From: Bacillota bacterium
GTDB taxonomy: Bacteria > Bacillota > Sulfobacillia > JACIYH01
NCBI GenBank assembly: GCA_030019365.1
Contig: JASEFA010000001.1
Coordinates: 248,001-312,000 of the forward strand
DNA length: 64,000 bases
Direction: 5' to 3'
In this document: positions 1-64,000 of the stretch, piece after piece
Layout of the letters: each line of letters starts with the position of its first letter
Numbering within the stretch: position 1 is the stretch's first letter
The notes under the pieces: model-generated
The model's input: only the letters and a program-made list of their open reading frames with translations
The model's database searches: none
What the model was told of the DNA's origin: nothing
Translations under genes and position numbers: made by a program

Positions 1-1029
1 CAGGCCACCGGGGGTATGGCCGGAGGGGGAGGCCTGGACGGTCCCGCCGGTGCCGGGGGCGGCGACGGGCCGCGCGGGCCCGGCGATATGGCGCCGCAGG
101 AGATACCGGTGCGGGAAGGGGAGGAAATGAGGCCTCCGTGGGAAGAAGTGGTGGCCGGCAGCCCGGCCATGGACCGGGCGGTAGCCCTGGCCCGCCAGAT
201 CGCCGCCAGCCTCCGTCCCGCCCTGGTGTGGGGGGAGCTGGGGGCGGGCAAGAGCTTCATGTGCGCGTACATGCATTGCCACGGGCCCCTGGCGGGCCAG
301 CAACTGGTGGTAGTTTCCTGCGGCGGCAGTCCCCACGCCTTGAAGGACAGGCTGGGGAGGGTCACGGATAAGGGCAACTCGTTCCAGGGAACCCTGGTCC
401 TGGAACAGGTCGAGGAGCTCCCGCCCGAGTGGCAGGCGAGCCTGCTGGGCCTTCTCGAGCAGGAAGAGGGCGGTGTGCGCGTGCTGGCCACCACCAGGGG
501 AAAGCTCAAGCAGGCCGTGGACGAAGGGCGGTTCCGGGAAGACCTGTACTGGCGGCTGAGCGAGCTGCAGCTGCGCGTCCCCCCTCTGCGCGAGCGCCTC
601 GAGGACCTGGAACCCTTGCTGGCGGCCTTCTGGACCGAGCTGGCCGGACAACCTCTCGACCTGACGGCTCCCGGCAGGCAGCGCCTGCTGCGCTATCGCT
701 GGCCGGGAAACGTGCGCGAGCTGCGCAACTTCGCCCACCGCTACTTCCTGCTCTGGAAGGGGTTGCCCCTGTTCCCGCCCGAGGAGCGCGAGAAGATGGC
801 CCTGGATGACTTCCTTTCCGCCGTGGAGGAGGAATCCCTGCGGGTTCCCATCCAGGTGGTGCCGGGCACCATGGAGAGCATGCAGGCCCAGATCATGCAC
901 GAGATGGCCCGCCGCATCAAAGGGAGCAAGGCAGAGGTGGCGCGGCGGCTGGGGATCAGCCGTACCACCCTGTGGAAACGGCTGAAGGAAGCAGGACGGG
1001 CCACCGCCGGCGGAGAAGGGATATCGTAG
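1..1029 (+). CDS. NtrC-like AAA+ regulator with Fis-type HTH, lacking the sigma-54 contact motif (possibly 5' partial)
   Basis: The frame is open from the window edge, so the N-terminus may lie outside. An internal start is the ATG at 127, preceded by GGGGAGG; it would give 300 residues. Numbering from there, Walker A is GELGAGKS (36-43). The family hallmarks FREDLYWRL, LRVPPLRER and YRWPGNVRELRN follow, and a Fis-like helix-turn-helix (SKAEVARRLGISRTTLWKRL) ends the protein. Two things are odd. The GAFTGA loop that touches sigma-54 is absent (the region is shortened), and Walker B reads TLVLEQVEEL instead of the usual LDE pattern. The protein can therefore probably bind DNA but may not activate sigma-54 polymerase. 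The segment before 127 is a Gly/Pro-rich linker in good codon usage, suggesting an upstream sensory domain. The UPF0182 gene follows 12 bases later. Target genes are unknown. Confidence 0.75.
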   Translation, partial: QATGGMAGGGGLDGPAGAGGGDGPRGPGDMAPQEIPVREGEEMRPPWEEVVAGSPAMDRAVALARQIAASLRPALVWGELGAGKSFMCAYMHCHGPLAGQQLVVVSCGGSPHALKDRLGRVTDKGNSFQGTLVLEQVEELPPEWQASLLGLLEQEEGGVRVLATTRGKLKQAVDEGRFREDLYWRLSELQLRVPPLRERLEDLEPLLAAFWTELAGQPLDLTAPGRQRLLRYRWPGNVRELRNFAHRYFLLWKGLPLFPPEEREKMALDDFLSAVEEESLRVPIQVVPGTMESMQAQIMHEMARRIKGSKAEVARRLGISRTTLWKRLKEAGRATAGGEGIS

Positions 1030-1041
1030 GCTGGCGAGGAG

Positions 1042-3741
1042 GTGGTGACGATAAGGGAGCGCACGCGGCTGTCCCTGCTGATACTCGGAGTGGTGCTGGG
1101 CATCCTGCTCGTGGTCGCGGTTGCCGCCGCATACGTCTACACCGAGTGGCTGTGGTTCAGCCACCTGGGTTACGCCGGGGTGCTCTGGCGGGTGTGGCTC
1201 TCCCGGCTGTGGGTGGGGGCGGGGGTCGGCCTGGTGTATGCCCTCTTGCTGGGAGTGAACCTGTACTGGGCGCAGCGGCAGCGCCACCTGGGGGTTCAGG
1301 AGGCATGGGGGATACCTCCCCTGCCGGCCCGCTTCGGCATGCTGGTGTGGGTGGCCAGTATCGGGGTGGGCTTCATAGCCGGTCTGTCCTCATCGGGGCA
1401 ATGGCCCCTGGTGCTGTCCTACCTGAATCAGGTGGGCTTCCGCCTGGCCGACCCCCTCTTCGGGCGGGATGCGTCCTTCTACGTGTTTTCCCTGCCGTTC
1501 TTGCGGCTGGTGTACACCCTGGCTTCCACCCTGCTGGTGCTCTGCTTTCTGGGGGCTGCCGTCATCTACTTCCTGACCGGAGGGCTGGTGGGGACGGGGG
1601 GTCGCATCTCCATCGGGCGCCAGGCCAGGTGGCACCTGTCCCTCCTGGTGGTGGGATACCTCGGGCTGAAGGCGTGGGGATACTGGCTTGACCGTTACGG
1701 ACTTCTTTTATCGCAGCGGGGCGCGGTGTTCGGGGCCGGGTACGCCGACGTGCACGCGGTGCTGCCCGCCCTCAACGTGCTCACCGGGCTGGCTCTCGCG
1801 GTTGCCGCGGTGGTGGTGTTCACCGCCCGCCTGCGCAATGGGCGTCCCGTCCTGGCGGCCCTGGGTTTGCTCGTGGCCGCTTCCCTGGTGGGGGGGACGA
1901 TTTACCCTGCCGCCGTACAGCAGTTTAGGGTTAACCCCAATGAGCTGGAGAAGGAGAAGCCCTTCATCAGCAATGACATCAAGTTCACCCGCCTGGCCTA
2001 CAACCTGGACGCCATCAAGGAGGTGCCGTTTGCCCCCCGCGATGCGCTAACCTACGAGGATCTGGTGACAGCCCCGGAAGTGGTCGAGAACATCCGCCTC
2101 TGGGATTACCAGCCCCTGAGGCAAACCTACGCCCAGCTGCAGGAGATCCGCCTGTACTACACCTTCCCCGATACCGATGTGGACCGCTATACGGTGGGCG
2201 GTCGCTACCGGCAGGTGCTGGTGGGGATGCGGGAGCTCAACCAGGCCAACCTGCCCGAAGCAGCCCGCACCTGGATCAACGAGCGCCTGAAGTATACCCA
2301 CGGTTACGGCATGGTGATGAGCCCTGCCAACCGGTTCAGCGAGGAGGGGATGCCCGAGTTCTTCATCAAGGACATCCCGCCCGTTGCCACCGCGGATGTG
2401 GGGGTCAGGGAGCCCCGCATCTACTACGGGGAACTCACCAACCAGTGGGTAGTGGTGAAGACCCGCGAGAAAGAGTTCGATTACCCCCGCGGCGACGTCA
2501 ACGAATGGTATACGTACGAGGGTCGGGGTGGTCTGCCCATCGGGAGCTGGCTGAACCGGCTGGCCTTCGCCGTGCGCCTGGAGAGCTACCAGCTGCTGTT
2601 CTCCGGGGCCATCGCCCCCGATAGCCGGGTGATGCTTTACCGCAACATTGCCCAGCGTACCCGGCGCATAGCGCCTTTTCTGCACCTGGACCGCGACCCC
2701 TACCCCGTGCTGCACGAGGGGCGCATCTTCTGGATCATCGATGCCTACACCACCAGCAACAGCTTCCCTTACTCCCAGCGATCGCCCGAAGGGTTCAACT
2801 ACGTGCGCAACTCCGTGAAGGTGGTGGTGGACGCCTTCAACGGCGACATCACCTACTACATGTTCGACCCCACCGATCCCATCGTGCAGACCTACGGGCG
2901 CATCTTCCCCGGCCTCTTTCGACCGGCGGAAGAGATGCCGGCCGGGCTGAGGGCGCACGTCCGCTATCCGGTGGACCTCTTCCGGTGGCAGGCCAAGATG
3001 TACGCCGCGTATCACATGCAGGACCCCTTCGTCTTCTACAACCGGGAAGACCTCTGGAACGTGGCCCAGGAGATCTTCGGCAAAGATACCGTGGAGATGG
3101 AGCCTTACTATCTGATGATGGAGCTGGATCCCCGGGTCGGTCCCGAGTACATCCTGCTCCTGCCCTACACCCCCAACGAGAAGCGGAACATGATCGCCTG
3201 GATGGCGGCCCGCTGCGACGGGACCCATTACGGTCAGCTCCTGGTGTACAAGTTCCCCAAGGAGCGGCTGGTGTTCGGCCCCATGCAGATCGAGGCGCGG
3301 ATCGACCAGGATGCCCGCATCTCCCAGGACCTGGCCCTGTGGGGAGCCAAGGAACTGGTATTCCGGGGCAATCTGCTGGTCATTCCTATCAAGGAGTCCA
3401 TCCTGTACGTCGAACCCCTCTACCTGCAGTCTCCCGAGACCAAGCTGCCCGAGCTCAAGCGGGTAATAGTGGGCTACGGCAACGTGGTGGCCATGGAGCG
3501 CACCCTGGAGGACGCTCTACGCGCAGCCACCCTGGGGGTGACGGGACCACCGGTCGGGCCTCCCACTGGGCCCCCGGCGGTGGAGACCATCCCCGACCTG
3601 GTCAGGCGGGCCAGCGAGCTCTATCGCACGGCCCAGGAGCGGGTGGCGGCCGCCGACTGGGCCGGGTACGGTCAGGCCCTGGGGGAGCTGGGGGACGTGC
3701 TGCAGAGACTGCGCGAACTGACCGGAGGGACATCGCCGTGA
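1042..3741 (+). CDS. UPF0182 family integral membrane protein
   Basis: A protein of 899 residues starting at GTG 1042 behind GCGAGGAGG. The N-terminal third holds about seven hydrophobic segments. The remaining two thirds form a large soluble domain rich in Tyr, Arg and Pro, with repeated YPxxLF-like stretches; this architecture and length fit the UPF0182 family found in Actinobacteria, Cyanobacteria and Clostridia. The biochemical function of the family is not established; the soluble part is expected to be extracytoplasmic. The C-terminus after a PVGPPTGPP linker is helical. Its stop overlaps the start of the next gene (GTGA), so the two are probably co-translated. Confidence 0.85.
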   Translation: MVTIRERTRLSLLILGVVLGILLVVAVAAAYVYTEWLWFSHLGYAGVLWRVWLSRLWVGAGVGLVYALLLGVNLYWAQRQRHLGVQEAWGIPPLPARFGMLVWVASIGVGFIAGLSSSGQWPLVLSYLNQVGFRLADPLFGRDASFYVFSLPFLRLVYTLASTLLVLCFLGAAVIYFLTGGLVGTGGRISIGRQARWHLSLLVVGYLGLKAWGYWLDRYGLLLSQRGAVFGAGYADVHAVLPALNVLTGLALAVAAVVVFTARLRNGRPVLAALGLLVAASLVGGTIYPAAVQQFRVNPNELEKEKPFISNDIKFTRLAYNLDAIKEVPFAPRDALTYEDLVTAPEVVENIRLWDYQPLRQTYAQLQEIRLYYTFPDTDVDRYTVGGRYRQVLVGMRELNQANLPEAARTWINERLKYTHGYGMVMSPANRFSEEGMPEFFIKDIPPVATADVGVREPRIYYGELTNQWVVVKTREKEFDYPRGDVNEWYTYEGRGGLPIGSWLNRLAFAVRLESYQLLFSGAIAPDSRVMLYRNIAQRTRRIAPFLHLDRDPYPVLHEGRIFWIIDAYTTSNSFPYSQRSPEGFNYVRNSVKVVVDAFNGDITYYMFDPTDPIVQTYGRIFPGLFRPAEEMPAGLRAHVRYPVDLFRWQAKMYAAYHMQDPFVFYNREDLWNVAQEIFGKDTVEMEPYYLMMELDPRVGPEYILLLPYTPNEKRNMIAWMAARCDGTHYGQLLVYKFPKERLVFGPMQIEARIDQDARISQDLALWGAKELVFRGNLLVIPIKESILYVEPLYLQSPETKLPELKRVIVGYGNVVAMERTLEDALRAATLGVTGPPVGPPTGPPAVETIPDLVRRASELYRTAQERVAAADWAGYGQALGELGDVLQRLRELTGGTSP

Positions 3742-5096
3742 CGACGGGCGGAAGCGCGGGAGGGGACAGGCCCGGGATCCCGGCGCTTAAGGACGCAGTG
3801 CGGCAGGCCGTTTCCACCCGAGCCGCGGAAGTGATCGGGTTGGCCGAGGAGGTGTTCCGCCATCCCGAGCTGGGGTTCAGGGAGACCCGTACGGCCGCGC
3901 TGATCGCCGGCAAGCTGGCGGACCTCGCCCTTGAGCCCCAGCCCGGCCTGGCCATTACCGGAGTGCGGGCGGAGCTCGATTTCGGAAGGCCCGGTCCCAC
4001 GGTCGCCATCTTCGGGGAACTGGACGCCGTGGTGTGCTATCAACATCCGGATGCTGACCCCCATACGGGCGCCGTGCACGCGTGCGGTCACCACGGGCAA
4101 CTGGCCGCCATGTGGGGGGCTGCGGCCGGCCTCACCATACCCGAGCTGCGTCCGCATCTTTCGGGCCGGGTGGTGTTCTGGGCGGTCCCCGCCGAGGAGT
4201 ACGTGGAGATCGAGTTCCGCCAGCGCCTGCGGCAGGAGGGGAAGATCTCGTTCCTCGGGGGAAAGCAGGAACTTATCGCCCGCGGGCTGCTGGACGACGT
4301 GGATCTGGCCATGCTCTGCCACGCCGACTCGGACAACCCCGGCCGCAAGGCCAAGGTGGGGGGGACCTGCAACGGCTTCATCGGGAAGCTCGCCGCCTTC
4401 GAGGGGAAGGAGGCCCATGCCGGCGGTGCGCCCCACCAGGGTGTGAATGCCCTCAACGCCGCCATCCTGGGCATCATGGGCATCCACTGCCAGCGGGAGA
4501 CCTTCCGGGACGAGGATCACGTGCGGGTGCATCCCATCCTCACCCGGGGTGGGGATCTGGTCAACATCGTCCCCGCCGACGTCCGCCTGGAGACATATGT
4601 GCGGGCGGCTACCACCGAGGCCATGGCGGACGCTAACCGCAAGGTCAACCGGGCCCTCCGCGCGGGGGCGCTGGCAGTGGGGGGGCGGGTCCGCATCGAG
4701 GACATACCCGGGTACCTGCCCATGCGCAACGATCCCCAGCTCACCCGCGTGTTTGCGGACAACCTGGGCCTTCTCATCGGTCCGGAGAACATCACCTGCG
4801 AGGAGCACATGGGTGGATCGACGGACATGGGTGATGTCAGCCACCTCATGCCGGCCATTCACCCGTCCATCGGTGGCGTGGCGGGGCGGGCTCATGCCCG
4901 GGATTTCCGGGTAGTCGATCCCGAGATGGCCTACGTCGTCCCGGCGCAGGCCATGGCCATGACGGTGGTGGACCTTCTGGCCGGGGAGGCAGCCGTGGCC
5001 TCCGGCATACTGGCTGATTTCCGGTCCCTGGCAGCGGACCGGGATGAGTACGCCAGACTGTGGGACAAGCTCATTTCCCCAGAGGAGGTTCCTTAG
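3738..5096 (+). CDS. M20-family amidohydrolase / peptidase
   Basis: The start chosen is GTG 3738, overlapping the previous stop, with GGAGGG at 3724-3729; this gives 452 residues. The N-terminal LAEEVFRHPELGFRE motif and the metal-site signatures GELDAV, HACGHH and PAEEY identify the M20D (aminoacylase / carboxypeptidase / amidohydrolase) group. These are cytosolic dinuclear-metal hydrolases that cleave N-acyl or peptide-like amide bonds. The central lid domain carries HAGGAPHQGVNALNAA, the usual substrate-side His motif. The exact substrate (N-acyl amino acid, aminobenzoyl-glutamate or dipeptide) cannot be told. AsnS follows after 3 bases, which looks like chance operon clustering rather than a pathway. 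Confidence 0.85.
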   Translation: MTTGGSAGGDRPGIPALKDAVRQAVSTRAAEVIGLAEEVFRHPELGFRETRTAALIAGKLADLALEPQPGLAITGVRAELDFGRPGPTVAIFGELDAVVCYQHPDADPHTGAVHACGHHGQLAAMWGAAAGLTIPELRPHLSGRVVFWAVPAEEYVEIEFRQRLRQEGKISFLGGKQELIARGLLDDVDLAMLCHADSDNPGRKAKVGGTCNGFIGKLAAFEGKEAHAGGAPHQGVNALNAAILGIMGIHCQRETFRDEDHVRVHPILTRGGDLVNIVPADVRLETYVRAATTEAMADANRKVNRALRAGALAVGGRVRIEDIPGYLPMRNDPQLTRVFADNLGLLIGPENITCEEHMGGSTDMGDVSHLMPAIHPSIGGVAGRAHARDFRVVDPEMAYVVPAQAMAMTVVDLLAGEAAVASGILADFRSLAADRDEYARLWDKLISPEEVP

Positions 5097-5099
5097 CCG

Positions 5100-6395
5100 G
5101 TGGGGGATGCGGTGCGTATTGAGGAACTGCGCGGACATGTTGGTGAAGAGGTCCGCATCCAGGGCTGGCTGTACAATCTGCGCTCGAGCGGCAAGATCCA
5201 TTTCCTCATCGTCCGGGATGGGTCGGGATTCGCGCAGGCGGTGGCCACCGCCTCCGACCTGGATCCGGAAACCTTTGCGCTGGCGGGCCGGCTCACCCAG
5301 GAGTCGTCGATCCGCGTGCGCGGCAAGGTGCGGGAGGACGGCCGGGCACCTGGCGGGTACGAGCTGAGCCTCACCGGGCTGGAGGTCGTGCAGTGGGCCC
5401 AGGACTACCCCATCACCCCCAAGGAGCACGGGGTGGAGTTCCTGGTGGAGCGGCGCCACCTCTGGCTGCGCACCCCGCGCCAGCAGGCCATCATGCGCAT
5501 CCGCCACACGGTCATCAGCGCCATCCGGGAGTTGCTGGATAACCGGGGCTTCCTGTGCGTGGACGCCCCCATCCTCACGCCGGCGGCATGTGAGGGCACC
5601 ACCACCCTCTTCCGCACTGATTACTTCGGCACCCCGGCGTACCTGAGCCAGAGCGGCCAGCTGTACAACGAGGCGACCTGCGCCGCCCTGGGCCTGGTCT
5701 ACTGCTTCGGGCCCACCTTTCGGGCCGAGAAATCCAAGACCCGCCGTCACCTCATGGAGTTCTGGATGGTGGAGCCCGAGATGGCGTACTGGGATCTGAA
5801 TCAGAGCATGGCCCTGGGGGAGGAGATAGTCTCCCACGTGGTGCAACGGGTGCTCACGGACCGGAGACGAGAGCTGGAGCAACTGGAGAGGGACCCTGCT
5901 CCTCTGGAGAAGGTGGTACCGCCGTTCCCGCGCATATCATACGATGAGGCCCGCGAGATCCTGTTGCGGAACGGTCGCGACCTCCCCTGGGGGGAAGATT
6001 TCGGGGCACCGGACGAGACCGTGATTTCCCAGAGCTTCGAGAGGCCGGTGCACGTGCACCGGTACCCGGCCCGGTGCAAGGCCTTCTACATGAAGAGAGA
6101 TCCGGAGCGGCCGGAGGTGGCCCTGTGCGCCGACCTGCTGGCTCCGGAAGGTTACGGCGAGATTATAGGCGGTGGGCAGAGAGAGGATGACCTCGAGACG
6201 CTGGCCGCGCGGGTGCGGGAGCTGGGTCTTCCCGCCGAGAGCTACGAGTGGTACCTGGACCTGCGCCGGTACGGCAGCGTTCCCCATTCCGGCTTCGGAC
6301 TGGGGATAGAGCGGACGGTGGCATGGGTATGCGGGCTGGGGCACGTGCGGGAGGCCATTCCCTTCCCGCGCATGCTCTATCACCTGACCCCGTGA
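5100..6395 (+). CDS. asnS: Asparaginyl-tRNA synthetase
   Basis: 431 residues, the usual bacterial AsnRS length. An N-terminal OB-fold anticodon-binding domain (about 1-110; [19 protein letters not shown]) is followed by the class II catalytic core: motif 2 region [19 protein letters not shown] and motif 3 [15 protein letters not shown]. The ending [19 protein letters not shown] is typical of AsnRS rather than AspRS, and the insertion domain of bacterial AspRS is absent. GTG 5100 is used with AGGAGG at 5083-5088. The enzyme charges tRNA-Asn with asparagine in the cytosol, implying direct asparaginylation in this organism. Identity against the closely related AspRS/AsnRS subgroup rests on these motifs only. 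Confidence 0.9.
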
Positions 6396-6504
6396 CGGGT
6401 GGCCCCGGGGGAGGCCGCGGTTTCCCCCCGAGAAGCGCTCCGTCTCTCCTCCAAGGCCAGCGAGGGCGGGCTGTTTCCTGGGGCTGGGCAGGAGGTCGGA
6501 TAAA

Positions 6505-7347
6505 ATGCGGGAGATCGGGGAGTTGCTCCGGCAAACCCGGGAAGAAAAGGGACTGTCCCTGAAAGACGCGCAGGTTGAAACCAAGATCCGCACCCGGTAC
6601 CTGGAAGCCCTCGAGCGCGGGGACGAGACCGTGGTGCCGGGAGAAGTGTACTTCCGGGGGTTCCTGCGTACCTATGCCAACTTCCTGGGCCTGGACGGTC
6701 AGGAACTGGCGTCACGCTACCGTGCCCTCAAGGAGGCGGAACGGGCCAGCCAGGCACCGCCCCCGGCCGCTCCCCGCAAGGTCGCCCGTTTCCCTCGCGC
6801 GTTGCCCGTCACGGCACTCGTCCTGTTCCTTCTGGCGGCGCTTTTCGTGGCGTGGTGGGCCTGGCAATCGGGGCTGCTACCCACCGGTGCCCTTCCTTCC
6901 CGCGAGGGACCGCCGGCGCCCGGCCCCGCGCCGGGTCCCACTGAGCCGGGCGGTCCGGGGACGCCTGCGCCCGGCGGTGCCGCGCCTGGGGGCCCCGGAA
7001 CTACGCCCGGCGTGCCCGGAGGTGGACCTGGTGGTGCTCCGGGCGTGACCCTGGAAGAGGTGCCCGGGCCGCGCGGGGTGGTGACCCTGAATGTCCAGGG
7101 GGCTTCTTCCCTCGAAGTGAAGGCCTCCTTCCGCGACCGCTGCTGGGTGCGGGTGACCGCAGACGGCCTGGTGCGGGAGGAGACCACCTATACATCCGGG
7201 CAGGAGAAGCTGTGGCGAGCCCAGGCCAGCCTCAAGCTGCGGGCGGGGAACGCCGGTGCCATCGTGCTCAGTGTCAACGGGGTGCCCGTGGGGGAGCTGG
7301 GCGGAGCGGGAGACGTCGTCGACGTCATCGTCCAGGTCGCCCGCTAG
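6505..7347 (+). CDS. RodZ-like helix-turn-helix membrane protein
   Basis: 280 residues starting at ATG 6505 with GGAGG 10 bases upstream. Residues 1-70 form an HTH_25/Cro-type fold (IGELLRQTREEKGLSLKDAQ; YFRGFLRTYANFLGLD), characteristic of RodZ. A single membrane segment lies near 102-120, followed by a Pro/Gly-rich low-complexity linker (about 130-185) and a C-terminal beta-rich domain of the DUF4115 type (CWVRVTADG ... GNAGAIVLSVNG). RodZ anchors MreB filaments to the elongation machinery and helps set rod shape. The D-Ala-D-Ala carboxypeptidase gene directly downstream fits a cell-wall role. Confidence 0.88.
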   Translation: MREIGELLRQTREEKGLSLKDAQVETKIRTRYLEALERGDETVVPGEVYFRGFLRTYANFLGLDGQELASRYRALKEAERASQAPPPAAPRKVARFPRALPVTALVLFLLAALFVAWWAWQSGLLPTGALPSREGPPAPGPAPGPTEPGGPGTPAPGGAAPGGPGTTPGVPGGGPGGAPGVTLEEVPGPRGVVTLNVQGASSLEVKASFRDRCWVRVTADGLVREETTYTSGQEKLWRAQASLKLRAGNAGAIVLSVNGVPVGELGGAGDVVDVIVQVAR

Positions 7348-7396
7348 CCGGAACATACCCGGCCGCCCGCATCCATATCTTCGTCCGGGGGGCTCC

Positions 7397-8683
7397 TTGA
7401 TCCGGTTCCGGTACTGTGCACTTGTGCTGGCGGTGTTGTTGGGCTCCATACTTGTCTGTAACCAGCCGCACCCCCGCCCGGTCGGAGCGGAGGGTTACGA
7501 GGAGTACGGCCTCCATGGTGGCCCGGGCTGGAGTGAGGATCGGGGCGAGGGCTGGGGCGAGGACTGGGGCGAGGTGCCCGCCCTGGTGGAGCCGCCCGTC
7601 AGCGCGGAGCGGCCCCGCCTGGACTGCCGGGCTGCCGTGCTCATGGAATGGACCACTGGGGCCGTCCTCTATGCCCTCCGTGCCACGGAAGAACGGGACC
7701 CCGCCAGCCTCACCAAGATCATGACCGCCGTGGTGGCCATCGAGCAGGGTTCCCTGCCCGAACCGGTGAGGATATCCGCCGATGCCGCCTGGATGCCCGG
7801 ATCGGTGATGGGCCTGCGGGAAGGTCAGGAGTATACTCTGAGGGACCTGCTGTACGGGCTGCTCCTGGAATCGGGCAATGATGCCGCCGTGGCCATCGCC
7901 CAGCACATAGCGGGGAGCGAGCAGGACTTCGCCCGTCTCATGACGGAAAAGGCCCGGGGCCTGGGTGCCATTTCCACCAGGTTTCGGAACCCCCACGGCC
8001 TGACCGAACCCGGGCATTGCAGCACAGCCTACGACCTGGCTCTCATCACCAGGTACGCCTTGACCCTGCCCCTGTTCGCCGAGATGGTGGCCACGGTGCA
8101 AAAGCAGGTGGCCGACCTGGGCGATCCCTCGTCAACGGGTACCCTGTACAATACCAACCGGCTGCTGGGTGTGTACCCCGGCATGGAGGGGGGGAAGACG
8201 GGCACCACCGCTGCCGCCGGTGCCTGCCTGATCACCTCCACCATGCGCGATGGCATGCGCCTCATCAGCGTGGTCCTCGATTCCGCCGACCGGTGGGGAG
8301 ACACCCGTCGCCTCCTGGACTGGGGGTTTGCCAACTTCACCCTGGTCGAACGGGGGCACGCGGGAGAGTACTACCGGAGTATCCCCGTGGCGGGAGGTGC
8401 TGCGCGCTCGGTCGACCTGGTACTCTCTCGAGACCTGGTGGCGGTCATCCACAAGTCAGAATCGAACAGGGTGCGATTGCTTGAGGAACTGGCGAGACGC
8501 GCCCTGAGTCCGGTGCGGCGGGGCCAGCCCCTGGGGAAGCTCATCATCCTCGCTGGTGAGCGGCAGGCGGCCGAGGTGATACTGGTGGCCCGGGAACCGG
8601 TTCCCCGGGCCACCCCGTTCTGGCTGATATGGAAATGCTTTCTTCCGGCCCTCCGCTGGCTGCACGCGGCTGGCCTGACGTGA
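7397..8683 (+). CDS. D-alanyl-D-alanine carboxypeptidase, S11 family (DacF/DacB-like)
   Basis: TTG 7397, behind a GGGGGGC tract, places a clean signal peptide (IRFRYCALVLAVLLGSILV) at the N-terminus; 428 residues. The three penicillin-binding motifs are intact: SLTK (S104, K107), SGN (S159) and KTG (K267). After the transpeptidase fold comes the usual C-terminal beta domain and a final hydrophobic/amphipathic stretch ending in LPALRWLHAAGL that would anchor it to the outer face of the membrane. Such enzymes trim the terminal D-Ala of peptidoglycan stem peptides; in spore-formers members act on vegetative or spore cortex wall. A 12-bp repeat encodes the EGWGEDWGE region just after the signal peptide. 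Confidence 0.9.
   Translation: MIRFRYCALVLAVLLGSILVCNQPHPRPVGAEGYEEYGLHGGPGWSEDRGEGWGEDWGEVPALVEPPVSAERPRLDCRAAVLMEWTTGAVLYALRATEERDPASLTKIMTAVVAIEQGSLPEPVRISADAAWMPGSVMGLREGQEYTLRDLLYGLLLESGNDAAVAIAQHIAGSEQDFARLMTEKARGLGAISTRFRNPHGLTEPGHCSTAYDLALITRYALTLPLFAEMVATVQKQVADLGDPSSTGTLYNTNRLLGVYPGMEGGKTGTTAAAGACLITSTMRDGMRLISVVLDSADRWGDTRRLLDWGFANFTLVERGHAGEYYRSIPVAGGAARSVDLVLSRDLVAVIHKSESNRVRLLEELARRALSPVRRGQPLGKLIILAGERQAAEVILVAREPVPRATPFWLIWKCFLPALRWLHAAGLT
7542..7574 (+). repeat. 12-bp in-frame tandem repeat in carboxypeptidase gene
   Basis: GGGGCGAGG recurs at 7542, 7554 and 7566 with exact 12-bp spacing, encoding the Gly-Glu-Trp-rich linker after the signal peptide. Seen directly in the sequence. 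Confidence 0.85.
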
Positions 8684-8693
8684 GCCAGGAGCG

Positions 8694-8722
8694 TTGATGG
8701 ATGGAGGGCTGACTGCCATAAT
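8694..8722 (+). promoter_or_regulatory. Predicted sigma-A-type promoter for the cooC-like gene
   Basis: TTGATG (8694-8699), 17-bp spacer, CATAAT (8717-8722): close to consensus and standing out from the GC-rich surroundings. It lies just after the carboxypeptidase stop and before the cooC-like gene. Confidence 0.55.
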
Positions 8723-8796
8723 GAAGGCGTTCCATTCGAGTGGGCGGGATGGAGAGGGGGACGATCTTGTCTCAGCAGGGTGGAGGCGGGGACGGG

Positions 8797-9603
8797 GTGA
8801 AGCTGGCGGTTTGTGGTAAGGGCGGGGTGGGGAAGACCACCGTGGCGGCCTTGCTGGCAGAGGTGTACGCTCGCCGGGGGTACCGGGTGCTGGCCGTGGA
8901 CGCCGACCCTGACGCTAACCTGGGGCTGGCCCTGGGGTTCGCCCCCGAGGAGCTGGCCCGGGTGGTGCCGGTGGCAGCCATGGACGAGCTCATAGCCGAG
9001 CGCACCGGAGCGCGCCCCGGGTCGGTGGGGGGCTGGTTTGCCCTCAACCCCAAGGTGGACGACCTCCCCGAGCGACTGGGGCTGGAGCGCGATCACATCA
9101 GGCTGCTGGTCATGGGCGGAGTGAAGCCGGCTGGCAGCGGGTGCGCCTGCCCCGAAAACGCGCTCCTGCAGGCCCTGCTCCGTCACCTGGTCCTGCAGAG
9201 GAATGACACCGTGGTAGTGGACCTGGAGGCGGGACTGGAGCACGTGGGTCGCGGGACGGCCCGGGGCGTGGACGCCTTCCTGGTGGTGGTAGAACCCGGG
9301 CGGCGCAGCTTCCAGACGGCACGGGCGGTGGCGGCGGCTGCCCGCGCCCTGGGGGTGAAGCGCGTGCTCGGGGTGGCCAACAAGGTTCGGCCTGGAGAAG
9401 AGGAAATCGTGCGGGCGGGGCTGGAGGAGGAGATGAAGGCCCACGGTCTGGCCCCTGTTCCTCTGGTGGCTGTTTTCCCCTACGAGCTGGAAGCGGTGAA
9501 AGCCGATGCCGAGGGCCGTCCGGTGTACGAGATGTGCCCGAAACTGCGGCGGGTGGCGGAGAACCTGTTCGGGGTGTTGCAGCAGGAACTGGCTCGGCTG
9601 TAG
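8797..9603 (+). CDS. cooC: CooC-like nickel-insertion ATPase (MinD/ArsA superfamily)
   Basis: The conserved protein begins at GTG 8797 (VKLAVCGKGGVGKTT) with GGAGG at 8781-8785; in-frame TTG 8770 and ATG 8749 are alternatives adding a hydrophilic tail. From 8797 it is 268 residues. The deviant Walker A GKGGVGKTT, switch region DADPDANLGLALG and the CACPE motif (a C-x-C pair that bridges metal in CooC dimers) identify a carbon monoxide dehydrogenase accessory ATPase. CooC loads Ni into the CODH C-cluster. No CODH/ACS genes lie in this window, so the partner must be elsewhere. It stands with its own promoter ahead of a PLP enzyme of unknown role. Confidence 0.82.
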   Translation: MKLAVCGKGGVGKTTVAALLAEVYARRGYRVLAVDADPDANLGLALGFAPEELARVVPVAAMDELIAERTGARPGSVGGWFALNPKVDDLPERLGLERDHIRLLVMGGVKPAGSGCACPENALLQALLRHLVLQRNDTVVVDLEAGLEHVGRGTARGVDAFLVVVEPGRRSFQTARAVAAAARALGVKRVLGVANKVRPGEEEIVRAGLEEEMKAHGLAPVPLVAVFPYELEAVKADAEGRPVYEMCPKLRRVAENLFGVLQQELARL

Positions 9604-9651
9604 AATGGCGGTGTACCCGGCTGCAATTATGTTGATGGAGGGTTACGCCAC

Positions 9652-11040
9652 ATGGGAGATGCTGCGTACGTCTATGGACCCACCTTTGAAGAGATGCTGC
9701 ACCCGGCGCGGATACCGGCGGATGTCAGGGCGCGGGCGCTGGCCGGCCGGCAGGAGGATCCCCTCGATCCCATCAACCTGTTCAACATCAGCTGGAAGGA
9801 TGCCGGAGGCAGGGTCCGCTATGTGGTGATGGATCCCCATCTCACGGGAGTCGACACCAGCATCGTGGTGCTTTACGGCAAGGACTTTCCCACCGGCAGC
9901 CATAAAGTGGGCGCCACCTACTCCGTGGCCATGGAGAAGCAACTCGCGGGGGAAATCGTGCCGGGGAAGCACACCCTGGTGTGGCCCTCCACGGGGAACT
10001 ACGGCATCGGCGGGGCCTGGGTGGGACCTCGCCTGGGTTACGATTCCCTGGTCATCCTGCCGGCCGAGATGAGCCAGGAGCGCTTCGACCTCATCACCCA
10101 CTACGGGGCCCGTTACATCAAGACTCCCGGGTGCGAAAGCAACGTCAAGGAGATCTACGACCGGTGCAAGGAGCTGGCTGTTCAACCCGGGGTCAGGATC
10201 CTCAACCAGTTCGCGGAGATGGCCAACTACCGCTTTCACTATTTCGTCACCGGCAACAGCATCCTGGAGGCGGTGGCCGACCTCAAGGGCCAGGGCCTGG
10301 GTGACGGTCGGGTGGCCGCCTTCGTGTCGGCCATGGGGTCGGCGGGCACCATCGCGGCCGGAGACCGTCTGAAGCAGGTCTTTCCGGACTGTCGCATCGT
10401 GGGGCTCGAGCCCATCCAGTGCCCCACCCTGTTCCTGAACGGGTACGGGGGCCACGACATTCAGGGTATCGGGGACAAGCATGCGACCTGGATACACAAC
10501 GTGCTCAACATGGACGCCCTGATGTGCATCGACGACATGGAGTGCAAGAAGGGGCTGCAACTGCTGAGCGACCCAGCGGGGGGAGAATACCTGGTGGAGG
10601 CGGGGGTGGACCCGGACCACGTCCGGCAGATTTCCAGCCTCTTCGGCATCTCGGGGGTATGCAACCTGCTGGGGGCCATCAAGGCGGCGAAGCTCTACGG
10701 CCTGGGCCCCCGCGATATCGTGGTCACCATCGCCACCGACAGCATCGACCGCTACCACAGCGTGATGGCGGACATGGCGCGCCGTTACGGACCTGTAGAC
10801 CGCACCCGGGCGGCAGTGTACCTGGAGAGCATCTTCCACGGTGTGAAGCTGGACTGGATCCAGGAGGGCACCCGGCATAACCGCCAGCGCTGGTTCAACC
10901 TCAAGTACTACACCTGGGTGGAACAGCAGGGCAAGACGGTCGAAGAACTCAACGCCCAGCGCGACCCGGCCTGGTGGGCCGCCCACCAGGAGAAGGTGGC
11001 CGAGTTCGATCGCCTGCTGCGCCAGGCCCGCGGCTTCTGA
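9652..11040 (+). CDS. Fold-type II PLP-dependent enzyme, substrate unknown
   Basis: 462 residues from ATG 9652 with GGAGGG 10 bases upstream. The PLP lysine sits in TGSHKVGATYS, the phosphate/cofactor loops are STGNYGIGGAW and AMGSAGTIAAGD, so the fold is that of cysteine synthase, threonine synthase and tryptophan synthase beta. The protein is longer than CysK (about 310) and has N- and C-terminal extensions; the C-terminus (HNRQRWFNLKYYTW) is Trp/Tyr-rich. I recognise it as a conserved, poorly characterised family and cannot assign a reaction. Cysteine- or sulfur-related chemistry is possible from fold alone. It is followed by a convergent pdaB gene. Confidence 0.75.
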   Translation: MGDAAYVYGPTFEEMLHPARIPADVRARALAGRQEDPLDPINLFNISWKDAGGRVRYVVMDPHLTGVDTSIVVLYGKDFPTGSHKVGATYSVAMEKQLAGEIVPGKHTLVWPSTGNYGIGGAWVGPRLGYDSLVILPAEMSQERFDLITHYGARYIKTPGCESNVKEIYDRCKELAVQPGVRILNQFAEMANYRFHYFVTGNSILEAVADLKGQGLGDGRVAAFVSAMGSAGTIAAGDRLKQVFPDCRIVGLEPIQCPTLFLNGYGGHDIQGIGDKHATWIHNVLNMDALMCIDDMECKKGLQLLSDPAGGEYLVEAGVDPDHVRQISSLFGISGVCNLLGAIKAAKLYGLGPRDIVVTIATDSIDRYHSVMADMARRYGPVDRTRAAVYLESIFHGVKLDWIQEGTRHNRQRWFNLKYYTWVEQQGKTVEELNAQRDPAWWAAHQEKVAEFDRLLRQARGF

Positions 11041-11043
11041 CCG

Positions 11044-11814
11044 TTACCTGCCGGACCCCGTGCTCGTGTCCAGGGGCGGGGGCGGCTGCATCAGTTCGCC
11101 CAGCCGCACCATTTCCAGGCCCTTGGCGCGGATGCCCTGGACGATGGCGGGTAGGGCGCCGGGGGTGCCGGGGGCACTGTCGGAAGCGTGCATGAGGATG
11201 ATATCGCCCTGCTTGACCCGGCTCAGGATGCGTTTGGCGATCTCGTCGCTGTTGAGGCGTTTCCAGTCGAGGGAGTCGAGGCTCCAGATCACCGTCACGT
11301 ACCCAAGTTCGGTGGCGGTCTGGATCACCAAGTCGTTGAAGTCACCGTTCGGAGGCCGGAAGAAGCGGGGCTGCTGGCCGGTGAGCTCCACCAGGATCTG
11401 GTGGGTGCGCCGGATGTTGTCGGTGATGAACTCGCGGCTGTACCCGGAGAGGTTGACGTGCTCGTAGCCGTGGGAGGCGATCTCGTGCCCCTCGCCGGCG
11501 ATGCGCTTCACCAGGTCGGGGTAAGACCGCGCCCAGGGGCCTGACAGGAAGAAGGTGGCCCTGACCCCCTCCGCCTTGAGGGCGTCCAGCACCCGGGGCG
11601 GCATTTCCTGGCCCCAGCTGATATCGAAGGTGAGCGCCACCCTTTTCTCCCGGGTCACCGCCCGGTAGACGGGCATCAGCCGGCCGCTGACGAGCAGGTG
11701 CCGCCTGGCACTCACCAGATAACCGGTCGCCATCATGGCCACGATGAGGATGCCGGCCAGGATCAACCTGCGCCTGCCCCGGCGGGTGATCGTCACCAGG
11801 AGCACGGCCACCAC
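11044..11814 (-). CDS. pdaB: PdaB-type polysaccharide deacetylase (sporulation)
   Basis: 256 residues with one N-terminal membrane segment (about 14-34). The NodB/CE4 domain shows VALTFDISWGQ (the variant first motif typical of PdaB instead of TFDDG), HEIASHGYEH (metal His pair), RFFRPPNGDFN and the later DWKR and ILMHASD motifs. Members of this group deacetylate peptidoglycan and PdaB is needed to retain muramic-lactam cortex in Bacillus subtilis spores. Its presence argues for endospore formation. It is transcribed convergently to the PLP enzyme and divergently from the DUF4330 operon. Confidence 0.85.
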   Translation of the reverse strand: MVAVLLVTITRRGRRRLILAGILIVAMMATGYLVSARRHLLVSGRLMPVYRAVTREKRVALTFDISWGQEMPPRVLDALKAEGVRATFFLSGPWARSYPDLVKRIAGEGHEIASHGYEHVNLSGYSREFITDNIRRTHQILVELTGQQPRFFRPPNGDFNDLVIQTATELGYVTVIWSLDSLDWKRLNSDEIAKRILSRVKQGDIILMHASDSAPGTPGALPAIVQGIRAKGLEMVRLGELMQPPPPLDTSTGSGR

Positions 11815-11870
11815 CCCCGCAACGCCCCTTCATTGTTACCTATTAGGGTCGCGTCGGGACTATTCATCGG

Positions 11871-11900
11871 TTGCGCGGTGGTATGGCCGTGCGGTATTCT
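11871..11900 (+). promoter_or_regulatory. Possible promoter of the DUF4330 / O-antigen ligase / glycosyltransferase operon
   Basis: TTGCGC (11871-11876), 18-bp spacer, TATTCT (11895-11900), in the AT-richer divergent intergenic region between pdaB and the DUF4330 gene. The match is moderate. Confidence 0.35.
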
Positions 11901-11983
11901 TATTGTTGTCTCCATAACGGGGGGAGGCGCTCACGACGGCTCAGCCGCCGCCACCACCCGTGAAAAGAGGGGGGCACCTCGCG

Positions 11984-12490
11984 TTGCTGGACAAGAAGGG
12001 CCGGCTTTTCGGGAAGATCAGCGTCGTCGACCTGGCCATCATCATCATCCTGCTGGCCGTGGCGGCGCGTTTCGCATACGCTGAGCTGGGTGCCCGGGTG
12101 GGGCGGAGCATCGCGGAGCGGGAGCACACCATCGAGGTGACGTTCCTGGTGCCCGCCATCCGCCCCACGACCGTGGACGCCATCCGGCAGAGCAAGGCCG
12201 TGTTCGAGTTCAAGACCGGCGCATACGTGGGCGACGTGGTCAAGGTGGAGACCGAACCTGCGGATGTACTTCTCCTCCTGGGCCAGGAGGTGTGGGCGCA
12301 AGTGCAGTCACCCAACCGGGTCAACGCCCTGGTCACGGTGCGGGGCAGGGCCCGCATCGGCGAAAACGTGATCACCATGGGCGGGGTGGAGATCAGGGTG
12401 GGGGCGTCCGTAGGGCTGAAGTCCAAGTGGGCGGCATTTCAGAGCAACGTGCTCACCATCAACACTGAGGTGGCAGGAGAACAGCCGTGA
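11984..12490 (+). CDS. DUF4330 domain membrane-anchored protein
   Basis: TTG 11984 yields the family-typical beginning MLDKKGRLFGKISVVDLAI, with AGAGGGGGG upstream; an in-frame GTG at 11960 is the alternative. The protein has 168 residues, with one N-terminal transmembrane helix (about 15-32) and an extracytoplasmic beta-rich domain. DUF4330 proteins often sit beside polysaccharide ligase or export genes, as here, but no activity is established. Its stop overlaps the O-antigen ligase start (GTGA), which indicates translational coupling. Confidence 0.8.
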   Translation: MLDKKGRLFGKISVVDLAIIIILLAVAARFAYAELGARVGRSIAEREHTIEVTFLVPAIRPTTVDAIRQSKAVFEFKTGAYVGDVVKVETEPADVLLLLGQEVWAQVQSPNRVNALVTVRGRARIGENVITMGGVEIRVGASVGLKSKWAAFQSNVLTINTEVAGEQP

Positions 12491-14073
12491 GCGCACGCGC
12501 CCTGCCGGCGGAGCGCCTGGTTGCTTCCTGGGCGGAACGGGCCGGCGACCGCCTGGCCGGACGGGTCGATGCTGCCTGGACGTGGCTCGAGTCTGCCTGG
12601 GCGGGCAGCCTGGCCGGGAAGACCGCGCGGCGGCTGGTGATTCTGGGACGGGAGGTCGCGTCGGTCAGCACGCTGGCAGGATGGGCCACCAGGGTCTGGA
12701 CCCTCGTGCTCCCCCCGTGCTCGCCGCTCCGATGGCAGACCTGGCTGGGGATCGGCCTGGGGACGGCAGCCCTGCTACCCACCGAGGTGCCTCTGGGGCT
12801 CTTGTTCCTGTTGCTGCCCTTCTGGCTCCGGGACCGGGTCAGGGAACGGCTGAGGGACCGGCCGGCACGGGGCGGTGCCGACCTGCAAGGGGCTGGTGCG
12901 GGGTCGGGGGGTCTTCCACTTGGTGCCGTGACGGGCCGCGGGCTCCCGCCGTGGGTGCTGGTGTCGTTCTTCGCCTTCCTCGCTATGGTGGCGGGTGCCG
13001 TGCCCGGCTCGGTGCGTGCCCGGGACAGCCTGGTCGAGTTCGTGTTTTGGGTCGGGTACGCCCTGGTTTTCCTCCTGGCGGCGGATGCCGCCCTGCGGGG
13101 CCGGGGGGAAGAGGTGGTGTGGCCCCTCCTGGCCCTGGCCTCCCTGGCCGGGGTGGTGGGGATCTGGCAGTACGTCAGTGGATGGACGCCGCCCCAATCC
13201 TGGGTGGACCCCCGCTTCGAGGGGGAAATCACGCGGGTCGTGGGTACCTTCACCAACCCGACTTTCTTTGCCGAGATGATGGGCCTGGCCCTGCCCGTGA
13301 CGGTGGCCCTGGCCGTGGCGCGGCGGCCCTGGCGGGAGAGGATGGTGCTGGGTGGGTTCGCCCTGCTGCAGGCGGGCGGGATGCTGCTCTCGTTCAGCCG
13401 GGGAGGCTGGCTGGGGCTGGCGATCTCCCTGGCGGTGCTGACCGTCCTGTACGACCGCCGTTTGCTCGTGCTGGGGATCGTCCTGGTGCTGGCGGCGCCC
13501 CACGTGCTGCCTCCGGTGCTGGTGGAGAGGTTCGCCTCCTCTTTCTCCCTCGAAGACACCTCCAACAGCTATCGCGTTTTCATCTGGCGGGGGTCGTGGG
13601 CCCTCGCCCGCGCCTATCTCTGGACCGGTACCGGCCTGGGGGCCGACAGCTTCGTCTACACCTACCCCGAATACATGATCATTCAGACCCCTGCCCCCCA
13701 CGCCCATAGCACTTTCCTGGAGATGCTGGTGGAGCTGGGCGTGCCGGGATTGGCGGCGCTGCTGTGGTTCCTGCTCATGTGGGCGTGGGAGGTCGGGAAG
13801 GGGGTGCGCCGCTTCACAGCGACGACCGCCCTGGGGGCGGGCATCCTGGCTACGGTGGCCGGCCACCTCCTGCACGGCCTGGTGGAGTTCACCTGGTACA
13901 GCCCCCGCATCACCCTGGTTTTCTGGGCCCTGCTGGGCCTGGCCCTGGGTGCCGCCCGGTGCACCCCCGCCCGGGGCGCCGCGGCGGCGACGGGCGCTTA
14001 CGATCGGGACAGGATGGTGGCGGTGGTGCGCGGGAGCAGGCCGGGGCGGGTGCGCGGGAGCAGGCCAGGATGA
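12487..14073 (+). CDS. O-antigen ligase / Wzy-type polymerase family protein
   Basis: 528 residues from GTG 12487. About ten to twelve hydrophobic segments, the FSRGGWLGL motif before a central helix pair, and HAHSTFLEMLVELGVPGL in the large extracytoplasmic loop are hallmarks of the Wzy_C family. Such proteins join or polymerise lipid-linked glycans at the outer membrane face; in a Gram-positive-type cell the product would be a wall-attached or secreted polysaccharide, or S-layer glycan. The soluble N-terminus (about 80 residues) is unusual in length. The C-terminus is a duplicated GSRPG/R-rich tail encoded by a direct repeat. It is followed with an ATGA overlap by a glycosyltransferase. Confidence 0.85.
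   Translation: MSARALPAERLVASWAERAGDRLAGRVDAAWTWLESAWAGSLAGKTARRLVILGREVASVSTLAGWATRVWTLVLPPCSPLRWQTWLGIGLGTAALLPTEVPLGLLFLLLPFWLRDRVRERLRDRPARGGADLQGAGAGSGGLPLGAVTGRGLPPWVLVSFFAFLAMVAGAVPGSVRARDSLVEFVFWVGYALVFLLAADAALRGRGEEVVWPLLALASLAGVVGIWQYVSGWTPPQSWVDPRFEGEITRVVGTFTNPTFFAEMMGLALPVTVALAVARRPWRERMVLGGFALLQAGGMLLSFSRGGWLGLAISLAVLTVLYDRRLLVLGIVLVLAAPHVLPPVLVERFASSFSLEDTSNSYRVFIWRGSWALARAYLWTGTGLGADSFVYTYPEYMIIQTPAPHAHSTFLEMLVELGVPGLAALLWFLLMWAWEVGKGVRRFTATTALGAGILATVAGHLLHGLVEFTWYSPRITLVFWALLGLALGAARCTPARGAAAATGAYDRDRMVAVVRGSRPGRVRGSRPG
14026..14066 (+). repeat. 24-bp-spaced direct repeat at the end of the O-antigen ligase gene
   Basis: GTGCGCGGGAGCAGGCC occurs at 14026-14042 and again at 14050-14066. 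It encodes the duplicated VRGSRPG tail just before the stop codon. Confidence 0.9.
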
Positions 14074-14102
14074 CCCGTGCCTGTGAGCAGGGCGGCGAGC
14101 GG

Positions 14103-15203
14103 ATGAGAGTCCTGCACATCATAACCGACACCAATGTGGGCGGCGCCGGACGCTACCTCCTGAACCTGCTGGGGTCGCGTGCCTTTGCCGGCCTGGACGT
14201 GACGGTGGCGTGCCCGCAGGGGGAACTGGCCCGGCGCGTCGATGCCCTGGGTGTGAGCCGGATGGAGGTTTCCGGCCGGGATGTTTCCTGGTCCTGGCCG
14301 CTCCTCCGGGAACTGCACGCGGCTATCCGGCGCCTGCGCCCCCACGTGGTACATACCCATGCCAGCCTGGCAGGCAGGGTGGCGGCGCGCCTCGGCGGGG
14401 TGCCTGTGGTTTACACCAAGCACAACGTGGTGCGCATCCCCACCGCCGCGGGGGTGGTGCCGCCGGCAGCGGGTCCGGCGAAGCGCCTCTTCAACCGCTG
14501 GTCGGGCCGCCTGCTGGCCGACCGCGTCATCGCCGTGTCCGGTGCCGTAGGCATGCAGCTGGCAGAGGCGGGGTTTGACCCCCGCCGGGTGGTGACCATC
14601 CCCAACGGCATCGACCTGCGCCCCTTCGTTGGAGTCGAGGCCCGCCGGGAACGGCCGTTGGGATACCGGGTGGGGACGGCCGCCCGCCTGACCTACCAGA
14701 AGGGGCTGGACATCCTCATCGAGGCGGCCGCCCGGGTGGTGGCCGGAGAACCGCGAGCGCGCTTCGTGATCGGGGGAGAGGGCCCCGAGCGCCCCCGCCT
14801 GGAGGAGATGATCCGGGCCCGCGGCCTGGAGGGCCGGGTCACGCTGGCCGGCTTCGTGCAGGACGTGCCCGCGTTCCTGGCCGGCCTGGACATATACGTG
14901 CTCTCCTCGCGTTATGAGGGATTGCCTCTGGCCACCCTGGAGGCCATGGCCGCAGCACTCCCGGTGGTGGCCACGGACGTGGGCGGGGTAGCAGAGGCAG
15001 TGGTCGATGGGGTCACCGGCCTGCTGGTGCCTCCCGGGGACGCAGCTGCCCTGGCCGCGGCCATCCTGGCCCTGTTGCGTGACCCCGAGCGGGTGCGGTC
15101 CCTGGGCCGGGCGGGACGGCAGCGCGTGGAGGCCCAGTTCGACTGCGAACTGATGGCCGCCCGCGTGGTCGATGTGTACCGGCAGGCCGCGGTCCATATG
15201 TAG
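14103..15203 (+). CDS. Glycosyltransferase family 4 (GT-B)
   Basis: ATG 14103 begins the typical MRVLHIITDTNVGGAGRYL N-terminus (366 residues); ATG 14070, overlapping the previous stop, would add 11 residues. The protein has GT-B features: a GG-rich acceptor loop near the N-terminus, VIAVSGAV, IPNGID in the second domain and the donor-site E-x7-E motif in SSRYEGLPLATLEAMA. It probably transfers a nucleotide-activated sugar onto a lipid-linked glycan in the cytosol, building the substrate of the adjacent O-antigen ligase-like protein. Donor and acceptor are unknown. Confidence 0.88.
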   Translation: MRVLHIITDTNVGGAGRYLLNLLGSRAFAGLDVTVACPQGELARRVDALGVSRMEVSGRDVSWSWPLLRELHAAIRRLRPHVVHTHASLAGRVAARLGGVPVVYTKHNVVRIPTAAGVVPPAAGPAKRLFNRWSGRLLADRVIAVSGAVGMQLAEAGFDPRRVVTIPNGIDLRPFVGVEARRERPLGYRVGTAARLTYQKGLDILIEAAARVVAGEPRARFVIGGEGPERPRLEEMIRARGLEGRVTLAGFVQDVPAFLAGLDIYVLSSRYEGLPLATLEAMAAALPVVATDVGGVAEAVVDGVTGLLVPPGDAAALAAAILALLRDPERVRSLGRAGRQRVEAQFDCELMAARVVDVYRQAAVHM

Positions 15204-15221
15204 CGCAAGAACTCCCTTGCG
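15204..15221. terminator. Inverted repeat between convergent genes, weak terminator candidate
   Basis: CGCAAG-AACTCC-CTTGCG (15204-15221) follows the glycosyltransferase stop directly and lies opposite the end of mrfB. There is no strong T-tract, so termination is only a possibility. Confidence 0.3.
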
Positions 15222-15291
15222 ACGATACCGTCGGCGGTTTGGGGCGGGAAGATATCCTGGCGGTACTTGCCTATGCTGCCAGGTCGGGGCG

Positions 15292-16713
15292 TCAGTCGCC
15301 CGATGGGGGCGGCCCGGGATGGGCGGCGAGTTTGCGTTCGAGACGCCGCAGGCGGTGAAGTAGCTCGGGCACAGATGCGCCCGACCCCGGTGAAGACCCC
15401 GGTGAAGGACTTGCATCCCCGCGGAGACTCCACGGTGGGGCAGGGCGTCCGCACCGGGTGTCCGGCGTGGAGCGAGGAACCCCCATACCGGGCGGGGAGG
15501 GGGCGGCGAGGGCGGCACGATGGCGGGCCGCTTCCAGGGCGCGCAGGGTACACTGCCGGGCAGCCTCGTGGTCGCGGACGACGTGCTCGTAATACTTGGC
15601 CAGCTCCACCAGTGGGCCCGGGTGGGCCAGGGCACCGTCTGGGGCCACGGCCCGCCAGATGCGCGCTGCCTCGTGGGGCTGGCCCAGGTGGCGGTAAATC
15701 CGGCCCAACTCTTCCCCGGCGCGGGTGGCCAGGACCGGGGGCAGGCCGGCCACGGCCTTCTCCCAGAGGGGCACGGCCTGGGGAGCGTGCCCGCGCGCCC
15801 ACATCATGCGGGCCAGGCCGTACAGTTCTTCCGGCTCCGCCTCTTCGGCCTGCAACCAGGGGGCGAGCAGGCGGCAGGCCAGCACCACCAGGGAAAGCAG
15901 GTCGTGGCGGTTGTGGTCCAGGACGGGAGCGAGAGTGCGGGCGGGGGCACCGCGCAGGTAGGCCCGGTAGACTTCGGGGATCAACTCGCTGGGGATGTCG
16001 CCCTCCCGGGGGCAGCGCAGGATCTCCGACTCCAGGTGGGTCAGGCGGCAGGAGGCCAGGCGGGACCGGAACAGCCAGCGGGCTGGGAAGAGCAGGTCGG
16101 CGTGCACGGGATCGGGGGGTAGGGACTGCCGGGCCAGTACCACCCGGTCCCGGATGAGGGGCCAGTCGAAGGCCCGGCCGTTGAAGGAGACGATCCCCTG
16201 GCACCCCGCCAGGTCCCTGAGCACGGCCCAGATGAGGGCGGGCTCGGCGGCGGGGTCGGGAGCCAGGTACTGGCGCACCACCAGCGTGTCCTGCGCGAAG
16301 CGGGCCAGCCCGCACAGGAAGACGATGGTGCCCGGTCCCCCCTGCAGGCCCGTGGTCTCGGTATCGAGGAAGGCCCAGGCGGAGGGGGGCAGGGCCTGCG
16401 GGGGCTGGGCCAGGATGCCCAGGCCCTCCGGGGGCAGGTTCAGGAAGGACCCCAGGTCCAGGATGCCATGGCGGTGGGTGGCGGGGTAGAAGGTCTCCAG
16501 GAAGCAGGACGGGCCGGCCGGGGTTTCCTCACACTGCAGGCCCAGGTCGGCCACCGCCCGCCGCCGCCATCGCTCAACCGCGCCAGAGCCGGGGGTCCGG
16601 GCGGGTTCGGCGCCGGGGACGTGTGCGGGTTCGGCGCCGGGCACCTGCGCCGGGGCGGCGCGCTGGGCGCGTTCCTGGAACTGGCGGAACCTTTCCCAGA
16701 GGTCCACTCTCAC
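15292..16713 (-). CDS. mrfB: MrfB/YprB-like DnaQ-fold exonuclease with TPR tail
   Basis: 473 residues. The GTG at 16713 overlaps the mrfA stop (GTGA). The DEDD exonuclease core shows DTET (D117, E119), SFNGRAFDWPL and DHNRHDLLSL. The C-terminal part (about 290-430) contains TPR-like helices (LYGLARMMWARG; AVPLWEKAV). This layout matches Bacillus subtilis YprB/MrfB, the exonuclease partner of the MrfA helicase in mitomycin C (interstrand crosslink) repair. Differences from that family are a long N-terminal linker with a duplicated VPGAEPA and a Pro/Ser-rich insertion before the last helix. Confidence 0.85.
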   Translation of the reverse strand: MRVDLWERFRQFQERAQRAAPAQVPGAEPAHVPGAEPARTPGSGAVERWRRRAVADLGLQCEETPAGPSCFLETFYPATHRHGILDLGSFLNLPPEGLGILAQPPQALPPSAWAFLDTETTGLQGGPGTIVFLCGLARFAQDTLVVRQYLAPDPAAEPALIWAVLRDLAGCQGIVSFNGRAFDWPLIRDRVVLARQSLPPDPVHADLLFPARWLFRSRLASCRLTHLESEILRCPREGDIPSELIPEVYRAYLRGAPARTLAPVLDHNRHDLLSLVVLACRLLAPWLQAEEAEPEELYGLARMMWARGHAPQAVPLWEKAVAGLPPVLATRAGEELGRIYRHLGQPHEAARIWRAVAPDGALAHPGPLVELAKYYEHVVRDHEAARQCTLRALEAARHRAALAAPSPPGMGVPRSTPDTRCGRPAPPWSLRGDASPSPGSSPGSGASVPELLHRLRRLERKLAAHPGPPPSGD

Positions 16714-19013
16714 TCGCCTCCGGAGCGGTCGAGGGCGCGTTCCAGCAGCAGGCGGGCGGTGGCGCGGGCGTCCTGCCCGGTCTGGGCGGCAGGGCCCACG
16801 CAGGAGGGGCATCCGTCCCGGCAGGGGCAGTCGCGCAGGGCCGCCAGGGCCGCGCCCAGGAGTTGCTCGTGCAGGTCGTACAGCTTCTCCGCCAGACCCA
16901 CGCCGCCGGGATAGGCGTCGTACAGGTAGATGGTGGGGAGATCGGTGTGGGGCGAGCGCACGTGGGTGGCACTGCCCAGGTCGCGGCGGTCGCACAGCAG
17001 GAAGAGGGGCGCCACGTGGGCCAGCAGGTGGGCGATGCCAGCCAGCCCCGCCTCCAGCTGGGGCGGGGGTAGGTCGGCGGTGATCTCGGGGGCCAGGCTC
17101 ACCCAGTAGGCGGTGGTGGGCAGCTCCTGCTCGGGGAGGTGGATGGGGCCCGAGCCTACGTTTTCGTGGGTGTGCAGCTTGATCTTCTTGAACATGGTGG
17201 CCAGCGCCCTCACCAGCACCTGGCCCACGCCCCGGGTGGCCGGGGCCGCCCCGGAGCGCCACTCCTCCAGGACCTTCACCTCCACCGCCAGGCTGGCGTC
17301 GGTGTAGTAGTCCACCTCCACCCGGCGCACGTAGGCCTTCTTGTTGGGGTAGTCGAGCTTCTCCACCTGGAACTGTTCGCCCCCGTGCATGTAGATGGCC
17401 TCTTCGTGGAGGAGCATGGGGGCGGAGAAGGCGTCCACCTCGCCGATCACCCGCGGAGAAGACCCGGTCTGGTCCACCACCACGAAGTTCTCCGCAGCCG
17501 CCGAACGCAGGCTGATTCCCTCGGCGGGGAAGGCGTCTGCCACCCAGAAGTAGCGGTCTCCCTGCCGGTGCAGGACGCCCTCCTCCTGCAGGAAGGCCAG
17601 CATGTCCGCCGTGGTGGGCACGCCGAACTGCTCCCCGGCGGCGAAGGGGAGCTCGAAGGCGGCGCACTTGAGGTGGGACATGAGGATGTACAGGTTGTCG
17701 GGGTTGATGAGGCCGTGCTCGGGGGACTGGCGGAAGAAGTATTCGGGATGGTTCACTATGTACTGATCGAGGGGGTTGGAGGAAGCCACCAGCACGGCCA
17801 GGGACAGCCCGGCGCGGCGGCCCGCGCGCCCTGCCTGCTGCCAGGTGCTGGCCACCGTGCCGGGGTACCCCACCATGACGCAGGCCTCCAGCTGTCCGAT
17901 GTCGATGCCCAGCTCCAGGGCGTTGGTGGATACCACCGCCCGCACCTGTCCCTCGCGCAGACCCCGCTCGATGCGCCTTCTTTCCAGGGGGAGGTAGCCG
18001 CCCCGGTAGCCCTGGACGGCGTCGCGACCGGGGGCACGCTCGCGCAGGTAGCGGAGCAGCACCTCCACCGCCAGGCGGGCGCGGGCGAAGGTGATGGTCT
18101 GGATACCATGGTCCAGCAGCATCCTGGCCCAGGAGACGCCTTCCAGGAGGGAAGAACGCCTGATGCCCAGCTCCCGGTTCACCAGGGGCGGGTTGTAGAA
18201 GATGAAGTGCTTTTCGCCCGCGGGGGCGCCGTTGTCGTCCACCAGCACCACCTCGTCTTCGATGAGGTGCCGGGCCAGTTCCTCCGGGTTGGCGATGGTG
18301 GCCGAGCACAGGATGAACTGGGGACGGGCACCGTAGAACGCCGAGATGCGCTTCAGGCGCCGGATGACGTTGGCCAGGTGGCTCCCGAACACGCCCCGGA
18401 ACTGGTGCATCTCGTCGATGACCACGAAGCGCAGGTTGGAGAACAGCTTGAGCCACTTGGTGTGGTGGGGGAGGATGCCGGTGTGGAGCATGTCGGGGTT
18501 GGTCACCACAATGTGACCCGCCGTGCGGATGGCCTGGCGGGCCGAGGTGGGGGTGTCGCCGTCGTACGTGTACGTGCGGATGTCCCGGCCCAGGAGGCCC
18601 ACCAGGTCGTGGAGTTCGGCCAGCTGGTCCTGGGCCAGGGCCTTGGTGGGGAACAGGTACAGGGCACGGGCTTCGGGATCTTCCAAGAGGGTGCTGAGGA
18701 CGGGCAGGTTATAGCAGAGGGTTTTCCCCGAGGCAGCCGGGGTGACCACGGCCACGTGGTGCCCCTGCCGGGCCGCCTCCAGGGCGCGGGCCTGGTGGGA
18801 GTAAAGCTGCCCGATACCCTTCTGTTCCAGAGCCTGGCGCAGGACCGGGGGCAAGGAGGGTGGAAAAGGAGCATAGCGCCCCGGCCGCGAGGGTAGCACC
18901 TTCCAGGCAGTGATGTTGGCCCGGGTGCGGGGCATACGTTCGATTTCTTCCAGGAGTTGAGCCAGGTTCAAGCCCTTCACCTGCCGTAGGAGAGGTGGTT
19001 GAGATGTCACCAA
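16710..19013 (-). CDS. mrfA: MrfA/YprA-like DEAD-box helicase with DUF1998 zinc domain
   Basis: Up to 767 residues; the 5' end overlaps the divergent bshB-like gene, and GTG 18980 is a more compact alternative start. Motifs: VVTPAASGKTL (Walker A), VIDEMHQF (Walker B variant), SATIANPEE (motif III) and VMVGYPGTVASTWQQAGRAGR (motif VI). The C-terminal DUF1998 region holds CPCRDGCPSC (C729, C731, C735, C738), the same C-x-C-x3-C-x2-C spacing reported for MrfA. In B. subtilis MrfA/MrfB remove mitomycin C adducts independently of UvrABC. Adjacent overlapping genes in the same order make that function likely here. Confidence 0.87.
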   Translation of the reverse strand: MVTSQPPLLRQVKGLNLAQLLEEIERMPRTRANITAWKVLPSRPGRYAPFPPSLPPVLRQALEQKGIGQLYSHQARALEAARQGHHVAVVTPAASGKTLCYNLPVLSTLLEDPEARALYLFPTKALAQDQLAELHDLVGLLGRDIRTYTYDGDTPTSARQAIRTAGHIVVTNPDMLHTGILPHHTKWLKLFSNLRFVVIDEMHQFRGVFGSHLANVIRRLKRISAFYGARPQFILCSATIANPEELARHLIEDEVVLVDDNGAPAGEKHFIFYNPPLVNRELGIRRSSLLEGVSWARMLLDHGIQTITFARARLAVEVLLRYLRERAPGRDAVQGYRGGYLPLERRRIERGLREGQVRAVVSTNALELGIDIGQLEACVMVGYPGTVASTWQQAGRAGRRAGLSLAVLVASSNPLDQYIVNHPEYFFRQSPEHGLINPDNLYILMSHLKCAAFELPFAAGEQFGVPTTADMLAFLQEEGVLHRQGDRYFWVADAFPAEGISLRSAAAENFVVVDQTGSSPRVIGEVDAFSAPMLLHEEAIYMHGGEQFQVEKLDYPNKKAYVRRVEVDYYTDASLAVEVKVLEEWRSGAAPATRGVGQVLVRALATMFKKIKLHTHENVGSGPIHLPEQELPTTAYWVSLAPEITADLPPPQLEAGLAGIAHLLAHVAPLFLLCDRRDLGSATHVRSPHTDLPTIYLYDAYPGGVGLAEKLYDLHEQLLGAALAALRDCPCRDGCPSCVGPAAQTGQDARATARLLLERALDRSGGE

Positions 19014-19801
19014 GCGAGCCCCGTGACACCGGCCCAGGCACCGGGAGTGCTCCCGGGGAGGTCCTCACCCTCCTCGCCGTTGCTCCCGGGGAGGCCCTGG
19101 ATCTCCTCGCCATCGCACCCCACCCCGACGACGCCGAGATCGGGGCGGGCGCCACCCTGGCCCTGCATGCCGCCCGCGGGCACCGGGTGGGGGTCCTCGA
19201 CCTCACCCGGGGCGAGCTGGGCACCAACGGCACCCCGGAGGAGCGGTTGCGGGAAGCCGGGGAGGCCGCCAGGGTACTCGGGCTGGCCTGGCGGGGGAAC
19301 CTGGGGTTGCCCGACCGCGGCCTGGCGGTCCATCCGGGTGCGGTAGCACAGCTGGCCCGAACCATACGGCGTCTGCGTCCCCGGGTGGTGCTGCTGCCGT
19401 CTCCCACGGATGGCCACCCCGACCACCGCACGGCCACCGCCCTCGCCAGGGAGGCCGTCATGTCCGCGGGCCTGCCCAAATGGGACCCGGAGACGCTGGC
19501 TCATCGGGTGGAACGGGTCCTTTACTATTTCGTCGACCCGCCGGTGCATCCTTCCCTGCTGGTAGATGGGTCCGGTTACCTGGAAGTCAAGATGCGAGCC
19601 CTGCGCTGTCATGCCAGCCAGTTCCTGCCCGGACCAGGCCGAATGCCCACGGTCCTGAATGACGGGCACTACCTGGCCCGGGTGGAGCACCAGGCCCGCT
19701 ACCTGGGTGCCTCCTGCGGTCGCCAGGACGCGGAAGCATTTTCCACGCCGGCACCGCCCGTATTGTCGAATCTCGTGACCTGGACGCTGCTGTCTGGTTA
19801 A
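19004..19801 (+). CDS. bshB1: PIG-L/LmbE deacetylase, BshB1-like
   Basis: ATG 19004 with AGGAGAGGTGG 5-9 bases upstream; 265 residues. The zinc motif is HPDDAE near the N-terminus, with TDGHPDHR (second His set) in the middle. LTRGELGTNGTPEERLREA is typical of BshB1, which removes acetyl from GlcNAc-malate in bacillithiol synthesis, although members acting on other GlcNAc conjugates look alike. No bshA or bshC is in the window. The first beta strand is duplicated: APGEVLTLLAV is followed directly by APGEALDLLAI, from a 33-bp tandem repeat. Confidence 0.75.
   Translation: MSPSEPRDTGPGTGSAPGEVLTLLAVAPGEALDLLAIAPHPDDAEIGAGATLALHAARGHRVGVLDLTRGELGTNGTPEERLREAGEAARVLGLAWRGNLGLPDRGLAVHPGAVAQLARTIRRLRPRVVLLPSPTDGHPDHRTATALAREAVMSAGLPKWDPETLAHRVERVLYYFVDPPVHPSLLVDGSGYLEVKMRALRCHASQFLPGPGRMPTVLNDGHYLARVEHQARYLGASCGRQDAEAFSTPAPPVLSNLVTWTLLSG
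19049..19114 (+). repeat. 33-bp in-frame tandem duplication in the bshB1-like gene
   Basis: Two head-to-tail 33-bp units, 19049-19081 and 19082-19114, both beginning GCTCCCGGGGAGG and ending in CTCCTCGCC plus three variable bases. The second unit is the natural strand leading into HPDD; the first is an extra copy. Confidence 0.85.
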
Positions 19802-19878
19802 GCGCCGGGCCCTCTGCAGAGATTACTGACGGAGCGGCCGCGTGCTTCACGAGTTGCGGCCGCCCGGAGGCAACCCGG

Positions 19879-20907
19879 TTGGACCGCAGGTGGAAGATCG
19901 GCATAGGGGGACTGATAGCCCTATTGGTGGCGGTGGCCCTGTACAGCGCCATCACCCCCCGGGCCTTACGGCGCCCGGTGCCCTTTGAGGTGGTGGGTTA
20001 CGTTCACGACCCCGCCAGCGGGCTGGCCAGCGCCCGTGCGCATCCCGATCGGCTGACGGCCCTTTCTCCCCTCTGGTATTCGGTGGGTCCTGACGGGGGG
20101 CTGGTCGATGCCCGGCCCGACCCCGCCCTGCGGGAGCTGGCCCGGGCTCAGGGCATCTCTCTGGTGGTCCTCATCAACAACCAGAAGGTGGGGGACAACT
20201 CCCAGGCCCTGCGCAGCGATGCCAGCCGCCGGCGCATGGTGAAGGAGATCACCGACCTGGTGACCAGGGAAGGATACCAGGGTGTCAACCTCGACTTTCA
20301 GCAGATTAAACCCGAAGTGAGAGACGAGCTGACCGCCGTGGTCCGGGACCTTGCCCGCAGCCTGCATGCCAGGGGGAAGATCCTGGCCCTGTCCCTGATC
20401 CCGCCCGTGGATGTTCCTCCCGAGGTCACCGGCGTGTATGATTACCGCGCCCTGGGTCAGGCGGCCGACTACGTGGTGGTGTTCGGATACGACCGGCACA
20501 ATCCCTCCACCGATCCTGGCCCCATCGCCCCGCGGGAGTGGGTGGAGGCCAACATCAAGAAAGTCGTGAGCCTGGTGCCGGCCCGCAAGGTAGTGCTGGG
20601 AGTGGGGGTATACGGGTACGACTGGGCCCTGCCGCGCTTGACCACCAGGGACGTGACCCCGCTGGCGGTGCCGGATGCCCGCGAACTGGCGCGCCGGCAC
20701 GGAGTGCAACCCCGGGTGCAGCCCGGAGGCCAGGCGACGTTCACCTACGTCAAGGACGGGCGCAGTCACGAGGTGTGGTTCCAGGATGCTACCAACCTGA
20801 AGGATAAGCTGGATCTGGCCCGCCGCTACAACCTCCGGGGTGTGGCCATCTGGCGCCTGGGGTTCGAGGAACCCGCCCACTGGGCCCAGTTGCCCCGGCG
20901 GCGCTAG
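19879..20907 (+). CDS. GH18-family-like membrane-anchored protein with a changed catalytic residue
   Basis: TTG 19879 behind GGAGG gives 342 residues. One N-terminal membrane helix (about 8-28) is followed by a TIM-barrel domain related to spore-cortex glycosylases of the YaaH/SleL type (VVGYVHDPAS; GVNLDFQQI; VFGYDRHN; LGVGVYGYDW; GVAIWRLGFE). In active GH18 enzymes the barrel strand-4 motif ends in DxE, with Glu as proton donor. Here it reads NLDFQ, i.e. Glu is replaced by Gln. The protein may be a glycan-binding or inactive homologue. LysM domains, common in YaaH, are absent. Confidence 0.75.
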   Translation: MDRRWKIGIGGLIALLVAVALYSAITPRALRRPVPFEVVGYVHDPASGLASARAHPDRLTALSPLWYSVGPDGGLVDARPDPALRELARAQGISLVVLINNQKVGDNSQALRSDASRRRMVKEITDLVTREGYQGVNLDFQQIKPEVRDELTAVVRDLARSLHARGKILALSLIPPVDVPPEVTGVYDYRALGQAADYVVVFGYDRHNPSTDPGPIAPREWVEANIKKVVSLVPARKVVLGVGVYGYDWALPRLTTRDVTPLAVPDARELARRHGVQPRVQPGGQATFTYVKDGRSHEVWFQDATNLKDKLDLARRYNLRGVAIWRLGFEEPAHWAQLPRRR

Positions 20908-21022
20908 CCGGCCCCGGTCCTGGGAAGCTGAACCACGGGCCCCGAATCGGTTGGTCGTGTGAACCGCCGGTGTCTTTCGTCGCGCCCTCGCCCCCCGCGC
21001 CCCTGCGTTGCGCGGGCGCGCA

Positions 21023-21051
21023 GTGAAAAGGGCGTGCACTTGCGGTAAAAT
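21023..21051 (+). promoter_or_regulatory. Possible promoter giving near-leaderless rimO mRNA
   Basis: GTGAAA (21023-21028), 17-bp spacer, TAAAAT (21046-21051). The expected start of transcription is about 7 bases downstream, almost at the ATG at 21060. No Shine-Dalgarno is visible before that ATG. Confidence 0.4.
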
Positions 21052-21059
21052 CCTGTGGG

Positions 21060-22511
21060 ATGGATGAGTCACAGGGTCGGCTGCGGGTGTGCGTTGTCTC
21101 GCTGGGTTGTGCCAAGAACCTGGTCGACTCCGAGTCGATGGTAGCCCTGCTGGAGAAGGCCGGGTTCACGCTGGTAACGGACCCGGGCCGGGCGGACGCC
21201 GTGGTGGTGAACACCTGCGGTTTTATTGCCCCGGCCAGGGAAGAGTCCCTTTCCGTGATCCGGGACCTGCGCCGGAATGGCCCGGGGCGAGTGCTGGTGG
21301 CCGCGGGGTGCCTGGCCCAGCGGGCATCGGCCGACCTGGTCGGGGAGGCTGTCGATGCCGTGGTGGGCACCGGGGAGCTGGAGAGGCTGCCCGAGGTGCT
21401 GGAGCGATGCCTGCGCGCCCGTGCCGCCGCCGATGGGGTGGGCGCGGCAGCTGCGACCGGCGCTGCCGTCGTGGCTTCGACCTCCGGTGTGGCCGCCGGC
21501 GGGGTGTGGGTGGGTAGGCCGGAGGTCCCCCTCGGGTTACCCCGCCGTCTCTCCACGGGGGCGACCGCGTACCTGAAGATCGCCGAGGGGTGCGACCGGC
21601 GCTGCACCTTTTGCATCATCCCCCGTCTGCGGGGGCGCTACCGCAGCCGCCCCGTCGAGGATCTGGTGAAAGAGACCCGCGATCTGGTGGAGCGGGGCGC
21701 CTGCGAGCTGGTGCTGGTGGCCGAGGACACCTCCCGGTACGGCCGGGATATCTACGGCCGGGCTGCCCTTCCCCGTCTGCTGGAGGAACTGGCGGAGGTG
21801 GAGGGGGTGGCCTGGATTCGGGTGCTCTACGCCTACCCTTCGGGTTTCCCCCTGGAGGTGGCCCGGCTGATGTCGCCAGGGGGTAAGGTGATGCCTTACC
21901 TCGACCTGCCGCTGCAGCACGTAAGCGACCGCATGCTCACCCGCATGGGCCGACCCTACCGTGGGGCGCAGGTGCGCCGGCTCCTCGACCGCCTGAGGGA
22001 GACGGCCCCCGATATCGTGCTCCGCTCCACCTTCCTGGTGGGTTTTCCCGGGGAAACAGAAGAGGACTTCGGCCAGTTGCTGCGGTTTCTGGAAGAGTAC
22101 CGCCTGGACCGGGCCGGGTTCTTCCCCTTCTACCCCGAACCGGAAGCGCCGGCAGCAGCGTTCCCGGATCAGATCCCCGGCGATGTGAAGGAGCGGAGAC
22201 TGCGGGCGGCAGAGCGCGCGCAGCAGGTAGTGGCGGTGCGCGCCAACCGCCGGCTGGTCGGCAGAGAAGTGGACGTGCTGGTGGAGGCTCGGGGGAAAGC
22301 GCGCACGCTGGAGCCCGGCCGCGATGGGCGGGCCGGGAGCCTCCCGGTGGCGGTGGGACGGTGGTGGGGGCAGGCTCCCGAGGCGGACGGCCAGGTGCAC
22401 GTCCTCGGGTGCGACACGCCCCCAGGGCGGTTCGTGTTCGCCCGGGTGGTGAAAGTGCGCGGGTACGACCTGGTGGCAGTTCCCTCCAGAACCCCTACTC
22501 ACCTCGCCTGA
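21060..22511 (+). CDS. rimO: Ribosomal protein S12 methylthiotransferase RimO
   Basis: 483 residues, start ATG 21060. An N-terminal UPF0004 domain (VSLGCAKNLVDSE; VVVNTCGFI; AAGCLAQR) supplies three Cys for one cluster, the radical-SAM domain has CDRRCTFCIIP (C-x3-C-x2-C) and a C-terminal TRAM domain ends the protein. SLGCAKNLVDSE and IIPRLRGRYRSR distinguish RimO from MiaB, which is also encoded in this window. RimO adds a methylthio group to an Asp of ribosomal protein S12. An Ala/Gly-rich insertion of about 30 residues (around 120-150) separates the first two domains. Confidence 0.9.
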   Translation: MDESQGRLRVCVVSLGCAKNLVDSESMVALLEKAGFTLVTDPGRADAVVVNTCGFIAPAREESLSVIRDLRRNGPGRVLVAAGCLAQRASADLVGEAVDAVVGTGELERLPEVLERCLRARAAADGVGAAAATGAAVVASTSGVAAGGVWVGRPEVPLGLPRRLSTGATAYLKIAEGCDRRCTFCIIPRLRGRYRSRPVEDLVKETRDLVERGACELVLVAEDTSRYGRDIYGRAALPRLLEELAEVEGVAWIRVLYAYPSGFPLEVARLMSPGGKVMPYLDLPLQHVSDRMLTRMGRPYRGAQVRRLLDRLRETAPDIVLRSTFLVGFPGETEEDFGQLLRFLEEYRLDRAGFFPFYPEPEAPAAAFPDQIPGDVKERRLRAAERAQQVVAVRANRRLVGREVDVLVEARGKARTLEPGRDGRAGSLPVAVGRWWGQAPEADGQVHVLGCDTPPGRFVFARVVKVRGYDLVAVPSRTPTHLA

Positions 22512-22567
22512 GAGTATGCCTGCGCGGTGAGGGCGCGGTTATCCGGAGGTTCCATTGTGGGATTAAA

Positions 22568-22586
22568 TTGCCACGGGCTGTGGCAA
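22568..22586. promoter_or_regulatory. Perfect inverted repeat upstream of the FtsH-like operon
   Basis: TTGCCAC-GGGCT-GTGGCAA, 7-bp arms with a 5-base loop. It could be the rimO terminator stem (no T-tract) or a regulator site; its distance from the -10 at 22608 makes it an upstream element. Confidence 0.5.
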
Positions 22587-22604
22587 GGCATCTTCAGAGG
22601 CATG

Positions 22605-22613
22605 TGCTATAAT
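22605..22613 (+). promoter_or_regulatory. Extended -10 promoter (TGCTATAAT)
   Basis: A perfect TATAAT at 22608-22613 preceded by TG at 22605-22606, the extended -10 arrangement. No convincing -35 hexamer lies 16-18 bases upstream, which the extended -10 can offset. It is a conspicuous AT-rich island in GC-rich DNA and points toward the membrane protein and FtsH-like genes. Confidence 0.65.
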
Positions 22614-22620
22614 ACTCGTT

Positions 22621-22640
22621 GACGTAATATAAGTTACGTC
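22621..22640. promoter_or_regulatory. Palindromic operator candidate at the transcription start
   Basis: GACGTAA-TATAAG-TTACGTC: perfect 7-bp arms around a 6-base centre, located right after the -10, where RNA polymerase would start. This position suits a dimeric repressor. It does not match the LexA, CtsR, HrcA or Fur consensus sites I know. Confidence 0.55.
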
Positions 22641-22769
22641 TTCAATGCCGGGGACGGCACCATACGGTCAGGTCCCATGGGAGAGGGGCGTGCGAGCAGG
22701 TGGCATGCGAACACGCCGCACAAGGGGAGCCAGGTTGACCCGGGAAGCTTTGCCAGGGGGTGCGACAGA

Positions 22770-23291
22770 GTGGCAGGCCACGTCAGGCGGGCGCTGATAG
22801 CCGCCGTGGCGGCAGCGTTTACCTTCGCCGTGCTGTGGTGGGCGGCGGTCGGCCTGGGCTGGGTACGCCAGGACCGCCCGGTCGCGCGCCTGCTGGCGGC
22901 GCGTCCTGACCTGGTTTCCCACCGGCTGACCTGGTCGGGGGACATGCTCCAGGTGGAGGTGCTCCCTGCGCCCGGAGTTGACCTGCCCGAGTTTTATGCT
23001 TCCCTGCACCGCCAGCTACAGGAGGCCCTCGGCAACCGCCCCTTCGCGCTGCGGGTTGAGGACCGCCGGGATGCGACGCTGCAGGAGGCCATGCGGGTGA
23101 TGCGCCTGTACATCGAGGAGGCCCTGGTGAGCGGCCGCTTCTCCTGGGCGAACGACACGGTGCGGGAGATCGCGGCCCGCCAGGGACTGGAGTGGGCTCG
23201 CATGGGAGTGGATGCAGGCTATGTGTACGTTGAGCTCCGTCACGGTACGGCATATCTCTACGAAGTGATCCCACGTTTCAAGACCCCCTGA
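22770..23291 (+). CDS. Hypothetical single-pass membrane protein upstream of ftsH-like gene
   Basis: GTG 22770 (after an AGGGGGTG tract) gives 173 residues; an upstream in-frame start at 22677 would add a basic tail. One membrane helix lies near residues 8-28, then an external or cytosolic domain with two helices and mixed strands (LQVEVLPAPGVDLPEFYASL; VRMEGL-like ending DAGYVYVELRHGTAYLYEVI). I do not recognise the family. It shares the strong promoter with the FtsH-like protease about 100 bases downstream and could be its adaptor or substrate; that is inference from position. Confidence 0.6.
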   Translation: MAGHVRRALIAAVAAAFTFAVLWWAAVGLGWVRQDRPVARLLAARPDLVSHRLTWSGDMLQVEVLPAPGVDLPEFYASLHRQLQEALGNRPFALRVEDRRDATLQEAMRVMRLYIEEALVSGRFSWANDTVREIAARQGLEWARMGVDAGYVYVELRHGTAYLYEVIPRFKTP

Positions 23292-23395
23292 CGTGGCCCG
23301 CCCGCTTCGGCGGGATGCGCTCGGCCAGACACCTTCGGCGGGAGAGGTTCCACGGGAAGGCGGGCGGCGGGAGAGGCTCGGCCGGAAACGGAGGA

Positions 23396-25117
23396 ATGGG
23401 GCAGGTGCGTAAGAAGGAACTGCTGCAGTACGCGGCGCTGGGAGCAGGGGCGGGAGCGGTGGCCTACCTGGCCACCCGGGATGTCAACCTGTTTCCGGTG
23501 GTGGTGCTGGGCGGCCTGCTCTACTTCCTCATTTACTCCACGGGTGCGGGAAAGGCGCTGGGACGCCGTTTCGTGCTGCACCTTTCCGAAGGGATGTGCC
23601 CCCGGGTGACCTTTGACGACGTGGGGGGACAGGGGTCGGCCAAGAAGGAGCTTCTGGAGGCCCTGGAACTGGTCAACCGGCCCGACCGGGCGCGACGCCT
23701 GGGCATCCGCCCCATCAAGGGTATCCTGCTGGCCGGCCCGCCCGGCACCGGCAAGACTCTGCTGGCCAAAGCCGCTGCCAACTTCACCGGCTCCATCTTC
23801 CTGGCCACCTCCGGTTCGGAGTTCATCGAGGTCTACGCCGGCGTGGGCGCCCAGCGGGTGCGGGAGCTGTTCCGGCGGGCCCGCGACCAGGCGCGCCGGG
23901 CCGGGAAGAAGAGCGCGGTGGTGTTCATCGACGAGCTGGAGGTGCTGGGAGGAAAGCGGGGCCGCTACTCCGCTCACCTGGAGTACGATCAAACCCTGAA
24001 TCAGCTCCTGGTCGAAATGGATGGACTTTCCGTAGAGGACGAGGTACGCATCCTGCTCATCGGGGCCACCAACCGCCCCGACCTGCTGGACCCGGCCCTC
24101 CTGCGACCCGGTCGCTTCGACCGGGTGGTGCGCGTTGACCTGCCCGATCGCGAGGGCCGGCTCCAGATCCTCAAGGTACACACCCGGGGCAAGCCCCTGG
24201 CGGCTGACGTGAGCCTGCAGGCCATTGCCCGCGAGACCATGGGGTTTTCGGGAGCGCACCTGGAAAGCCTGGCCAATGAAGCGGCCATCCTGGCCATGCG
24301 CGAAGGTTCCGGGCAGGTGGAACAGAGGCACCTGCGGGAAGCCATCGACAAGGTGATGATGGGGGAAAAGGTGGACCGCAAGCCCCGCCACCAGGAGCTT
24401 TTCCGGGTGGCGGTGCACGAGGCCGGCCACGCGGTGGTGAGCGAGCTGGTCACCCCGGGGTCCATTTCCTCCCTCACCATCTCGCCCCGCGGCAGTGCCC
24501 TGGGGTATGTGCGGCAGGCCCCCCAGGATGACTTTTACCTCTATTCCCGCAGCGAGCTGGAGGACCAGATCTGCGTGCTCCTGGCCGGTGCGGTGGCCGA
24601 AGAGCTGGTGCTGGGCGAGCCCAGCACGGGGGCGGCCAACGACTACGACGGGGCCTGCCAGGCCGCCCGCCGCATGGTATATGCGGGCCTCTCCGCCCTG
24701 GGGGCGGTTGACCCCGACCTGGTAGCGGGCGACTCGGTGCAGCGGGCCATGTCCGACATCATGACCCGGCAGAGGCAGCGCGCCCAGGAGCTGCTGGGGC
24801 CCAGGACCGAAGCCGTCCGCCGCCTGGCGGAACGGGTACTGGAGCGCGAAACTCTGGCCGGAGAGGAGATCCGGGCCGTCCTCGGCTTCGGAGCGCACGC
24901 CCGGACCAAACCTGCCGTACACAGGGTGCGCCTGGTGCGACCCGCTCCCATGCGACCCGCTCCCCTGCGGCCCGCCGCCGCCATCCCATCGGCGGTGCAA
25001 AGCCGCCCGGGGTCCCCCGGCCATCGGCAGGCTGCCGGGCCAGCCCGGTTTCCCCGCGGAGCAGGAATCCGGTGGGGGGGACAGAATTATCCTGCCGGGG
25101 TGAAGAAGCCGGTTTGA
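23396..25117 (+). CDS. FtsH-type AAA+ zinc metalloprotease lacking the periplasmic domain
   Basis: ATG 23396 behind GGAGG; 573 residues. Two closely spaced N-terminal hydrophobic segments (about 10-28 and 32-48) leave only a tiny external loop, whereas classical FtsH has about 70 residues there. AAA core: GPPGTGKT (114-121), VVFIDELE (Walker B), second region of homology LLDPALLRPGRFDR. The pore loop reads EVYAGVG, with Tyr instead of the usual Phe of FVG. Protease site: HEAGH (H341, E342, H345) with the third ligand in AANDYDGA. The C-terminal tail (RLVRPAPMRPAPLRPAA) is low-complexity. It likely degrades membrane or soluble proteins with ATP. Confidence 0.85.
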   Translation: MGQVRKKELLQYAALGAGAGAVAYLATRDVNLFPVVVLGGLLYFLIYSTGAGKALGRRFVLHLSEGMCPRVTFDDVGGQGSAKKELLEALELVNRPDRARRLGIRPIKGILLAGPPGTGKTLLAKAAANFTGSIFLATSGSEFIEVYAGVGAQRVRELFRRARDQARRAGKKSAVVFIDELEVLGGKRGRYSAHLEYDQTLNQLLVEMDGLSVEDEVRILLIGATNRPDLLDPALLRPGRFDRVVRVDLPDREGRLQILKVHTRGKPLAADVSLQAIARETMGFSGAHLESLANEAAILAMREGSGQVEQRHLREAIDKVMMGEKVDRKPRHQELFRVAVHEAGHAVVSELVTPGSISSLTISPRGSALGYVRQAPQDDFYLYSRSELEDQICVLLAGAVAEELVLGEPSTGAANDYDGACQAARRMVYAGLSALGAVDPDLVAGDSVQRAMSDIMTRQRQRAQELLGPRTEAVRRLAERVLERETLAGEEIRAVLGFGAHARTKPAVHRVRLVRPAPMRPAPLRPAAAIPSAVQSRPGSPGHRQAAGPARFPRGAGIRWGGQNYPAGVKKPV

Positions 25118-26367
25118 TCGCGGAAATAGTGGCTGTGGGGACGGAGATCCTGCTGGGCGACATCGTCAACACCAATGCCCGGTTCCTGAGCCAGCGCCTG
25201 GCCGCCCTGGGCGTGGACGTCTACTACCAGGTAGCGGTGGGGGACAACCGGGACCGCATGGCGGCTGCCTTCCGGCAGGCGCTGGGGCGCGCCCACCTGG
25301 TGGTGGTGAGCGGGGGACTGGGCCCTACCGAGGACGACCTGAGCAAAGAGGTGATGGCCCAGGTCCTGGGGCGGCCTCTGGATTTCGACCCGGGAGTGAT
25401 GGCGGGGATCGAGGACTTCTTCCGCCGCCGGGGCAGGCCCCTGACCCCGAACGCGCGCAAGCAGGCCCTGGTCCCGCGAGGGGCGCGGGTGCTGGAGAAT
25501 CCCGTGGGGACGGCCCCCGGTCTCTTCCTGGAGGAAGCGGGGAGCCTGGTGGTGCTCCTGCCCGGACCGCCCGGAGAGCTGGTTCCCATCTGGGAGCGGC
25601 AGGTGGAGCCCTTGCTGCGCGAGCGGGGAGCCGGTACGCAGGTGATCCTCAGCCGCACCATCAAGGTTTGTGCCATGGGGGAGGCGGGGGTGGCCCATCT
25701 GGTGCGGGACCTGTTCGCGTCGGCCAACCCCACGGTGGCCCCCTACGCCAAGCCGGGTGAGGTGCACCTGCGGGTGACGGCGAAAGCTGCGGACGCCGCT
25801 GCGGCCCGAGAGCTCATCGCCCCCCTGGAAGATGAGGTCCGGCGCCGCCTGGGGTGGCGCGTGTTCGGGGCCGACGGGGAGACTCTGGCTCACGCCGCCG
25901 GCGAGAGGCTGGCAGCGGCCGGTCTCACCCTGGCGGTGGCGGAGAGTTGCACGGGGGGCATGCTGGGCGCCCGTATTACCTCGGTGCCGGGATCGTCGCG
26001 CTACTTCCTGGGTGGGATCATCTCGTACGCCAACGAGGTGAAGGAGTCCCAGCTGGGGGTATCCGCCGGGGTGATCCGGGAGCACGGGGCCGTCTCCGAG
26101 CAGGTGGCGGGCGCCATGGCGGAAGGGGTGCGGGATCGCCTGGGTGCCTCCCTGGCCCTGGCCATCTCGGGAGTGGCCGGGCCGGGTGGGGGCAGGCCGG
26201 GCAAGCCGGTGGGTACGGTGTGCTTTGCTCTGGCGCGACCGGAGGGCACTTTCACCTGGTCGGATTCTCTGCGGGGTGATCGGGAAGAGGTACGCGAGCG
26301 AGCCTGCCAGATTGCCCTCACCACCCTCTATCGCTATCTGGCCACCGGCAGCCCCGAGGGGGAATAG
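25114..26367 (+). CDS. cinA: CinA: competence/damage-inducible protein, nicotinamide-nucleotide amidase
   Basis: TTG 25114 overlaps the protease stop (TTGA) and starts the family N-terminus IAEIVAVGTEILLGDIVNTN; 417 residues. The N-terminal MoCF/COG1058 domain carries SGGLGPTEDDLS and the C-terminal amidohydrolase domain AESCTGGMLGARITSVPGSS and ISGVAGPGGG. The two-domain form fits enzymes that hydrolyse ADP-ribose-like compounds and deamidate NMN in pyridine-nucleotide salvage. The order cinA, (thpR), recA is common in Bacillota. Confidence 0.9.
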   Translation: MIAEIVAVGTEILLGDIVNTNARFLSQRLAALGVDVYYQVAVGDNRDRMAAAFRQALGRAHLVVVSGGLGPTEDDLSKEVMAQVLGRPLDFDPGVMAGIEDFFRRRGRPLTPNARKQALVPRGARVLENPVGTAPGLFLEEAGSLVVLLPGPPGELVPIWERQVEPLLRERGAGTQVILSRTIKVCAMGEAGVAHLVRDLFASANPTVAPYAKPGEVHLRVTAKAADAAAARELIAPLEDEVRRRLGWRVFGADGETLAHAAGERLAAAGLTLAVAESCTGGMLGARITSVPGSSRYFLGGIISYANEVKESQLGVSAGVIREHGAVSEQVAGAMAEGVRDRLGASLALAISGVAGPGGGRPGKPVGTVCFALARPEGTFTWSDSLRGDREEVRERACQIALTTLYRYLATGSPEGE

Positions 26368-26369
26368 GT

Positions 26370-26924
26370 TTGCGGCTTTTCGTGGCGGTGGAGTTGCCCC
26401 CTTCTTTGCGGCGCGCTCTGGGCGAACTGGTGCGCCACCTGGCGGAATCCCGGGCCGACGTCAAGTGGGTGGAGGAAGAGAACTTCCACCTCACCCTCAA
26501 GTTCCTGGGAGAGGTGGACCCGGCCCGCCTTGCCGAGCTGGCGGAGGCCTTGGCCCGGGCGGCCGGGGAAATGAAGCCATTCACCTTCGAGGCTGCCGGC
26601 ACAGGCGCGTTCCCGTCCCCCGGGCGAGCGCGGGTGGTGTGGGTGGGGGTGGGCCGCGGGGCAGGAGAGCTGGGCCGGCTGGCTGCCGCAGTAGACTCCC
26701 AGCTCGCGGACCTGGGTTTTGCCCCCGAGAGCAGGCCCTTTTCGCCCCACCTCACCGTGGGCCGGGTGCGCTCACCCCGCGGGGCGACCGACCTGGCCAG
26801 AGCGCTCGAGCAGGCTTCCTTCCCCGCCCGGGAGGTTGCCGTGGAAGAAATCGTGCTGTTCCAGAGCGCGCTCGGGCGCTCCGGTCCGGTATACACTCCC
26901 CTGGGGCGCCACCGGCTGGGCTAG
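26370..26924 (+). CDS. thpR: RNA 2',3'-cyclic phosphodiesterase (LigT/ThpR)
   Basis: TTG 26370 begins MRLFVAVELPPSLRRAL; 184 residues, normal for the family. The two HxT motifs of the 2H phosphoesterase fold are present: HLTLKFLG (H40, T42) and HLTVGRV (about H127). It hydrolyses 2',3'-cyclic phosphate ends; the physiological RNA substrate is not known. It lies 2 bases after cinA and presumably shares its transcript. Confidence 0.88.
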   Translation: MRLFVAVELPPSLRRALGELVRHLAESRADVKWVEEENFHLTLKFLGEVDPARLAELAEALARAAGEMKPFTFEAAGTGAFPSPGRARVVWVGVGRGAGELGRLAAAVDSQLADLGFAPESRPFSPHLTVGRVRSPRGATDLARALEQASFPAREVAVEEIVLFQSALGRSGPVYTPLGRHRLG

Positions 26925-27044
26925 CGAGCCGCCAGGCGGGCCGCGCCTGGTGGTTGGACAGGAGGCCCGCAGCGCACGAGGGGCTCGCCGGGGTGAGGCC
27001 GGGTCGGGGCGGTGGCCGGGGATGATGTCGGGCCGGGGTGGTGC

Positions 27045-27074
27045 TTGTCCCGGCGGCGAGCAGGATGATATACT
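27045..27074 (+). promoter_or_regulatory. Predicted recA promoter
   Basis: TTGTCC (27045-27050), 18-bp spacer, TATACT (27069-27074), about 42 bases before the recA start. I see no GAAC-N4-GTTC-type LexA box around it. Confidence 0.55.
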
Positions 27075-27115
27075 CAGCGGAGGAAGCGGCTCCCGACCAG
27101 AAAGGAGGGGACCGC

Positions 27116-28138
27116 ATGGATAGAGAAAAGGCCCTGGAGATGGCCCTTTCCCAGATCGAAAGGCAGTTCGGGAAAGGGTCCGTCATGCGTTTGGGAGAGG
27201 CGTCGGCCCGCATGCAGGTGGACGTGATCCCCACCGGATCCCTCGCCCTGGACATCGCCCTGGGGATCGGGGGGATCCCACGAGGGCGGGTGGTGGAGAT
27301 TTACGGCCCGGAGGCGTCGGGCAAGACCACCGTGGCGCTCCACATCATCAGCGAAACCCAGAGGATGGGGGGAGTGGCCGCCTTCATCGACGCCGAGCAC
27401 GCCCTGGATCCGGTGTACGCCCGCCGGGTGGGGGTGGACGTGGACAACCTCCTCATCTCCCAGCCGGACACCGGTGAGCAGGCCCTGGAGATCGCCGAGG
27501 CGCTGGTGCGCAGCGGTGCCGTCGACGTGGTGGTGGTGGACTCGGTGGCGGCTCTGGTGCCGCGGGCGGAGCTGGAAGGTGAGATGGGCGATTCGCACGT
27601 GGGTCTGCAGGCCCGGCTCATGTCCCAGGCCCTGCGCAAGCTGGCCGGCGCCATCTCGAAAACCCGCTGCGTGGCCGTCTTCATCAACCAGTTGCGCGAG
27701 AAAGTGGGGGTAATGTTCGGGAATCCCGAGGTGACCCCCGGGGGCCGGGCCCTCAAGTTCTATGCCTCCATTCGCCTGGAGGTGCGCAAGCAGGAGTCCA
27801 TCAAGCACGGGACGGAAGTGGTGGGCTCGCGCACCCGCGTCAAGGTGGTGAAGAACAAGCTCGCTCCCCCCTTCCGGCAGGCCGACTTCGACATCATCTA
27901 CGGCGAGGGGATCTCGCGCGAGGGCAGCATCCTGGACGTGGGCGTGGATATGGGCGTTCTACAGAAGGTGGGTACCTGGTACGCCTTCGGTGACGTGCGC
28001 CTGGGACAGGGTAGGGAGAACGCCCGTGACTACCTTCGCTCCCACCCGGAGACGGCGACGGAGGTAGAGCGCAAGGCGCGGGAAGCCCTCAGCCTGGGCG
28101 CGGTGAAGACGGCAGCCGCCAGTGATGACGAGGCCTGA
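27116..28138 (+). CDS. recA: Recombinase RecA
   Basis: ATG 27116 with AAAGGAGG upstream; 340 residues. Walker [10 protein letters not shown] (64-72), Walker [20 protein letters not shown], loop L1/L2 sequences ([39 protein letters not shown]) are intact. It forms ATP-dependent filaments on single-stranded DNA for homologous recombination and would trigger LexA self-cleavage if present. It heads a run of repair genes: recX, an Mre11-like nuclease and a Rad50-like ATPase in pieces. The 3' end overlaps recX by 17 bases. Confidence 0.97.
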
Positions 28139-28739
28139 CCGCGCCGCCCGCAGGGGAGCGGGCGGGGGCTCGCAGATCGATGCCGCGCGGGAGTACGCCT
28201 TGCGGCTGCTCGAGCGTCCCCGCACCGAGTACCAGGTCAGGATGGCCCTGGCCCGGCGGGGATTCGACGGGGCCGTACAGGACGAGGTGGTGGGCCGCCT
28301 GCGGGGGCTGGGACTGCTGGATGATGTGGCGTACGCTCGGGCCTACATAGAAGAGACGCTGGTACGTCGGCCCATGGGCAGGAGGGCCCTGGCGGTCGCC
28401 CTGGCCCGGCGCGGGGTGAGCAGGGAACACGTCCGGCTGGCCCTCGCCCAGGTGGAGGAGAGCATGAGGATGGATGTGGGGGCGGATGCGGGTCCCGCGG
28501 GCCGCGAGGGGGAGCCGGACGCAGGTGCCGCGGGCCCGGAGGGGGAGCCGGGAGACCTGGAAGAGGTGGCTGCCCGGCGGGCGGGACAGGCCTGGTTGCG
28601 GCGCAACCGGCACCGTCCCGACGCCTGCCGCCTGCAGGGCTACCTCATGAGGCGCGGGTTCGGTAGGGAGCTGGCGGTGCGCACGGTGAGAGAACTGCTG
28701 GGCGAGGAGAGTGACGATGCGTTTCCTGGTGGTGGCTGA
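28122..28739 (+). CDS. recX: Regulatory protein RecX
   Basis: 205 residues from ATG 28122, within the recA end. The RecX three-helix repeats are seen in [43 protein letters not shown] and the C-terminal [17 protein letters not shown]. RecX modulates RecA filament growth. An acidic Gly/Pro-rich insertion between the second and third repeats, around residues 120-145, is made of an 11-residue duplication. The end overlaps the next gene by 23 bases. Confidence 0.87.
28488..28550 (+). repeat. 33-bp-period duplication inside recX
   Basis: Two 30-bp near-copies at 28488-28517 and 28521-28550, both ending GAGGGGGAGCCG (period 33 bp), encoding [10 protein letters not shown] and [10 protein letters not shown] in the RecX linker. 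Confidence 0.8.
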
Positions 28740-29727
28740 CACCCACCTCCGCGGCACTTCTCCCCAGGGCCGGCGGGACGACTTCTTCGCCACCTGCCGC
28801 GCCAAACTGGAGGAAGTGGTGAACCTGGCGGAGGACCTGGGGGTGAGCGCCCTCCTGCACCTGGGGGACGTGTTCGACCGCCCCGACCTGGCTCCCGGCG
28901 TGGCACGGGAATTCATGCTTGTCCTGCGCCGCTGCCGGGTGCCCGTGTACGGCATCGTCGGCAACCACGATGTTTACGGTCACAACCCGGACAGCCTCCC
29001 CCGCACCCTGCTCGGGCTGGTGGAGGCACTGGGTGGGCTGCGGCTCCTGCGGTGCGGCGAGGTGGAGCTGCTGGGAGGTCCGGGGCAGTTGAAGGTGCAG
29101 CTCACCGGGGCCCCCTTCCAGCACGACATCGACAGCAGGGACGGGGCGGACTACGTGGTCAGCAGGGATGCCCGCGCGGACGTGGCCATCCACATGGCTC
29201 ACGGCATGCTTCTCGAGAAACCCTGGGTGTCCGGGATGGACTATACGCTCATCGAACGGGTGGCACCGCGCACCGGTGCCGATCTCACCCTGGTGGGGCA
29301 CTACCACCTGGGGTACTCCCGGCTTCCCCTCGAGCCCGTACCGGGGCGCCTCTTCGTCAACCCCGGTGCCATGGTGCGCCTGGAAGCCAGCCTGGCGGAG
29401 ATTGCCCGTCACCCGCAGGTGGTGCTGGTGGAAGTGGAGGGGAGTGGCATCTCGGTGCGCGGCATCCCTCTGCGGAGCGCGCTCCCGGGGGATGAGGTGC
29501 TGGACCGTTCGCTCATCGAAGCGGCCGCCTACCGGGATACCCAGCTGGCCGACTTCATCCAGCGGGTGAAAGGGGCCTGGGACGGGCGCCGCCTGTTTGA
29601 CCTGGAGGACATGGTGGCCGCCATCGCCGGCGGCGAAGGATACCCGGAGGAAGTGAAGAGGGAGGCGCTGCAGCGGGTGGGGATGGCTCGGGAACGCCTG
29701 GCGGGGAGGAGCGGGAGGGAAAGGTGA
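28717..29727 (+). CDS. Mre11/SbcD-like metallophosphoesterase
   Basis: ATG 28717 ([13 protein letters not shown]), 336 residues; GTG 28711 is a neighbouring alternative. Phosphoesterase motifs are complete: DTH, LGDVFDRP, GNHDVYG, HMAHG and GHYHLGYS. A capping domain of about 100 residues follows. The family includes SbcD and Mre11, Mn-dependent nucleases that work with SbcC/Rad50 on DNA ends and hairpins. Its stop overlaps the start of the Rad50-like N-half gene (29724), strongly suggesting that the two products form a complex. It is shorter than typical SbcD (about 400), resembling phage-type versions. Confidence 0.85.
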   Translation: MRFLVVADTHLRGTSPQGRRDDFFATCRAKLEEVVNLAEDLGVSALLHLGDVFDRPDLAPGVAREFMLVLRRCRVPVYGIVGNHDVYGHNPDSLPRTLLGLVEALGGLRLLRCGEVELLGGPGQLKVQLTGAPFQHDIDSRDGADYVVSRDARADVAIHMAHGMLLEKPWVSGMDYTLIERVAPRTGADLTLVGHYHLGYSRLPLEPVPGRLFVNPGAMVRLEASLAEIARHPQVVLVEVEGSGISVRGIPLRSALPGDEVLDRSLIEAAAYRDTQLADFIQRVKGAWDGRRLFDLEDMVAAIAGGEGYPEEVKREALQRVGMARERLAGRSGRER

Positions 29728-30893
29728 GGTACATAGCCAGTCTGGAGCTGGAGAACTTCCAGTGCCACGCCCGCACCCTGCTCACCTTCAGCCCGGGGCT
29801 GAACGTGATCGTGGGCCCCTCCGACCAGGGCAAGACCGCCATCATCAGGGGCCTGCGCTGGGTGCTGTACAACGAGCCGCGTGGGAGCGACTTCGTGCGC
29901 GTGGGTGCCGAGTCCTGCCGTGTAACCGTCACCTTCGACGACGGCACCCGTATCAGCCGGGAGAAAGGGCCCCGCACCAACCGCTACCTTATCGAGAAGG
30001 ATGGGGAAAGACGTGAGTTCAACTCGGTCAACGCGACCGTGGAGAGCGAGGTCTGCGCCGCCCACGGCATGGCACCCCTTGCCCTCGATGAAGACCGGGA
30101 GCTGAGGCTCAATCTGGGTGGCCAACTGGAAGCTCCCTTCCTCCTGGAGGAGCCGGGTGCGCTGCGGGCTAAGGCAGTGAGCCAGATCGTGGGCGTCCAC
30201 ATAATCGACGCTGCCATCCGGGACGTGCTGGCGGACGAGGGGCGGGCCGCCCGCGAGGAAGCCGATCTCGGCAGGGATATCGCAGTCTGGGAGGAAAAGC
30301 TGGCCCGGTACGACGACCTGCCCGCCCACGAGCAGGCGTTGCAGCAGGCGGAAGCGGTGCTGGCCCGGGCGCGGGGGCAGCGGGAGCGGGCGGAGCGGTT
30401 GTTCGACCTGAAGAAGAGCTGGGAACGCGCCCGGGAGGATGCGGAGAGGCTGAGCCGGCTGGTGCACCTCCTGGGGGGCCTGCCCCAGGCGGAAGACCTG
30501 GCGGGGCGGGCAGGGGCGCTGGTGGATCGGTACGGTCGCCTGCGCCAGCTGTCGCTGCGGTGGCGCGAGAGCGGCTCTCGCAAGGCCCACTGGGAGCGGG
30601 TGGCGGCCGGCCTGGCGGGGGCGCCCCGGGCCGAGGGCCTGCTCGAGAGGGCGGCAGAGCTGCAATCCCGGTGGCAGAGGCTGCGGGAGGTACGGTCCCG
30701 CCTCGCCCAGGTCCGGGAGCGGATCGGGAAAGCCGTGGCCGGGCGGGACCGGGCCCGCTACCAGGAGAGAGAGGTGGGGACCCGGTACGGCGAACTGCTG
30801 GTGCGCCTGGGCAGGTGTCCCACCTGCGGGGCCGCCATCAAGCCGGACCAGGTTCCCGCCATCCTGGCGGAAATATGCGGAGGGGGGCGGTAG
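29724..30893 (+). CDS. N-terminal half of a split Rad50/SbcC-like ATPase, ending at a zinc hook
   Basis: 389 residues from GTG 29724. The beginning YIASLELENFQCHARTLLTF and Walker A GPSDQGKTAI are those of the SMC/Rad50 head N-lobe; the lobe continues to about residue 150. Residues 155-360 are almost entirely charged helix, i.e. coiled coil. RCPTCGAAIKP (C365, C368) near the end is a Rad50-type CxxC zinc hook. No Walker B, signature loop or returning coil is present in this gene. These are encoded by the second gene downstream. In ordinary SbcC/Rad50 both halves are one polypeptide of 900-1300 residues. The partner nuclease is the preceding gene. Confidence 0.8.
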   Translation: MRYIASLELENFQCHARTLLTFSPGLNVIVGPSDQGKTAIIRGLRWVLYNEPRGSDFVRVGAESCRVTVTFDDGTRISREKGPRTNRYLIEKDGERREFNSVNATVESEVCAAHGMAPLALDEDRELRLNLGGQLEAPFLLEEPGALRAKAVSQIVGVHIIDAAIRDVLADEGRAAREEADLGRDIAVWEEKLARYDDLPAHEQALQQAEAVLARARGQRERAERLFDLKKSWERAREDAERLSRLVHLLGGLPQAEDLAGRAGALVDRYGRLRQLSLRWRESGSRKAHWERVAAGLAGAPRAEGLLERAAELQSRWQRLREVRSRLAQVRERIGKAVAGRDRARYQEREVGTRYGELLVRLGRCPTCGAAIKPDQVPAILAEICGGGR

Positions 30894-30894
30894 C

Positions 30895-31158
30895 TTGAGC
30901 CTGGAGAGTGACCTGGCCCTGCTGAAGCAACAGCTTCAGCAGGCCAGGACGGTGAAAGCGCGGGCGGAGGGGCAGCTTGAGGCTCTGGAGCAGGATAGGC
31001 AGCGCATCCTGGCGGAGATGGGAGAGCTGGGAGTGACGCCCGATACCATCGACGGCGAGGTGGCCCGGCTGGAGAAGGACATCGCCGGCCTCCTGGAACA
31101 GGCCCGGCGCCTCATCCCGCGAGAGCTCCTGGGCGGCCCGGGGCCGGCGGGGGCATGA
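30895..31158 (+). CDS. Small coiled-coil protein between the two Rad50-like halves
   Basis: 87 residues from TTG 30895, 1 base after the previous stop, with GGAGGGGGG upstream. Nearly all residues fall in heptad-like charged helix (DLALLKQQLQQARTVKARAE; EVARLEKDIAGLLEQARRL). No other motif. By its position it may supply the distal part of the returning coiled-coil arm of the split Rad50-like ATPase. It is not recognisable on its own. Confidence 0.65.
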   Translation: MSLESDLALLKQQLQQARTVKARAEGQLEALEQDRQRILAEMGELGVTPDTIDGEVARLEKDIAGLLEQARRLIPRELLGGPGPAGA

Positions 31159-31171
31159 CGGGAGACGATCC

Positions 31172-31837
31172 GTGGTGATGGCGGCGGAGCAAGAAATACA
31201 GGACATGGCCGGCCGGGCCCGGAAGGCCCTGGAGCAACGCAGGGGCCAGCAGCGGCAGGTGGAGGAGGAACTGGCTCGCCTGCGGCAGAGTCTGGCCGAC
31301 AGGCAAAGGCGGCGGGAGCTGTACGGCCAGGTGGCTGCCCTGCTGCGCACGGTAGCGGAACGGGCCCGGGAGGATGCCCGCGAGCAGGTGGAGATCCTGG
31401 TAACCGACGCCCTGCGCTACGTGTTCGGACCTCACCTGGAGTTCCAGGTGCTGACCGAGCAGCGGGCGGGCAGGTCTGAGGCGGACTTCTACGTGGTGTC
31501 CAGCTACGGGAGTCACCGGGTGCAGAACAGGCCCCAGGATGCCCGCGGGGGTGGGGTGGTGGACGTGGTCTCCCTGGCTCTGCGCGCGGCCCTGCTCCTC
31601 CTGGCGCGGCCTCCCCTGGCGGGTCCGGTAGTGCTGGACGAGCCGGCCAAGCATGTTTCGGAGGAGTACATCGCCCGCGTGGCTTCGTTCCTCAAGGAAA
31701 CCAGTTCGTCTTTTGGACGGCAGGTGATCATGATAACCCACAACCAGCACCTGGCCCATACGGGAGACAAGGCATACCTGGTGGAAATGAAGGATGGCAT
31801 CTCGCAGGTCCGGGAGCTGGCCGTATCCTTGACTTAG
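31172..31837 (+). CDS. C-terminal half of a split Rad50/SbcC-like ATPase
   Basis: 221 residues from GTG 31172 (ATG 31178 in frame). Residues 1-75 form a coiled coil (returning arm). The head C-lobe follows: ARGGGVVDVVSLALRAALL occupies the place of the LSGGQ-type signature, VVLDEPAKHVSEEY is Walker B with D-loop, and IMITHNQHL carries the switch His. The gene has no Walker A, so it is only functional together with the N-half. The form of the signature resembles SMC-like ATPases I associate with phages and mobile DNA. It ends the recA repair operon; a new promoter begins in its last codons. Confidence 0.78.
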   Translation: MVMAAEQEIQDMAGRARKALEQRRGQQRQVEEELARLRQSLADRQRRRELYGQVAALLRTVAERAREDAREQVEILVTDALRYVFGPHLEFQVLTEQRAGRSEADFYVVSSYGSHRVQNRPQDARGGGVVDVVSLALRAALLLLARPPLAGPVVLDEPAKHVSEEYIARVASFLKETSSSFGRQVIMITHNQHLAHTGDKAYLVEMKDGISQVRELAVSLT

Positions 31838-31857
31838 GGAAGGAAAATAGCTAGAAT
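31829..31857 (+). promoter_or_regulatory. Strong predicted promoter for rny
   Basis: TTGACT (31829-31834), exactly 17 bp, TAGAAT (31852-31857). The -35 box lies inside the last codons of the ATPase gene. Transcription would start near 31864, leaving a leader of about 140 bases before rny. Confidence 0.7.
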
Positions 31858-31887
31858 TCCTACGGATGGGAGCGCAGAGTACCGCTG

Positions 31888-31971
31888 TTTATCGATAAAG
31901 CTTCGGACATCCCGTGTCCGCAGGGACGGACGCATCGATAGGCACGTGGTAATCTGGCCGGAAGCTTCCGG
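31888..31971 (+). other. rny 5' leader with three palindromic elements
   Basis: Within the predicted leader: TTTATCGATAAA (31888-31899), CGGACA-TCCCG-TGTCCG (31904-31920) and CCGGAAGCTTCCGG (31958-31971), the last followed by CTTTTGTGT. The final hairpin plus T-rich stretch could act as a weak attenuator or as an RNase Y autoregulation site. These are direct sequence observations; function is inferred. Confidence 0.45.
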
Positions 31972-32003
31972 CTTTTGTGTATGTGCCCAGAGGGGAGGTG
32001 ACG

Positions 32004-33545
32004 GTGATCAACTGGTACACCGTCCTCGCGATGGTGGTTTCTCTGGTGGCGGGCCTGTTCACGGGGTATTTCGTCCGGCGGGTCATGGCCGAGGCGAAGA
32101 TAGGGTCGGCGGAAACACAGGCCAAACGCGTCCTGGAAGAGGCGGTCGAGCAGGGGGAGGCCAGGAAGAAGGAGCTCCTCCTGGAGGCCAAAGAGGAAGT
32201 CCACCGTTTGCGGTCGGAGTTCGAGCGCGAAACCCGGGAGCGGAGGGTGGAGCTGCAGCGCATGGAGCGCCGGCTCATGTCCAGAGAGGAACAACTGGAC
32301 CGCAAGCTGGACAACCTGGAGCGGCGCGAGGAGACCCTGGCAGCCCGGGAAAAGGAGCTGGCGACTGCCCAGAAAGAGCTGGCGGCCCTGCAGGCCCGGC
32401 AACGTGAGGAACTGGAGAGGATTTGCGGGATCACGGCCGAAGAGGCCCGGCAAATCCTGCTCAAGAGTGTGGAAGAGGAAGTCCGGCACGAAGCGGCCCT
32501 GCTCATCCGGCAGGTGGAGCAGGAAGCCAGGGATGAGGCGGAGAAGCGGGCCCGGGAAGTGGTGTCCCTGGCCATCCAGCGCTGCGCCGCCGACCACGTG
32601 GCGGAAACCACCGTATCGGTTGTGGAGCTGCCCAACGAGGAGATGAAGGGACGGATCATCGGGAGGGAGGGCCGCAATATCAGGACTCTGGAGACGCTCA
32701 CCGGGATCGACCTCATCATCGACGATACCCCGGAGGCCGTCATCCTTTCCGGATTCGATCCCGTGCGGCGCGAGGTGGCCCGCGTGGCCCTGGAGAGGCT
32801 GGTGGCCGACGGCCGCATCCATCCGGCACGCATTGAGGAGATGGTGGAGAAGGCCCAGAGGGAAGTGGAAACCCGCATCCGGGAAGAGGGCGAACAGGCC
32901 GCCCTGGAGGTGGGCGTGCACGGGGTTCATCCCGAGCTGATCAAGCTCCTGGGCCGGCTGAAGTTCCGCTCTTCGTACGGGCAGAATGTCCTGCGGCATT
33001 CCCTGGAAGTAGCCCACCTGGCGAGCGTGATGGCGGCCGAGCTGGGCGTGGACGTGCAGGTGGCCAGGCGGGCCGGGCTGCTTCATGACGTGGGTAAAGC
33101 CATAGACCACCAGATGGAAGGTTCTCACACGGCCATCGGGGTGAACCTGCTGCGCAAGTACCGGGAATCGCCGGAAGTGACCCACGCGGTGGAGTGCCAC
33201 CATGGCGATGTGGAGCCGCACACGGTGGAGGCGGTGCTGGTGGCGGCCGCTGATGCCATCTCCGCCGCCCGGCCCGGAGCGCGCAGGGAGACCCTGGAAG
33301 CCTATGTGAAGCGCCTGCAGAAGCTGGAGGAAATCGCGGATTCCTTCGAAGGGGTGGACAAGGCCTACGCCATCCAGGCCGGCCGGGAAGTGCGCATTAT
33401 CGTACAGCCCGAGAAGGTTGACGACCTGGGGGCCGTGCGCCTGGCCCGCGACATGGTGAAGAAGATCGAGAGCGAGCTGGAATATCCCGGCCAGGTCAAG
33501 GTAATCGTGATCCGGGAAACCAGGGCCGTGGATTATGCCAGGTGA
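32004..33545 (+). CDS. rny: Ribonuclease Y
   Basis: GTG 32004 behind GGGGAGGTG; 513 residues, normal for the family. N-terminal membrane anchor (about 3-24), a long coiled coil (about 30-200), a KH domain ([22 protein letters not shown]) and an HD domain with [12 protein letters not shown] and the later HHGD. It is the membrane-bound endoribonuclease that starts bulk mRNA decay in many Bacillota. ymdB and spoVS follow as in Bacillus subtilis. Confidence 0.96.
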
Positions 33546-33549
33546 GAGC

Positions 33550-33573
33550 GGGGGGCCGCAAGGCCCCCCTTCT
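33550..33573 (+). terminator. GNRA-capped hairpin between rny and ymdB
   Basis: GGGGGGCC-GCAA-GGCCCCCC (33550-33569), 8-bp all-GC stem with a GCAA tetraloop, then TTCT. The weak T-tract suggests partial termination or mRNA end protection rather than a full stop. Confidence 0.5.
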
Positions 33574-33599
33574 CCTTGGGGAAGGGAGCATACATACGG

Positions 33600-34412
33600 G
33601 TGCAGATACTGTTCGTGGGGGACGTGGTGGGGAAGCCGGGCCGGCAGTTGCTGGCCCAGCTTCTTCCATCTTACCTGGAGAAGGAGCAACTGGATCTGGT
33701 GGTGGTGAACGGAGAAAACGCGGCCGGCGGGCTGGGCGTCACCCCCGAGGTGGCGGCGGAACTGTTTGCCATGGGGGTGGACGTGCTCACCAGCGGCAAC
33801 CACCTCTGGGACAAGAAAGAGGTGATGCCCTTCCTGGACAGGGAAGAGCGTCTCCTCCGCCCCCTCAACTGGCCGGGTGACCCGCCCGGCCGGGGATCCC
33901 TGGTGCTGCAGGGCCGGTCAGGCATCCCGGTGGCGGTGGTGTGTGCCATGGGGAGGGTTTTCGCCCCCGTTCTGCTCGACTGCCCTTTCCGTAGCCTGGC
34001 CCGCGAGGCGGAGGGCCTGCGGGCGCACACCCCGGTGATCCTGGTGGACTTCCACGCGGAGGCCACTTCCGAGAAGGTGGCCATGGGGTGGTTCCTGGAT
34101 GGCCGGGTGAGCGCCGTCATCGGTACCCACACCCACGTGCAGACGGCGGACGAGGTGGTACTGCCGGGCGGGACGGCATACATCACCGATGCGGGGATGA
34201 CCGGCCCCTGGCAGTCGGTGATCGGCATGCGCACTGAGACCATCGTACAGCGTTTTCTGGACCAGCTACCCAGCCGCTTCGACGTGGCCCGGGGACCGCG
34301 TCAGTTCAATGCCGTGTGCGTCGACGTGGACGAAGGGTCCGGTCGCGCCCGGTCAATCCGTCGCATCTGGTGGCGCGAAGGCAGCTCCACTGCGGACGCC
34401 GATGATTCATGA
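33600..34412 (+). CDS. ymdB: YmdB-family metallophosphoesterase (TIGR00282)
   Basis: GTG 33600 starts VQILFVGDVVGKPGRQLL; 270 residues. Metal ligands in GDVVGKPG, NGENAAGG, GNHLWDKKE, DFHAEATSEK and GTHTHVQTAD. The B. subtilis orthologue hydrolyses 2',3'-cAMP and affects biofilm versus motility decisions. The gene sits immediately after rny, the conserved arrangement. Confidence 0.92.
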   Translation: MQILFVGDVVGKPGRQLLAQLLPSYLEKEQLDLVVVNGENAAGGLGVTPEVAAELFAMGVDVLTSGNHLWDKKEVMPFLDREERLLRPLNWPGDPPGRGSLVLQGRSGIPVAVVCAMGRVFAPVLLDCPFRSLAREAEGLRAHTPVILVDFHAEATSEKVAMGWFLDGRVSAVIGTHTHVQTADEVVLPGGTAYITDAGMTGPWQSVIGMRTETIVQRFLDQLPSRFDVARGPRQFNAVCVDVDEGSGRARSIRRIWWREGSSTADADDS

Positions 34413-34416
34413 GCGG

Positions 34417-34432
34417 CGGGGGCCAGCCCCCG
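34417..34432 (+). terminator. GC hairpin after ymdB
   Basis: CGGGGGC-CA-GCCCCCG at 34417-34432 (realistically a 6-bp stem with CCAG loop), starting 5 bases after the ymdB stop. No T-tract follows. Confidence 0.35.
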
Positions 34433-34522
34433 ACGCCCCGGGCCAGCGGGCGGGGCGGCCGGGGGTCGGGCGCCAAACGCCCATGGCCGCCGCAGCGGGA
34501 TTTCGGCACAATTGTTTTTCTA

Positions 34523-34551
34523 TTGCCAAGACAGGTCACATATGGTAAGAT
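34523..34551 (+). promoter_or_regulatory. Predicted spoVS promoter
   Basis: TTGCCA (34523-34528), 17-bp spacer, TAAGAT (34546-34551), in an AT-rich patch before spoVS. It reads as sigma-A-like. I do not see a clear sigma-H consensus, which drives spoVS in B. subtilis. Confidence 0.5.
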
Positions 34552-34597
34552 AACGTCCAGAGCCAAGCCCAAAACACTCTGCGGGGAGGTAAGGGAC

Positions 34598-34861
34598 GTG
34601 GCAGAGGTCTTGAAAGTATCGTCGCGGTCGAGCCCCAATGCGGTGGCGGGAGCACTGGCGGGAGTAATCAGGGAGAAGGGGTCGGCAGAGGTACAGGCCA
34701 TCGGGGCGGGTGCCATCAACCAGGCGGTGAAGGCAGTGGCGATTGCCCGGGGGTTCGTGGCGCCGGGCGGGATCGATCTCATCTGCATCCCCGCGTTCAC
34801 CGACGTGAACATCAACGGGGAGGAGAGGACGGCCATCAAGTTCATCGTCGAGCCTCGTTGA
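34598..34861 (+). CDS. spoVS: Stage V sporulation protein S
   Basis: GTG 34598 behind GCGGGGAGG; 87 residues, the length of the highly conserved SpoVS/Alba-like family (EVLKVSSRSSPNAVAGALAG; EVQAIGAGAINQAVKAVAIARGF; NGEERTAIKFIVEP). It is a small nucleic-acid-binding-type protein that affects septation and spore coat or cortex development. It supports the view that the organism sporulates, though SpoVS also occurs in some non-spore-formers. Confidence 0.95.
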   Translation: MAEVLKVSSRSSPNAVAGALAGVIREKGSAEVQAIGAGAINQAVKAVAIARGFVAPGGIDLICIPAFTDVNINGEERTAIKFIVEPR

Positions 34862-34896
34862 GGATGCATCCGGCACCTTCGAGGACCGGCATGCTG

Positions 34897-34923
34897 GCCC
34901 GCCTACCGGCGGGCTTTGCTTTT
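34897..34923 (+). terminator. Rho-independent terminator of spoVS
   Basis: GCCCGCC-TACC-GGCGGGC (34897-34914), 7-bp stem, followed by TTTGCTTTT. This is the clearest intrinsic terminator in the window. Confidence 0.75.
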
Positions 34924-35053
34924 GATGCGCACCGGCGTGGCGGCACGGGCCCCTGGATTGCCGGGCCGGTCCCCGGGACGGGGGTGGCAGGTATTCGTGC
35001 GGCCCGGGAAGAAATACCCTCCGTCAGGGTACGCACGAAGGAGGGGTGTATCG

Positions 35054-36250
35054 GTGGATTTTGCACTGACCGATGAGCACCGCATGGTCAGGGAGATGGT
35101 GCGCCAGTTCGCAGAGAAAGAAGCCGCACCACGCATCAAGGAGCTGGACCAGCAGGGTCAGTGGGACGTGGGCCTCATCAAGCGCATGGGCGATCTGGGT
35201 ATCCTGGGGCTGGTCTTCCCCGAAAAGTACGGGGGCGGAGGCATGGACTACGTCAGCCTGGCCATCGCCTGCGAGGAGCTGGAACGGATCGACACCTCCC
35301 TGCGGGTGGTGATGTCGGTGCATGTGGGCCTGTGCGGCCTGGGCATCCTGCAGTGGGGCACGGAAGAACAGAAGCAGAAGTATCTCACCCGCCTGTCCAC
35401 GGGTGAGCTGATCGGCGCTTACGGGCTCACCGAGCCCAACGCGGGCACCGACGCGGCCGCCCTGGAGGCCACCGCCACCCGCACGGCGGATGGGTACATC
35501 CTGAACGGCGAGAAGACCTGGATTTCGCTGGCCGACGTGGCCGACGTGTTCCTGTTCTTCGCTCGCACCGAGCCCCCCGAGGCGGGTCACCGGGGGATTT
35601 CCGGTTTCATCGTCGAGCGCGGCATGCCGGGGTTTTCTTCGCAGCCCATCCACGGCAAGATGGGCATCCGGGCGGGGAACACCGGCTCCTTCGTGTGCCA
35701 GGACGTGTTCGTGCCGAAAGAGAACCTGCTCGGGCAGGAGGGCGAGGGGTTCAAGATCGCCATGTCCTGCCTGGATAACGGCCGCTACACGGTCGCTGCT
35801 GGCGCCACCGGACTCATCGCGGCCTCAATTGAGGCTTCCGTGAAGTACGGCAAAGAACGCAAGACCTTCGGGGTGCCCCTGGGCAAGCACCAGCTGGTGC
35901 AGCGCATGATCGGCCACATGGTGCGCGACTACGAGGCCGCCAGGCTGCTGGTATGGCGGGCGGGCTGGATGAAGAACCAGGGTATGCGCAACACCCGCGA
36001 GACCGCGCTGGCCAAGTGGTACGCCACCTGTGCTTCCTTTGATGCCGCTTCCGACGCGGTGCAGATCCACGGTGCCTACGGCTATTCGGACGAGTATCCG
36101 GTGGAGCGGTTCCTGCGCAACAGCAAGGGCGCGGTGATATACGAGGGGACCCGCGAGATCCTGGAGATCATGGTGGGCGAGTATGCCCTGGGCTACCGGC
36201 AGGACCGGCCGCTGCGCTGCGAGCTGCCGGGCTGGCCGTACGAAGGATAG
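35054..36250 (+). CDS. Acyl-CoA dehydrogenase
   Basis: GTG 35054 with GAAGGAGGGG upstream; 398 residues. FAD/substrate motifs: YGLTEPNAGTDAA, WISLADVADVFLFF and the C-terminal IHGAYGYSDEYPVERFLRN. The catalytic base is Glu364 in IYEGTREI, the position used by short/branched/butyryl-type enzymes. It oxidises an acyl-CoA to the 2-enoyl-CoA. Chain specificity cannot be fixed from sequence. The following 2-oxoacid oxidoreductase genes suggest branched-chain or other amino-acid catabolism. No electron-transfer flavoprotein genes are adjacent. Confidence 0.9.
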   Translation: MDFALTDEHRMVREMVRQFAEKEAAPRIKELDQQGQWDVGLIKRMGDLGILGLVFPEKYGGGGMDYVSLAIACEELERIDTSLRVVMSVHVGLCGLGILQWGTEEQKQKYLTRLSTGELIGAYGLTEPNAGTDAAALEATATRTADGYILNGEKTWISLADVADVFLFFARTEPPEAGHRGISGFIVERGMPGFSSQPIHGKMGIRAGNTGSFVCQDVFVPKENLLGQEGEGFKIAMSCLDNGRYTVAAGATGLIAASIEASVKYGKERKTFGVPLGKHQLVQRMIGHMVRDYEAARLLVWRAGWMKNQGMRNTRETALAKWYATCASFDAASDAVQIHGAYGYSDEYPVERFLRNSKGAVIYEGTREILEIMVGEYALGYRQDRPLRCELPGWPYEG

Positions 36251-36269
36251 GGGGGATCGGGCCCTGGCG

Positions 36270-37433
36270 GTGAGGATAGAGTTCTGGCAGGGTAACGAGG
36301 CTATCCTGGAGGGGGCGCTGGCTGCCGGCGCCCGGCTTTTTGCCGGTTATCCCATCACACCCTCTTCGGAGATCGCGGAACTGGCCTCTCTTCGCCTCCC
36401 CGCCGTGGGGGGCGTGTACCTGCAGATGGAAGACGAGATCGGCAGCATGGCGGCCCTGGTGGGGGCTTCCCTGGCCGGGGCGCGGGCGTTTACGGCCACC
36501 AGCGGCCCCGGTTTCTCCCTCATGCAGGAGAACCTGGGCCTGGCCATCGCCCTGGAGATCCCCTGCGTGGTAGTGGACATCCAGCGCAGCGGACCTTCCA
36601 CCGGGCTGGCCACCCGGCCCGCCCAGGCCGACCTCATGCAGGCCCGCTGGGGAACTCACGGTGATCACCCGGCGGTGGCCCTGGCCCCTGCCACGGTGCA
36701 GGATTGCTACGACCTGACCGTACGGGCCTTCCACCTGGCCGATCTGCTGCGCCACCCCGTGATCCTCCTCGGGGACGAGGTCATCGCCCACGCCCGGGAG
36801 CGGGTGGTGGTGCCCGAACCCGGGGCCGGGCGGGGCGACGGCGGGGCAGCCGGCGGGCAGGGGCCCGGAGTGGGGGGACGGCCGGAACCGGACTGCCCTC
36901 CGGAAGAGTACCTGCCTTTCGGCCCCGGGCCGGACGGGGTGGCACCCCTGGCTCGCTTCGGTTCCCGCTATGTGTTTCACGTATCCAGCTCCATGCACGA
37001 CGAAACGGGGTTCCCCAACTCGCGCCCCGAGAACGCAGCCCGGGTGATCGCCCGCCTGCACGAGAAGATCACCCGTCACGCCGGCGACCTGGAACTCTAC
37101 CGTACCTACCACTGTGGTGGCGCCCGTTACCTGGTGGTGGCGTACGGGGCGGCGGCCCGGGCGGCCCGGGCGGCGGTGGACGAGGCCCGCGCTGCCGGCG
37201 TGCCGGCCGGGCTCTTCGTGCCCCTCGTGGTATGGCCTTTCCCGGCGGCCGCCCTGCGCCGGGCGGCGGCAGAGGCCGGCCGGGTGTTGGTGGCGGAGAT
37301 GAGCCACGGCCAGCTGGCTCTGGAGGTGGAGCGCATCCTGCGCGGGGAAGTGGTGGGTATCCACCGCTACGACGGGGAGATGCTCACTCCGGAGGAAGTG
37401 CTGGCCGGGCTGGAGGGAGGGACGGCAAGGTGA
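36270..37433 (+). CDS. korA: 2-oxoacid:acceptor oxidoreductase, alpha subunit
   Basis: GTG 36270 (VRIEFWQGNEAILEGALAAG), 387 residues. GYPITPSSEI is the thiamine-site signature of the alpha chain. QMEDEIGSMAALVGASLAGARAFTAT-type sequence follows (in pieces: EDEIGSMAA; GPGFSLMQENLGLA). The C-terminal domain II-like part has HDETGFPNS. It works with the beta and gamma chains directly downstream to convert a 2-oxoacid plus CoA to acyl-CoA and CO2 with reduced ferredoxin. A 2-oxoglutarate or branched-chain 2-oxoacid substrate is equally possible. Its stop overlaps the beta gene start region. Confidence 0.87.
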   Translation: MRIEFWQGNEAILEGALAAGARLFAGYPITPSSEIAELASLRLPAVGGVYLQMEDEIGSMAALVGASLAGARAFTATSGPGFSLMQENLGLAIALEIPCVVVDIQRSGPSTGLATRPAQADLMQARWGTHGDHPAVALAPATVQDCYDLTVRAFHLADLLRHPVILLGDEVIAHARERVVVPEPGAGRGDGGAAGGQGPGVGGRPEPDCPPEEYLPFGPGPDGVAPLARFGSRYVFHVSSSMHDETGFPNSRPENAARVIARLHEKITRHAGDLELYRTYHCGGARYLVVAYGAAARAARAAVDEARAAGVPAGLFVPLVVWPFPAAALRRAAAEAGRVLVAEMSHGQLALEVERILRGEVVGIHRYDGEMLTPEEVLAGLEGGTAR

Positions 37434-38347
37434 TGAGGGAAGGGATCCGCCCGGCGGATCCCGCCGCGGATACACCCCCGGAGGATACCCGCCCCGCGGA
37501 GGATACCCGCCCGGGGGAGGCTCGTTCCTACCTGGTGGCCCGCAACCTGCCTCACTTCTGGTGCCCGGGATGCGGCAACGGGGTGATTCTCGCGGCGGTG
37601 GCGCGGGCTTTCGCCCGGCTGGGCCTGGACCGGACCGAGACCGTGGTGGTCACCGGGATCGGCTGTTTCGGGCGGGCGGACGACTATCTGGACGTGAATG
37701 CCGTGCATGGCACCCACGGCCGGGCCCTGGCCATCGCCACCGGGATCAAGGCCGTCAATCCCGCCCTGCGGGTGGTCGCTCTCATGGGGGACGGGGACTG
37801 TGCCACCATAGGGGGAAATCACTTCCTCCATGCCTGCCGGCGCAACCTGACCATCACCGCCGTGGTGGCCAACAACCTCAACTACGGGATGACGGGAGGC
37901 CAGTACTCCGGTACCACACCCGCGGGCAGCACCACCTCCACCTCTCCCCTGGGTCATGCCGAAGAGGGGTTTGACCTCTGCCGGGTGGCGGCGGCGGCGG
38001 GAGCCATGTACGTGGCGCGGACCACTGTCTACCACGTCCACCTTCTGGACCGCTACCTGGAGGCCGCCCTCACCCACCCGGGGTTTTCCCTGGTGGAAGT
38101 GATGTCCTCCTGCCCGGTGTACTTCGGTCGCTACAACCGCCTGGGCGGCCCGGTGGAGATGATGGAGCACTGGCGCCAGGTGGCCGTCCCCCTGGAGAGG
38201 TTCCGCCAGTTGCCGGAAGGCGAACAGCGGGGAAGGGTGGCCGTCGGTGTGTTCCAGGACCGGGCCGGCATTCCCTTCGAAGAGAGGTACTGGGCGGTGC
38301 AACAGGCCGCCCGCGGGACCGGGGCCCGTGAGGTGAGCGAGAGATGA
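37433..38347 (+). CDS. korB: 2-oxoacid:acceptor oxidoreductase, beta (TPP-binding) subunit
   Basis: ATG 37433 (GTG 37430 also in frame, overlapping the alpha stop) after GGAGGGAGG; 304 residues. FWCPGCGNG supplies cluster ligands and GDGDCATIGGNH ... NNLNYGMTGGQ is the TPP/Mg motif (GDG about residue 120). CPVYFGR near the end provides another conserved Cys. An extra N-terminal tail of about 35 residues contains the repeated EDTRP encoded by a duplication. Forms the catalytic core with KorA. Confidence 0.88.
   Translation: MREGIRPADPAADTPPEDTRPAEDTRPGEARSYLVARNLPHFWCPGCGNGVILAAVARAFARLGLDRTETVVVTGIGCFGRADDYLDVNAVHGTHGRALAIATGIKAVNPALRVVALMGDGDCATIGGNHFLHACRRNLTITAVVANNLNYGMTGGQYSGTTPAGSTTSTSPLGHAEEGFDLCRVAAAAGAMYVARTTVYHVHLLDRYLEAALTHPGFSLVEVMSSCPVYFGRYNRLGGPVEMMEHWRQVAVPLERFRQLPEGEQRGRVAVGVFQDRAGIPFEERYWAVQQAARGTGAREVSER
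37480..37512 (+). repeat. 18-bp-period duplication at the korB 5' end
   Basis: GGAGGATACCCGCCC at 37480-37494 and 37498-37512, encoding the doubled EDTRP in the N-terminal tail. Confidence 0.85.
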
Positions 38348-38973
38348 GGGGAAATGGGGCCGACCCGGTGACGACGGCACCGCCTGCCGGCGGAACGGGG
38401 CGGGAGTGGCAGGTGATCATAGGGGGTGAGGGCGGGCAGGGGGTAGTGCTGGCCGGTGCCCTGCTGGGGGAGGCGGCGGTACGGGCGGGTCTGAACGCCA
38501 CTCACACCTCCGCGTACGGGATAGCCACCCGAGGCGGTTTCACGCGATCGGACGTGGTCGTGGCGCCCGCCGACCGGGAGATCGCCTACCCCCGCGTGCG
38601 CCACCCCGACCTGATGGTGGCCCTGTCCGGAGACGCCTACGCGCGCCTGCTGGCCATGTGCCGGCCCGGCGCCATTCTCATCAGGGAGGCGGGCCTGAGC
38701 GGCGTTGCCGCGAGCGCTGACGGAGGGCCGGGGGGAGCCACACCCCGGTGCCGCGAGATGGCCCTGCCGCTTGAGCAGGCAGCCGGGCAGGCGGGCGGGC
38801 CGAGGACGATCAACATGGTGGCCCTGGGCGCCGTGCTGGGTGCCACCGGCATGTTTCCACCCGCGTTTCTGGAGGAGGTGCTCCGCCACCGTTTCGGCGC
38901 CGGCCGGGGGGAGACCAACTGCCGGGCCGTGCGCGCCGGGTACCATCTGGCAACCGGCCACCAGGGCGCCTGA
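38344..38973 (+). CDS. korC: 2-oxoacid:acceptor oxidoreductase, gamma subunit
   Basis: 209 residues; the ATG at 38344 overlaps the beta stop (ATGA). IIGGEGGQGVVLAGALLGEAA and TSAYGIATRGGFTRSDVVV are the gamma-domain signatures. NMVALGAVLG follows as usual. No ferredoxin-like delta subunit is encoded beside it, so electrons would go from the core to a separate ferredoxin. The two Gly/Ala-rich loops (N-terminal and around 120-150) are longer than usual. Confidence 0.87.
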   Translation: MRGNGADPVTTAPPAGGTGREWQVIIGGEGGQGVVLAGALLGEAAVRAGLNATHTSAYGIATRGGFTRSDVVVAPADREIAYPRVRHPDLMVALSGDAYARLLAMCRPGAILIREAGLSGVAASADGGPGGATPRCREMALPLEQAAGQAGGPRTINMVALGAVLGATGMFPPAFLEEVLRHRFGAGRGETNCRAVRAGYHLATGHQGA

Positions 38974-39084
38974 CCTCGCCGGTGGGCCATGATATCGGGC
39001 AGGCGGGGACGACGTCCGGTGGTCGGGGATGGCATTGGGTCGACGGAATGCCCACCCCTCGGCCCCGGGGACGGAGCGAAAGGA

Positions 39085-40170
39085 GTGAGGAGGACGACAG
39101 AGGCGGAAAAGCTCCATCATGAGTGCCTGGTGGTGGACGGTCATTGCGACACGCTGCTGCGGCTGTGGGAGACGCGAGCCAGCCTGGCCCAGCGCCGGAC
39201 CGAGGGTCACCTGGACCTACCCCGCATGAGGGAGGGCGGCGTGGATATCCAGGTGTTTGCCTGCTACATCGAACCCCAGTACAAGCCCGATCGCGGGCTG
39301 GAGCGAGCCCTGCAACTGGTTGATTTCTTCCATCAGCAACTCGAGGCGTGCCCGGAGCTTTTCCTGATCAGGACCGCCGGGGACATCGCGCGGGTCAGAG
39401 GGGAAGGCCGGCTGGGGGCGATGCTGGCCATCGAGGGCGGAGAGGGGGTCGGGGACGACCTCTCGTACCTGCGCACCCTTTACCGCCTGGGGGTGCGGCT
39501 GATCACCCTCACCTGGAACCAGCGCAACCTCATCGCGGACGGGGTGGCGGAAGAACGCACCGGGGGAGGCCTGTCCACTTTCGGAGTGCAGGTTGTTGAA
39601 GAAATGAACAGACTGGGGATGATGGTGGACGTCTCCCACCTCTCCGAAGCGGGGTTCTGGCACGTGGCGGCAACGTGCCGGGCTCCCTTTGTGGCGTCTC
39701 ATTCCTGCTGCCGGGCCCTGTGCGACCACCGCCGGAACCTCACCGATGATCAGATCAGGGCTCTGGCCCGGGCGGGTGGGGTGGTGGGCATCAACTTTGC
39801 CCCCAACTTCCTGAGGGAGGACGGGCGGGCGACCTGGGAGGACGTGTTGCGGCACATCGAGCACGTGATCTCCCTGGTGGGGCCCGCCCACGTGGGGCTG
39901 GGCTCTGATTACGATGGCATCGGCGCCGCGCCGACGGGTGTGGAGGACGTATCCCGCCTTCCCGTACTCACCCGCGGCATGCTGGAAAGGGGCTTCAGCG
40001 AGGACGATGTCAGGAAGATCCTGGGAGAGAACTTCCTGCGCGTGCTGGAGCAGGTGATGGACCAGGGGACGGCGCCAGCAACGGACCAGGAGACCGCGCC
40101 AGCGACGGGACGAGCGCCGGCGACCGGTGAGGTAGCAGCTCCGGCAGGAGGGCGGGACCCGGGGCCGTGA
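39085..40170 (+). CDS. Membrane-dipeptidase family (M19) dipeptidase
   Basis: About 361 residues if GTG 39085 is used; AAAGGAG touches this GTG, so the true start is uncertain and in-frame upstream starts exist to 38989. Zinc-site motifs of the renal dipeptidase family: VVDGHCD near the N-terminus, AIEGGEG (bridging Glu), VDVSHLSE, SHSCCRAL and LGSDYDG. Cleaves dipeptides, often with D-residue tolerance. A low-complexity C-terminal extension rich in TAPAT repeats follows the last helix; its stop overlaps the PHP gene (GTGA). Fits with peptide use alongside the ABC peptide transporter. Confidence 0.87.
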   Translation: MRRTTEAEKLHHECLVVDGHCDTLLRLWETRASLAQRRTEGHLDLPRMREGGVDIQVFACYIEPQYKPDRGLERALQLVDFFHQQLEACPELFLIRTAGDIARVRGEGRLGAMLAIEGGEGVGDDLSYLRTLYRLGVRLITLTWNQRNLIADGVAEERTGGGLSTFGVQVVEEMNRLGMMVDVSHLSEAGFWHVAATCRAPFVASHSCCRALCDHRRNLTDDQIRALARAGGVVGINFAPNFLREDGRATWEDVLRHIEHVISLVGPAHVGLGSDYDGIGAAPTGVEDVSRLPVLTRGMLERGFSEDDVRKILGENFLRVLEQVMDQGTAPATDQETAPATGRAPATGEVAAPAGGRDPGP

Positions 40171-41075
40171 GTGCGATCGCCGTGGACCGGGGGACCGAAG
40201 AGGGACGCAGGGCTGCCGGTGTCGGCGGGGCCGATATGGGAGCCGGGCCGGGGGAGGGACGGTTCGACCTCCACGTGCACACCACCGCTTCCGACGGCAC
40301 CTGGGATCCTGCCCGCGTGGTCCGGGAGGCGGCCCGGCTGGGCTTGGCCGGGGTGGCTATCACCGACCACGACACGGTGGCGGGAGTCGCCGAGGGGGTG
40401 GCAGAAGGTGCGCGGGCGGGGATCACCGTGGTACCCGGGGTGGAGGTGGGGGCCGAGCGGGGCAGCGAAGAAGTGCACGTGCTCGGGTACTTCGTAGACG
40501 TCGACCACCGGGGCCTGCGCGCGACACTGCTCCGGTTGCAGGGTAGCAGGGAGCGGCGGATGGAACGCATGGCAGAGAGGGTGGCCCGGTTGGGAATGCC
40601 GGTTTCCCTCCAGCGGGTGAGGGAGTTGGCCGCAGGGGGTGCCCTCGGTCGCCCCCACATGGCCCGCGCCCTGGTAGAGGCGGGATACGCGACTTCGGTG
40701 AAAGAGGCTTTTGAGCGTTTCCTGGAACGGGGACGTCCCGGATATGTGCCGCGGGAGCACATCTCCCCGGAGGCGGCCGTGGGGGTGATCCGGGAGGCGG
40801 GCGGTGCGGGCGTGCTGGCCCATCCGGGTTTGTTGCGCGACGACAGCTTCATCCCGGACCTGGTGGCCTGTGGCCTGGCGGGGATCGAGGTGTACTACCC
40901 GGAGCACGGACCGGAAGCGGTGGCCAGGTACAGGGCGATGGCCCGCAGGCTGGGATTGATGGCGACGGGAGGCTCCGACTTCCACGGCGGTCCGGACTAT
41001 CCGGCCAGATTGGGCCAGGTGACAGTGCCGGCGCGCGTGGTGGCGGACCTGGCCCGGCTGGCCCGGGTTCCCTGA
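40167..41075 (+). CDS. PHP-domain phosphoesterase (TrpH/RNase AM-like)
   Basis: 302 residues from GTG 40167. FDLHVHTTASDGTWDP and AITDHDTVAG are the PHP metal motifs, with GVEVG, HVLGYFVD, HPGLLRD and GGSDFHGG completing the trinuclear site. This group (TrpH/YciV) hydrolyses 3',5'-nucleoside bisphosphates and trims RNA 5' ends. The first 30 residues are a poorly conserved tail. The stop overlaps the tldD start (TGATG). Confidence 0.87.
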   Translation: MSAIAVDRGTEEGRRAAGVGGADMGAGPGEGRFDLHVHTTASDGTWDPARVVREAARLGLAGVAITDHDTVAGVAEGVAEGARAGITVVPGVEVGAERGSEEVHVLGYFVDVDHRGLRATLLRLQGSRERRMERMAERVARLGMPVSLQRVRELAAGGALGRPHMARALVEAGYATSVKEAFERFLERGRPGYVPREHISPEAAVGVIREAGGAGVLAHPGLLRDDSFIPDLVACGLAGIEVYYPEHGPEAVARYRAMARRLGLMATGGSDFHGGPDYPARLGQVTVPARVVADLARLARVP

Positions 41076-42580
41076 TGGGGGTGAGTGCGGTGAAGATAGG
41101 GCCCATGACGGCCGCCATCGGCCCGCGTCTCGAAACCGTGCTGGAGGCGTGTCGCGCTCAGGGGTGCAGCTACGCCGACGTCCGCTGGGTGCGGCGCGAG
41201 CAGGAGGAGATCAGGTGGCGCAACGGCCGCCTGCTGGGGGTGAGCCGGCCGCGTAGCGAAGGCTACGGTATCCGGGTGCTGGTGGAGGGAAGCTGGGGCT
41301 TTGCCGCCACAGCTTCGGCCACGAGCGAGGATCTGGCCAGGACTGCCCGGGAGGCAGTGGCCATCGCCCGGGCCAGCCGTAGCGCGGGCGGGCCTGCGGT
41401 GCAGCTGGCGCCCCAGGAACCGCAGCACGGTTTCTACGCCACCCCGGTGAAGAGGGACCCTTTTGCGGTGCCGCTGGAGGAGAAGCTCGCTCTCCTGGAG
41501 GACGCAGACCGGCTCATGCGGGCCGTCGGCGGTGCCGTGCGGGTCACGGAGGCCATGGTGGGGGCACGGCGGGAGAGAAAGGTGCTGGCCACCAGCGAGG
41601 GCACGCTGGCGGAACAGGAACTGGTGAGCACGGGCGCGGGCATGCAGGCCACTGCCGCCAGAAACGGGGAGGTCCAGTTCCGCAGCCATCCGAATGCCCA
41701 CCGCGGCCACTGGGAGGCAGCCGGGTGGGAAGCGGTGGAGCGCATGCGCCTGCGCGAGCACGCGGAACGGGTAGGGCGGGAAGCCGGGCAGTTGCTGGAT
41801 GCGCCTTCCTGCCCGGAGGGAATGACCACGCTTATCCTGGACGGCCGCCAGATGGCCCTGCAGCTGCACGAGTCCTGCGGCCACCCCGTGGAACTGGACC
41901 GGGTGCTGGGTCAGGAAGCGGCATATGCGGGCACCAGCTTCCTGGAGCCGGGGCTGCGGGGCCGCTACCGCTACGGCTCGCCCGAGGTGAACATCGTGGC
42001 CGACGCCACCGTCCCCGGGGGTCTGGGCACATTCGGATGGGACGACGAGGGGGTTCCCGCGCAGCGCGTTGGCCTGGTGGACGGGGGCATGTTCACCGGC
42101 TTTCTCACCTCCCGGGAGACGGCGCCGCGGGTGGGAGAGAGGTCCAACGGGGCCATGCGCGGGGACGGCTGGAACCGCATTCCCCTCATCCGCATGACCA
42201 ACATAAACCTGGAACCGGGTGACTGGACTCTGGACGAGATGGTCCGCGACACGCCCCAGGGGATCTACATGGAGATCAACCGGTCCTGGTCCATCGACGA
42301 TCGGCGCCTGAACTTCCAGTTCGGATGCGAGGCGGCCTGGGAGATCCGGGACGGCTCCCGTGTCCGCATGCTCAAGAACCCCACCTACACGGGCATAACC
42401 CCCGAGTTCTGGGGAAGCTGTGATGCCGTGGGCGACCAGGACCACTGGCGCATGTGGGGTACCCCCAACTGCGGCAAAGGTCAACCCGGCCAGGTGGTCA
42501 GCGTGGGCCACGGAGCCGCACCCGCTCGTTTCCACCGGGTCAGAGTAGGAGTGGGAACCCGCTCCACCCCGACCACCTGA
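41075..42580 (+). CDS. tldD: TldD-family metalloprotease
   Basis: 501 residues from ATG 41075. HESCGH (H265-H270) is the TldD HExxxH zinc motif, and the third ligand Cys lies in GTPNCGKG near the C-terminus. N-terminal domain YADVRWVRREQEEIRWRNGR is typical. In enterobacteria TldD pairs with TldE (PmbA) to cleave unfolded peptides such as microcin B17 precursor. No TldE gene is adjacent here, so it may act as a homodimer or with an unlinked partner. Its 3' end is overlapped by 41 bases by a small minus-strand ORF. Confidence 0.88.
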   Translation: MGVSAVKIGPMTAAIGPRLETVLEACRAQGCSYADVRWVRREQEEIRWRNGRLLGVSRPRSEGYGIRVLVEGSWGFAATASATSEDLARTAREAVAIARASRSAGGPAVQLAPQEPQHGFYATPVKRDPFAVPLEEKLALLEDADRLMRAVGGAVRVTEAMVGARRERKVLATSEGTLAEQELVSTGAGMQATAARNGEVQFRSHPNAHRGHWEAAGWEAVERMRLREHAERVGREAGQLLDAPSCPEGMTTLILDGRQMALQLHESCGHPVELDRVLGQEAAYAGTSFLEPGLRGRYRYGSPEVNIVADATVPGGLGTFGWDDEGVPAQRVGLVDGGMFTGFLTSRETAPRVGERSNGAMRGDGWNRIPLIRMTNINLEPGDWTLDEMVRDTPQGIYMEINRSWSIDDRRLNFQFGCEAAWEIRDGSRVRMLKNPTYTGITPEFWGSCDAVGDQDHWRMWGTPNCGKGQPGQVVSVGHGAAPARFHRVRVGVGTRSTPTT

Positions 42581-42770
42581 TGGGAGGATAGTCATCGTCC
42601 CAGGTGGCGGCGTCGTCATCCAGGGCTGCCGCGACGTCGCAGTCCCATGCCGTGAGGAGACGCCTGCCCGGGCAGCGCCGCGGCTGGCCGAAGTTCTCAT
42701 CGTAGTATAGCGTCGCCCACCAGTCGAACCAGCCCGGCTCGTCCCCCTGCCGGTGGCGGGGTTGCAGCAT
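42540..42770 (-). CDS. Small Trp/Asp-rich hypothetical protein
   Basis: 76 residues from ATG 42770, with GGAGGG 7 bases upstream and third codon positions mostly G or C, as in true genes of this genome. The product has about eight Trp and an acidic patch (AALDDDAATWDDDYPP), plus two Cys. It resembles no family I know. It occupies an otherwise empty stretch between tldD and the MerR-like gene and is convergent with tldD. A real gene is plausible; a chance ORF cannot be excluded. Confidence 0.42.
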   Translation of the reverse strand: MLQPRHRQGDEPGWFDWWATLYYDENFGQPRRCPGRRLLTAWDCDVAAALDDDAATWDDDYPPIRWSGWSGFPLLL

Positions 42771-42912
42771 GAGACGACCCTCCGGCCCTATTATGCAGGG
42801 GGGTGCCCTGCCCTATTTACGGGCCGGACACCCCGCGGCTGCGGGCCCGGTTCTTCCGGCAGGAAATCGCTCCATACAGAAAGAACCAAAGGGCGGGAAA
42901 GGGGCACCGTGC

Positions 42913-43719
42913 TTGTCTTCTGAACACGAGGAAGAAGATCTGGAAAAGCTGGCCGAGCTCCTCGACCGCCGCGAACGCGGGGACGTGCCTGCGGGTACTG
43001 CCGCGCCCGGGCCGGGTGCTCCTGGACCTGCCCCCGTCGTGACCGGACCGTCAGGCCAGGCGCGGGCTTCCGCAGAACCGCCGGATGGGATGCCGGCTCC
43101 GGCGCACCCGTTGGATCAGGGGCAGGTTTCGGCGGAGTCTCCGGAGCGGGGGCAGGCTGCCGCGGTGCCGCGGGCGGGGGCGGGGAGTTACACCTTTGCC
43201 GAAGTCTGTTCCCTCCTCAATCTCTCTCCCTACACGTTGCGGGGACTCCTGGCCGACTACGGGGATGTCCTGGGGGTGGCGGGGGCCGCTCAAGAGGAAG
43301 CACCAGCCGGCAAGCGGCGGCTTTCGGAATGGTCCTTTCGCCTGCTCAGGGAAGCGGTGACTCTCAGGAATGCGGGCATGTCTCGGGAGGAAATCCGGGA
43401 CCGCCTGCGGGCCCTGGCCGAAGCGGCGGTGGGATTGGCGGTGGTGCCGGGCTACCAGGGCCCGGGTGGTTCCGGGCACCTGGTCCGCTACGTGGACCGA
43501 GCCACCGCCCGTGACCTTCTCCTCATCGAGAAAGTTGAGCAACTCAGCGAGCAGCTGGCCCGCAGCGAGCAAAAGCGGGTGGAGGACCGGGATCGCCTGC
43601 TCGTGGCCCTCCTGCGCACCCAGCAGGAAATCCAGCAGTTGCGTTACGAACTCGTGGCCCGGGGCACCCGTCGTGACCGCAAGCGCCGGGGGATTTGGGC
43701 CCGCCTGTTCGGCCAGTGA
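42913..43719 (+). CDS. MerR-like HTH protein with C-terminal coiled coil and basic tail
   Basis: TTG 42913 after a GGGAAAGGGG tract gives 268 residues; earlier in-frame starts read through less gene-like sequence. Acidic, Pro-rich N-terminus (1-90); a MerR-type winged helix around 95-165 (YTFAEVCSLLNLSPYTLRGL; FRLLREAVTLRNAGMSREEI); a linker; then a coiled coil (about 200-250, EKVEQLSEQLARSEQKRVED). The end is RRDRKRRGIWARLFGQ, a basic amphipathic tail that could bind membrane. This order of parts recalls RacA, the chromosome-anchoring protein of sporulating bacilli, but sequence kinship is not shown. There is a weak TATATT at 43791 after the gene. Confidence 0.7.
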   Translation: MSSEHEEEDLEKLAELLDRRERGDVPAGTAAPGPGAPGPAPVVTGPSGQARASAEPPDGMPAPAHPLDQGQVSAESPERGQAAAVPRAGAGSYTFAEVCSLLNLSPYTLRGLLADYGDVLGVAGAAQEEAPAGKRRLSEWSFRLLREAVTLRNAGMSREEIRDRLRALAEAAVGLAVVPGYQGPGGSGHLVRYVDRATARDLLLIEKVEQLSEQLARSEQKRVEDRDRLLVALLRTQQEIQQLRYELVARGTRRDRKRRGIWARLFGQ

Positions 43720-43937
43720 CGCTGGCACCTGTCTTTCGTCGAACCCGTGCCGGACGGTACGTTGCATACGCACAAACCCTGTCGGGGCGCTATATTGTAA
43801 GCTGCCGGCTTGAGCCGTTCGCGGCTTGTGGGTGTGGGGACTCCCAGGTAGCTGGGTAAGTGCCAGGGCAAGTGGCGGGACGAGTGCGCTGGAACCGCCG
43901 GGGAGTGGCTTGCTCCCGGGGGGTCACTCTGCTACAT

Positions 43938-45359
43938 TTGGGGGCGAACCGGAATAGGGGCGAAGAGGGTGAGCGGGAGCTGCGGCGCTATTACGTGGAA
44001 GCTTACGGCTGCCAGATGAACGTGCACGACGCCGAGAACGTGGCCGGCATGCTGGAGGGCCTGGGGTATGAGCCGGCCACCTCGGTGGACGACGCCGATG
44101 TGGTGGTGATTCTCACCTGCTGCGTGCGGCGCACGGCCGAGGACCGGGCCTGGGGCCGGGTGGGGGAACTGGCCCGGCTCAAGCAGCGGCGGCCCGGGGT
44201 GGTGCTGGCCCTGGGCGGCTGTATGACCCAGCAGTCGGGTGTGGTGGAGGAGGCGCGCCGGCGGGCACCCCACCTGGACCTCATCTTCGGGACCCACAAC
44301 CTGTACCGCTTGCCGGAACTGCTGGGCCTGGTGCGGCCGGGGAACACGGTGGCCGAGGTATGGCAGGAGGACGGCAGCCTTCCCCCGCCCCTGCCCGTGC
44401 GGCGGGGAGCGGGCGTGCGAGCCTGGATCACCATCATGTATGGGTGCGACAACTACTGCAGCTACTGCATCGTGCCCTACGTGCGGGGACGCCAGCGCAG
44501 CCGGGCCGCCGAGGAGGTGCTGAGGGAGGCAGAAGACGCGGTGCGCGACGGCTATCGGGAGGTGTTCCTCCTGGGGCAGAACGTCAACGATTACGGACGC
44601 GACCTGCCCGGCGGGCCGGACTTCGCGGAGTTGCTGCGACGGCTGGATCGGATACCGGACCTGGACCGGCTGCGCTACACCACCTCGCACCCCCGCGACT
44701 TCACCGATGCCATGATCGAGGCGGTGGCGGAGTGCCCCAGCGTGTGCGAGCACTTCCACCTGCCCGTGCAGGCGGGTTCCGACCGCATCCTCGCCCTCAT
44801 GAACCGGGGCTACACCCGCGACCAGTACCTGGACCTGCTCCGTCGCATCCGCGCCCGTGTGCCCGGTTGCAGCGTGACCACGGACATGATCGTGGGTTTC
44901 CCCGGCGAGACTGACGGGGAGTTCGCCGACACCCTGGACCTGGTGAGGAAGGCACAGTTCGACGCCGCTTTCACCTTCATGTTCTCGCCCCGCCGGGGAA
45001 CCCCGGCCGCTTCCCTGCCCGGCCAGCTGCCGGTGGTCGAGAAGAAGAGGCGGCTGGCCGAACTCAATCGTCTCCAGAACAGTATTTCCCTGGAAAAGAA
45101 CCGGGAGCTCGTGGGAAGCGACGTGGACGTGCTGGTAGAGGGCGTTTCCGAGCGGGACCCCGGGTATCTCACCGGGCGCACCCGCACGGGTAAGGTGACC
45201 GTATTCCCGGGACCGGCCGGGTGGGCGGCGAAGATGGTGGTGGTGAGGGTGGAGAAGGCTCTCACCTGGACCCTGCACGGCCGGGCGGTGGGTGGTGAGG
45301 TGCGCGTTGACGCCGGTGCTGAGGCAGTACCGGGCTCTCAAGGAGAAACACCGGGATAG
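43938..45359 (+). CDS. miaB: tRNA-2-methylthio-N6-dimethylallyladenosine synthase MiaB
   Basis: The start is uncertain: the conserved sequence begins at RRYYVEAYGCQMNVHDAE (about 43983). In-frame candidates are TTG 43938, GTG 43860 and several GTGs between; CTG 43980, preceded by AGGGTGAGCGGGAG, is also thinkable. Three Cys of the UPF0004 domain, radical-SAM CDNYCSYCIVP, and a C-terminal TRAM domain (about 400-460) are all present. MiaB adds the 2-methylthio group to i6A37 of tRNAs; the i6A is made by MiaA, encoded four genes downstream in the same run. Confidence 0.9.
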   Translation: MGANRNRGEEGERELRRYYVEAYGCQMNVHDAENVAGMLEGLGYEPATSVDDADVVVILTCCVRRTAEDRAWGRVGELARLKQRRPGVVLALGGCMTQQSGVVEEARRRAPHLDLIFGTHNLYRLPELLGLVRPGNTVAEVWQEDGSLPPPLPVRRGAGVRAWITIMYGCDNYCSYCIVPYVRGRQRSRAAEEVLREAEDAVRDGYREVFLLGQNVNDYGRDLPGGPDFAELLRRLDRIPDLDRLRYTTSHPRDFTDAMIEAVAECPSVCEHFHLPVQAGSDRILALMNRGYTRDQYLDLLRRIRARVPGCSVTTDMIVGFPGETDGEFADTLDLVRKAQFDAAFTFMFSPRRGTPAASLPGQLPVVEKKRRLAELNRLQNSISLEKNRELVGSDVDVLVEGVSERDPGYLTGRTRTGKVTVFPGPAGWAAKMVVVRVEKALTWTLHGRAVGGEVRVDAGAEAVPGSQGETPG

Positions 45360-47961
45360 CATCCTGCTCTTTCGCCTGGGTGACTTCTACGAGGGGTTCT
45401 ATGAGGACGCCGAGGTGATGGCCCGCGAGTTGGGCATCACCCTCACCTCCCGCGAGATGGGGAAGGGGAACCGGGCCCCCATGGCGGGCATCCCCTACCG
45501 CGCCGCGGAAGGGTACATATCCCGGCTGGTGGAGCGCGGCCACCGGGTGGCCATCTGTGAGCAGGTGGAGGACGCCGGCAAGGCACGGGGCCTGGTGCGC
45601 CGGGAAGTGGTGCGTACGGTCACGCCGGGCACGGTGAGCGAGGGCCGCCTGCTGGAGGACAGGGGTCACCGCTGGCTGGCAGGCCTGTGCGTCCACCGCC
45701 GGGCCTGGGGGCTGGCCAGTGCCGATGCCTCCACCGGCGAGTTCCGCGTCACCCAGCTGGAGGGGCCGGACGCGGCCCGCCTGGCCCTGGAGGAACTGGC
45801 CCGGCTGGCTCCCGCCGAGTGTCTGGTGCCCGCTTCCCTGGCGGCCGACCCGGGCATAGGGCAGGTGATGCGAGAGGCGGGAGGCATCCTCACCCCCCGC
45901 GACGAGCCGGAGTTCGCCCCCGAGGAGGCGCGCAGCCGCCTGCTATCCCACTTCCAGGTGGCGTCCCTGGGCGGCTACGGCTGCGAAGGGCAAGCTGCCG
46001 CCGTGGGCGCGGCGGGGGCCGTTCTCAAGTACCTGGGGGAAACCCAGGGAACGTGTGCCCACGTGCGCGAGTTGGTGGCATATCAGGTGGGCGAGCATCT
46101 GGTGATCGACCCCACCGCGCGGCGTAACCTGGAGCTGTTCCACCGCTGGCCCGATGGCAGGACGGAGGGCACCCTGTGCTGGGTGCTGGATCAGACCGTC
46201 ACCCCGGCGGCGGGGCGACGGCTGCGCTCCTGGCTGGAGCGTCCTCTCACCGAGCCGGCCCGCATCGAAGAGCGGCTCGACGCAGTGGAGGAGATGGCCG
46301 GCGATGCTCTCCTGCGGGAAGAGCTCCGGGACCTGCTCAGGCACACCTGCGACGGGGAACGGCTGCTGGCCCGCGCAGCCACGGGTGCCCTGACACCTCG
46401 GGAACTGGGGCATGTCCGCCGGACCCTGGGCATCCTGCCCCGCGTGCGGGAAGTGGTATCCCGCGCCACTTCCAACCTGGTGGGGCGACTGGGCGGGCGC
46501 CTGGACGCTCCCGCGGAACTGGTTGATCTCCTCAACCGCGCCCTGGGGGATGACCCCCCGGTGTCGCCCCACGAGGGGGGCATCATTCGGGAGGGGTTTT
46601 CCCCGGAAGTGGATGGACTGCGCCAGGCGGCGCGGGAAGGGCGCACCTGGCTGGCCCGGCTGGAGGCCGAGGAGCGGGAACGCACGGGCATCAAATCCCT
46701 CAAGATAGGCTACAACCAGGTGTTTGGCTACTACTTTGAGGTTACCCGGGCCAATCTCTCCCTGGTGCCGGCCGATTGGACGCGGCAGCAGACCCTGGCG
46801 GGGGCGGAGCGGTTCTTCACCGGCCGGCTGAAGGAGCTGGAGAGCACCATCCTGGGTGCCCAGGAGAAGCTGGAGCGGGTGGAGTGCGATCTCTTCTCCG
46901 GGCTACGGGAGAGGGTGGTCGATCACCGCGATACCCTGGCCGGCGCCTTCTCCGCCCTGGCCGACCTGGATGCCCTGGCCGCGCTGGCCGAGGTGGCCGT
47001 GCGCCACGGCTACGTCCGCCCCCTGGTGGACGACGGCGACGCCATCTGGATCGAGGACGGGCGCCACCCCGTCCTGGAGAGGATGATGGGCGAAGGCGAA
47101 TTCGTGCCCAACAGCGTGGCCCTGGATGCGGGTTGCCGCCTGCTGGTGATCACGGGACCCAACATGGCGGGGAAATCCACCTACATGCGCCAGGTGGCCC
47201 TGGTGGTCGTCATGGCCCAGATGGGTAGCTTCGTGCCCGCCCGGCGGGCCAGGGTGGGGGTGGTGGACCGGCTCTTCGTGCGCGTGGGAGCATACGACGA
47301 CATCGCTTCCGGGCAGAGCACCTTCATGGTGGAGATGAGCGAAGTGGCCCGCGCCCTGCGCCACGCCACCGCCCGCAGCCTGGTGATCCTGGACGAGATC
47401 GGCCGGGGTACGGGTACCTTCGACGGCATGAGCATCGCCTGGGCGGTGGCCGAGCACCTGCACGACCGGGTGGGGTGCCATACCCTGCTCGCCACCCACT
47501 ACCGGGAACTGATCGCCCTGGGAGAACGGCTTCCTGCCGCAGCCAACTGTTCGGTGGCGGTGCGCAGGCGGGGGCGGGACATCATCTTCCTGCGCCGGGT
47601 GGTACCCGGCGGCGCCGATGCCTCTTACGGGGTGGAGGTGGCCAAGCTGGCGGGGCTGCCCGAGGCGGTGGTGGAGCGGGCTGGGGACATCCTGGCCCGG
47701 CTGGAGGCCGGGGGGAGTCATCCCCACCGGGCGGCCCTGGAGGCCGCTGCCACGAGCCCCGACCGGGCGGACCCCGGGATGGCGGGTCGGGTGCGCGAGC
47801 AGGCACCCTTGCAACTCACCTTCCTGTCCCCGCCTGCCAGTCCGCTGGTGCGGGAACTGGCCGAGCTGGACCCCCTGCGCATGACTCCTATCGAGGCCAT
47901 TGCCCGGCTGCATGAACTGAGCGAGCGAGCGCGCCGCGAGATCGGCCACGGGACCGGATGA
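45307..47961 (+). CDS. mutS: DNA mismatch repair protein MutS
   Basis: TTG 45307 starts the family N-terminus LTPVLRQYRALKEKH, overlapping the miaB end by 53 bases; 884 residues. The mismatch-reading F-x-E is in GDFYEGFYED. ATPase: GPNMAGKSTYMRQ (about 617), VILDEIGRGTGTFDG and the HYREL switch. A C-terminal linker and short helical region follow. MutS recognises mispairs and recruits MutL, encoded next. Confidence 0.96.
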   Translation: MTPVLRQYRALKEKHRDSILLFRLGDFYEGFYEDAEVMARELGITLTSREMGKGNRAPMAGIPYRAAEGYISRLVERGHRVAICEQVEDAGKARGLVRREVVRTVTPGTVSEGRLLEDRGHRWLAGLCVHRRAWGLASADASTGEFRVTQLEGPDAARLALEELARLAPAECLVPASLAADPGIGQVMREAGGILTPRDEPEFAPEEARSRLLSHFQVASLGGYGCEGQAAAVGAAGAVLKYLGETQGTCAHVRELVAYQVGEHLVIDPTARRNLELFHRWPDGRTEGTLCWVLDQTVTPAAGRRLRSWLERPLTEPARIEERLDAVEEMAGDALLREELRDLLRHTCDGERLLARAATGALTPRELGHVRRTLGILPRVREVVSRATSNLVGRLGGRLDAPAELVDLLNRALGDDPPVSPHEGGIIREGFSPEVDGLRQAAREGRTWLARLEAEERERTGIKSLKIGYNQVFGYYFEVTRANLSLVPADWTRQQTLAGAERFFTGRLKELESTILGAQEKLERVECDLFSGLRERVVDHRDTLAGAFSALADLDALAALAEVAVRHGYVRPLVDDGDAIWIEDGRHPVLERMMGEGEFVPNSVALDAGCRLLVITGPNMAGKSTYMRQVALVVVMAQMGSFVPARRARVGVVDRLFVRVGAYDDIASGQSTFMVEMSEVARALRHATARSLVILDEIGRGTGTFDGMSIAWAVAEHLHDRVGCHTLLATHYRELIALGERLPAAANCSVAVRRRGRDIIFLRRVVPGGADASYGVEVAKLAGLPEAVVERAGDILARLEAGGSHPHRAALEAAATSPDRADPGMAGRVREQAPLQLTFLSPPASPLVRELAELDPLRMTPIEAIARLHELSERARREIGHGTG

Positions 47962-47995
47962 CAGGGGGCGGGTAGATGGGAGTGATGGCGGTGGG

Positions 47996-49729
47996 GTGAT
48001 CAGGCAGCTGGATGCGGGCACCGTGGCCAGGATAGCGGCCGGCGAGGTGGTGGAAAGGCCGGCCTCCGTGGTCAAGGAGCTGGTGGAGAACAGCATCGAT
48101 GCCGGCGCCCGGCGCATCGTGATCACCTGTCGCCGGGGCGGGTTCGATCTCATCCAGGTCACGGACGACGGCTGCGGCATGATGCCGGAAGACGCTCCCC
48201 TGGCCTTTGCCCGCCACAGCACCAGTAAGCTCGCCTCTGCGGAAGACCTGCCCCGGGTGGTCACCCTGGGATTCCGGGGTGAGGCCTTGCCCAGCATTGC
48301 CGCCGTGGCCCGGGTGGAGCTCGTCACCTGCCCTCCGGGCGCTCCCTGGGGCACCAGGGTGGTGGTGGAAGGGGGCGAGGTGGTGCAGGTGGAGGAGGCC
48401 GCCGCCCGGGCGGGCACGCGGGTGACCGTGCGGGACGTGCTGGCGGAAGTGCCCGCCCGGCGGAAGTTCCTGGCCGATCCCCACCGGGAGGGCCTGCGCT
48501 GCGTGGACGTGGTGATGCGGCTGGGCGCGGGCTACCCGGGCACCGCCTTCCGCCTCGAGATGGACGGGCGGCTGGTCCTCAGCACCCCGGGGGACGGTCG
48601 GCTCCTGGACACCCTGGTGGCCCTGTACGGTCCGGAGACGGCCCGCGCGCTGATTCCGCTGGCGGGCGCGGGCGACTCCGACGGGCACCCCGGAGAGCCG
48701 GCCGGCCGGGGAGGAGACCGGCCCGGGTCACCATCCGTGGCCGGATACGTGGGAGGCCCGGCCACCTTCCGCAGCCGGCGGTGGGCCCAGTTGCTGTACG
48801 TGAATGGCAGGCCGGTGCGCGCCCCTGCGCTGGTGGCAGCGGTGGAGTCGGCATTCGGACCCCTCCTGCCGCCTGACCGCCACCCCTTCATCATCCTGTT
48901 CCTGGCTGTGGACCCGGGTGAGGTGGATGCCAACGTTCACCCCGCCAAGGTGGAAGTACGCCTGGCTCGGGAGGATGCGGTAAGGTCCCTCCTGGTGCGC
49001 GCCGCTACCCGGGCCCTGGCCTCCGCCGACATGTCCCGCCCGCTGCTGGGTGATGCTGCAGTCTCCCCGTCCGTGGGGGCGGGGCCAGGTCCGGATGATG
49101 AGGCGGCAGCCGGGAGCGGGCGCCAGCAGGGCGCAGGTGACCTGGTGGCGCAGGCCGGGCCGGTGTGGGAAGCGGATCTCTCCGGGATGCGTGTGATCGG
49201 ACAGGCTATGGGCACCTACGTTCTGGCAGAAGGGCCCGAGGGGGTATACGTGGTGGACCAGCACGCCGCCCACGAGAGGGTGTTCTACGAAACGATGGAG
49301 TTCCCCCAGCGGAGCCAGTTGCTCCTGGTGCCCCTGGTGGTCAGGACCGACCTCCGGGAAAGGGAAGTGCTGCGCGCCTTCCGGGAGGAGATCGGCCGGG
49401 CGGGCTTCGAGGTAGAAGAGTGGGAAGGGGACGCGGTGGCCCTGCGCGCCATTCCCGCCTGGGCAGCGGGTCACGAGGAGAGAGCACTGCGGGATCTGCT
49501 GGAGGCACTGGACGAGCCCGGGCGGGGGGAGGTTCAGGAGCACCTGCGCCGGGCGACCGCGGCCTGCCGGGCGGCCGTGAAAGCGGCCATGACCCTGCAC
49601 CAGGCGGAGGCGGAAGCTTTGCTTGCGCAGCTGGGTCGCTGCGAGAACCCCTGGGTGTGCCCCCACGGCAGGCCCACGGTGCTCAAAGTCACCCGGGCCG
49701 AACTGGAACACCACTTCGGAAGGCGATGA
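47996..49729 (+). CDS. mutL: DNA mismatch repair protein MutL
   Basis: 577 residues from GTG 47996. GHKL ATPase motifs KELVENSIDAGA, DDGCGM, STSKL and GFRGEALPSIA are intact. The C-terminal domain contains VYVVDQHAAHER near residue 420, the endonuclease-type DxHAxxE motif as in Bacillus and human PMS2 rather than E. coli, and CPHGRPT near the end (zinc site). An Gly/Pro-rich insertion near 225-245 lies in the transducer domain. This suggests nicking-type, Dam-independent mismatch repair. Confidence 0.95.
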   Translation: MIRQLDAGTVARIAAGEVVERPASVVKELVENSIDAGARRIVITCRRGGFDLIQVTDDGCGMMPEDAPLAFARHSTSKLASAEDLPRVVTLGFRGEALPSIAAVARVELVTCPPGAPWGTRVVVEGGEVVQVEEAAARAGTRVTVRDVLAEVPARRKFLADPHREGLRCVDVVMRLGAGYPGTAFRLEMDGRLVLSTPGDGRLLDTLVALYGPETARALIPLAGAGDSDGHPGEPAGRGGDRPGSPSVAGYVGGPATFRSRRWAQLLYVNGRPVRAPALVAAVESAFGPLLPPDRHPFIILFLAVDPGEVDANVHPAKVEVRLAREDAVRSLLVRAATRALASADMSRPLLGDAAVSPSVGAGPGPDDEAAAGSGRQQGAGDLVAQAGPVWEADLSGMRVIGQAMGTYVLAEGPEGVYVVDQHAAHERVFYETMEFPQRSQLLLVPLVVRTDLREREVLRAFREEIGRAGFEVEEWEGDAVALRAIPAWAAGHEERALRDLLEALDEPGRGEVQEHLRRATAACRAAVKAAMTLHQAEAEALLAQLGRCENPWVCPHGRPTVLKVTRAELEHHFGRR

Positions 49730-50667
49730 CCGGGTTGCCCCTGCTGCTGGTAATATGCGGCCCCACGGCGGTGGGGAAGTCGGCTGTCGCCCTGGAACTG
49801 GCCCGTCGGCTGGGTGGGGAGATTATCTCCGGCGATTCCGCCCAGGTGTATCGTCACATGGACATCGGTACCGCCAAGCCGACCCCTGCGGAGCGGCGCG
49901 AGATCCCTCACCACCTGGTGGACATCCGGGACCCGGACCAGCGCTGGAGCGTGGCCGATTTCCGCAGTGCGGTGGACGAACTGGTCCCGCAGGTGGTCGC
50001 CCGCGGTCATCTCCCCATCCTGGCCGGAGGCACCATGCTCTACATCCGCGCGGTCACCGCGGGGTACCACTTCCCTTCGCCCGCCTGTGATCCCGGGCTA
50101 CGTCAGCGGCTCTATGAGCAGGTGACCAGGGAGGGAGTGGCTTCCCTGCACGCACGGCTGGCCGGCCTGGACCCCGACACGGCAAGGCGTCTCCACCCCG
50201 GGGACGTGCGCCGCATCGTACGTGCCCTGGAAGTCTGTCTCCTCACGGGGGAGCGGATGTCGGTGCTCGCCGCCCGCCGGCAACCCGGCCCGTACCGTCC
50301 CCTGGTGGTGGGGCTGACGCGCCCCCGTCCCGTCCTTTACCGTCGCATCGATGCCCGGGTGGACGACATGCTCCAGGCGGGGCTGGTGGAGGAGGTGAGG
50401 AGGCTGCTGGCGCGGGGCTACCACCCCGGGATCCCCAGCATGCGGGCCCTTGGCTACCGGGAGATGGTCGATTACCTTTACGGGAGGACGACCCTGGAGG
50501 AGGCCAGGCGGCTCTTTGCCCGCAACACCCGCCACTTCGCCCGCCGTCAGTTCACCTGGATGAGGCGGGAAAGGGGGATGACATGGATAGATCTGGGAGA
50601 AGATAAAGAAGAAGAAGCCATCCTGCGCGTCATGGAGCTGGTGGCAGGAAATCGCTGGCCCCCGTAG
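49726..50667 (+). CDS. miaA: tRNA dimethylallyltransferase MiaA
   Basis: ATG 49726 overlaps the mutL stop; 313 residues. P-loop GPTAVGKS (12-19), [36 protein letters not shown] and GYREMVDYL are the family motifs; QFTWMRRE near the end is typical. It attaches dimethylallyl to A37 of tRNAs, the substrate later modified by MiaB. Confidence 0.95.
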
Positions 50668-50714
50668 AAGCAAAGGCAGGTCAGGAAGACCGCAGCAATC
50701 GGGAGGGGAAACCG

Positions 50715-50972
50715 TTGGCGAAGGATGCCGTGAACCTGCAGGATTTGTTCCTCAACCAGGTGCGTAAAGAAGGTATACCGGTTACCGTTTATCTTGTAAA
50801 CGGCTTTCAGTTGAAGGGCCTGGTAAAGGGTTTTGACAACTTCACGGTGGTGCTGGACAACGAGGGCCGCCAGATGATGATTTACAAGCACGCCATATCC
50901 ACGATCAGTCCCTCCCGCAGCGTGAACCTGGCCGCCCTGGTCTCGGAGGCGCGTAAGGACACAGCCACGTGA
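50715..50972 (+). CDS. hfq: RNA-binding protein Hfq
   Basis: TTG 50715 after GGGAGGGGAAACC; 85 residues. Sm1 ([24 protein letters not shown] region) and Sm2 YKHAIST are well conserved, with the proximal-face residues of the Sm fold. The position right after miaA is the classic arrangement. Its 3' end abuts the convergent selenoprotein gene (2 bases between). Confidence 0.96.
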
Positions 50973-50974
50973 TG

Positions 50975-51313
50975 TTAGAGTTTGAGCTGGCGACCGGCCG
51001 CCTCGGAGAGGGCCTTCCTCACCATGGAGCCGGGGGGGGATCCCTGGGGTCCCAGGGGACCAGGATACACGCGGCAGGCCAGGCTCCATCCTGCCATGGT
51101 GCGGAAGGCCGCATCCACGTCCAGGCCGTCTACCCGCACGGTGGGTGACCCCAGAAAGCCGACGCGCTCGGCGGTGGCAGCGTCGGCCACCGGTATCATG
51201 GTGATGGGTACCTGGAGATTCATCTCGGACAGGGTCTTTTCCACGACCGCCCGGGTCGCTTCCACGTGGGGTCAGCCCGGGCTGTGGAGGAGCTCTATCC
51301 TCAGGTGCCTCAC
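50975..51313 (-). CDS. Small thioredoxin-fold protein with in-frame UGA (predicted Sec14), selenoprotein
   Basis: Read through the TGA at 51274-51272, the gene runs from GTG 51313 to 50975 and encodes 112 residues: it starts MRHLRIELLHSPG-U-PHVEA. Relatives carry Cys here (GCPH), the sole catalytic position. The cis-Pro loop FLGSPTVRVDG and the later SLACRVYPGPLG confirm a thioredoxin-like family often seen near mercury or redox genes. Without readthrough the ORF would start at an internal GTG and miss the first beta strand and active site, so a true gene there would make no sense. Fourth gene of the minus-strand redox operon, 10 bases after the polyferredoxin stop. Expected product: selenol thiol-disulfide oxidoreductase in the cytosol. 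Confidence 0.82.
51244..51274 (-). promoter_or_regulatory. Sec codon UGA with weak SECIS-like hairpin (thioredoxin-fold gene)
   Basis: TGA at 51274-51272 is followed by CGACC-CGGGC-GGTCG (51258-51244), a 5-bp stem whose loop lies about 19-23 bases after the UGA. Alternative outer pairing CCAC/GTGG could extend it. The loop lacks the usual GU, so the assignment is weak. Confidence 0.4.
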
Positions 51314-51323
51314 CCCCCGGTGA

Positions 51324-52103
51324 TCAGGTTCCCTGGCCGGCCAGGCGGACGTGGCGGCAGCGGGTGCATTCCAGGCACAGGATGCACTGGGAGGAGCGGG
51401 GATGGCGCCAGACCTCGTGATCCATGGGGCAGAGGTCCCGGCACCAGCCACATTCCGTGCAGCGAGCGTCCACCTCCAGGTGTTGCCGGCTGAACCGGTT
51501 GGTCAGCCCGTAGAAGAGGCCGAGCGGGCACACGAAACGGCAGAACGGGCGCTTGACCACGAGCACCGCTGCCACCAGCCCCAGCAGGATGGCCAACTTG
51601 ATCCCGAACAGGGCGCCTGCCATCTGCCGCAGCCCGGGATCGATGGCCAGCCAGGGTATGCCCGCTTCTAGAGTCCCCGCGGGGCAGAGCTTGCAAAACC
51701 AGGGCTCGTGCAGCACGAGCGGCAGGGCGACCACCAGCACTGCGGCCACCACCCACCTGGTCCAGGCATGGCGGTTGGAAACGTGGAGGACGGGGAGGCG
51801 CAATCGCCGGCCCAGGCGGTGGCCCAGCTCCTGCAGGAAGCCGAAGGGGCACAGCCACCCGCAGGCCCTACGTCCCCACCAGCTTCCCACCGCCCCCAGC
51901 GTTCCCAGGGTGAACAGGGGGGCGCGACCGAGGGCCAGAAAGTACTGGATGGTGCCGATGGGGCAGGCCCCGATCGCCAGCGGGCAGGCATAGCAGTGCA
52001 GGAACGGGTAGGGCAGGTGCTTCAGGAAGGGCAGGGCGTACAGGTTCGCCGCCACCAGGGAAACCAGCTGCCACAGCGTACGCCGGCCCTGGGCCTTCTT
52101 CAC
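51324..52103 (-). CDS. NapH-like membrane 4Fe-4S polyferredoxin
   Basis: GTG 52103 overlaps the stop of the preceding small gene (GTGA); 259 residues. About five membrane helices alternate with Cys motifs: CYACPLAIGACPIG, ACGWLCPFGF, FCKLCPAG and FCRFVCPLG. The C-terminus has two ferredoxin-type sets, CTECGWCRDLCP and CILCLECTRC. The NapH/YccM/CcoG-like family passes electrons between quinone, membrane redox centres and soluble carriers. Lying between two thioredoxin-fold selenoproteins, it is a likely electron source for the extracytoplasmic one. Direction of flow is inference. Confidence 0.83.
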   Translation of the reverse strand: MKKAQGRRTLWQLVSLVAANLYALPFLKHLPYPFLHCYACPLAIGACPIGTIQYFLALGRAPLFTLGTLGAVGSWWGRRACGWLCPFGFLQELGHRLGRRLRLPVLHVSNRHAWTRWVVAAVLVVALPLVLHEPWFCKLCPAGTLEAGIPWLAIDPGLRQMAGALFGIKLAILLGLVAAVLVVKRPFCRFVCPLGLFYGLTNRFSRQHLEVDARCTECGWCRDLCPMDHEVWRHPRSSQCILCLECTRCRHVRLAGQGT

Positions 52104-52237
52104 GGTGCCAGTCCGATGCAGGAGAGACACAGGGTTACGGCGTTGCGGTAGATCAGGGCCAGTTCTCCCCGGGCTGCCCCCACCCCCAGGGCAAGCAGAG
52201 CCAGGAGCAGAGCGATCTTGCCTGTTCGCCAGTTCAA
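52100..52237 (-). CDS. CD1871A-like CXXC-motif membrane peptide, 45 residues
   Basis: TTG 52237 overlaps the stop of the TlpA-like gene (TTGA) and lies after GGAGGCGGGGAA. The product has one membrane helix (KIALLLALLALGVGAA) followed by RGELALIYRNAVTLCLSCIG. The ending with R-x3-V-x2-C-L-x-C-I-G matches small peptides annotated as the CD1871A CXXC family beside TlpA/NapH-type genes in Clostridia. The Cys pair faces the outside or binds a metal/cluster at the membrane edge. It links the lipoprotein and the polyferredoxin, probably as a relay or assembly subunit. Confidence 0.72.
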   Translation of the reverse strand: MNWRTGKIALLLALLALGVGAARGELALIYRNAVTLCLSCIGLAP

Positions 52238-52782
52238 TTCCCCGCCTCCACAATGAGCTCTTGCAGTTCCCGGGTCAGGTCGGCCGTACCCGGGTAGCCC
52301 TCGTGCCGGTAGCGGATGTTCCCCCGGTGGTCTATGAGCACCAGGGTGGGGATGGCCCGGATGCGGTAAGCCGCCGCCACGGCGCCCTGCTGGTCTAGCA
52401 GGACGGTGAAAGTGAGACCCCGCGATGCCACAAACCGTTCCACCGGAGCGCGCTCGGGATCCAGGCTGGGTGCCAGGATGACGACCTCTTGACCGAAGCT
52501 CTGGTGTATCTGCTGCAACTGCAGCAGTTCCGTACGGCACGCGGGTCAGGTGGTGCCCCAGAAGTTGAGCAGCACTGGCCTGCCCCGCAGGGAGTCCAGG
52601 CTGACCTGGTTCCCCGCCAGGTCGGGCAGGGTGAAGTAGGGAGCCGCCTGCCCGCCGGATTCCTCCCGGGAGCGACATCCCCCGGGGAGGGTGGCCAGGA
52701 TCAGGACCAGTGCCAGAGCAAGCACGATTCTTGCTGCGTGAGATGGGAATCGGCCCGCTGACGATCGGTGCGACAACTGCAT
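52234..52782 (-). CDS. TlpA/ResA-like thiol-disulfide lipoprotein with in-frame UGA (predicted Sec79), selenoprotein
   Basis: Runs from ATG 52782 to 52234 through a TGA at 52548-52546; 182 residues with Sec79. The active site reads NFWGTT-U-PAC, where TlpA/ResA proteins have WCxxC, so UGA replaces the first, nucleophilic Cys and the second is kept. Upstream of it stands a complete redoxin N-terminus (YFTLPDLAGNQVSLDSLRG), downstream the rest of the fold including cis-Pro in AIPTLVLID. The signal peptide (about 18-35) ends in LPGGC, a lipoprotein-like site (C36). Two separate ORFs either side of the TGA would each be non-functional. First gene of the operon; anchored to the outer membrane face. 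Confidence 0.85.
52510..52548 (-). promoter_or_regulatory. Sec codon UGA with bacterial SECIS-like hairpin (TlpA-like gene)
   Basis: After TGA (52548-52546), 18 bases later, comes CTGCTGC-AGTT-GCAGCAG (52527-52510), a perfect 7-bp stem whose tetraloop starts 26 bases after the UGA and holds a GU near its 5' side. Distance and GU-bearing loop agree with bacterial SECIS elements bound by SelB. Confidence 0.65.
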
Positions 52783-52797
52783 ACCCCCCGGGGTTCT

Positions 52798-52826
52798 ATT
52801 TTAGCCGCTGGCGTCGCGGGCGGCAA
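52798..52826 (-). promoter_or_regulatory. Promoter of the selenoprotein redox operon
   Basis: On the minus strand: TTGCCG (52826-52821), 17-bp spacer, TAAAAT (52803-52798), about 15 bases before the ATG at 52782. Good consensus fit; likely a sigma-A promoter for all four genes. Confidence 0.65.
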
Positions 52827-52930
52827 GTTGGGTATCACCCGCTCACCGGCCAGGTGCTTACCGGCGCCGGCTGACCCGTTGCCACCCGCAATCTTCGGCT
52901 CCCGGGCTGCCGCCTGCGCCAGGCCGCGGT

Positions 52931-54688
52931 TCAGCGGAAGACCGGGCCCAGGAAGAGGCAGGTGAACAGCACATCCCACAGCACGAACCTGCCCACCCGG
53001 GCCAGGCCCTGAGCATCCCGGTGGCGAAGGGCGGTGGTGAGCCCGGCCAGCCCCGCCGCCCCCAGCAGGATGGGCAGGGTGAGGGCAGGTGTGACCCACG
53101 GCGGGGCCCGCATGGCCAGCACCGGGGCGTGTAGCAGGCGCCAGAGCAGCCAGCCCTTGCCGGCCAGGTATACCCCCAGGGCCAGTATGCCCAGAGGGCG
53201 GGGATGTTGCTCCGCCCAGTTGAGGGCCACGGCGTGGGCTGCCACCAGCACCAGGAGGGCCGGCACCGTCCAGCCCAGGGCAAACAGGAAAGGCAGGTAC
53301 GAGAGAAACGCTCCCGCCAGGGTTTCGCCGAGAGCCGCAGTCAGGTCGGAAAGCCGCACCCTGGCCATGGCCTGGCGGTAGACGGGGACGGAGGCCGTGA
53401 AGCGCAGCCGGAATCGTCCCGTACCGGCGGTATCCACCCAGGTGAGGAAATAGCCCCCGTCGTCTATCGCGGGACCGGCGGGGGCGGGGACCAGGTGGGG
53501 CTGGCCGGCCGCGCCCCGGGTGAGGGCGGCAAACTGGCAGTCTACCATGCGGCCCCCCAGGAACCGCGCTACCAGCACGTCTTCATCCTGCCCGCGCCTG
53601 CCCCGGTTGAGGGCGGTGAAGGCCACGGGCAACCCTCCCTGCGGGGAAGGGGCGGGGTCCGGTTCCGCCAACCAGAGGATGTGCCGGGCGGCCACGGCCG
53701 TCGCCCGCAGGGGGGCAAGGCCCCCTGCCGCCCCGGCGGGAGGCCGGGTCGCAGGCCATGCCTGCCAGTAGGTGGTGATGTCCAGGTTGCCTCTCTGCCT
53801 CTTCTCCCGGGTGACGAACACGTACATCCACTCGCCGTCGGTGCCGCATCGTACCTGCCGCAGGAGCTCGTGCTCCTCGAGGGGGTACTCCCCCAGCAGG
53901 ACGGGATGCGCCGCCCCGGCGGTACCCCCCAGTTCCAGGTACTCCAGTTGGAAAGAGCCCCGTTCCTGGATCACGCCCACAACCGCCACCCGATCACGGG
54001 CGAGGGAGACCCCGTCCGCCAGCGTCATCCCCGGGCGGGGGACCCGCTGCGGCTGGCCGGGATGCCCGCTCGCGTCCAGCGGGAACCACAGGAGGCCCTC
54101 AGGACCGGCGGCCAGCAACCCGGCAGAACGTGCGGCCGGGGCGGCAGCCAGCGCGGAGGCACCACCGGCGGGTGGTGCGCCCGGACCGGCGGTGGGTGGC
54201 GCGCCCGGACCGGCGGTGGGTGGCGCGGATACGAGACGCACCATGCTGATGCCCCCGCCCAGGTGCACCGGGCTCCCGAGGGACGGTGCGGAGAGGGAAA
54301 GGGGCGCCCAGTAAAGCTCGGTGAGGGCCGGACCGGCCAGCCAGAAGAGGGCGGAGGAACCCGCCAGCAGGGAAGTGGGAGACCTGGTAGGGGTGTCGAC
54401 CTGCAGGGGAATGTGGCCGCGGGCCTTCACCAGGGCCTGCGGGGAAACCAGGATGTAGTCGATACCCCCCCGGACCGACCACAGTACGAGGAGGTCCCCG
54501 TCCGGAGCGGCCTGCGCGGCAGTGGACCCCGACATGTCCGACGACGCCAGTTCCAGGGGCCGGCCGAAGGAAGGGCCGGGCGGCCGCAGCTGCTCCTGCA
54601 GGAAACGCTGGTAGTGGAACGCCACCAGCAGCAGCACGACCAGGAATGGGAAGGCGGCCCAGAGCCGCCTCTTTCCTGCCTCTTTCAT
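52931..54688 (-). CDS. Large uncharacterised membrane protein, extracytoplasmic domain plus C-terminal helices
   Basis: ATG 54688 after AAGGAGG; 585 residues. One N-terminal membrane helix (about 9-30), then some 400 residues with repeated aliphatic strands and turns (GLLWFPLDASGHPGQ; GEWMYVFVTREKR; GGYFLTWVDTAG), which suggest a beta-propeller-like external domain. Five or so membrane helices form the C-terminus (from about 445). An APPTAGPG repeat lies near 150-170. I do not recognise the family. It is transcribed in the same direction as the redox operon, with an approximately 100-base gap and the operon's own promoter between, and divergently from the peptide transporter. Confidence 0.6.
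   Translation of the reverse strand: MKEAGKRRLWAAFPFLVVLLLVAFHYQRFLQEQLRPPGPSFGRPLELASSDMSGSTAAQAAPDGDLLVLWSVRGGIDYILVSPQALVKARGHIPLQVDTPTRSPTSLLAGSSALFWLAGPALTELYWAPLSLSAPSLGSPVHLGGGISMVRLVSAPPTAGPGAPPTAGPGAPPAGGASALAAAPAARSAGLLAAGPEGLLWFPLDASGHPGQPQRVPRPGMTLADGVSLARDRVAVVGVIQERGSFQLEYLELGGTAGAAHPVLLGEYPLEEHELLRQVRCGTDGEWMYVFVTREKRQRGNLDITTYWQAWPATRPPAGAAGGLAPLRATAVAARHILWLAEPDPAPSPQGGLPVAFTALNRGRRGQDEDVLVARFLGGRMVDCQFAALTRGAAGQPHLVPAPAGPAIDDGGYFLTWVDTAGTGRFRLRFTASVPVYRQAMARVRLSDLTAALGETLAGAFLSYLPFLFALGWTVPALLVLVAAHAVALNWAEQHPRPLGILALGVYLAGKGWLLWRLLHAPVLAMRAPPWVTPALTLPILLGAAGLAGLTTALRHRDAQGLARVGRFVLWDVLFTCLFLGPVFR
54175..54224 (-). repeat. 24-bp tandem repeat in the membrane-protein gene
   Basis: Just over two copies of a 24-bp unit containing CGCCCGGACCGGCGGTGGG (plus-strand reading), with a degenerate third copy upstream. 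They encode the doubled PPTAGPGA. Confidence 0.8.
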
Positions 54689-54911
54689 GTCGCCGACCTC
54701 CTTCCCGTGCTTCGATGGAGGCCGCACGCATTCCTGCTTTCCCGTCCGCGCGCCCGCGGACCGATTTTTCTCGAAACAGGGGGAGCCAGGAGGGGGAGCG
54801 CTCAGCGATGACGAATATAAAAGGCTGAATGGGCAGAGGGGGTGGTAGCCTGCACTGCGAGGATTGAACCGGTCATGGTTGCCGGCGGTATGACAAAGGG
54901 GGGTTGACAAG

Positions 54912-56600
54912 GTGAAGAGAAAGGTGGCATGGCTCGCCTGGCTGCTGGTGGTGGCGATGGTAGGTACCGTGGTGGTCACGGGCTGCGCGAAGAAGCCTGC
55001 GGAACCGGAGAAGAAGCCCCCGGTGGAGCAGGTGCTCAACCTGAACCTGGGCGAGGAGCCTCCGGACCTGGACGCCAACACTTCAACCGACCAGGTGTCC
55101 TTCGAGATCCTGAACAACGTCATGGAAGGCCTGGTCCGGGTGGGCGCGGGCGAGAAAATCGAGAAGGGCTCCGGGCTGGCCCTGGACTGGACGGTATCGG
55201 ATGATGGGATGAAGTACACCTTCAAGCTGCGGGACGCCAGGTGGAGCGACGACAAGCCCGTCACCGCCTATGACTTCGAGTATGGCTGGAAGCGGGCCCT
55301 GGATCCCAACACCGGGTCCCAGTACGCCTATATCATGTACCCCGTGAAGGGTGCCGAGGCCCTGAACAGTATCGACCCCAAGGCTCCGGACTCGGCGGCC
55401 AAGATCGAAGCGGCCAAGGCCGCTCTGGGTGTAAAGGCCCTGGACGAGAAGACCCTGGAGGTCACCCTGGAGTCGCCCACGCCGTACTTCATCAGCCTGA
55501 TGGCGTTCCCCACCTATTACCCCATCCGCAAGGACATCATCGAGAAGTTCGCAGACGCGTATGCTGCCGAGCCGGACAAGATGGTGTACTGCGGACCCTT
55601 CGTGATCCAGGAGTGGCAGCACGAGTCCAAGCTGGTGCTGGCCAAGAACCCCAAATACTGGGATGCTGACAAGGTTAAGCTCAGCCGCATCGAGTTCGTC
55701 ATGATCAAGGACCACAACGCCTACATGAACATGTTCGAAGCGGGCGAACTCGACGGGACTGGCGTTCCGGGCGACTTCATCCAGAAATACAAGGACGCCG
55801 GCAACCTGCAGACCATCCCCGAGGCCGTGACCTGGTACATCCTGTTCAACCTCAAGAGCCCCGTCTTCAAGAACAAGAACATGCGCAAGGCCTTCTCCCT
55901 GGCCATCGACCGCCAGGACTTCGTAGACAAGGTGCTGAAGAACATGTCTCTGCCGGCCACTTCTTACACGCCCCCCTCCATCACCACGCCTGACGGCAAA
56001 TCCTTCGCCAAGGACATGGTGGGTGAACTGATCCCCAAGAAGGCGGACCCGGCGGCGGCCAAGGCCGCCCTTCAGCAGGGCATGAAGGAGCTCAAGCTCA
56101 AGAAGCTGCCCAAGATAGTGTTCTTGTCGTCCGACAGCAGCGTGGCGAAGAAGTACGCTGCCGCCTGGCAGGAGATGTGGAAGCAGAACCTGGGCGTGGA
56201 GGTCCAGGTGGATGCGGTGGCCTTCAAGGTGCGCATCGACCGCATGTCCAAGGGTGACTACGATGTGTGCATGGCGGGCTGGGGCGCCGACTTCAACGAT
56301 CCCATGACCTTCATCGACATGTGGGTCACGGGTGGCGGCAACAACGATGCCGGCTACTCCAATCCCAAGTACGACCAGCTGGTCAAGGAAGCGAAGGCCA
56401 CCGGCGATCAGGCCATCCGCTTCCGCAACATGCTGGAGTGCGAGAAGATCATCGCCGAAGACCTGCCCATCGCTCCCGTGTGGTGGCCGGTGTGGAACTT
56501 CGTGGAGAAGCCTTACCTGAAGGGCGTCATCCGCCACCCGGTGGGACCCGACCTCGACTGGAAGTACGTGACCGTCGAGGGCAAGCCGGAAAAGAAGTAG
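54912..56600 (+). CDS. Peptide ABC transporter substrate-binding lipoprotein (SBP_5/OppA-like)
   Basis: GTG 54912 behind AAAGGGGGG; 562 residues. Signal peptide with lipobox VVTGC (Cys about 25), then the SBP family 5 fold: NLGEEPPDLDANTSTDQ, YTFKLRDARWSDDKPVTAYD, NPKYWDADKVKL and AFSLAIDRQDFVDKVL. It captures oligopeptides (or dipeptides) outside the membrane for the permease-ATPase set that follows. Codon use is richer in AAG/GAC than neighbours, typical of a highly expressed binding protein. Confidence 0.93.
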   Translation: MKRKVAWLAWLLVVAMVGTVVVTGCAKKPAEPEKKPPVEQVLNLNLGEEPPDLDANTSTDQVSFEILNNVMEGLVRVGAGEKIEKGSGLALDWTVSDDGMKYTFKLRDARWSDDKPVTAYDFEYGWKRALDPNTGSQYAYIMYPVKGAEALNSIDPKAPDSAAKIEAAKAALGVKALDEKTLEVTLESPTPYFISLMAFPTYYPIRKDIIEKFADAYAAEPDKMVYCGPFVIQEWQHESKLVLAKNPKYWDADKVKLSRIEFVMIKDHNAYMNMFEAGELDGTGVPGDFIQKYKDAGNLQTIPEAVTWYILFNLKSPVFKNKNMRKAFSLAIDRQDFVDKVLKNMSLPATSYTPPSITTPDGKSFAKDMVGELIPKKADPAAAKAALQQGMKELKLKKLPKIVFLSSDSSVAKKYAAAWQEMWKQNLGVEVQVDAVAFKVRIDRMSKGDYDVCMAGWGADFNDPMTFIDMWVTGGGNNDAGYSNPKYDQLVKEAKATGDQAIRFRNMLECEKIIAEDLPIAPVWWPVWNFVEKPYLKGVIRHPVGPDLDWKYVTVEGKPEKK

Positions 56601-56696
56601 CGGAGATCGAGCCGTGCGCGGGGCATCGCCGGGGGACCGGCGGTGCCCCGCAGCGCGCCCGGTCCTGGACGGGCGCGGCAATGGAGGTCACGGGAG

Positions 56697-57626
56697 TTGC
56701 TGGCATATACCTTACGTCGATTCGGATACATGGTTTTCACCCTTTGGCTCATCATCACGCTGACTTTCCTGCTCATGCATGCCGTGCCCGGGGACCCCTT
56801 CACCAGCGAGAAGAAGGTCCCGGAGGCGATCAGGCAAAACCTGCTCCACAAGTACGGGCTTGATCTCCCGCTGCCCGTGCAGTACATCCGGTACCTGAAC
56901 AACATCCTCCACGGCGACCTGGGCATATCCATGCGCTACCCCAACCGCACGGTGAACCAGATGATTGCCCAGGGCTTTCCGCATTCTGCGGACGTGGGTA
57001 TGCGCGCCCTGGTGTTCGCCGTCAGCGTGGGGCTTACCCTGGGGGTGCTGGCCGCCTTCTATCGAGATCGCCCTCTTGACCGCACCGCCATGGTGATCGC
57101 GGTGATCGGCATATCCGTACCCAACTTTGTGGTGGGCACCCTGCTGCAGTACCTGTTCAGCGTGCGCCTCAGGCTGCTCCCGGTGGTGGGGTGGGGAACC
57201 TTCAAGCAGTCCATCCTTCCTTCCTTTGCCCTGGGGCTGGGAACGCTGGCGGTGATGGCCCGCATGATGCGGGCCAGCCTGCTGGACGTGCTCAACCAGG
57301 ATTACGTGCGCACGGCCCAGTCCAAGGGGCTTTCCAACCGGGAGGTGGTTCTGCGCCACACCATCAGGAACGCCATCCTGCCCATCGTCACCATCCTCGG
57401 GCCCCTCGTGATCAATATCATCACGGGGACCCTGGTGGTGGAGCAGATCTTCGGGATTCCCGGGCTGGGCAAGCATTACGTGCAATCCGTATACAACCTG
57501 GATTACACCCTCATCATGGGCACCACCATCTTCTACGCTGCCCTCCTGCTCTTCGCCATCTTCCTGGTGGACATCGCCTATGGCCTGGTGGACCCCCGCA
57601 TCCGCCTGGTCAGGCCGAAGGAGTGA
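56697..57626 (+). CDS. Peptide ABC transporter permease (DppB/OppB-like)
   Basis: TTG 56697, 8 bases after GGAGG, begins the family N-terminus LLAYTLRRFGYMVFTLWLII; 309 residues. Six membrane helices, the LMHAVPGDPF motif after the first helix, and the EAA loop (DYVRTAQSKGLSNREVVLRHTIRNA) that docks the ATPases. The C-terminal VDPRIRL is typical. Confidence 0.93.
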   Translation: MLAYTLRRFGYMVFTLWLIITLTFLLMHAVPGDPFTSEKKVPEAIRQNLLHKYGLDLPLPVQYIRYLNNILHGDLGISMRYPNRTVNQMIAQGFPHSADVGMRALVFAVSVGLTLGVLAAFYRDRPLDRTAMVIAVIGISVPNFVVGTLLQYLFSVRLRLLPVVGWGTFKQSILPSFALGLGTLAVMARMMRASLLDVLNQDYVRTAQSKGLSNREVVLRHTIRNAILPIVTILGPLVINIITGTLVVEQIFGIPGLGKHYVQSVYNLDYTLIMGTTIFYAALLLFAIFLVDIAYGLVDPRIRLVRPKE

Positions 57627-57632
57627 AGGCCC

Positions 57633-58556
57633 GTGGCGGACATCGAACTCACTCCCGACCTGTTCGAACGGGAATTGGCGCCGGAAGAGGCAGCCGAAGT
57701 CATCACCCGCCCCTCCCTCACCTACTGGCAGGATGCCTGGCGGCGCTTCCGCAAGAACAGGCTGGCCTTGGTCGCCCTGGGCGTGCTGGCGTTGATCACC
57801 GTCATGGCCATCGTGGGCCCGTATATGCGTCCCTACAGCTTCTCCTACCAGGATCTTGACCACACCGGTCAACCTCCGGACCGGAACCACTGGTTCGGCA
57901 CCGACGAGTTGGGTCGCGACAGCTTCGTGCGGCTGTGGATGGGAGCGCGCATCTCCCTGTTCATCGGCATCATGGCCGCCCTGCTCGACATGCTGGTGGG
58001 GGTGACTTACGGCGGCATCTCCGCCCACTTCGGTGGCTGGGTGGACGACATCATGCAGCGCTTCATCGAAATCCTGTACGCCGTCCCCATGCTGCTGCTC
58101 ATGATCCTGCTCATGGTGGTGATTGGGCCGGGTCTGTCCACCATGATCCTGGTGATGGTGATCGGCGGGTGGGTGGGCATGGCCCGGCTGGTGCGCGGCC
58201 AGGTGTTCCAGCTTAAGGCCCAGGAGTTCGTGCTGGCCGCGCGGGTGCTGGGGGCTTCGCCGTGGCGCATGATCATCCGGCACCTCTTACCCAACGCCAT
58301 GGGGCCCATCGTCATCTCGGCCACCATGACCATCCCCGCCGCCATATTCTTCGAGGCATTCATGAGCTTCATCGGATTGGGTATCCCCATGCCACTGGCG
58401 AGCTGGGGTACCCTGGCCAACACCGGGTACGAGTACCTCCAGCTGTACCCCTGGTTGCTCATCTTCCCGGCGGTGGCCATCGCCCTCACCATGCTGGCCT
58501 TCAACGTCGTGGGTGACGCCCTGCGGGATGCCCTGGACCCGCGGCTGCGACAGTAG
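57633..58556 (+). CDS. Peptide ABC transporter permease (DppC/OppC-like)
   Basis: 307 residues from GTG 57633, 7 bases after the first permease. N-terminal tail of about 35 residues precedes the OppC-type first helix (RFRKNRLALVALGVLALI); HWFGTDELGRDSFVRLWMGARISL and the EAA loop (EFVLAARVLGASPWRMIIRHLLPNA) are conserved; DALRDALDPRLRQ ends it. Forms the transmembrane pore with the DppB-like subunit. Confidence 0.93.
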   Translation: MADIELTPDLFERELAPEEAAEVITRPSLTYWQDAWRRFRKNRLALVALGVLALITVMAIVGPYMRPYSFSYQDLDHTGQPPDRNHWFGTDELGRDSFVRLWMGARISLFIGIMAALLDMLVGVTYGGISAHFGGWVDDIMQRFIEILYAVPMLLLMILLMVVIGPGLSTMILVMVIGGWVGMARLVRGQVFQLKAQEFVLAARVLGASPWRMIIRHLLPNAMGPIVISATMTIPAAIFFEAFMSFIGLGIPMPLASWGTLANTGYEYLQLYPWLLIFPAVAIALTMLAFNVVGDALRDALDPRLRQ

Positions 58557-58567
58557 GGGGAGCGTTG

Positions 58568-59590
58568 ATGGACAGACTCCTGGAAGTAAGCGATCTGGAG
58601 GTATCTTTCACCACGTACGGTGGAGAGGTTCAGGCGGTAAGGGGGGTGTCCTTCCAGCAATACCCGGGGGAGACCCTGGCCCTGGTGGGCGAATCGGGCT
58701 GCGGCAAGACGGTGACCGTGCACTCCATCGTGAAGCTCATCCCCATGCCGCCGGGCCGCATCAAGAAGGGGCAGATCCTCTTTGACGGCCGTGATCTCAC
58801 CGCCCTCAGCGGAAGAGAGATAGAGCGGGTGAGGGGAAGGGAGATCGGTATCATATTCCAGGACCCCATGACCGCCCTCAACCCCACCATGACCGTAGGG
58901 CGGCAGATATCGGAGGGCCTGATCAAGCACCAGGGTATGACCGCCCGGCGGGCCTGGGAGCGGTCCCTGGAGCTCATGCACATGGTGGGCATCCCCGCGC
59001 CCGAGGAACGCATCCGCAACTACCCCCACCAGTTTTCGGGCGGCATGCGCCAGCGGGTGATGATCGGCATCGCCCTGGCCTGCAACCCCAAGCTGCTCAT
59101 AGCAGATGAGCCCACCACCGGGCTGGACGTCACCATCCAGGCCCAGATCCTGGACCTGCTCAAGGACCTGCAGAAGAAGCTGGGCACCTCCATCATCCTC
59201 ATTACCCACGACCTGGGGGTGGTGGCGGGGATGGCCCACCGCACGGCGGTGATGTACGCGGGCCGGATCGTGGAGTCGGGCACCAACGACGACATCTTCT
59301 ACCGTCCCCACCACCCCTACACCTGGGGCCTGATGAGGGCCATGCCGCGGTTGGACCGCGACATCAGGGAAGACCTGCACTCCATTCCGGGGAGCCCGCC
59401 CGACCTGTTCCGGCCGCCGGCGGGATGCGCTTTCGCCGCCCGTTGCCCGTACTCCATGAAGGTCTGCTTCCGGTACTATCCGGAAGAGGTGGAGGTTTCG
59501 CCCGGGCACTTCGTGTCCTGCTGGCTGGAGCATCCGGCGGCAGCCGGGGTGAGGCCGTCCCGGGAGGAGGTGGCCGCCGGTGCCCGCTGA
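58568..59590 (+). CDS. Peptide ABC transporter ATP-binding protein (DppD/OppD-like)
   Basis: ATG 58568 (TTG 58565 adjacent); 340 residues. Walker A GESGCGKT, signature FSGGMRQRV, Walker [13 protein letters not shown], and the C-terminal oligopeptide-transporter region with the 4Fe-4S-like Cys set ([15 protein letters not shown]). Powers peptide uptake with the paired ATPase. The end overlaps that gene by 11 bases. Confidence 0.94.
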
Positions 59591-60536
59591 CGAGGTCATC
59601 CTGCGCCTGGAAAACCTGAGCAAGTATTTCCGCGTGGGCGGGGCGCTCCTCAAGGCGGTGGAGAACGTTTCCTTCAGCGTGCGCAGGGGCGAGGTGTTCG
59701 GGCTGGTAGGTGAGTCAGGCTGCGGCAAGACCACCCTGGGTCGCACCGTCATCAGGCTGTACGATCCCAGCCGGGGGCAAGTCTTCTATCGTGACCAGGA
59801 CGTGCACGCGCTCACCGGACCCGACCTCAAGCGCTTCAACCGGAGCATGCAGATGATCTTCCAGGACCCGTATGCCTCGCTGAATCCGCGCATGACCGTG
59901 GGTGACATCGTGGGCGAGCCTCTCGATATCCACGGGCTGGCCGCGGGTGCCGAGAGGAGGCGCCGGGTGGAAGAACTGCTGCGCACGGTGGGGCTGAGCG
60001 CGGAGCACGCCCTGCGGTTTCCCCACGAGTTCTCGGGGGGGCAGCGTCAGCGCATCGGCGTCGCCCGCGCCCTGGCCGTGGATCCCGAGTTCATCGTGGC
60101 CGACGAGCCCATATCGGCCCTGGACGTCTCCATCCAGGCCCAGGTGGTGAACCTGCTCAGGCGGCTGCAGGAGGACCGGGGCCTCACCTACATGTTCATC
60201 GCCCACGACCTGTCCATGGTCAAGTACCTGAGTCACCGGGTGGCGGTGATGTATCTGGGTCAGGTGGTGGAGATGGCCTCTTCCGCGGAGATGTACAGGG
60301 AGCCGCTCCACCCTTACACCCGGGCGCTCATGTCAGCCATCCCCATCCCCGATCCCGGCATCGAGCGCACGCGCCGGCGCATCATGCTACCCGGCGAGGT
60401 GCCCAGCCCGCTCAAGCCGCCCCCGGGATGTCGTTTCCACAACCGCTGCCCGGACGTGCGGCCCATCTGCAAGGAAGCGGAGCCCGAACTCAAGGAGGCC
60501 GCCCCCGGCCACGTGGTATCCTGTCACCTGTACTAG
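59580..60536 (+). CDS. Peptide ABC transporter ATP-binding protein (DppF/OppF-like)
   Basis: 318 residues from GTG 59580. Walker [11 protein letters not shown]-loop [15 protein letters not shown], signature FSGGQRQRI, Walker [14 protein letters not shown]-terminal [14 protein letters not shown] continues the family Cys motif. Last gene of the five-gene transporter operon; its stop overlaps that of the convergent permease by 4 bases. Confidence 0.94.
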
Positions 60537-61921
60537 CCGCCCGCACGGCGGCGGCCCTGGGCGTAGATGATGACGCCCACCAGGATGGTGAGCAGGGTAC
60601 CGCCTATGAGCTGGATTTCGTAGGCCCACACGTTGGTGGTCTCCTCGGGGGGCATGAAGAAGAAGACGATGGCGATCAGGATGAAGAACTCGCCCAGGAT
60701 GGTGGAGAGCCAGGCCCCGGCGGCGCCGCCCGGCACGGTGAAGGGCCGCGGCTGGTCCGGGCGGCGCAGGCGCAGGCTCAGGAACGCGGGGAACATGAGC
60801 AGATAGGGAAGCAGGAACACCACCGACGAGAGGGCGAAGATGGTCCAGAACACCGAGGCCGCGGTGGTGAAGGTGAGGTAGTTGCCCACCGCCAGGATGG
60901 TGGCCACCATCCCCATCATGATATAGGCGTAGTCCGGGCTGCCGTAGCGGGGGTGGATGTGCCCCAGGATGGAGGGCACCTGCCTGTCCAGGCCGGTGGC
61001 CGCGATCACCCGGTTCGCCCCCAGGCTCCAGGTCACCATGTTGGCGAGGAAGGTGGCCAGCAGCAGGGCCGCGGCCAGGTAAAACAGGCCGCCCAGCGCG
61101 GGCACGCCCTCAGTCATGGCCTTGAGGGCATCGGTGATCCCCGTCACGATGTTGATCTGCTCCAGGGGGATGGCGGCCAGCACCCCGAAGGTGGCCAGCA
61201 TGTATACCCCGGCGATGACTATACCAGCCAGCAGGATGGCCAGGGGGACGTCCCGCCGGGGGTTGTGCATCTCTTCACCGGCAGCGCTCATGAGCTCGAA
61301 GCCCATATAGTTGTACACGATCACGGGCAGGAACGACAGAGTGGCGGACCAGCGGGGGACCCACTCCGCGGGGGTGAAGGAGTTGGCGGCGCCACGCGTG
61401 ACGGCGTACCATGCCCCCATGCCCCCCAGCAGGAGGAGGAGCAGTACCTTGATGATGGCGCCCAGGTTGGGGATCCACTTGGCCACGCGGATGTCCATGA
61501 TGCCCAGGGCCACCGTGATCCACACCAGCACCACGGTGACGATGGCCTGGCCCGCGTTACTCAGGGGCCAGAAAACGGAGGCCAGTACGCCCGCGAAAAG
61601 GACGTATACCGACGGCATCCAGTAGGCTACGTTGATCCAGTACAGCCAGGAGGTGAGGGTCCCCCAGAAGGGCCCGTATGCCTCCCTGACCCATACGTAG
61701 ATGCCGCCTTCCTGGGGCCAGGCGGAGCCCAACTCGGCGGTGACCAGGCCGTAGGGCAGGAAGAAGAGGACGATGCTGAGTACCCACCACCCCATGGCCT
61801 GGACGCCGATGGCCGCCGAGGCCGCCACCGTATCCGCCACTATGATGGCTGAGGCGGTGAAGAGGACCAGGTCCACCAGGCCCAGGGCTTTGCGCCAGGG
61901 TACCGTAGCCGCAGCTTCCAT
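60533..61921 (-). CDS. APC-superfamily amino-acid permease
   Basis: ATG 61921 with GGGGGG 7 bases upstream; 462 residues and about 12 membrane helices. The N-terminus (LGLVDLVLFTASAIIVADTVA) is the APC first-helix region, and ELGSAWPQEGGIYVWVREAYG and NYMGFELMSAAGEEMHNPRRD are family signatures. The subgroup resembles amino acid/GABA or glutamate-type exchangers; the substrate is unknown. Separately transcribed, but adjacency to a peptide transporter suits amino-acid scavenging or product export. Confidence 0.88.
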   Translation of the reverse strand: MEAAATVPWRKALGLVDLVLFTASAIIVADTVAASAAIGVQAMGWWVLSIVLFFLPYGLVTAELGSAWPQEGGIYVWVREAYGPFWGTLTSWLYWINVAYWMPSVYVLFAGVLASVFWPLSNAGQAIVTVVLVWITVALGIMDIRVAKWIPNLGAIIKVLLLLLLGGMGAWYAVTRGAANSFTPAEWVPRWSATLSFLPVIVYNYMGFELMSAAGEEMHNPRRDVPLAILLAGIVIAGVYMLATFGVLAAIPLEQINIVTGITDALKAMTEGVPALGGLFYLAAALLLATFLANMVTWSLGANRVIAATGLDRQVPSILGHIHPRYGSPDYAYIMMGMVATILAVGNYLTFTTAASVFWTIFALSSVVFLLPYLLMFPAFLSLRLRRPDQPRPFTVPGGAAGAWLSTILGEFFILIAIVFFFMPPEETTNVWAYEIQLIGGTLLTILVGVIIYAQGRRRAGG

Positions 61922-62162
61922 CGCGTTACCCCCCAAGCATTGTCACCGTCTGAGACGCCACTATTCTTCCCCCGCATTTCCTGCAGTACCCAGGCCGGTT
62001 GCGCTCCCCACCGGGCTGCAGCCGGAGTCGGGCTTCGGCTTGGGGCTGTGGTCGGCGCTGGCTGGGCCAGGGGCTCGGGCTGGGGCGGGGGGCCGGGGCT
62101 GGAGTCGCCGTGTGGCTGTCCGATAACTACCAGAGAAGATCTCGGTGCGGGGGTGGGTGCTT

Positions 62163-62903
62163 GTGGCCGAATGCTCGGTGTGCGGGGCCAGCAACATGGG
62201 GATGGCCCGGGTGTCGCTGGCGGTGGTGGACAAACGCTGGTACTGCCGGCCCTGCCTGCAAAAGACGGAAGGGACGGTGAAGTGCGCCGTCTGCGGCAAG
62301 GAGGCCTTCGCGGGGGACGAGCACTTCAAGACCGTGGACGACAAGAGAATGTGCACCACCTGCCTGGAAAAAGCCGGCCTGGGCGACGCCTTCAGCGTGA
62401 TCATGGAAGCGCGCATGGCCGCCCGGGCGCAGGGGCCTCAGGCGGTCACCGCAGGGGTGGGCCGGGCCGACGACCGCGCCCCGGGCGGGCCTTCCCGGGG
62501 AGGCGAGCGGGCCCAGGCGGGGCTGGACAGCGGCCTGGCCGCGCTGCTGCAGGAGAACCTCACCCGGGGGGAGCAGGTGGTAGAGGTCATCATCGGGAAC
62601 GCCGGGGAAGCCGTGGCAGTGACCGATTCCCGGCTCCTCATCCTCAAAACGGGTATGGCGGCCGGTTCCCTGCTGGCCAGGCGGTGCACGGCCTTCCCGT
62701 ACCGCGAGGTACGAGGCGTGGATCTGACCGTGGGTGCCGTGTACGGCTTCCTGCACGTGCTGACCACCGAGCATCCCGAAAAGGCCCAGGACGTGGTGGG
62801 AGCCAAGAAGGCCCCCAATGCGGTCACCTTCCTCGCCAACCGCCGCGGCCAGTTTGACGCTCTTATGGCTCGCCTGCGACAGGAAGGCAGGTGCCCGGCC
62901 TGA
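62163..62903 (+). CDS. Double zinc-ribbon protein with C-terminal PH-like domain
   Basis: GTG 62163 (TTG 62160 adjacent); 246 residues. Four CxxC pairs in the first 70 residues (CSVC, CRPC, CAVC, CTTC), the pattern of two treble-clef/LIM-like zinc ribbons. A low-complexity linker follows, then about 120 residues with GEQVVEVIIGNAGEAVAVTDSRLLIL and FPYREVRGVDL, like bacterial PH (bPH) domains. This suggests a scaffold or membrane-associated adaptor. Specific role unknown. Upstream (62040-62100) is a GC-rich stretch with repeated GGGGCTGG/GGCTCGGGCT words. Confidence 0.62.
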   Translation: MAECSVCGASNMGMARVSLAVVDKRWYCRPCLQKTEGTVKCAVCGKEAFAGDEHFKTVDDKRMCTTCLEKAGLGDAFSVIMEARMAARAQGPQAVTAGVGRADDRAPGGPSRGGERAQAGLDSGLAALLQENLTRGEQVVEVIIGNAGEAVAVTDSRLLILKTGMAAGSLLARRCTAFPYREVRGVDLTVGAVYGFLHVLTTEHPEKAQDVVGAKKAPNAVTFLANRRGQFDALMARLRQEGRCPA

Positions 62904-63230
62904 CCGCCACGAGACCGTAACCCACCAGTCCAGGACGGGCACCACGACGGACTCCATCCCCAGGTGACGGTACACGGAGACGGTTCCGAAGGCCACCGAG
63001 AGCAACCAGGCTGCCTCCATGGCCGCGAAACCTCCTCCGCCCACCAGCGCGGCGGGCAGAGCTACCGCATCGCAGGGCCGACGAGCCTGCCCCGGGGCGA
63101 TGGAAGCGGCACCGGCCCGGTTCAAGACCTGTTCCATCCAGAGTGACCACCGCCGGCTTGCCAGGCCGGCAACGATGCCGGGCACGCGCAGTTCCCTCAG
63201 TGTATCGGGAACCCCCGGACCCGCATTCAT
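62904..63230 (-). pseudogene. Possible gene remnant, minus strand
   Basis: Between the zinc-ribbon gene and the arsR gene the minus strand reads, from about ATG 63228, as a protein-like sequence (RELRVPGIVAGLASRRWSL; DAVALPAALVGGGGFAAMEA; SVYRHLGMESVVVPVLDWW) with mostly G/C third positions. The frame has no proper end: it runs on antisense through the zinc-ribbon gene. It may be a truncated, decayed gene. I do not recognise the family, and chance cannot be excluded. Confidence 0.25.
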
Positions 63231-63384
63231 TACGCGATAACCCGCCTGGTGAGAGTGTCTTCGCAGGCCGCAGTCCTTATCCCACGTTCGCGACCGCGGG
63301 CGTCCGGAAGGCGGCCCGAGTGATAGCACGTATGGCGTCCACGCGTGATGGCACGGGCCGGCGACGACCTCACGAGCATGGCTC

Positions 63385-63410
63385 TATGAGCAGATGCCTT
63401 ATGAGCAGAT
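63385..63410 (+). repeat. Direct repeat TATGAGCAGAT upstream of arsR
   Basis: TATGAGCAGAT at 63385-63395 and 63400-63410, 15 bp apart. The second copy touches the -35 box. Possible regulator-binding half-sites. Confidence 0.5.
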
Positions 63411-63438
63411 TGACTTCGCATCGCCTTCGGGGTACCCT
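63410..63438 (+). promoter_or_regulatory. Predicted arsR promoter
   Basis: TTGACT (63410-63415), 17-bp spacer, TACCCT (63433-63438). Strong -35, weak -10; GGGTACCC at the -10 is palindromic and could be part of an operator. Confidence 0.45.
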
Positions 63439-63475
63439 GGACGGGGTAACCAGCAATTCCTCCAGGGGGATGGAT

Positions 63476-63856
63476 ATGAGGAGATCGCTGACGGACGGGC
63501 AGGCGGCACTGTTGCGGGCCCTGGGGCATCCGGCCCGGCTGCGCATCATCCAGTTCCTGGCTGAGGGAGAAGGGTGCGCCGGAAGGGGCTGCACCGGCGA
63601 GAGGTGCGTGTGCGAGATCATCCCCGCGCTGGGCATGGAACAGTCCAGCGTATCCAAGCACCTGGCCATCCTGCGGGAGCGGGGAGTGGTGGAGTCGCGG
63701 CGGGAGGGAACCCGCATCTTTTACTCGCTGGTGGACCCCCGCGTCCGGGACATCCTCCGGCTGGCAGAGGAGGTCACCATGGGGCACCTGGCCCGGGCAG
63801 AGCGCATGCTGGCGGAGGCTCGCGCTGCCGCCGCCACCGAAGACATACCGGGGTGA
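63476..63856 (+). CDS. ArsR/SmtB-family repressor with Cys-rich sensor loop
   Basis: ATG 63476 behind GGGGG (ATG 63470 alternative); 126 residues. Winged-helix: LRALGHPARLRIIQFLAEGEG, recognition helix MEQSSVSKHLAILRERGVV, wing RREGTRIFYSLVD. The sensor part GCAGRGCTGERCVCEI holds the CVC pair of arsenite/antimonite sensors on helix 3, plus two additional Cys upstream of it. Likely an arsenic or soft-metal-responsive repressor. A regulated operon would lie downstream, beyond the window. Confidence 0.85.
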   Translation: MRRSLTDGQAALLRALGHPARLRIIQFLAEGEGCAGRGCTGERCVCEIIPALGMEQSSVSKHLAILRERGVVESRREGTRIFYSLVDPRVRDILRLAEEVTMGHLARAERMLAEARAAAATEDIPG

Positions 63857-63874
63857 CCCCCGGATCGGTAGCGG

Positions 63875-63891
63875 CCCCTTGCCGGCAGGGG
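63875..63891 (+). terminator. Hairpin after arsR
   Basis: CCCCT-TGCCGGC-AGGGG (63875-63891), 19 bases after the arsR stop, followed by TTGCGATCTTC. Weak T-rich context. The last 110 bases of the window show no gene start that I can fix. Confidence 0.35.
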
Positions 63892-64000
63892 TTGCGATCT
63901 TCATCGCCGCTGGCGTGGCCTGGGCAAACGGCATTCGCCCACCTTGGGCTGGGCCTGGCCCTGGTCGCCGGTCTAATTCGCTGTCAACACCGGGGGCGAG

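Follow-up and report, generated by a model that had tools for sequence, protein, structure and literature searches.

The promoter ahead of a gene cluster that runs from a small membrane protein to recA raises the question of what, if anything, binds over its start point and controls it. The window analysed here is a single stretch of 64,000 nucleotides (C1:248001-312000), and the contig that carries it, C1, also carries the replication terminus. An earlier note on the window had described an extended -10 promoter, a perfect palindromic operator at its start point and a further inverted repeat upstream, and the letters and coordinates of all three are as it wrote them. The features of the locus, in window positions, are as follows.

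22568-22586: upstream inverted repeat TTGCCAC-GGGCT-GTGGCAA, present as letters
22605-22613, plus strand: extended -10 promoter element TGCTATAAT, read from the sequence, with no recognisable -35
22617-22627, minus strand: XerD-type dif half-site, minus-strand reading TTACGTCAACG, consensus TTATGTNAACT
22621-22640: perfect palindrome GACGTAA-TATAAG-TTACGTC, 7 nt past the -10, at the expected start point
22628-22633: 6-bp spacer TATAAG, equal in length to the dif central region
22634-22644, plus strand: second, degenerate XerD-type arm TTACGTCTTCA
22770-23291, plus strand: first gene, encoding a protein of about 173 aa that has one N-terminal membrane helix and belongs to no known family; translation probably begins at the GTG at 22770, as it does in the congener L016
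23315-25117, plus strand: FtsH-like AAA + M41 protease with an HEAGH motif and without a periplasmic domain
25072-26367, plus strand: cinA
26370-26924, plus strand: thpR/LigT-like RNA 2',3'-cyclic phosphodiesterase
27107-28138, plus strand: recA, the last gene that belongs with certainty to the conserved co-directional cluster
28122-28739: recX, after recA

The order membrane protein, FtsH-like protease, cinA, thpR and recA is kept in most relatives examined, and the cluster is probably co-transcribed through recA. What had been called an FtsH-like pair contains one FtsH-like AAA/M41 protease, but its partner is a membrane protein for which profile searches against solved structures and Pfam returned nothing convincing. 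The protease has two membrane helices, while the first-gene protein has one helix and an outer domain; the latter may supply the missing periplasmic part of the protease as a separate subunit. Following recX, positions 28711-30893 encode a metallophosphoesterase and an SMC/Rad50-like protein that is short at 389 aa (weak NCBIfam matches), and these are perhaps a compact Mre11-Rad50-like pair within the recA cluster.

Taken alone, the palindrome is weak evidence, because 64 kb of sequence should hold, by chance, about four 7-bp inverted repeats with a spacer of exactly 6 bp (64000/4^7) and repeats of 7-10 bp were also seen in other upstream regions. At up to one mismatch the full palindrome has no second copy in the 2.94-Mb genome (the next best match has two mismatches), and it therefore defines no regulon; matches in viral contigs were set aside as the background of a very large collection. 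Recurrence and conservation, on which the earlier note had jointly rested its operator, came apart: the palindrome is not repeated in the genome, yet conservation upstream of the orthologues is strong. It is this conservation that raises promoter and palindrome above chance.

When genome contigs were scanned for TATAAT-N7-palindrome, the pattern turned up at one place, upstream of the orthologous first gene in the congener L016, where the same promoter and palindrome are present (TGCTATAATACCGGTTGACGTAATAAATGTTACGTC). The congener L019 retains the promoter and the left arm GTTGACGTAA with a decayed right arm, and in the congener G001 the second arm has decayed to TTATGTATCCT. The 10-mer of the half-site, TTACGTCAAC, is retained in all three congeners. 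The further repeat at 22568-22586, to which the earlier note had also drawn attention, did not hold up, being absent from both L016 and L019. A block GGATTAAATTG (22560-22570), about 40 bp upstream of the -10, is retained in all three congeners; it forms the left edge of this non-conserved repeat, which starts inside the block.

The pattern of arm decay also bears on whether the palindrome acts as RNA, that is, as a hairpin at the 5' end of the mRNA for stability or leader control. The palindrome begins at about +1 and folds to an 8-bp stem, but the z-score of the leader fold is only -0.95, the second arm is lost in G001, and in other families the 11-mer stands single and unpaired, often across the -10, so that it is only partly transcribed. 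We rejected the hairpin on the arm decay and the single half-sites, and consider it very improbable; an Rfam search of the 64-kb window gave no match.

Of the 154 genomes of the class, many of which are draft assemblies and whose families are non-independent samples, 127 have an orthologue of the first gene, and 100 upstream regions were compared with dinucleotide shuffles as control. An exact extended -10 (TGnTATAmT) is present in 68 of these regions, from 29 families, against 0.7 in shuffles, which bears out the promoter as real. A -10 within one mismatch is present in 87 regions. In 25 of these (11 families) TTAYGTNAAC lies up to 45 nt downstream of the -10 in forward orientation, and in four (the three congeners of this genus and G011) in reverse, with about 0.04 expected in each case. 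Seventeen regions have it at an identical offset, which makes the final T of the -10 common to both elements. The core TTATGT of the 11-bp element TTATGTNAACT was found more widely (39/87 regions, 24 families; 1.5 expected), overlapping the -10 or sitting just downstream of it in those 24 families. The typical arrangement of promoter and element is TGCTATAATTATGTCAAC; in some families the element sits 11-20 nt further downstream, and in one (f6: L148, L149, L150, L151) the same promoter carries the half-site as direct repeats in tandem, 14-16 bp apart, e.g., TTATGTCAACTATATTATGTCAAC. The perfect palindrome is confined to part of one genus, and what stands of the proposed operator is a conserved site, apparently of protein-binding type, over the start region.

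This site has a single target. The regulon that the earlier note had hoped to find is not visible, as there is one place per genome. The sequence TGYTATAMTTATGTYAAC, with up to one mismatch, has one match in each of 10 genomes, always upstream of the first gene. A looser promoter-plus-element pattern returned 34 rows in the 154 genomes, with 24 places at the first gene and nine elsewhere, against eight for a reversed-pattern control. A regulon defined by the 10-mer was likewise rejected: its extra sites lie mostly inside long reading frames, and once a -10 is required the off-target matches equal the control. It is unusual for many families to keep a one-target operator at the same promoter, and this would hold even if a protein other than the one we propose below binds it.

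The 11-bp element is the XerD-binding arm of the chromosomal dif site of this class. The class dif, CGTCCKATAA-N6-TTATGTNAACT, occurs in 94 genomes out of 154, as a rule once per genome, against two control matches, and it is consistent with dif sites in the literature, for example ACGTCCCATAAGATATATTATGTAAAGT (PMC2731167). At the promoter studied here the arm reads TTACGTCAACG, close to TTATGTNAACT, with which the class consensus is identical. Promoter sites selected on TTAYGT only read N-A-A-C-T at positions 7-11, which is the profile of the XerD arm across 85 dif sites; ten or eleven positions of the half-site agree with the dif arm, some of them not used in selection. The absence of a classical stress operator, suspected from the first, is borne out, and the conserved core matches a recombinase arm, not a conventional repressor operator. 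A XerD gene is present in the genome (398.6 bits against a curated cut-off of 329.6), together with an XerC-like copy.

In this genus the resemblance to dif extends to geometry. The perfect palindrome is the inner part of an inverted pair, CGTTGACGTAA-TATAAG-TTACGTCTTCA at 22617-22644, which has the 11-6-11 layout of dif and, in this genome, fits the dif-like pattern with zero mismatches. The second arm of the genus pair resembles a worn XerD arm, not an XerC arm: its minus-strand reading, TGAAGACGTAA, matches only the last three letters of the class XerC consensus ACGTCCKATAA. Other families have no second arm at the promoter site. Recombination between the promoter site and dif appears unlikely, because their spacers differ.

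These observations weigh on the possibility that the site is the operator of a dedicated one-target regulator other than XerD, and that its likeness to the dif arm is convergence. One target per genome, a fixed position over the -10 and the tandem copies of f6 are all typical of operators, and the variation of the site is not clearly linked to that of dif. Convergence would nonetheless have to account for the ten or eleven shared positions, including those outside the selection, and for the dif-like geometry in this genus, and no DNA-binding protein is found among the identified genes of the operon. We regard a dedicated regulator as unlikely, while giving it serious weight.

The promoter site is not dif itself, because a canonical dif lies 55 kb downstream at the GC-skew switch. 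On C1 the skew is positive up to about 310-320 kb and negative beyond, with the switch near 310-330 kb, and the best dif match, from a profile built from four known dif sites, is AGGTCCTATAA-TATACA-TTATGTTTACA at 325897 (25.3 bits; next best 17.0). This accords with the report that dif position follows the GC-skew shift point (PMC3025954). The promoter site, at C1:270621, was accordingly rejected as the chromosomal dif. It shares with dif the XerD-arm sequence, a place near the terminus and, in this genus, two arms of 11 bp separated by 6 bp, but unlike dif it has no XerC arm and no skew switch and sits inside a promoter. Within the window, GC skew fades at 50-64 kb, and the replication terminus is just beyond the right end. 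The lexA gene is also near the terminus dif (C1:320102-320704).

Nearness to dif is a feature of the class. In 19 of the 20 contigs that hold both, transcription of the first gene runs toward dif from a distance of 3-172 kb; the distances, among which contig sizes favour short values, are 3-62 kb in 15 contigs, 94-172 kb in four and 1.17 Mb in one (G126). Five of six near-complete chromosomes have the two within 172 kb of each other. In one contig (G021:C193, L362) the canonical dif is only 3 kb downstream of the first operon gene.

An XerD arm that lies outside dif and within the terminus region, 55 kb from dif in this genome, recalls the XDS of Bacillus subtilis (Karaboja et al., 2021, as described in PMC10945525 and PMC8357415), which according to those sources are XerD-bound sites at which SMC is unloaded. 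By this description, the promoter site would differ from XDS in that many families have it across the -10/start of one and the same promoter. The half-site could thus serve terminus chromosome organisation through SMC unloading, with its overlap with the promoter incidental and the operon unregulated by XerD. The nearness of gene and site to dif fits such a role, as does the unloading of SMC by XerD in the B. subtilis terminus region that those two sources describe. SMC unloading, however, does not require a site fixed over the -10 of one gene in many families, and half-sites do not cluster around dif on C1, where only one further perfect TTATGTNAAC lies within 60 kb of dif. We consider this role improbable, slightly more so than a dedicated regulator. 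A perfect XerD-type half-site, TTATGTAAACA, is at C1:353434 (L307:13434), 27 kb beyond dif on the other side, apparently in the gap that separates a membrane-protein gene from a surE-like one. At the corresponding place in two congeners (L131:1501-1510 and L170:1501-1510) there is TTATGTTAAC, just past a GAATTCCTGC-type inverted repeat and between an LmbE-like gene and the next gene; this is possibly a second site.

The presence of recA in the operon brings to mind two established modes of its control. In Deinococcus, a DdrO repressor and an IrrE protease act through the RDRM, TTATGTCATTGACATAA, for which recA is a classical target (PMC1978522). A DdrO-like repressor with an IrrE-like protease would suit a site over a promoter of a recA operon, and the first eight letters, TTATGTYA, are common to the RDRM and the half-site. 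However, Peptidase_M78 (IrrE) was not found in the genome, by a search whose control was positive in Deinobacterium and others, and there is one target and no regulon. The geometry differs as well: RDRM halves face each other 1 bp apart, whereas the site described here is a single half-site or a pair in the opposite arrangement with 6 bp between, and the 17-bp palindrome TTATGTYANTRACRTAA is not found. We rejected this system on the missing protease and the geometry, and rate its chances as very slight. LexA is the other candidate, given an operator-like palindrome ahead of an operon with recA and a lexA gene in the genome. Since lexA is usually autoregulated, a LexA box of the clade should recur at lexA, but the motif is missing from the lexA promoter, the site has a single target, and it is not a LexA-type box. 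LexA was rejected on the lexA promoter and is, of all the readings weighed here, the one that we credit least.

A conserved half-site in the promoter, together with closeness to the real dif, suggests that XerD may also control the recA operon. We propose, at somewhat short of an even chance and from sequence evidence, that XerD, perhaps with XerC, binds the half-site over the -10 and represses the operon. Under this model the operon (membrane protein, FtsH-like protease, cinA, thpR and recA) would be transcribed from an extended -10 without a clear -35, and a putative XerD site, an 11-bp copy of the dif XerD arm, would lie over or just past that -10, as an inverted arm pair with dif spacing in this genus and as a single or tandem half-site in other families. 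Bound XerD, alone or with XerC, would hinder initiation by RNA polymerase and keep the operon low, as expected of a repressor at an operator that overlaps the -10/start region. RecA crossovers create chromosome dimers. The site lies to one side of dif, usually 25-100 kb away, and its occupancy could respond to Xer, FtsK and SMC activity at the terminus, so that RecA supply would be tied by feedback to the machinery that resolves the dimers RecA makes. The fuller form of the proposal, in which XerD moonlights as a transcription regulator and the dimer-resolution machinery of the terminus throttles the dimer-creating recombinase through the half-site at the recA promoter, is more tentative.

RipX, the XerD homologue of B. 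subtilis, can bind both arms of dif with a preference for the right arm (PMC5357621), a behaviour that fits a site made of two inverted XerD-type arms. In the same species XerD also acts outside recombination, in SMC unloading near the terminus (PMC8357415, PMC10945525). The literature searched, mostly open-access papers, held no precedent for XerD at promoters. Several observations count against XerD. Many families, among them f7, f24 and f38, have the promoter without the half-site, and the dif arm of f7 is nevertheless the same; from one genome to the next, variation in the promoter site does not clearly go together with variation in the dif arm; and in G126 the gene and dif are 1.17 Mb apart. 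The half-site is short and shares its first letters with the Deinococcus RDRM, so that convergence is possible, and synteny alone could explain the nearness to dif.

If XerD does bind at this promoter, chromosome-dimer resolution and RecA supply would be wired together by a cis-element visible in the genome, and a site-specific recombinase would act as a promoter regulator. For approaching this link between the terminus and recA, the finding offers a set of listed promoters and an 11-bp change that is precisely defined.
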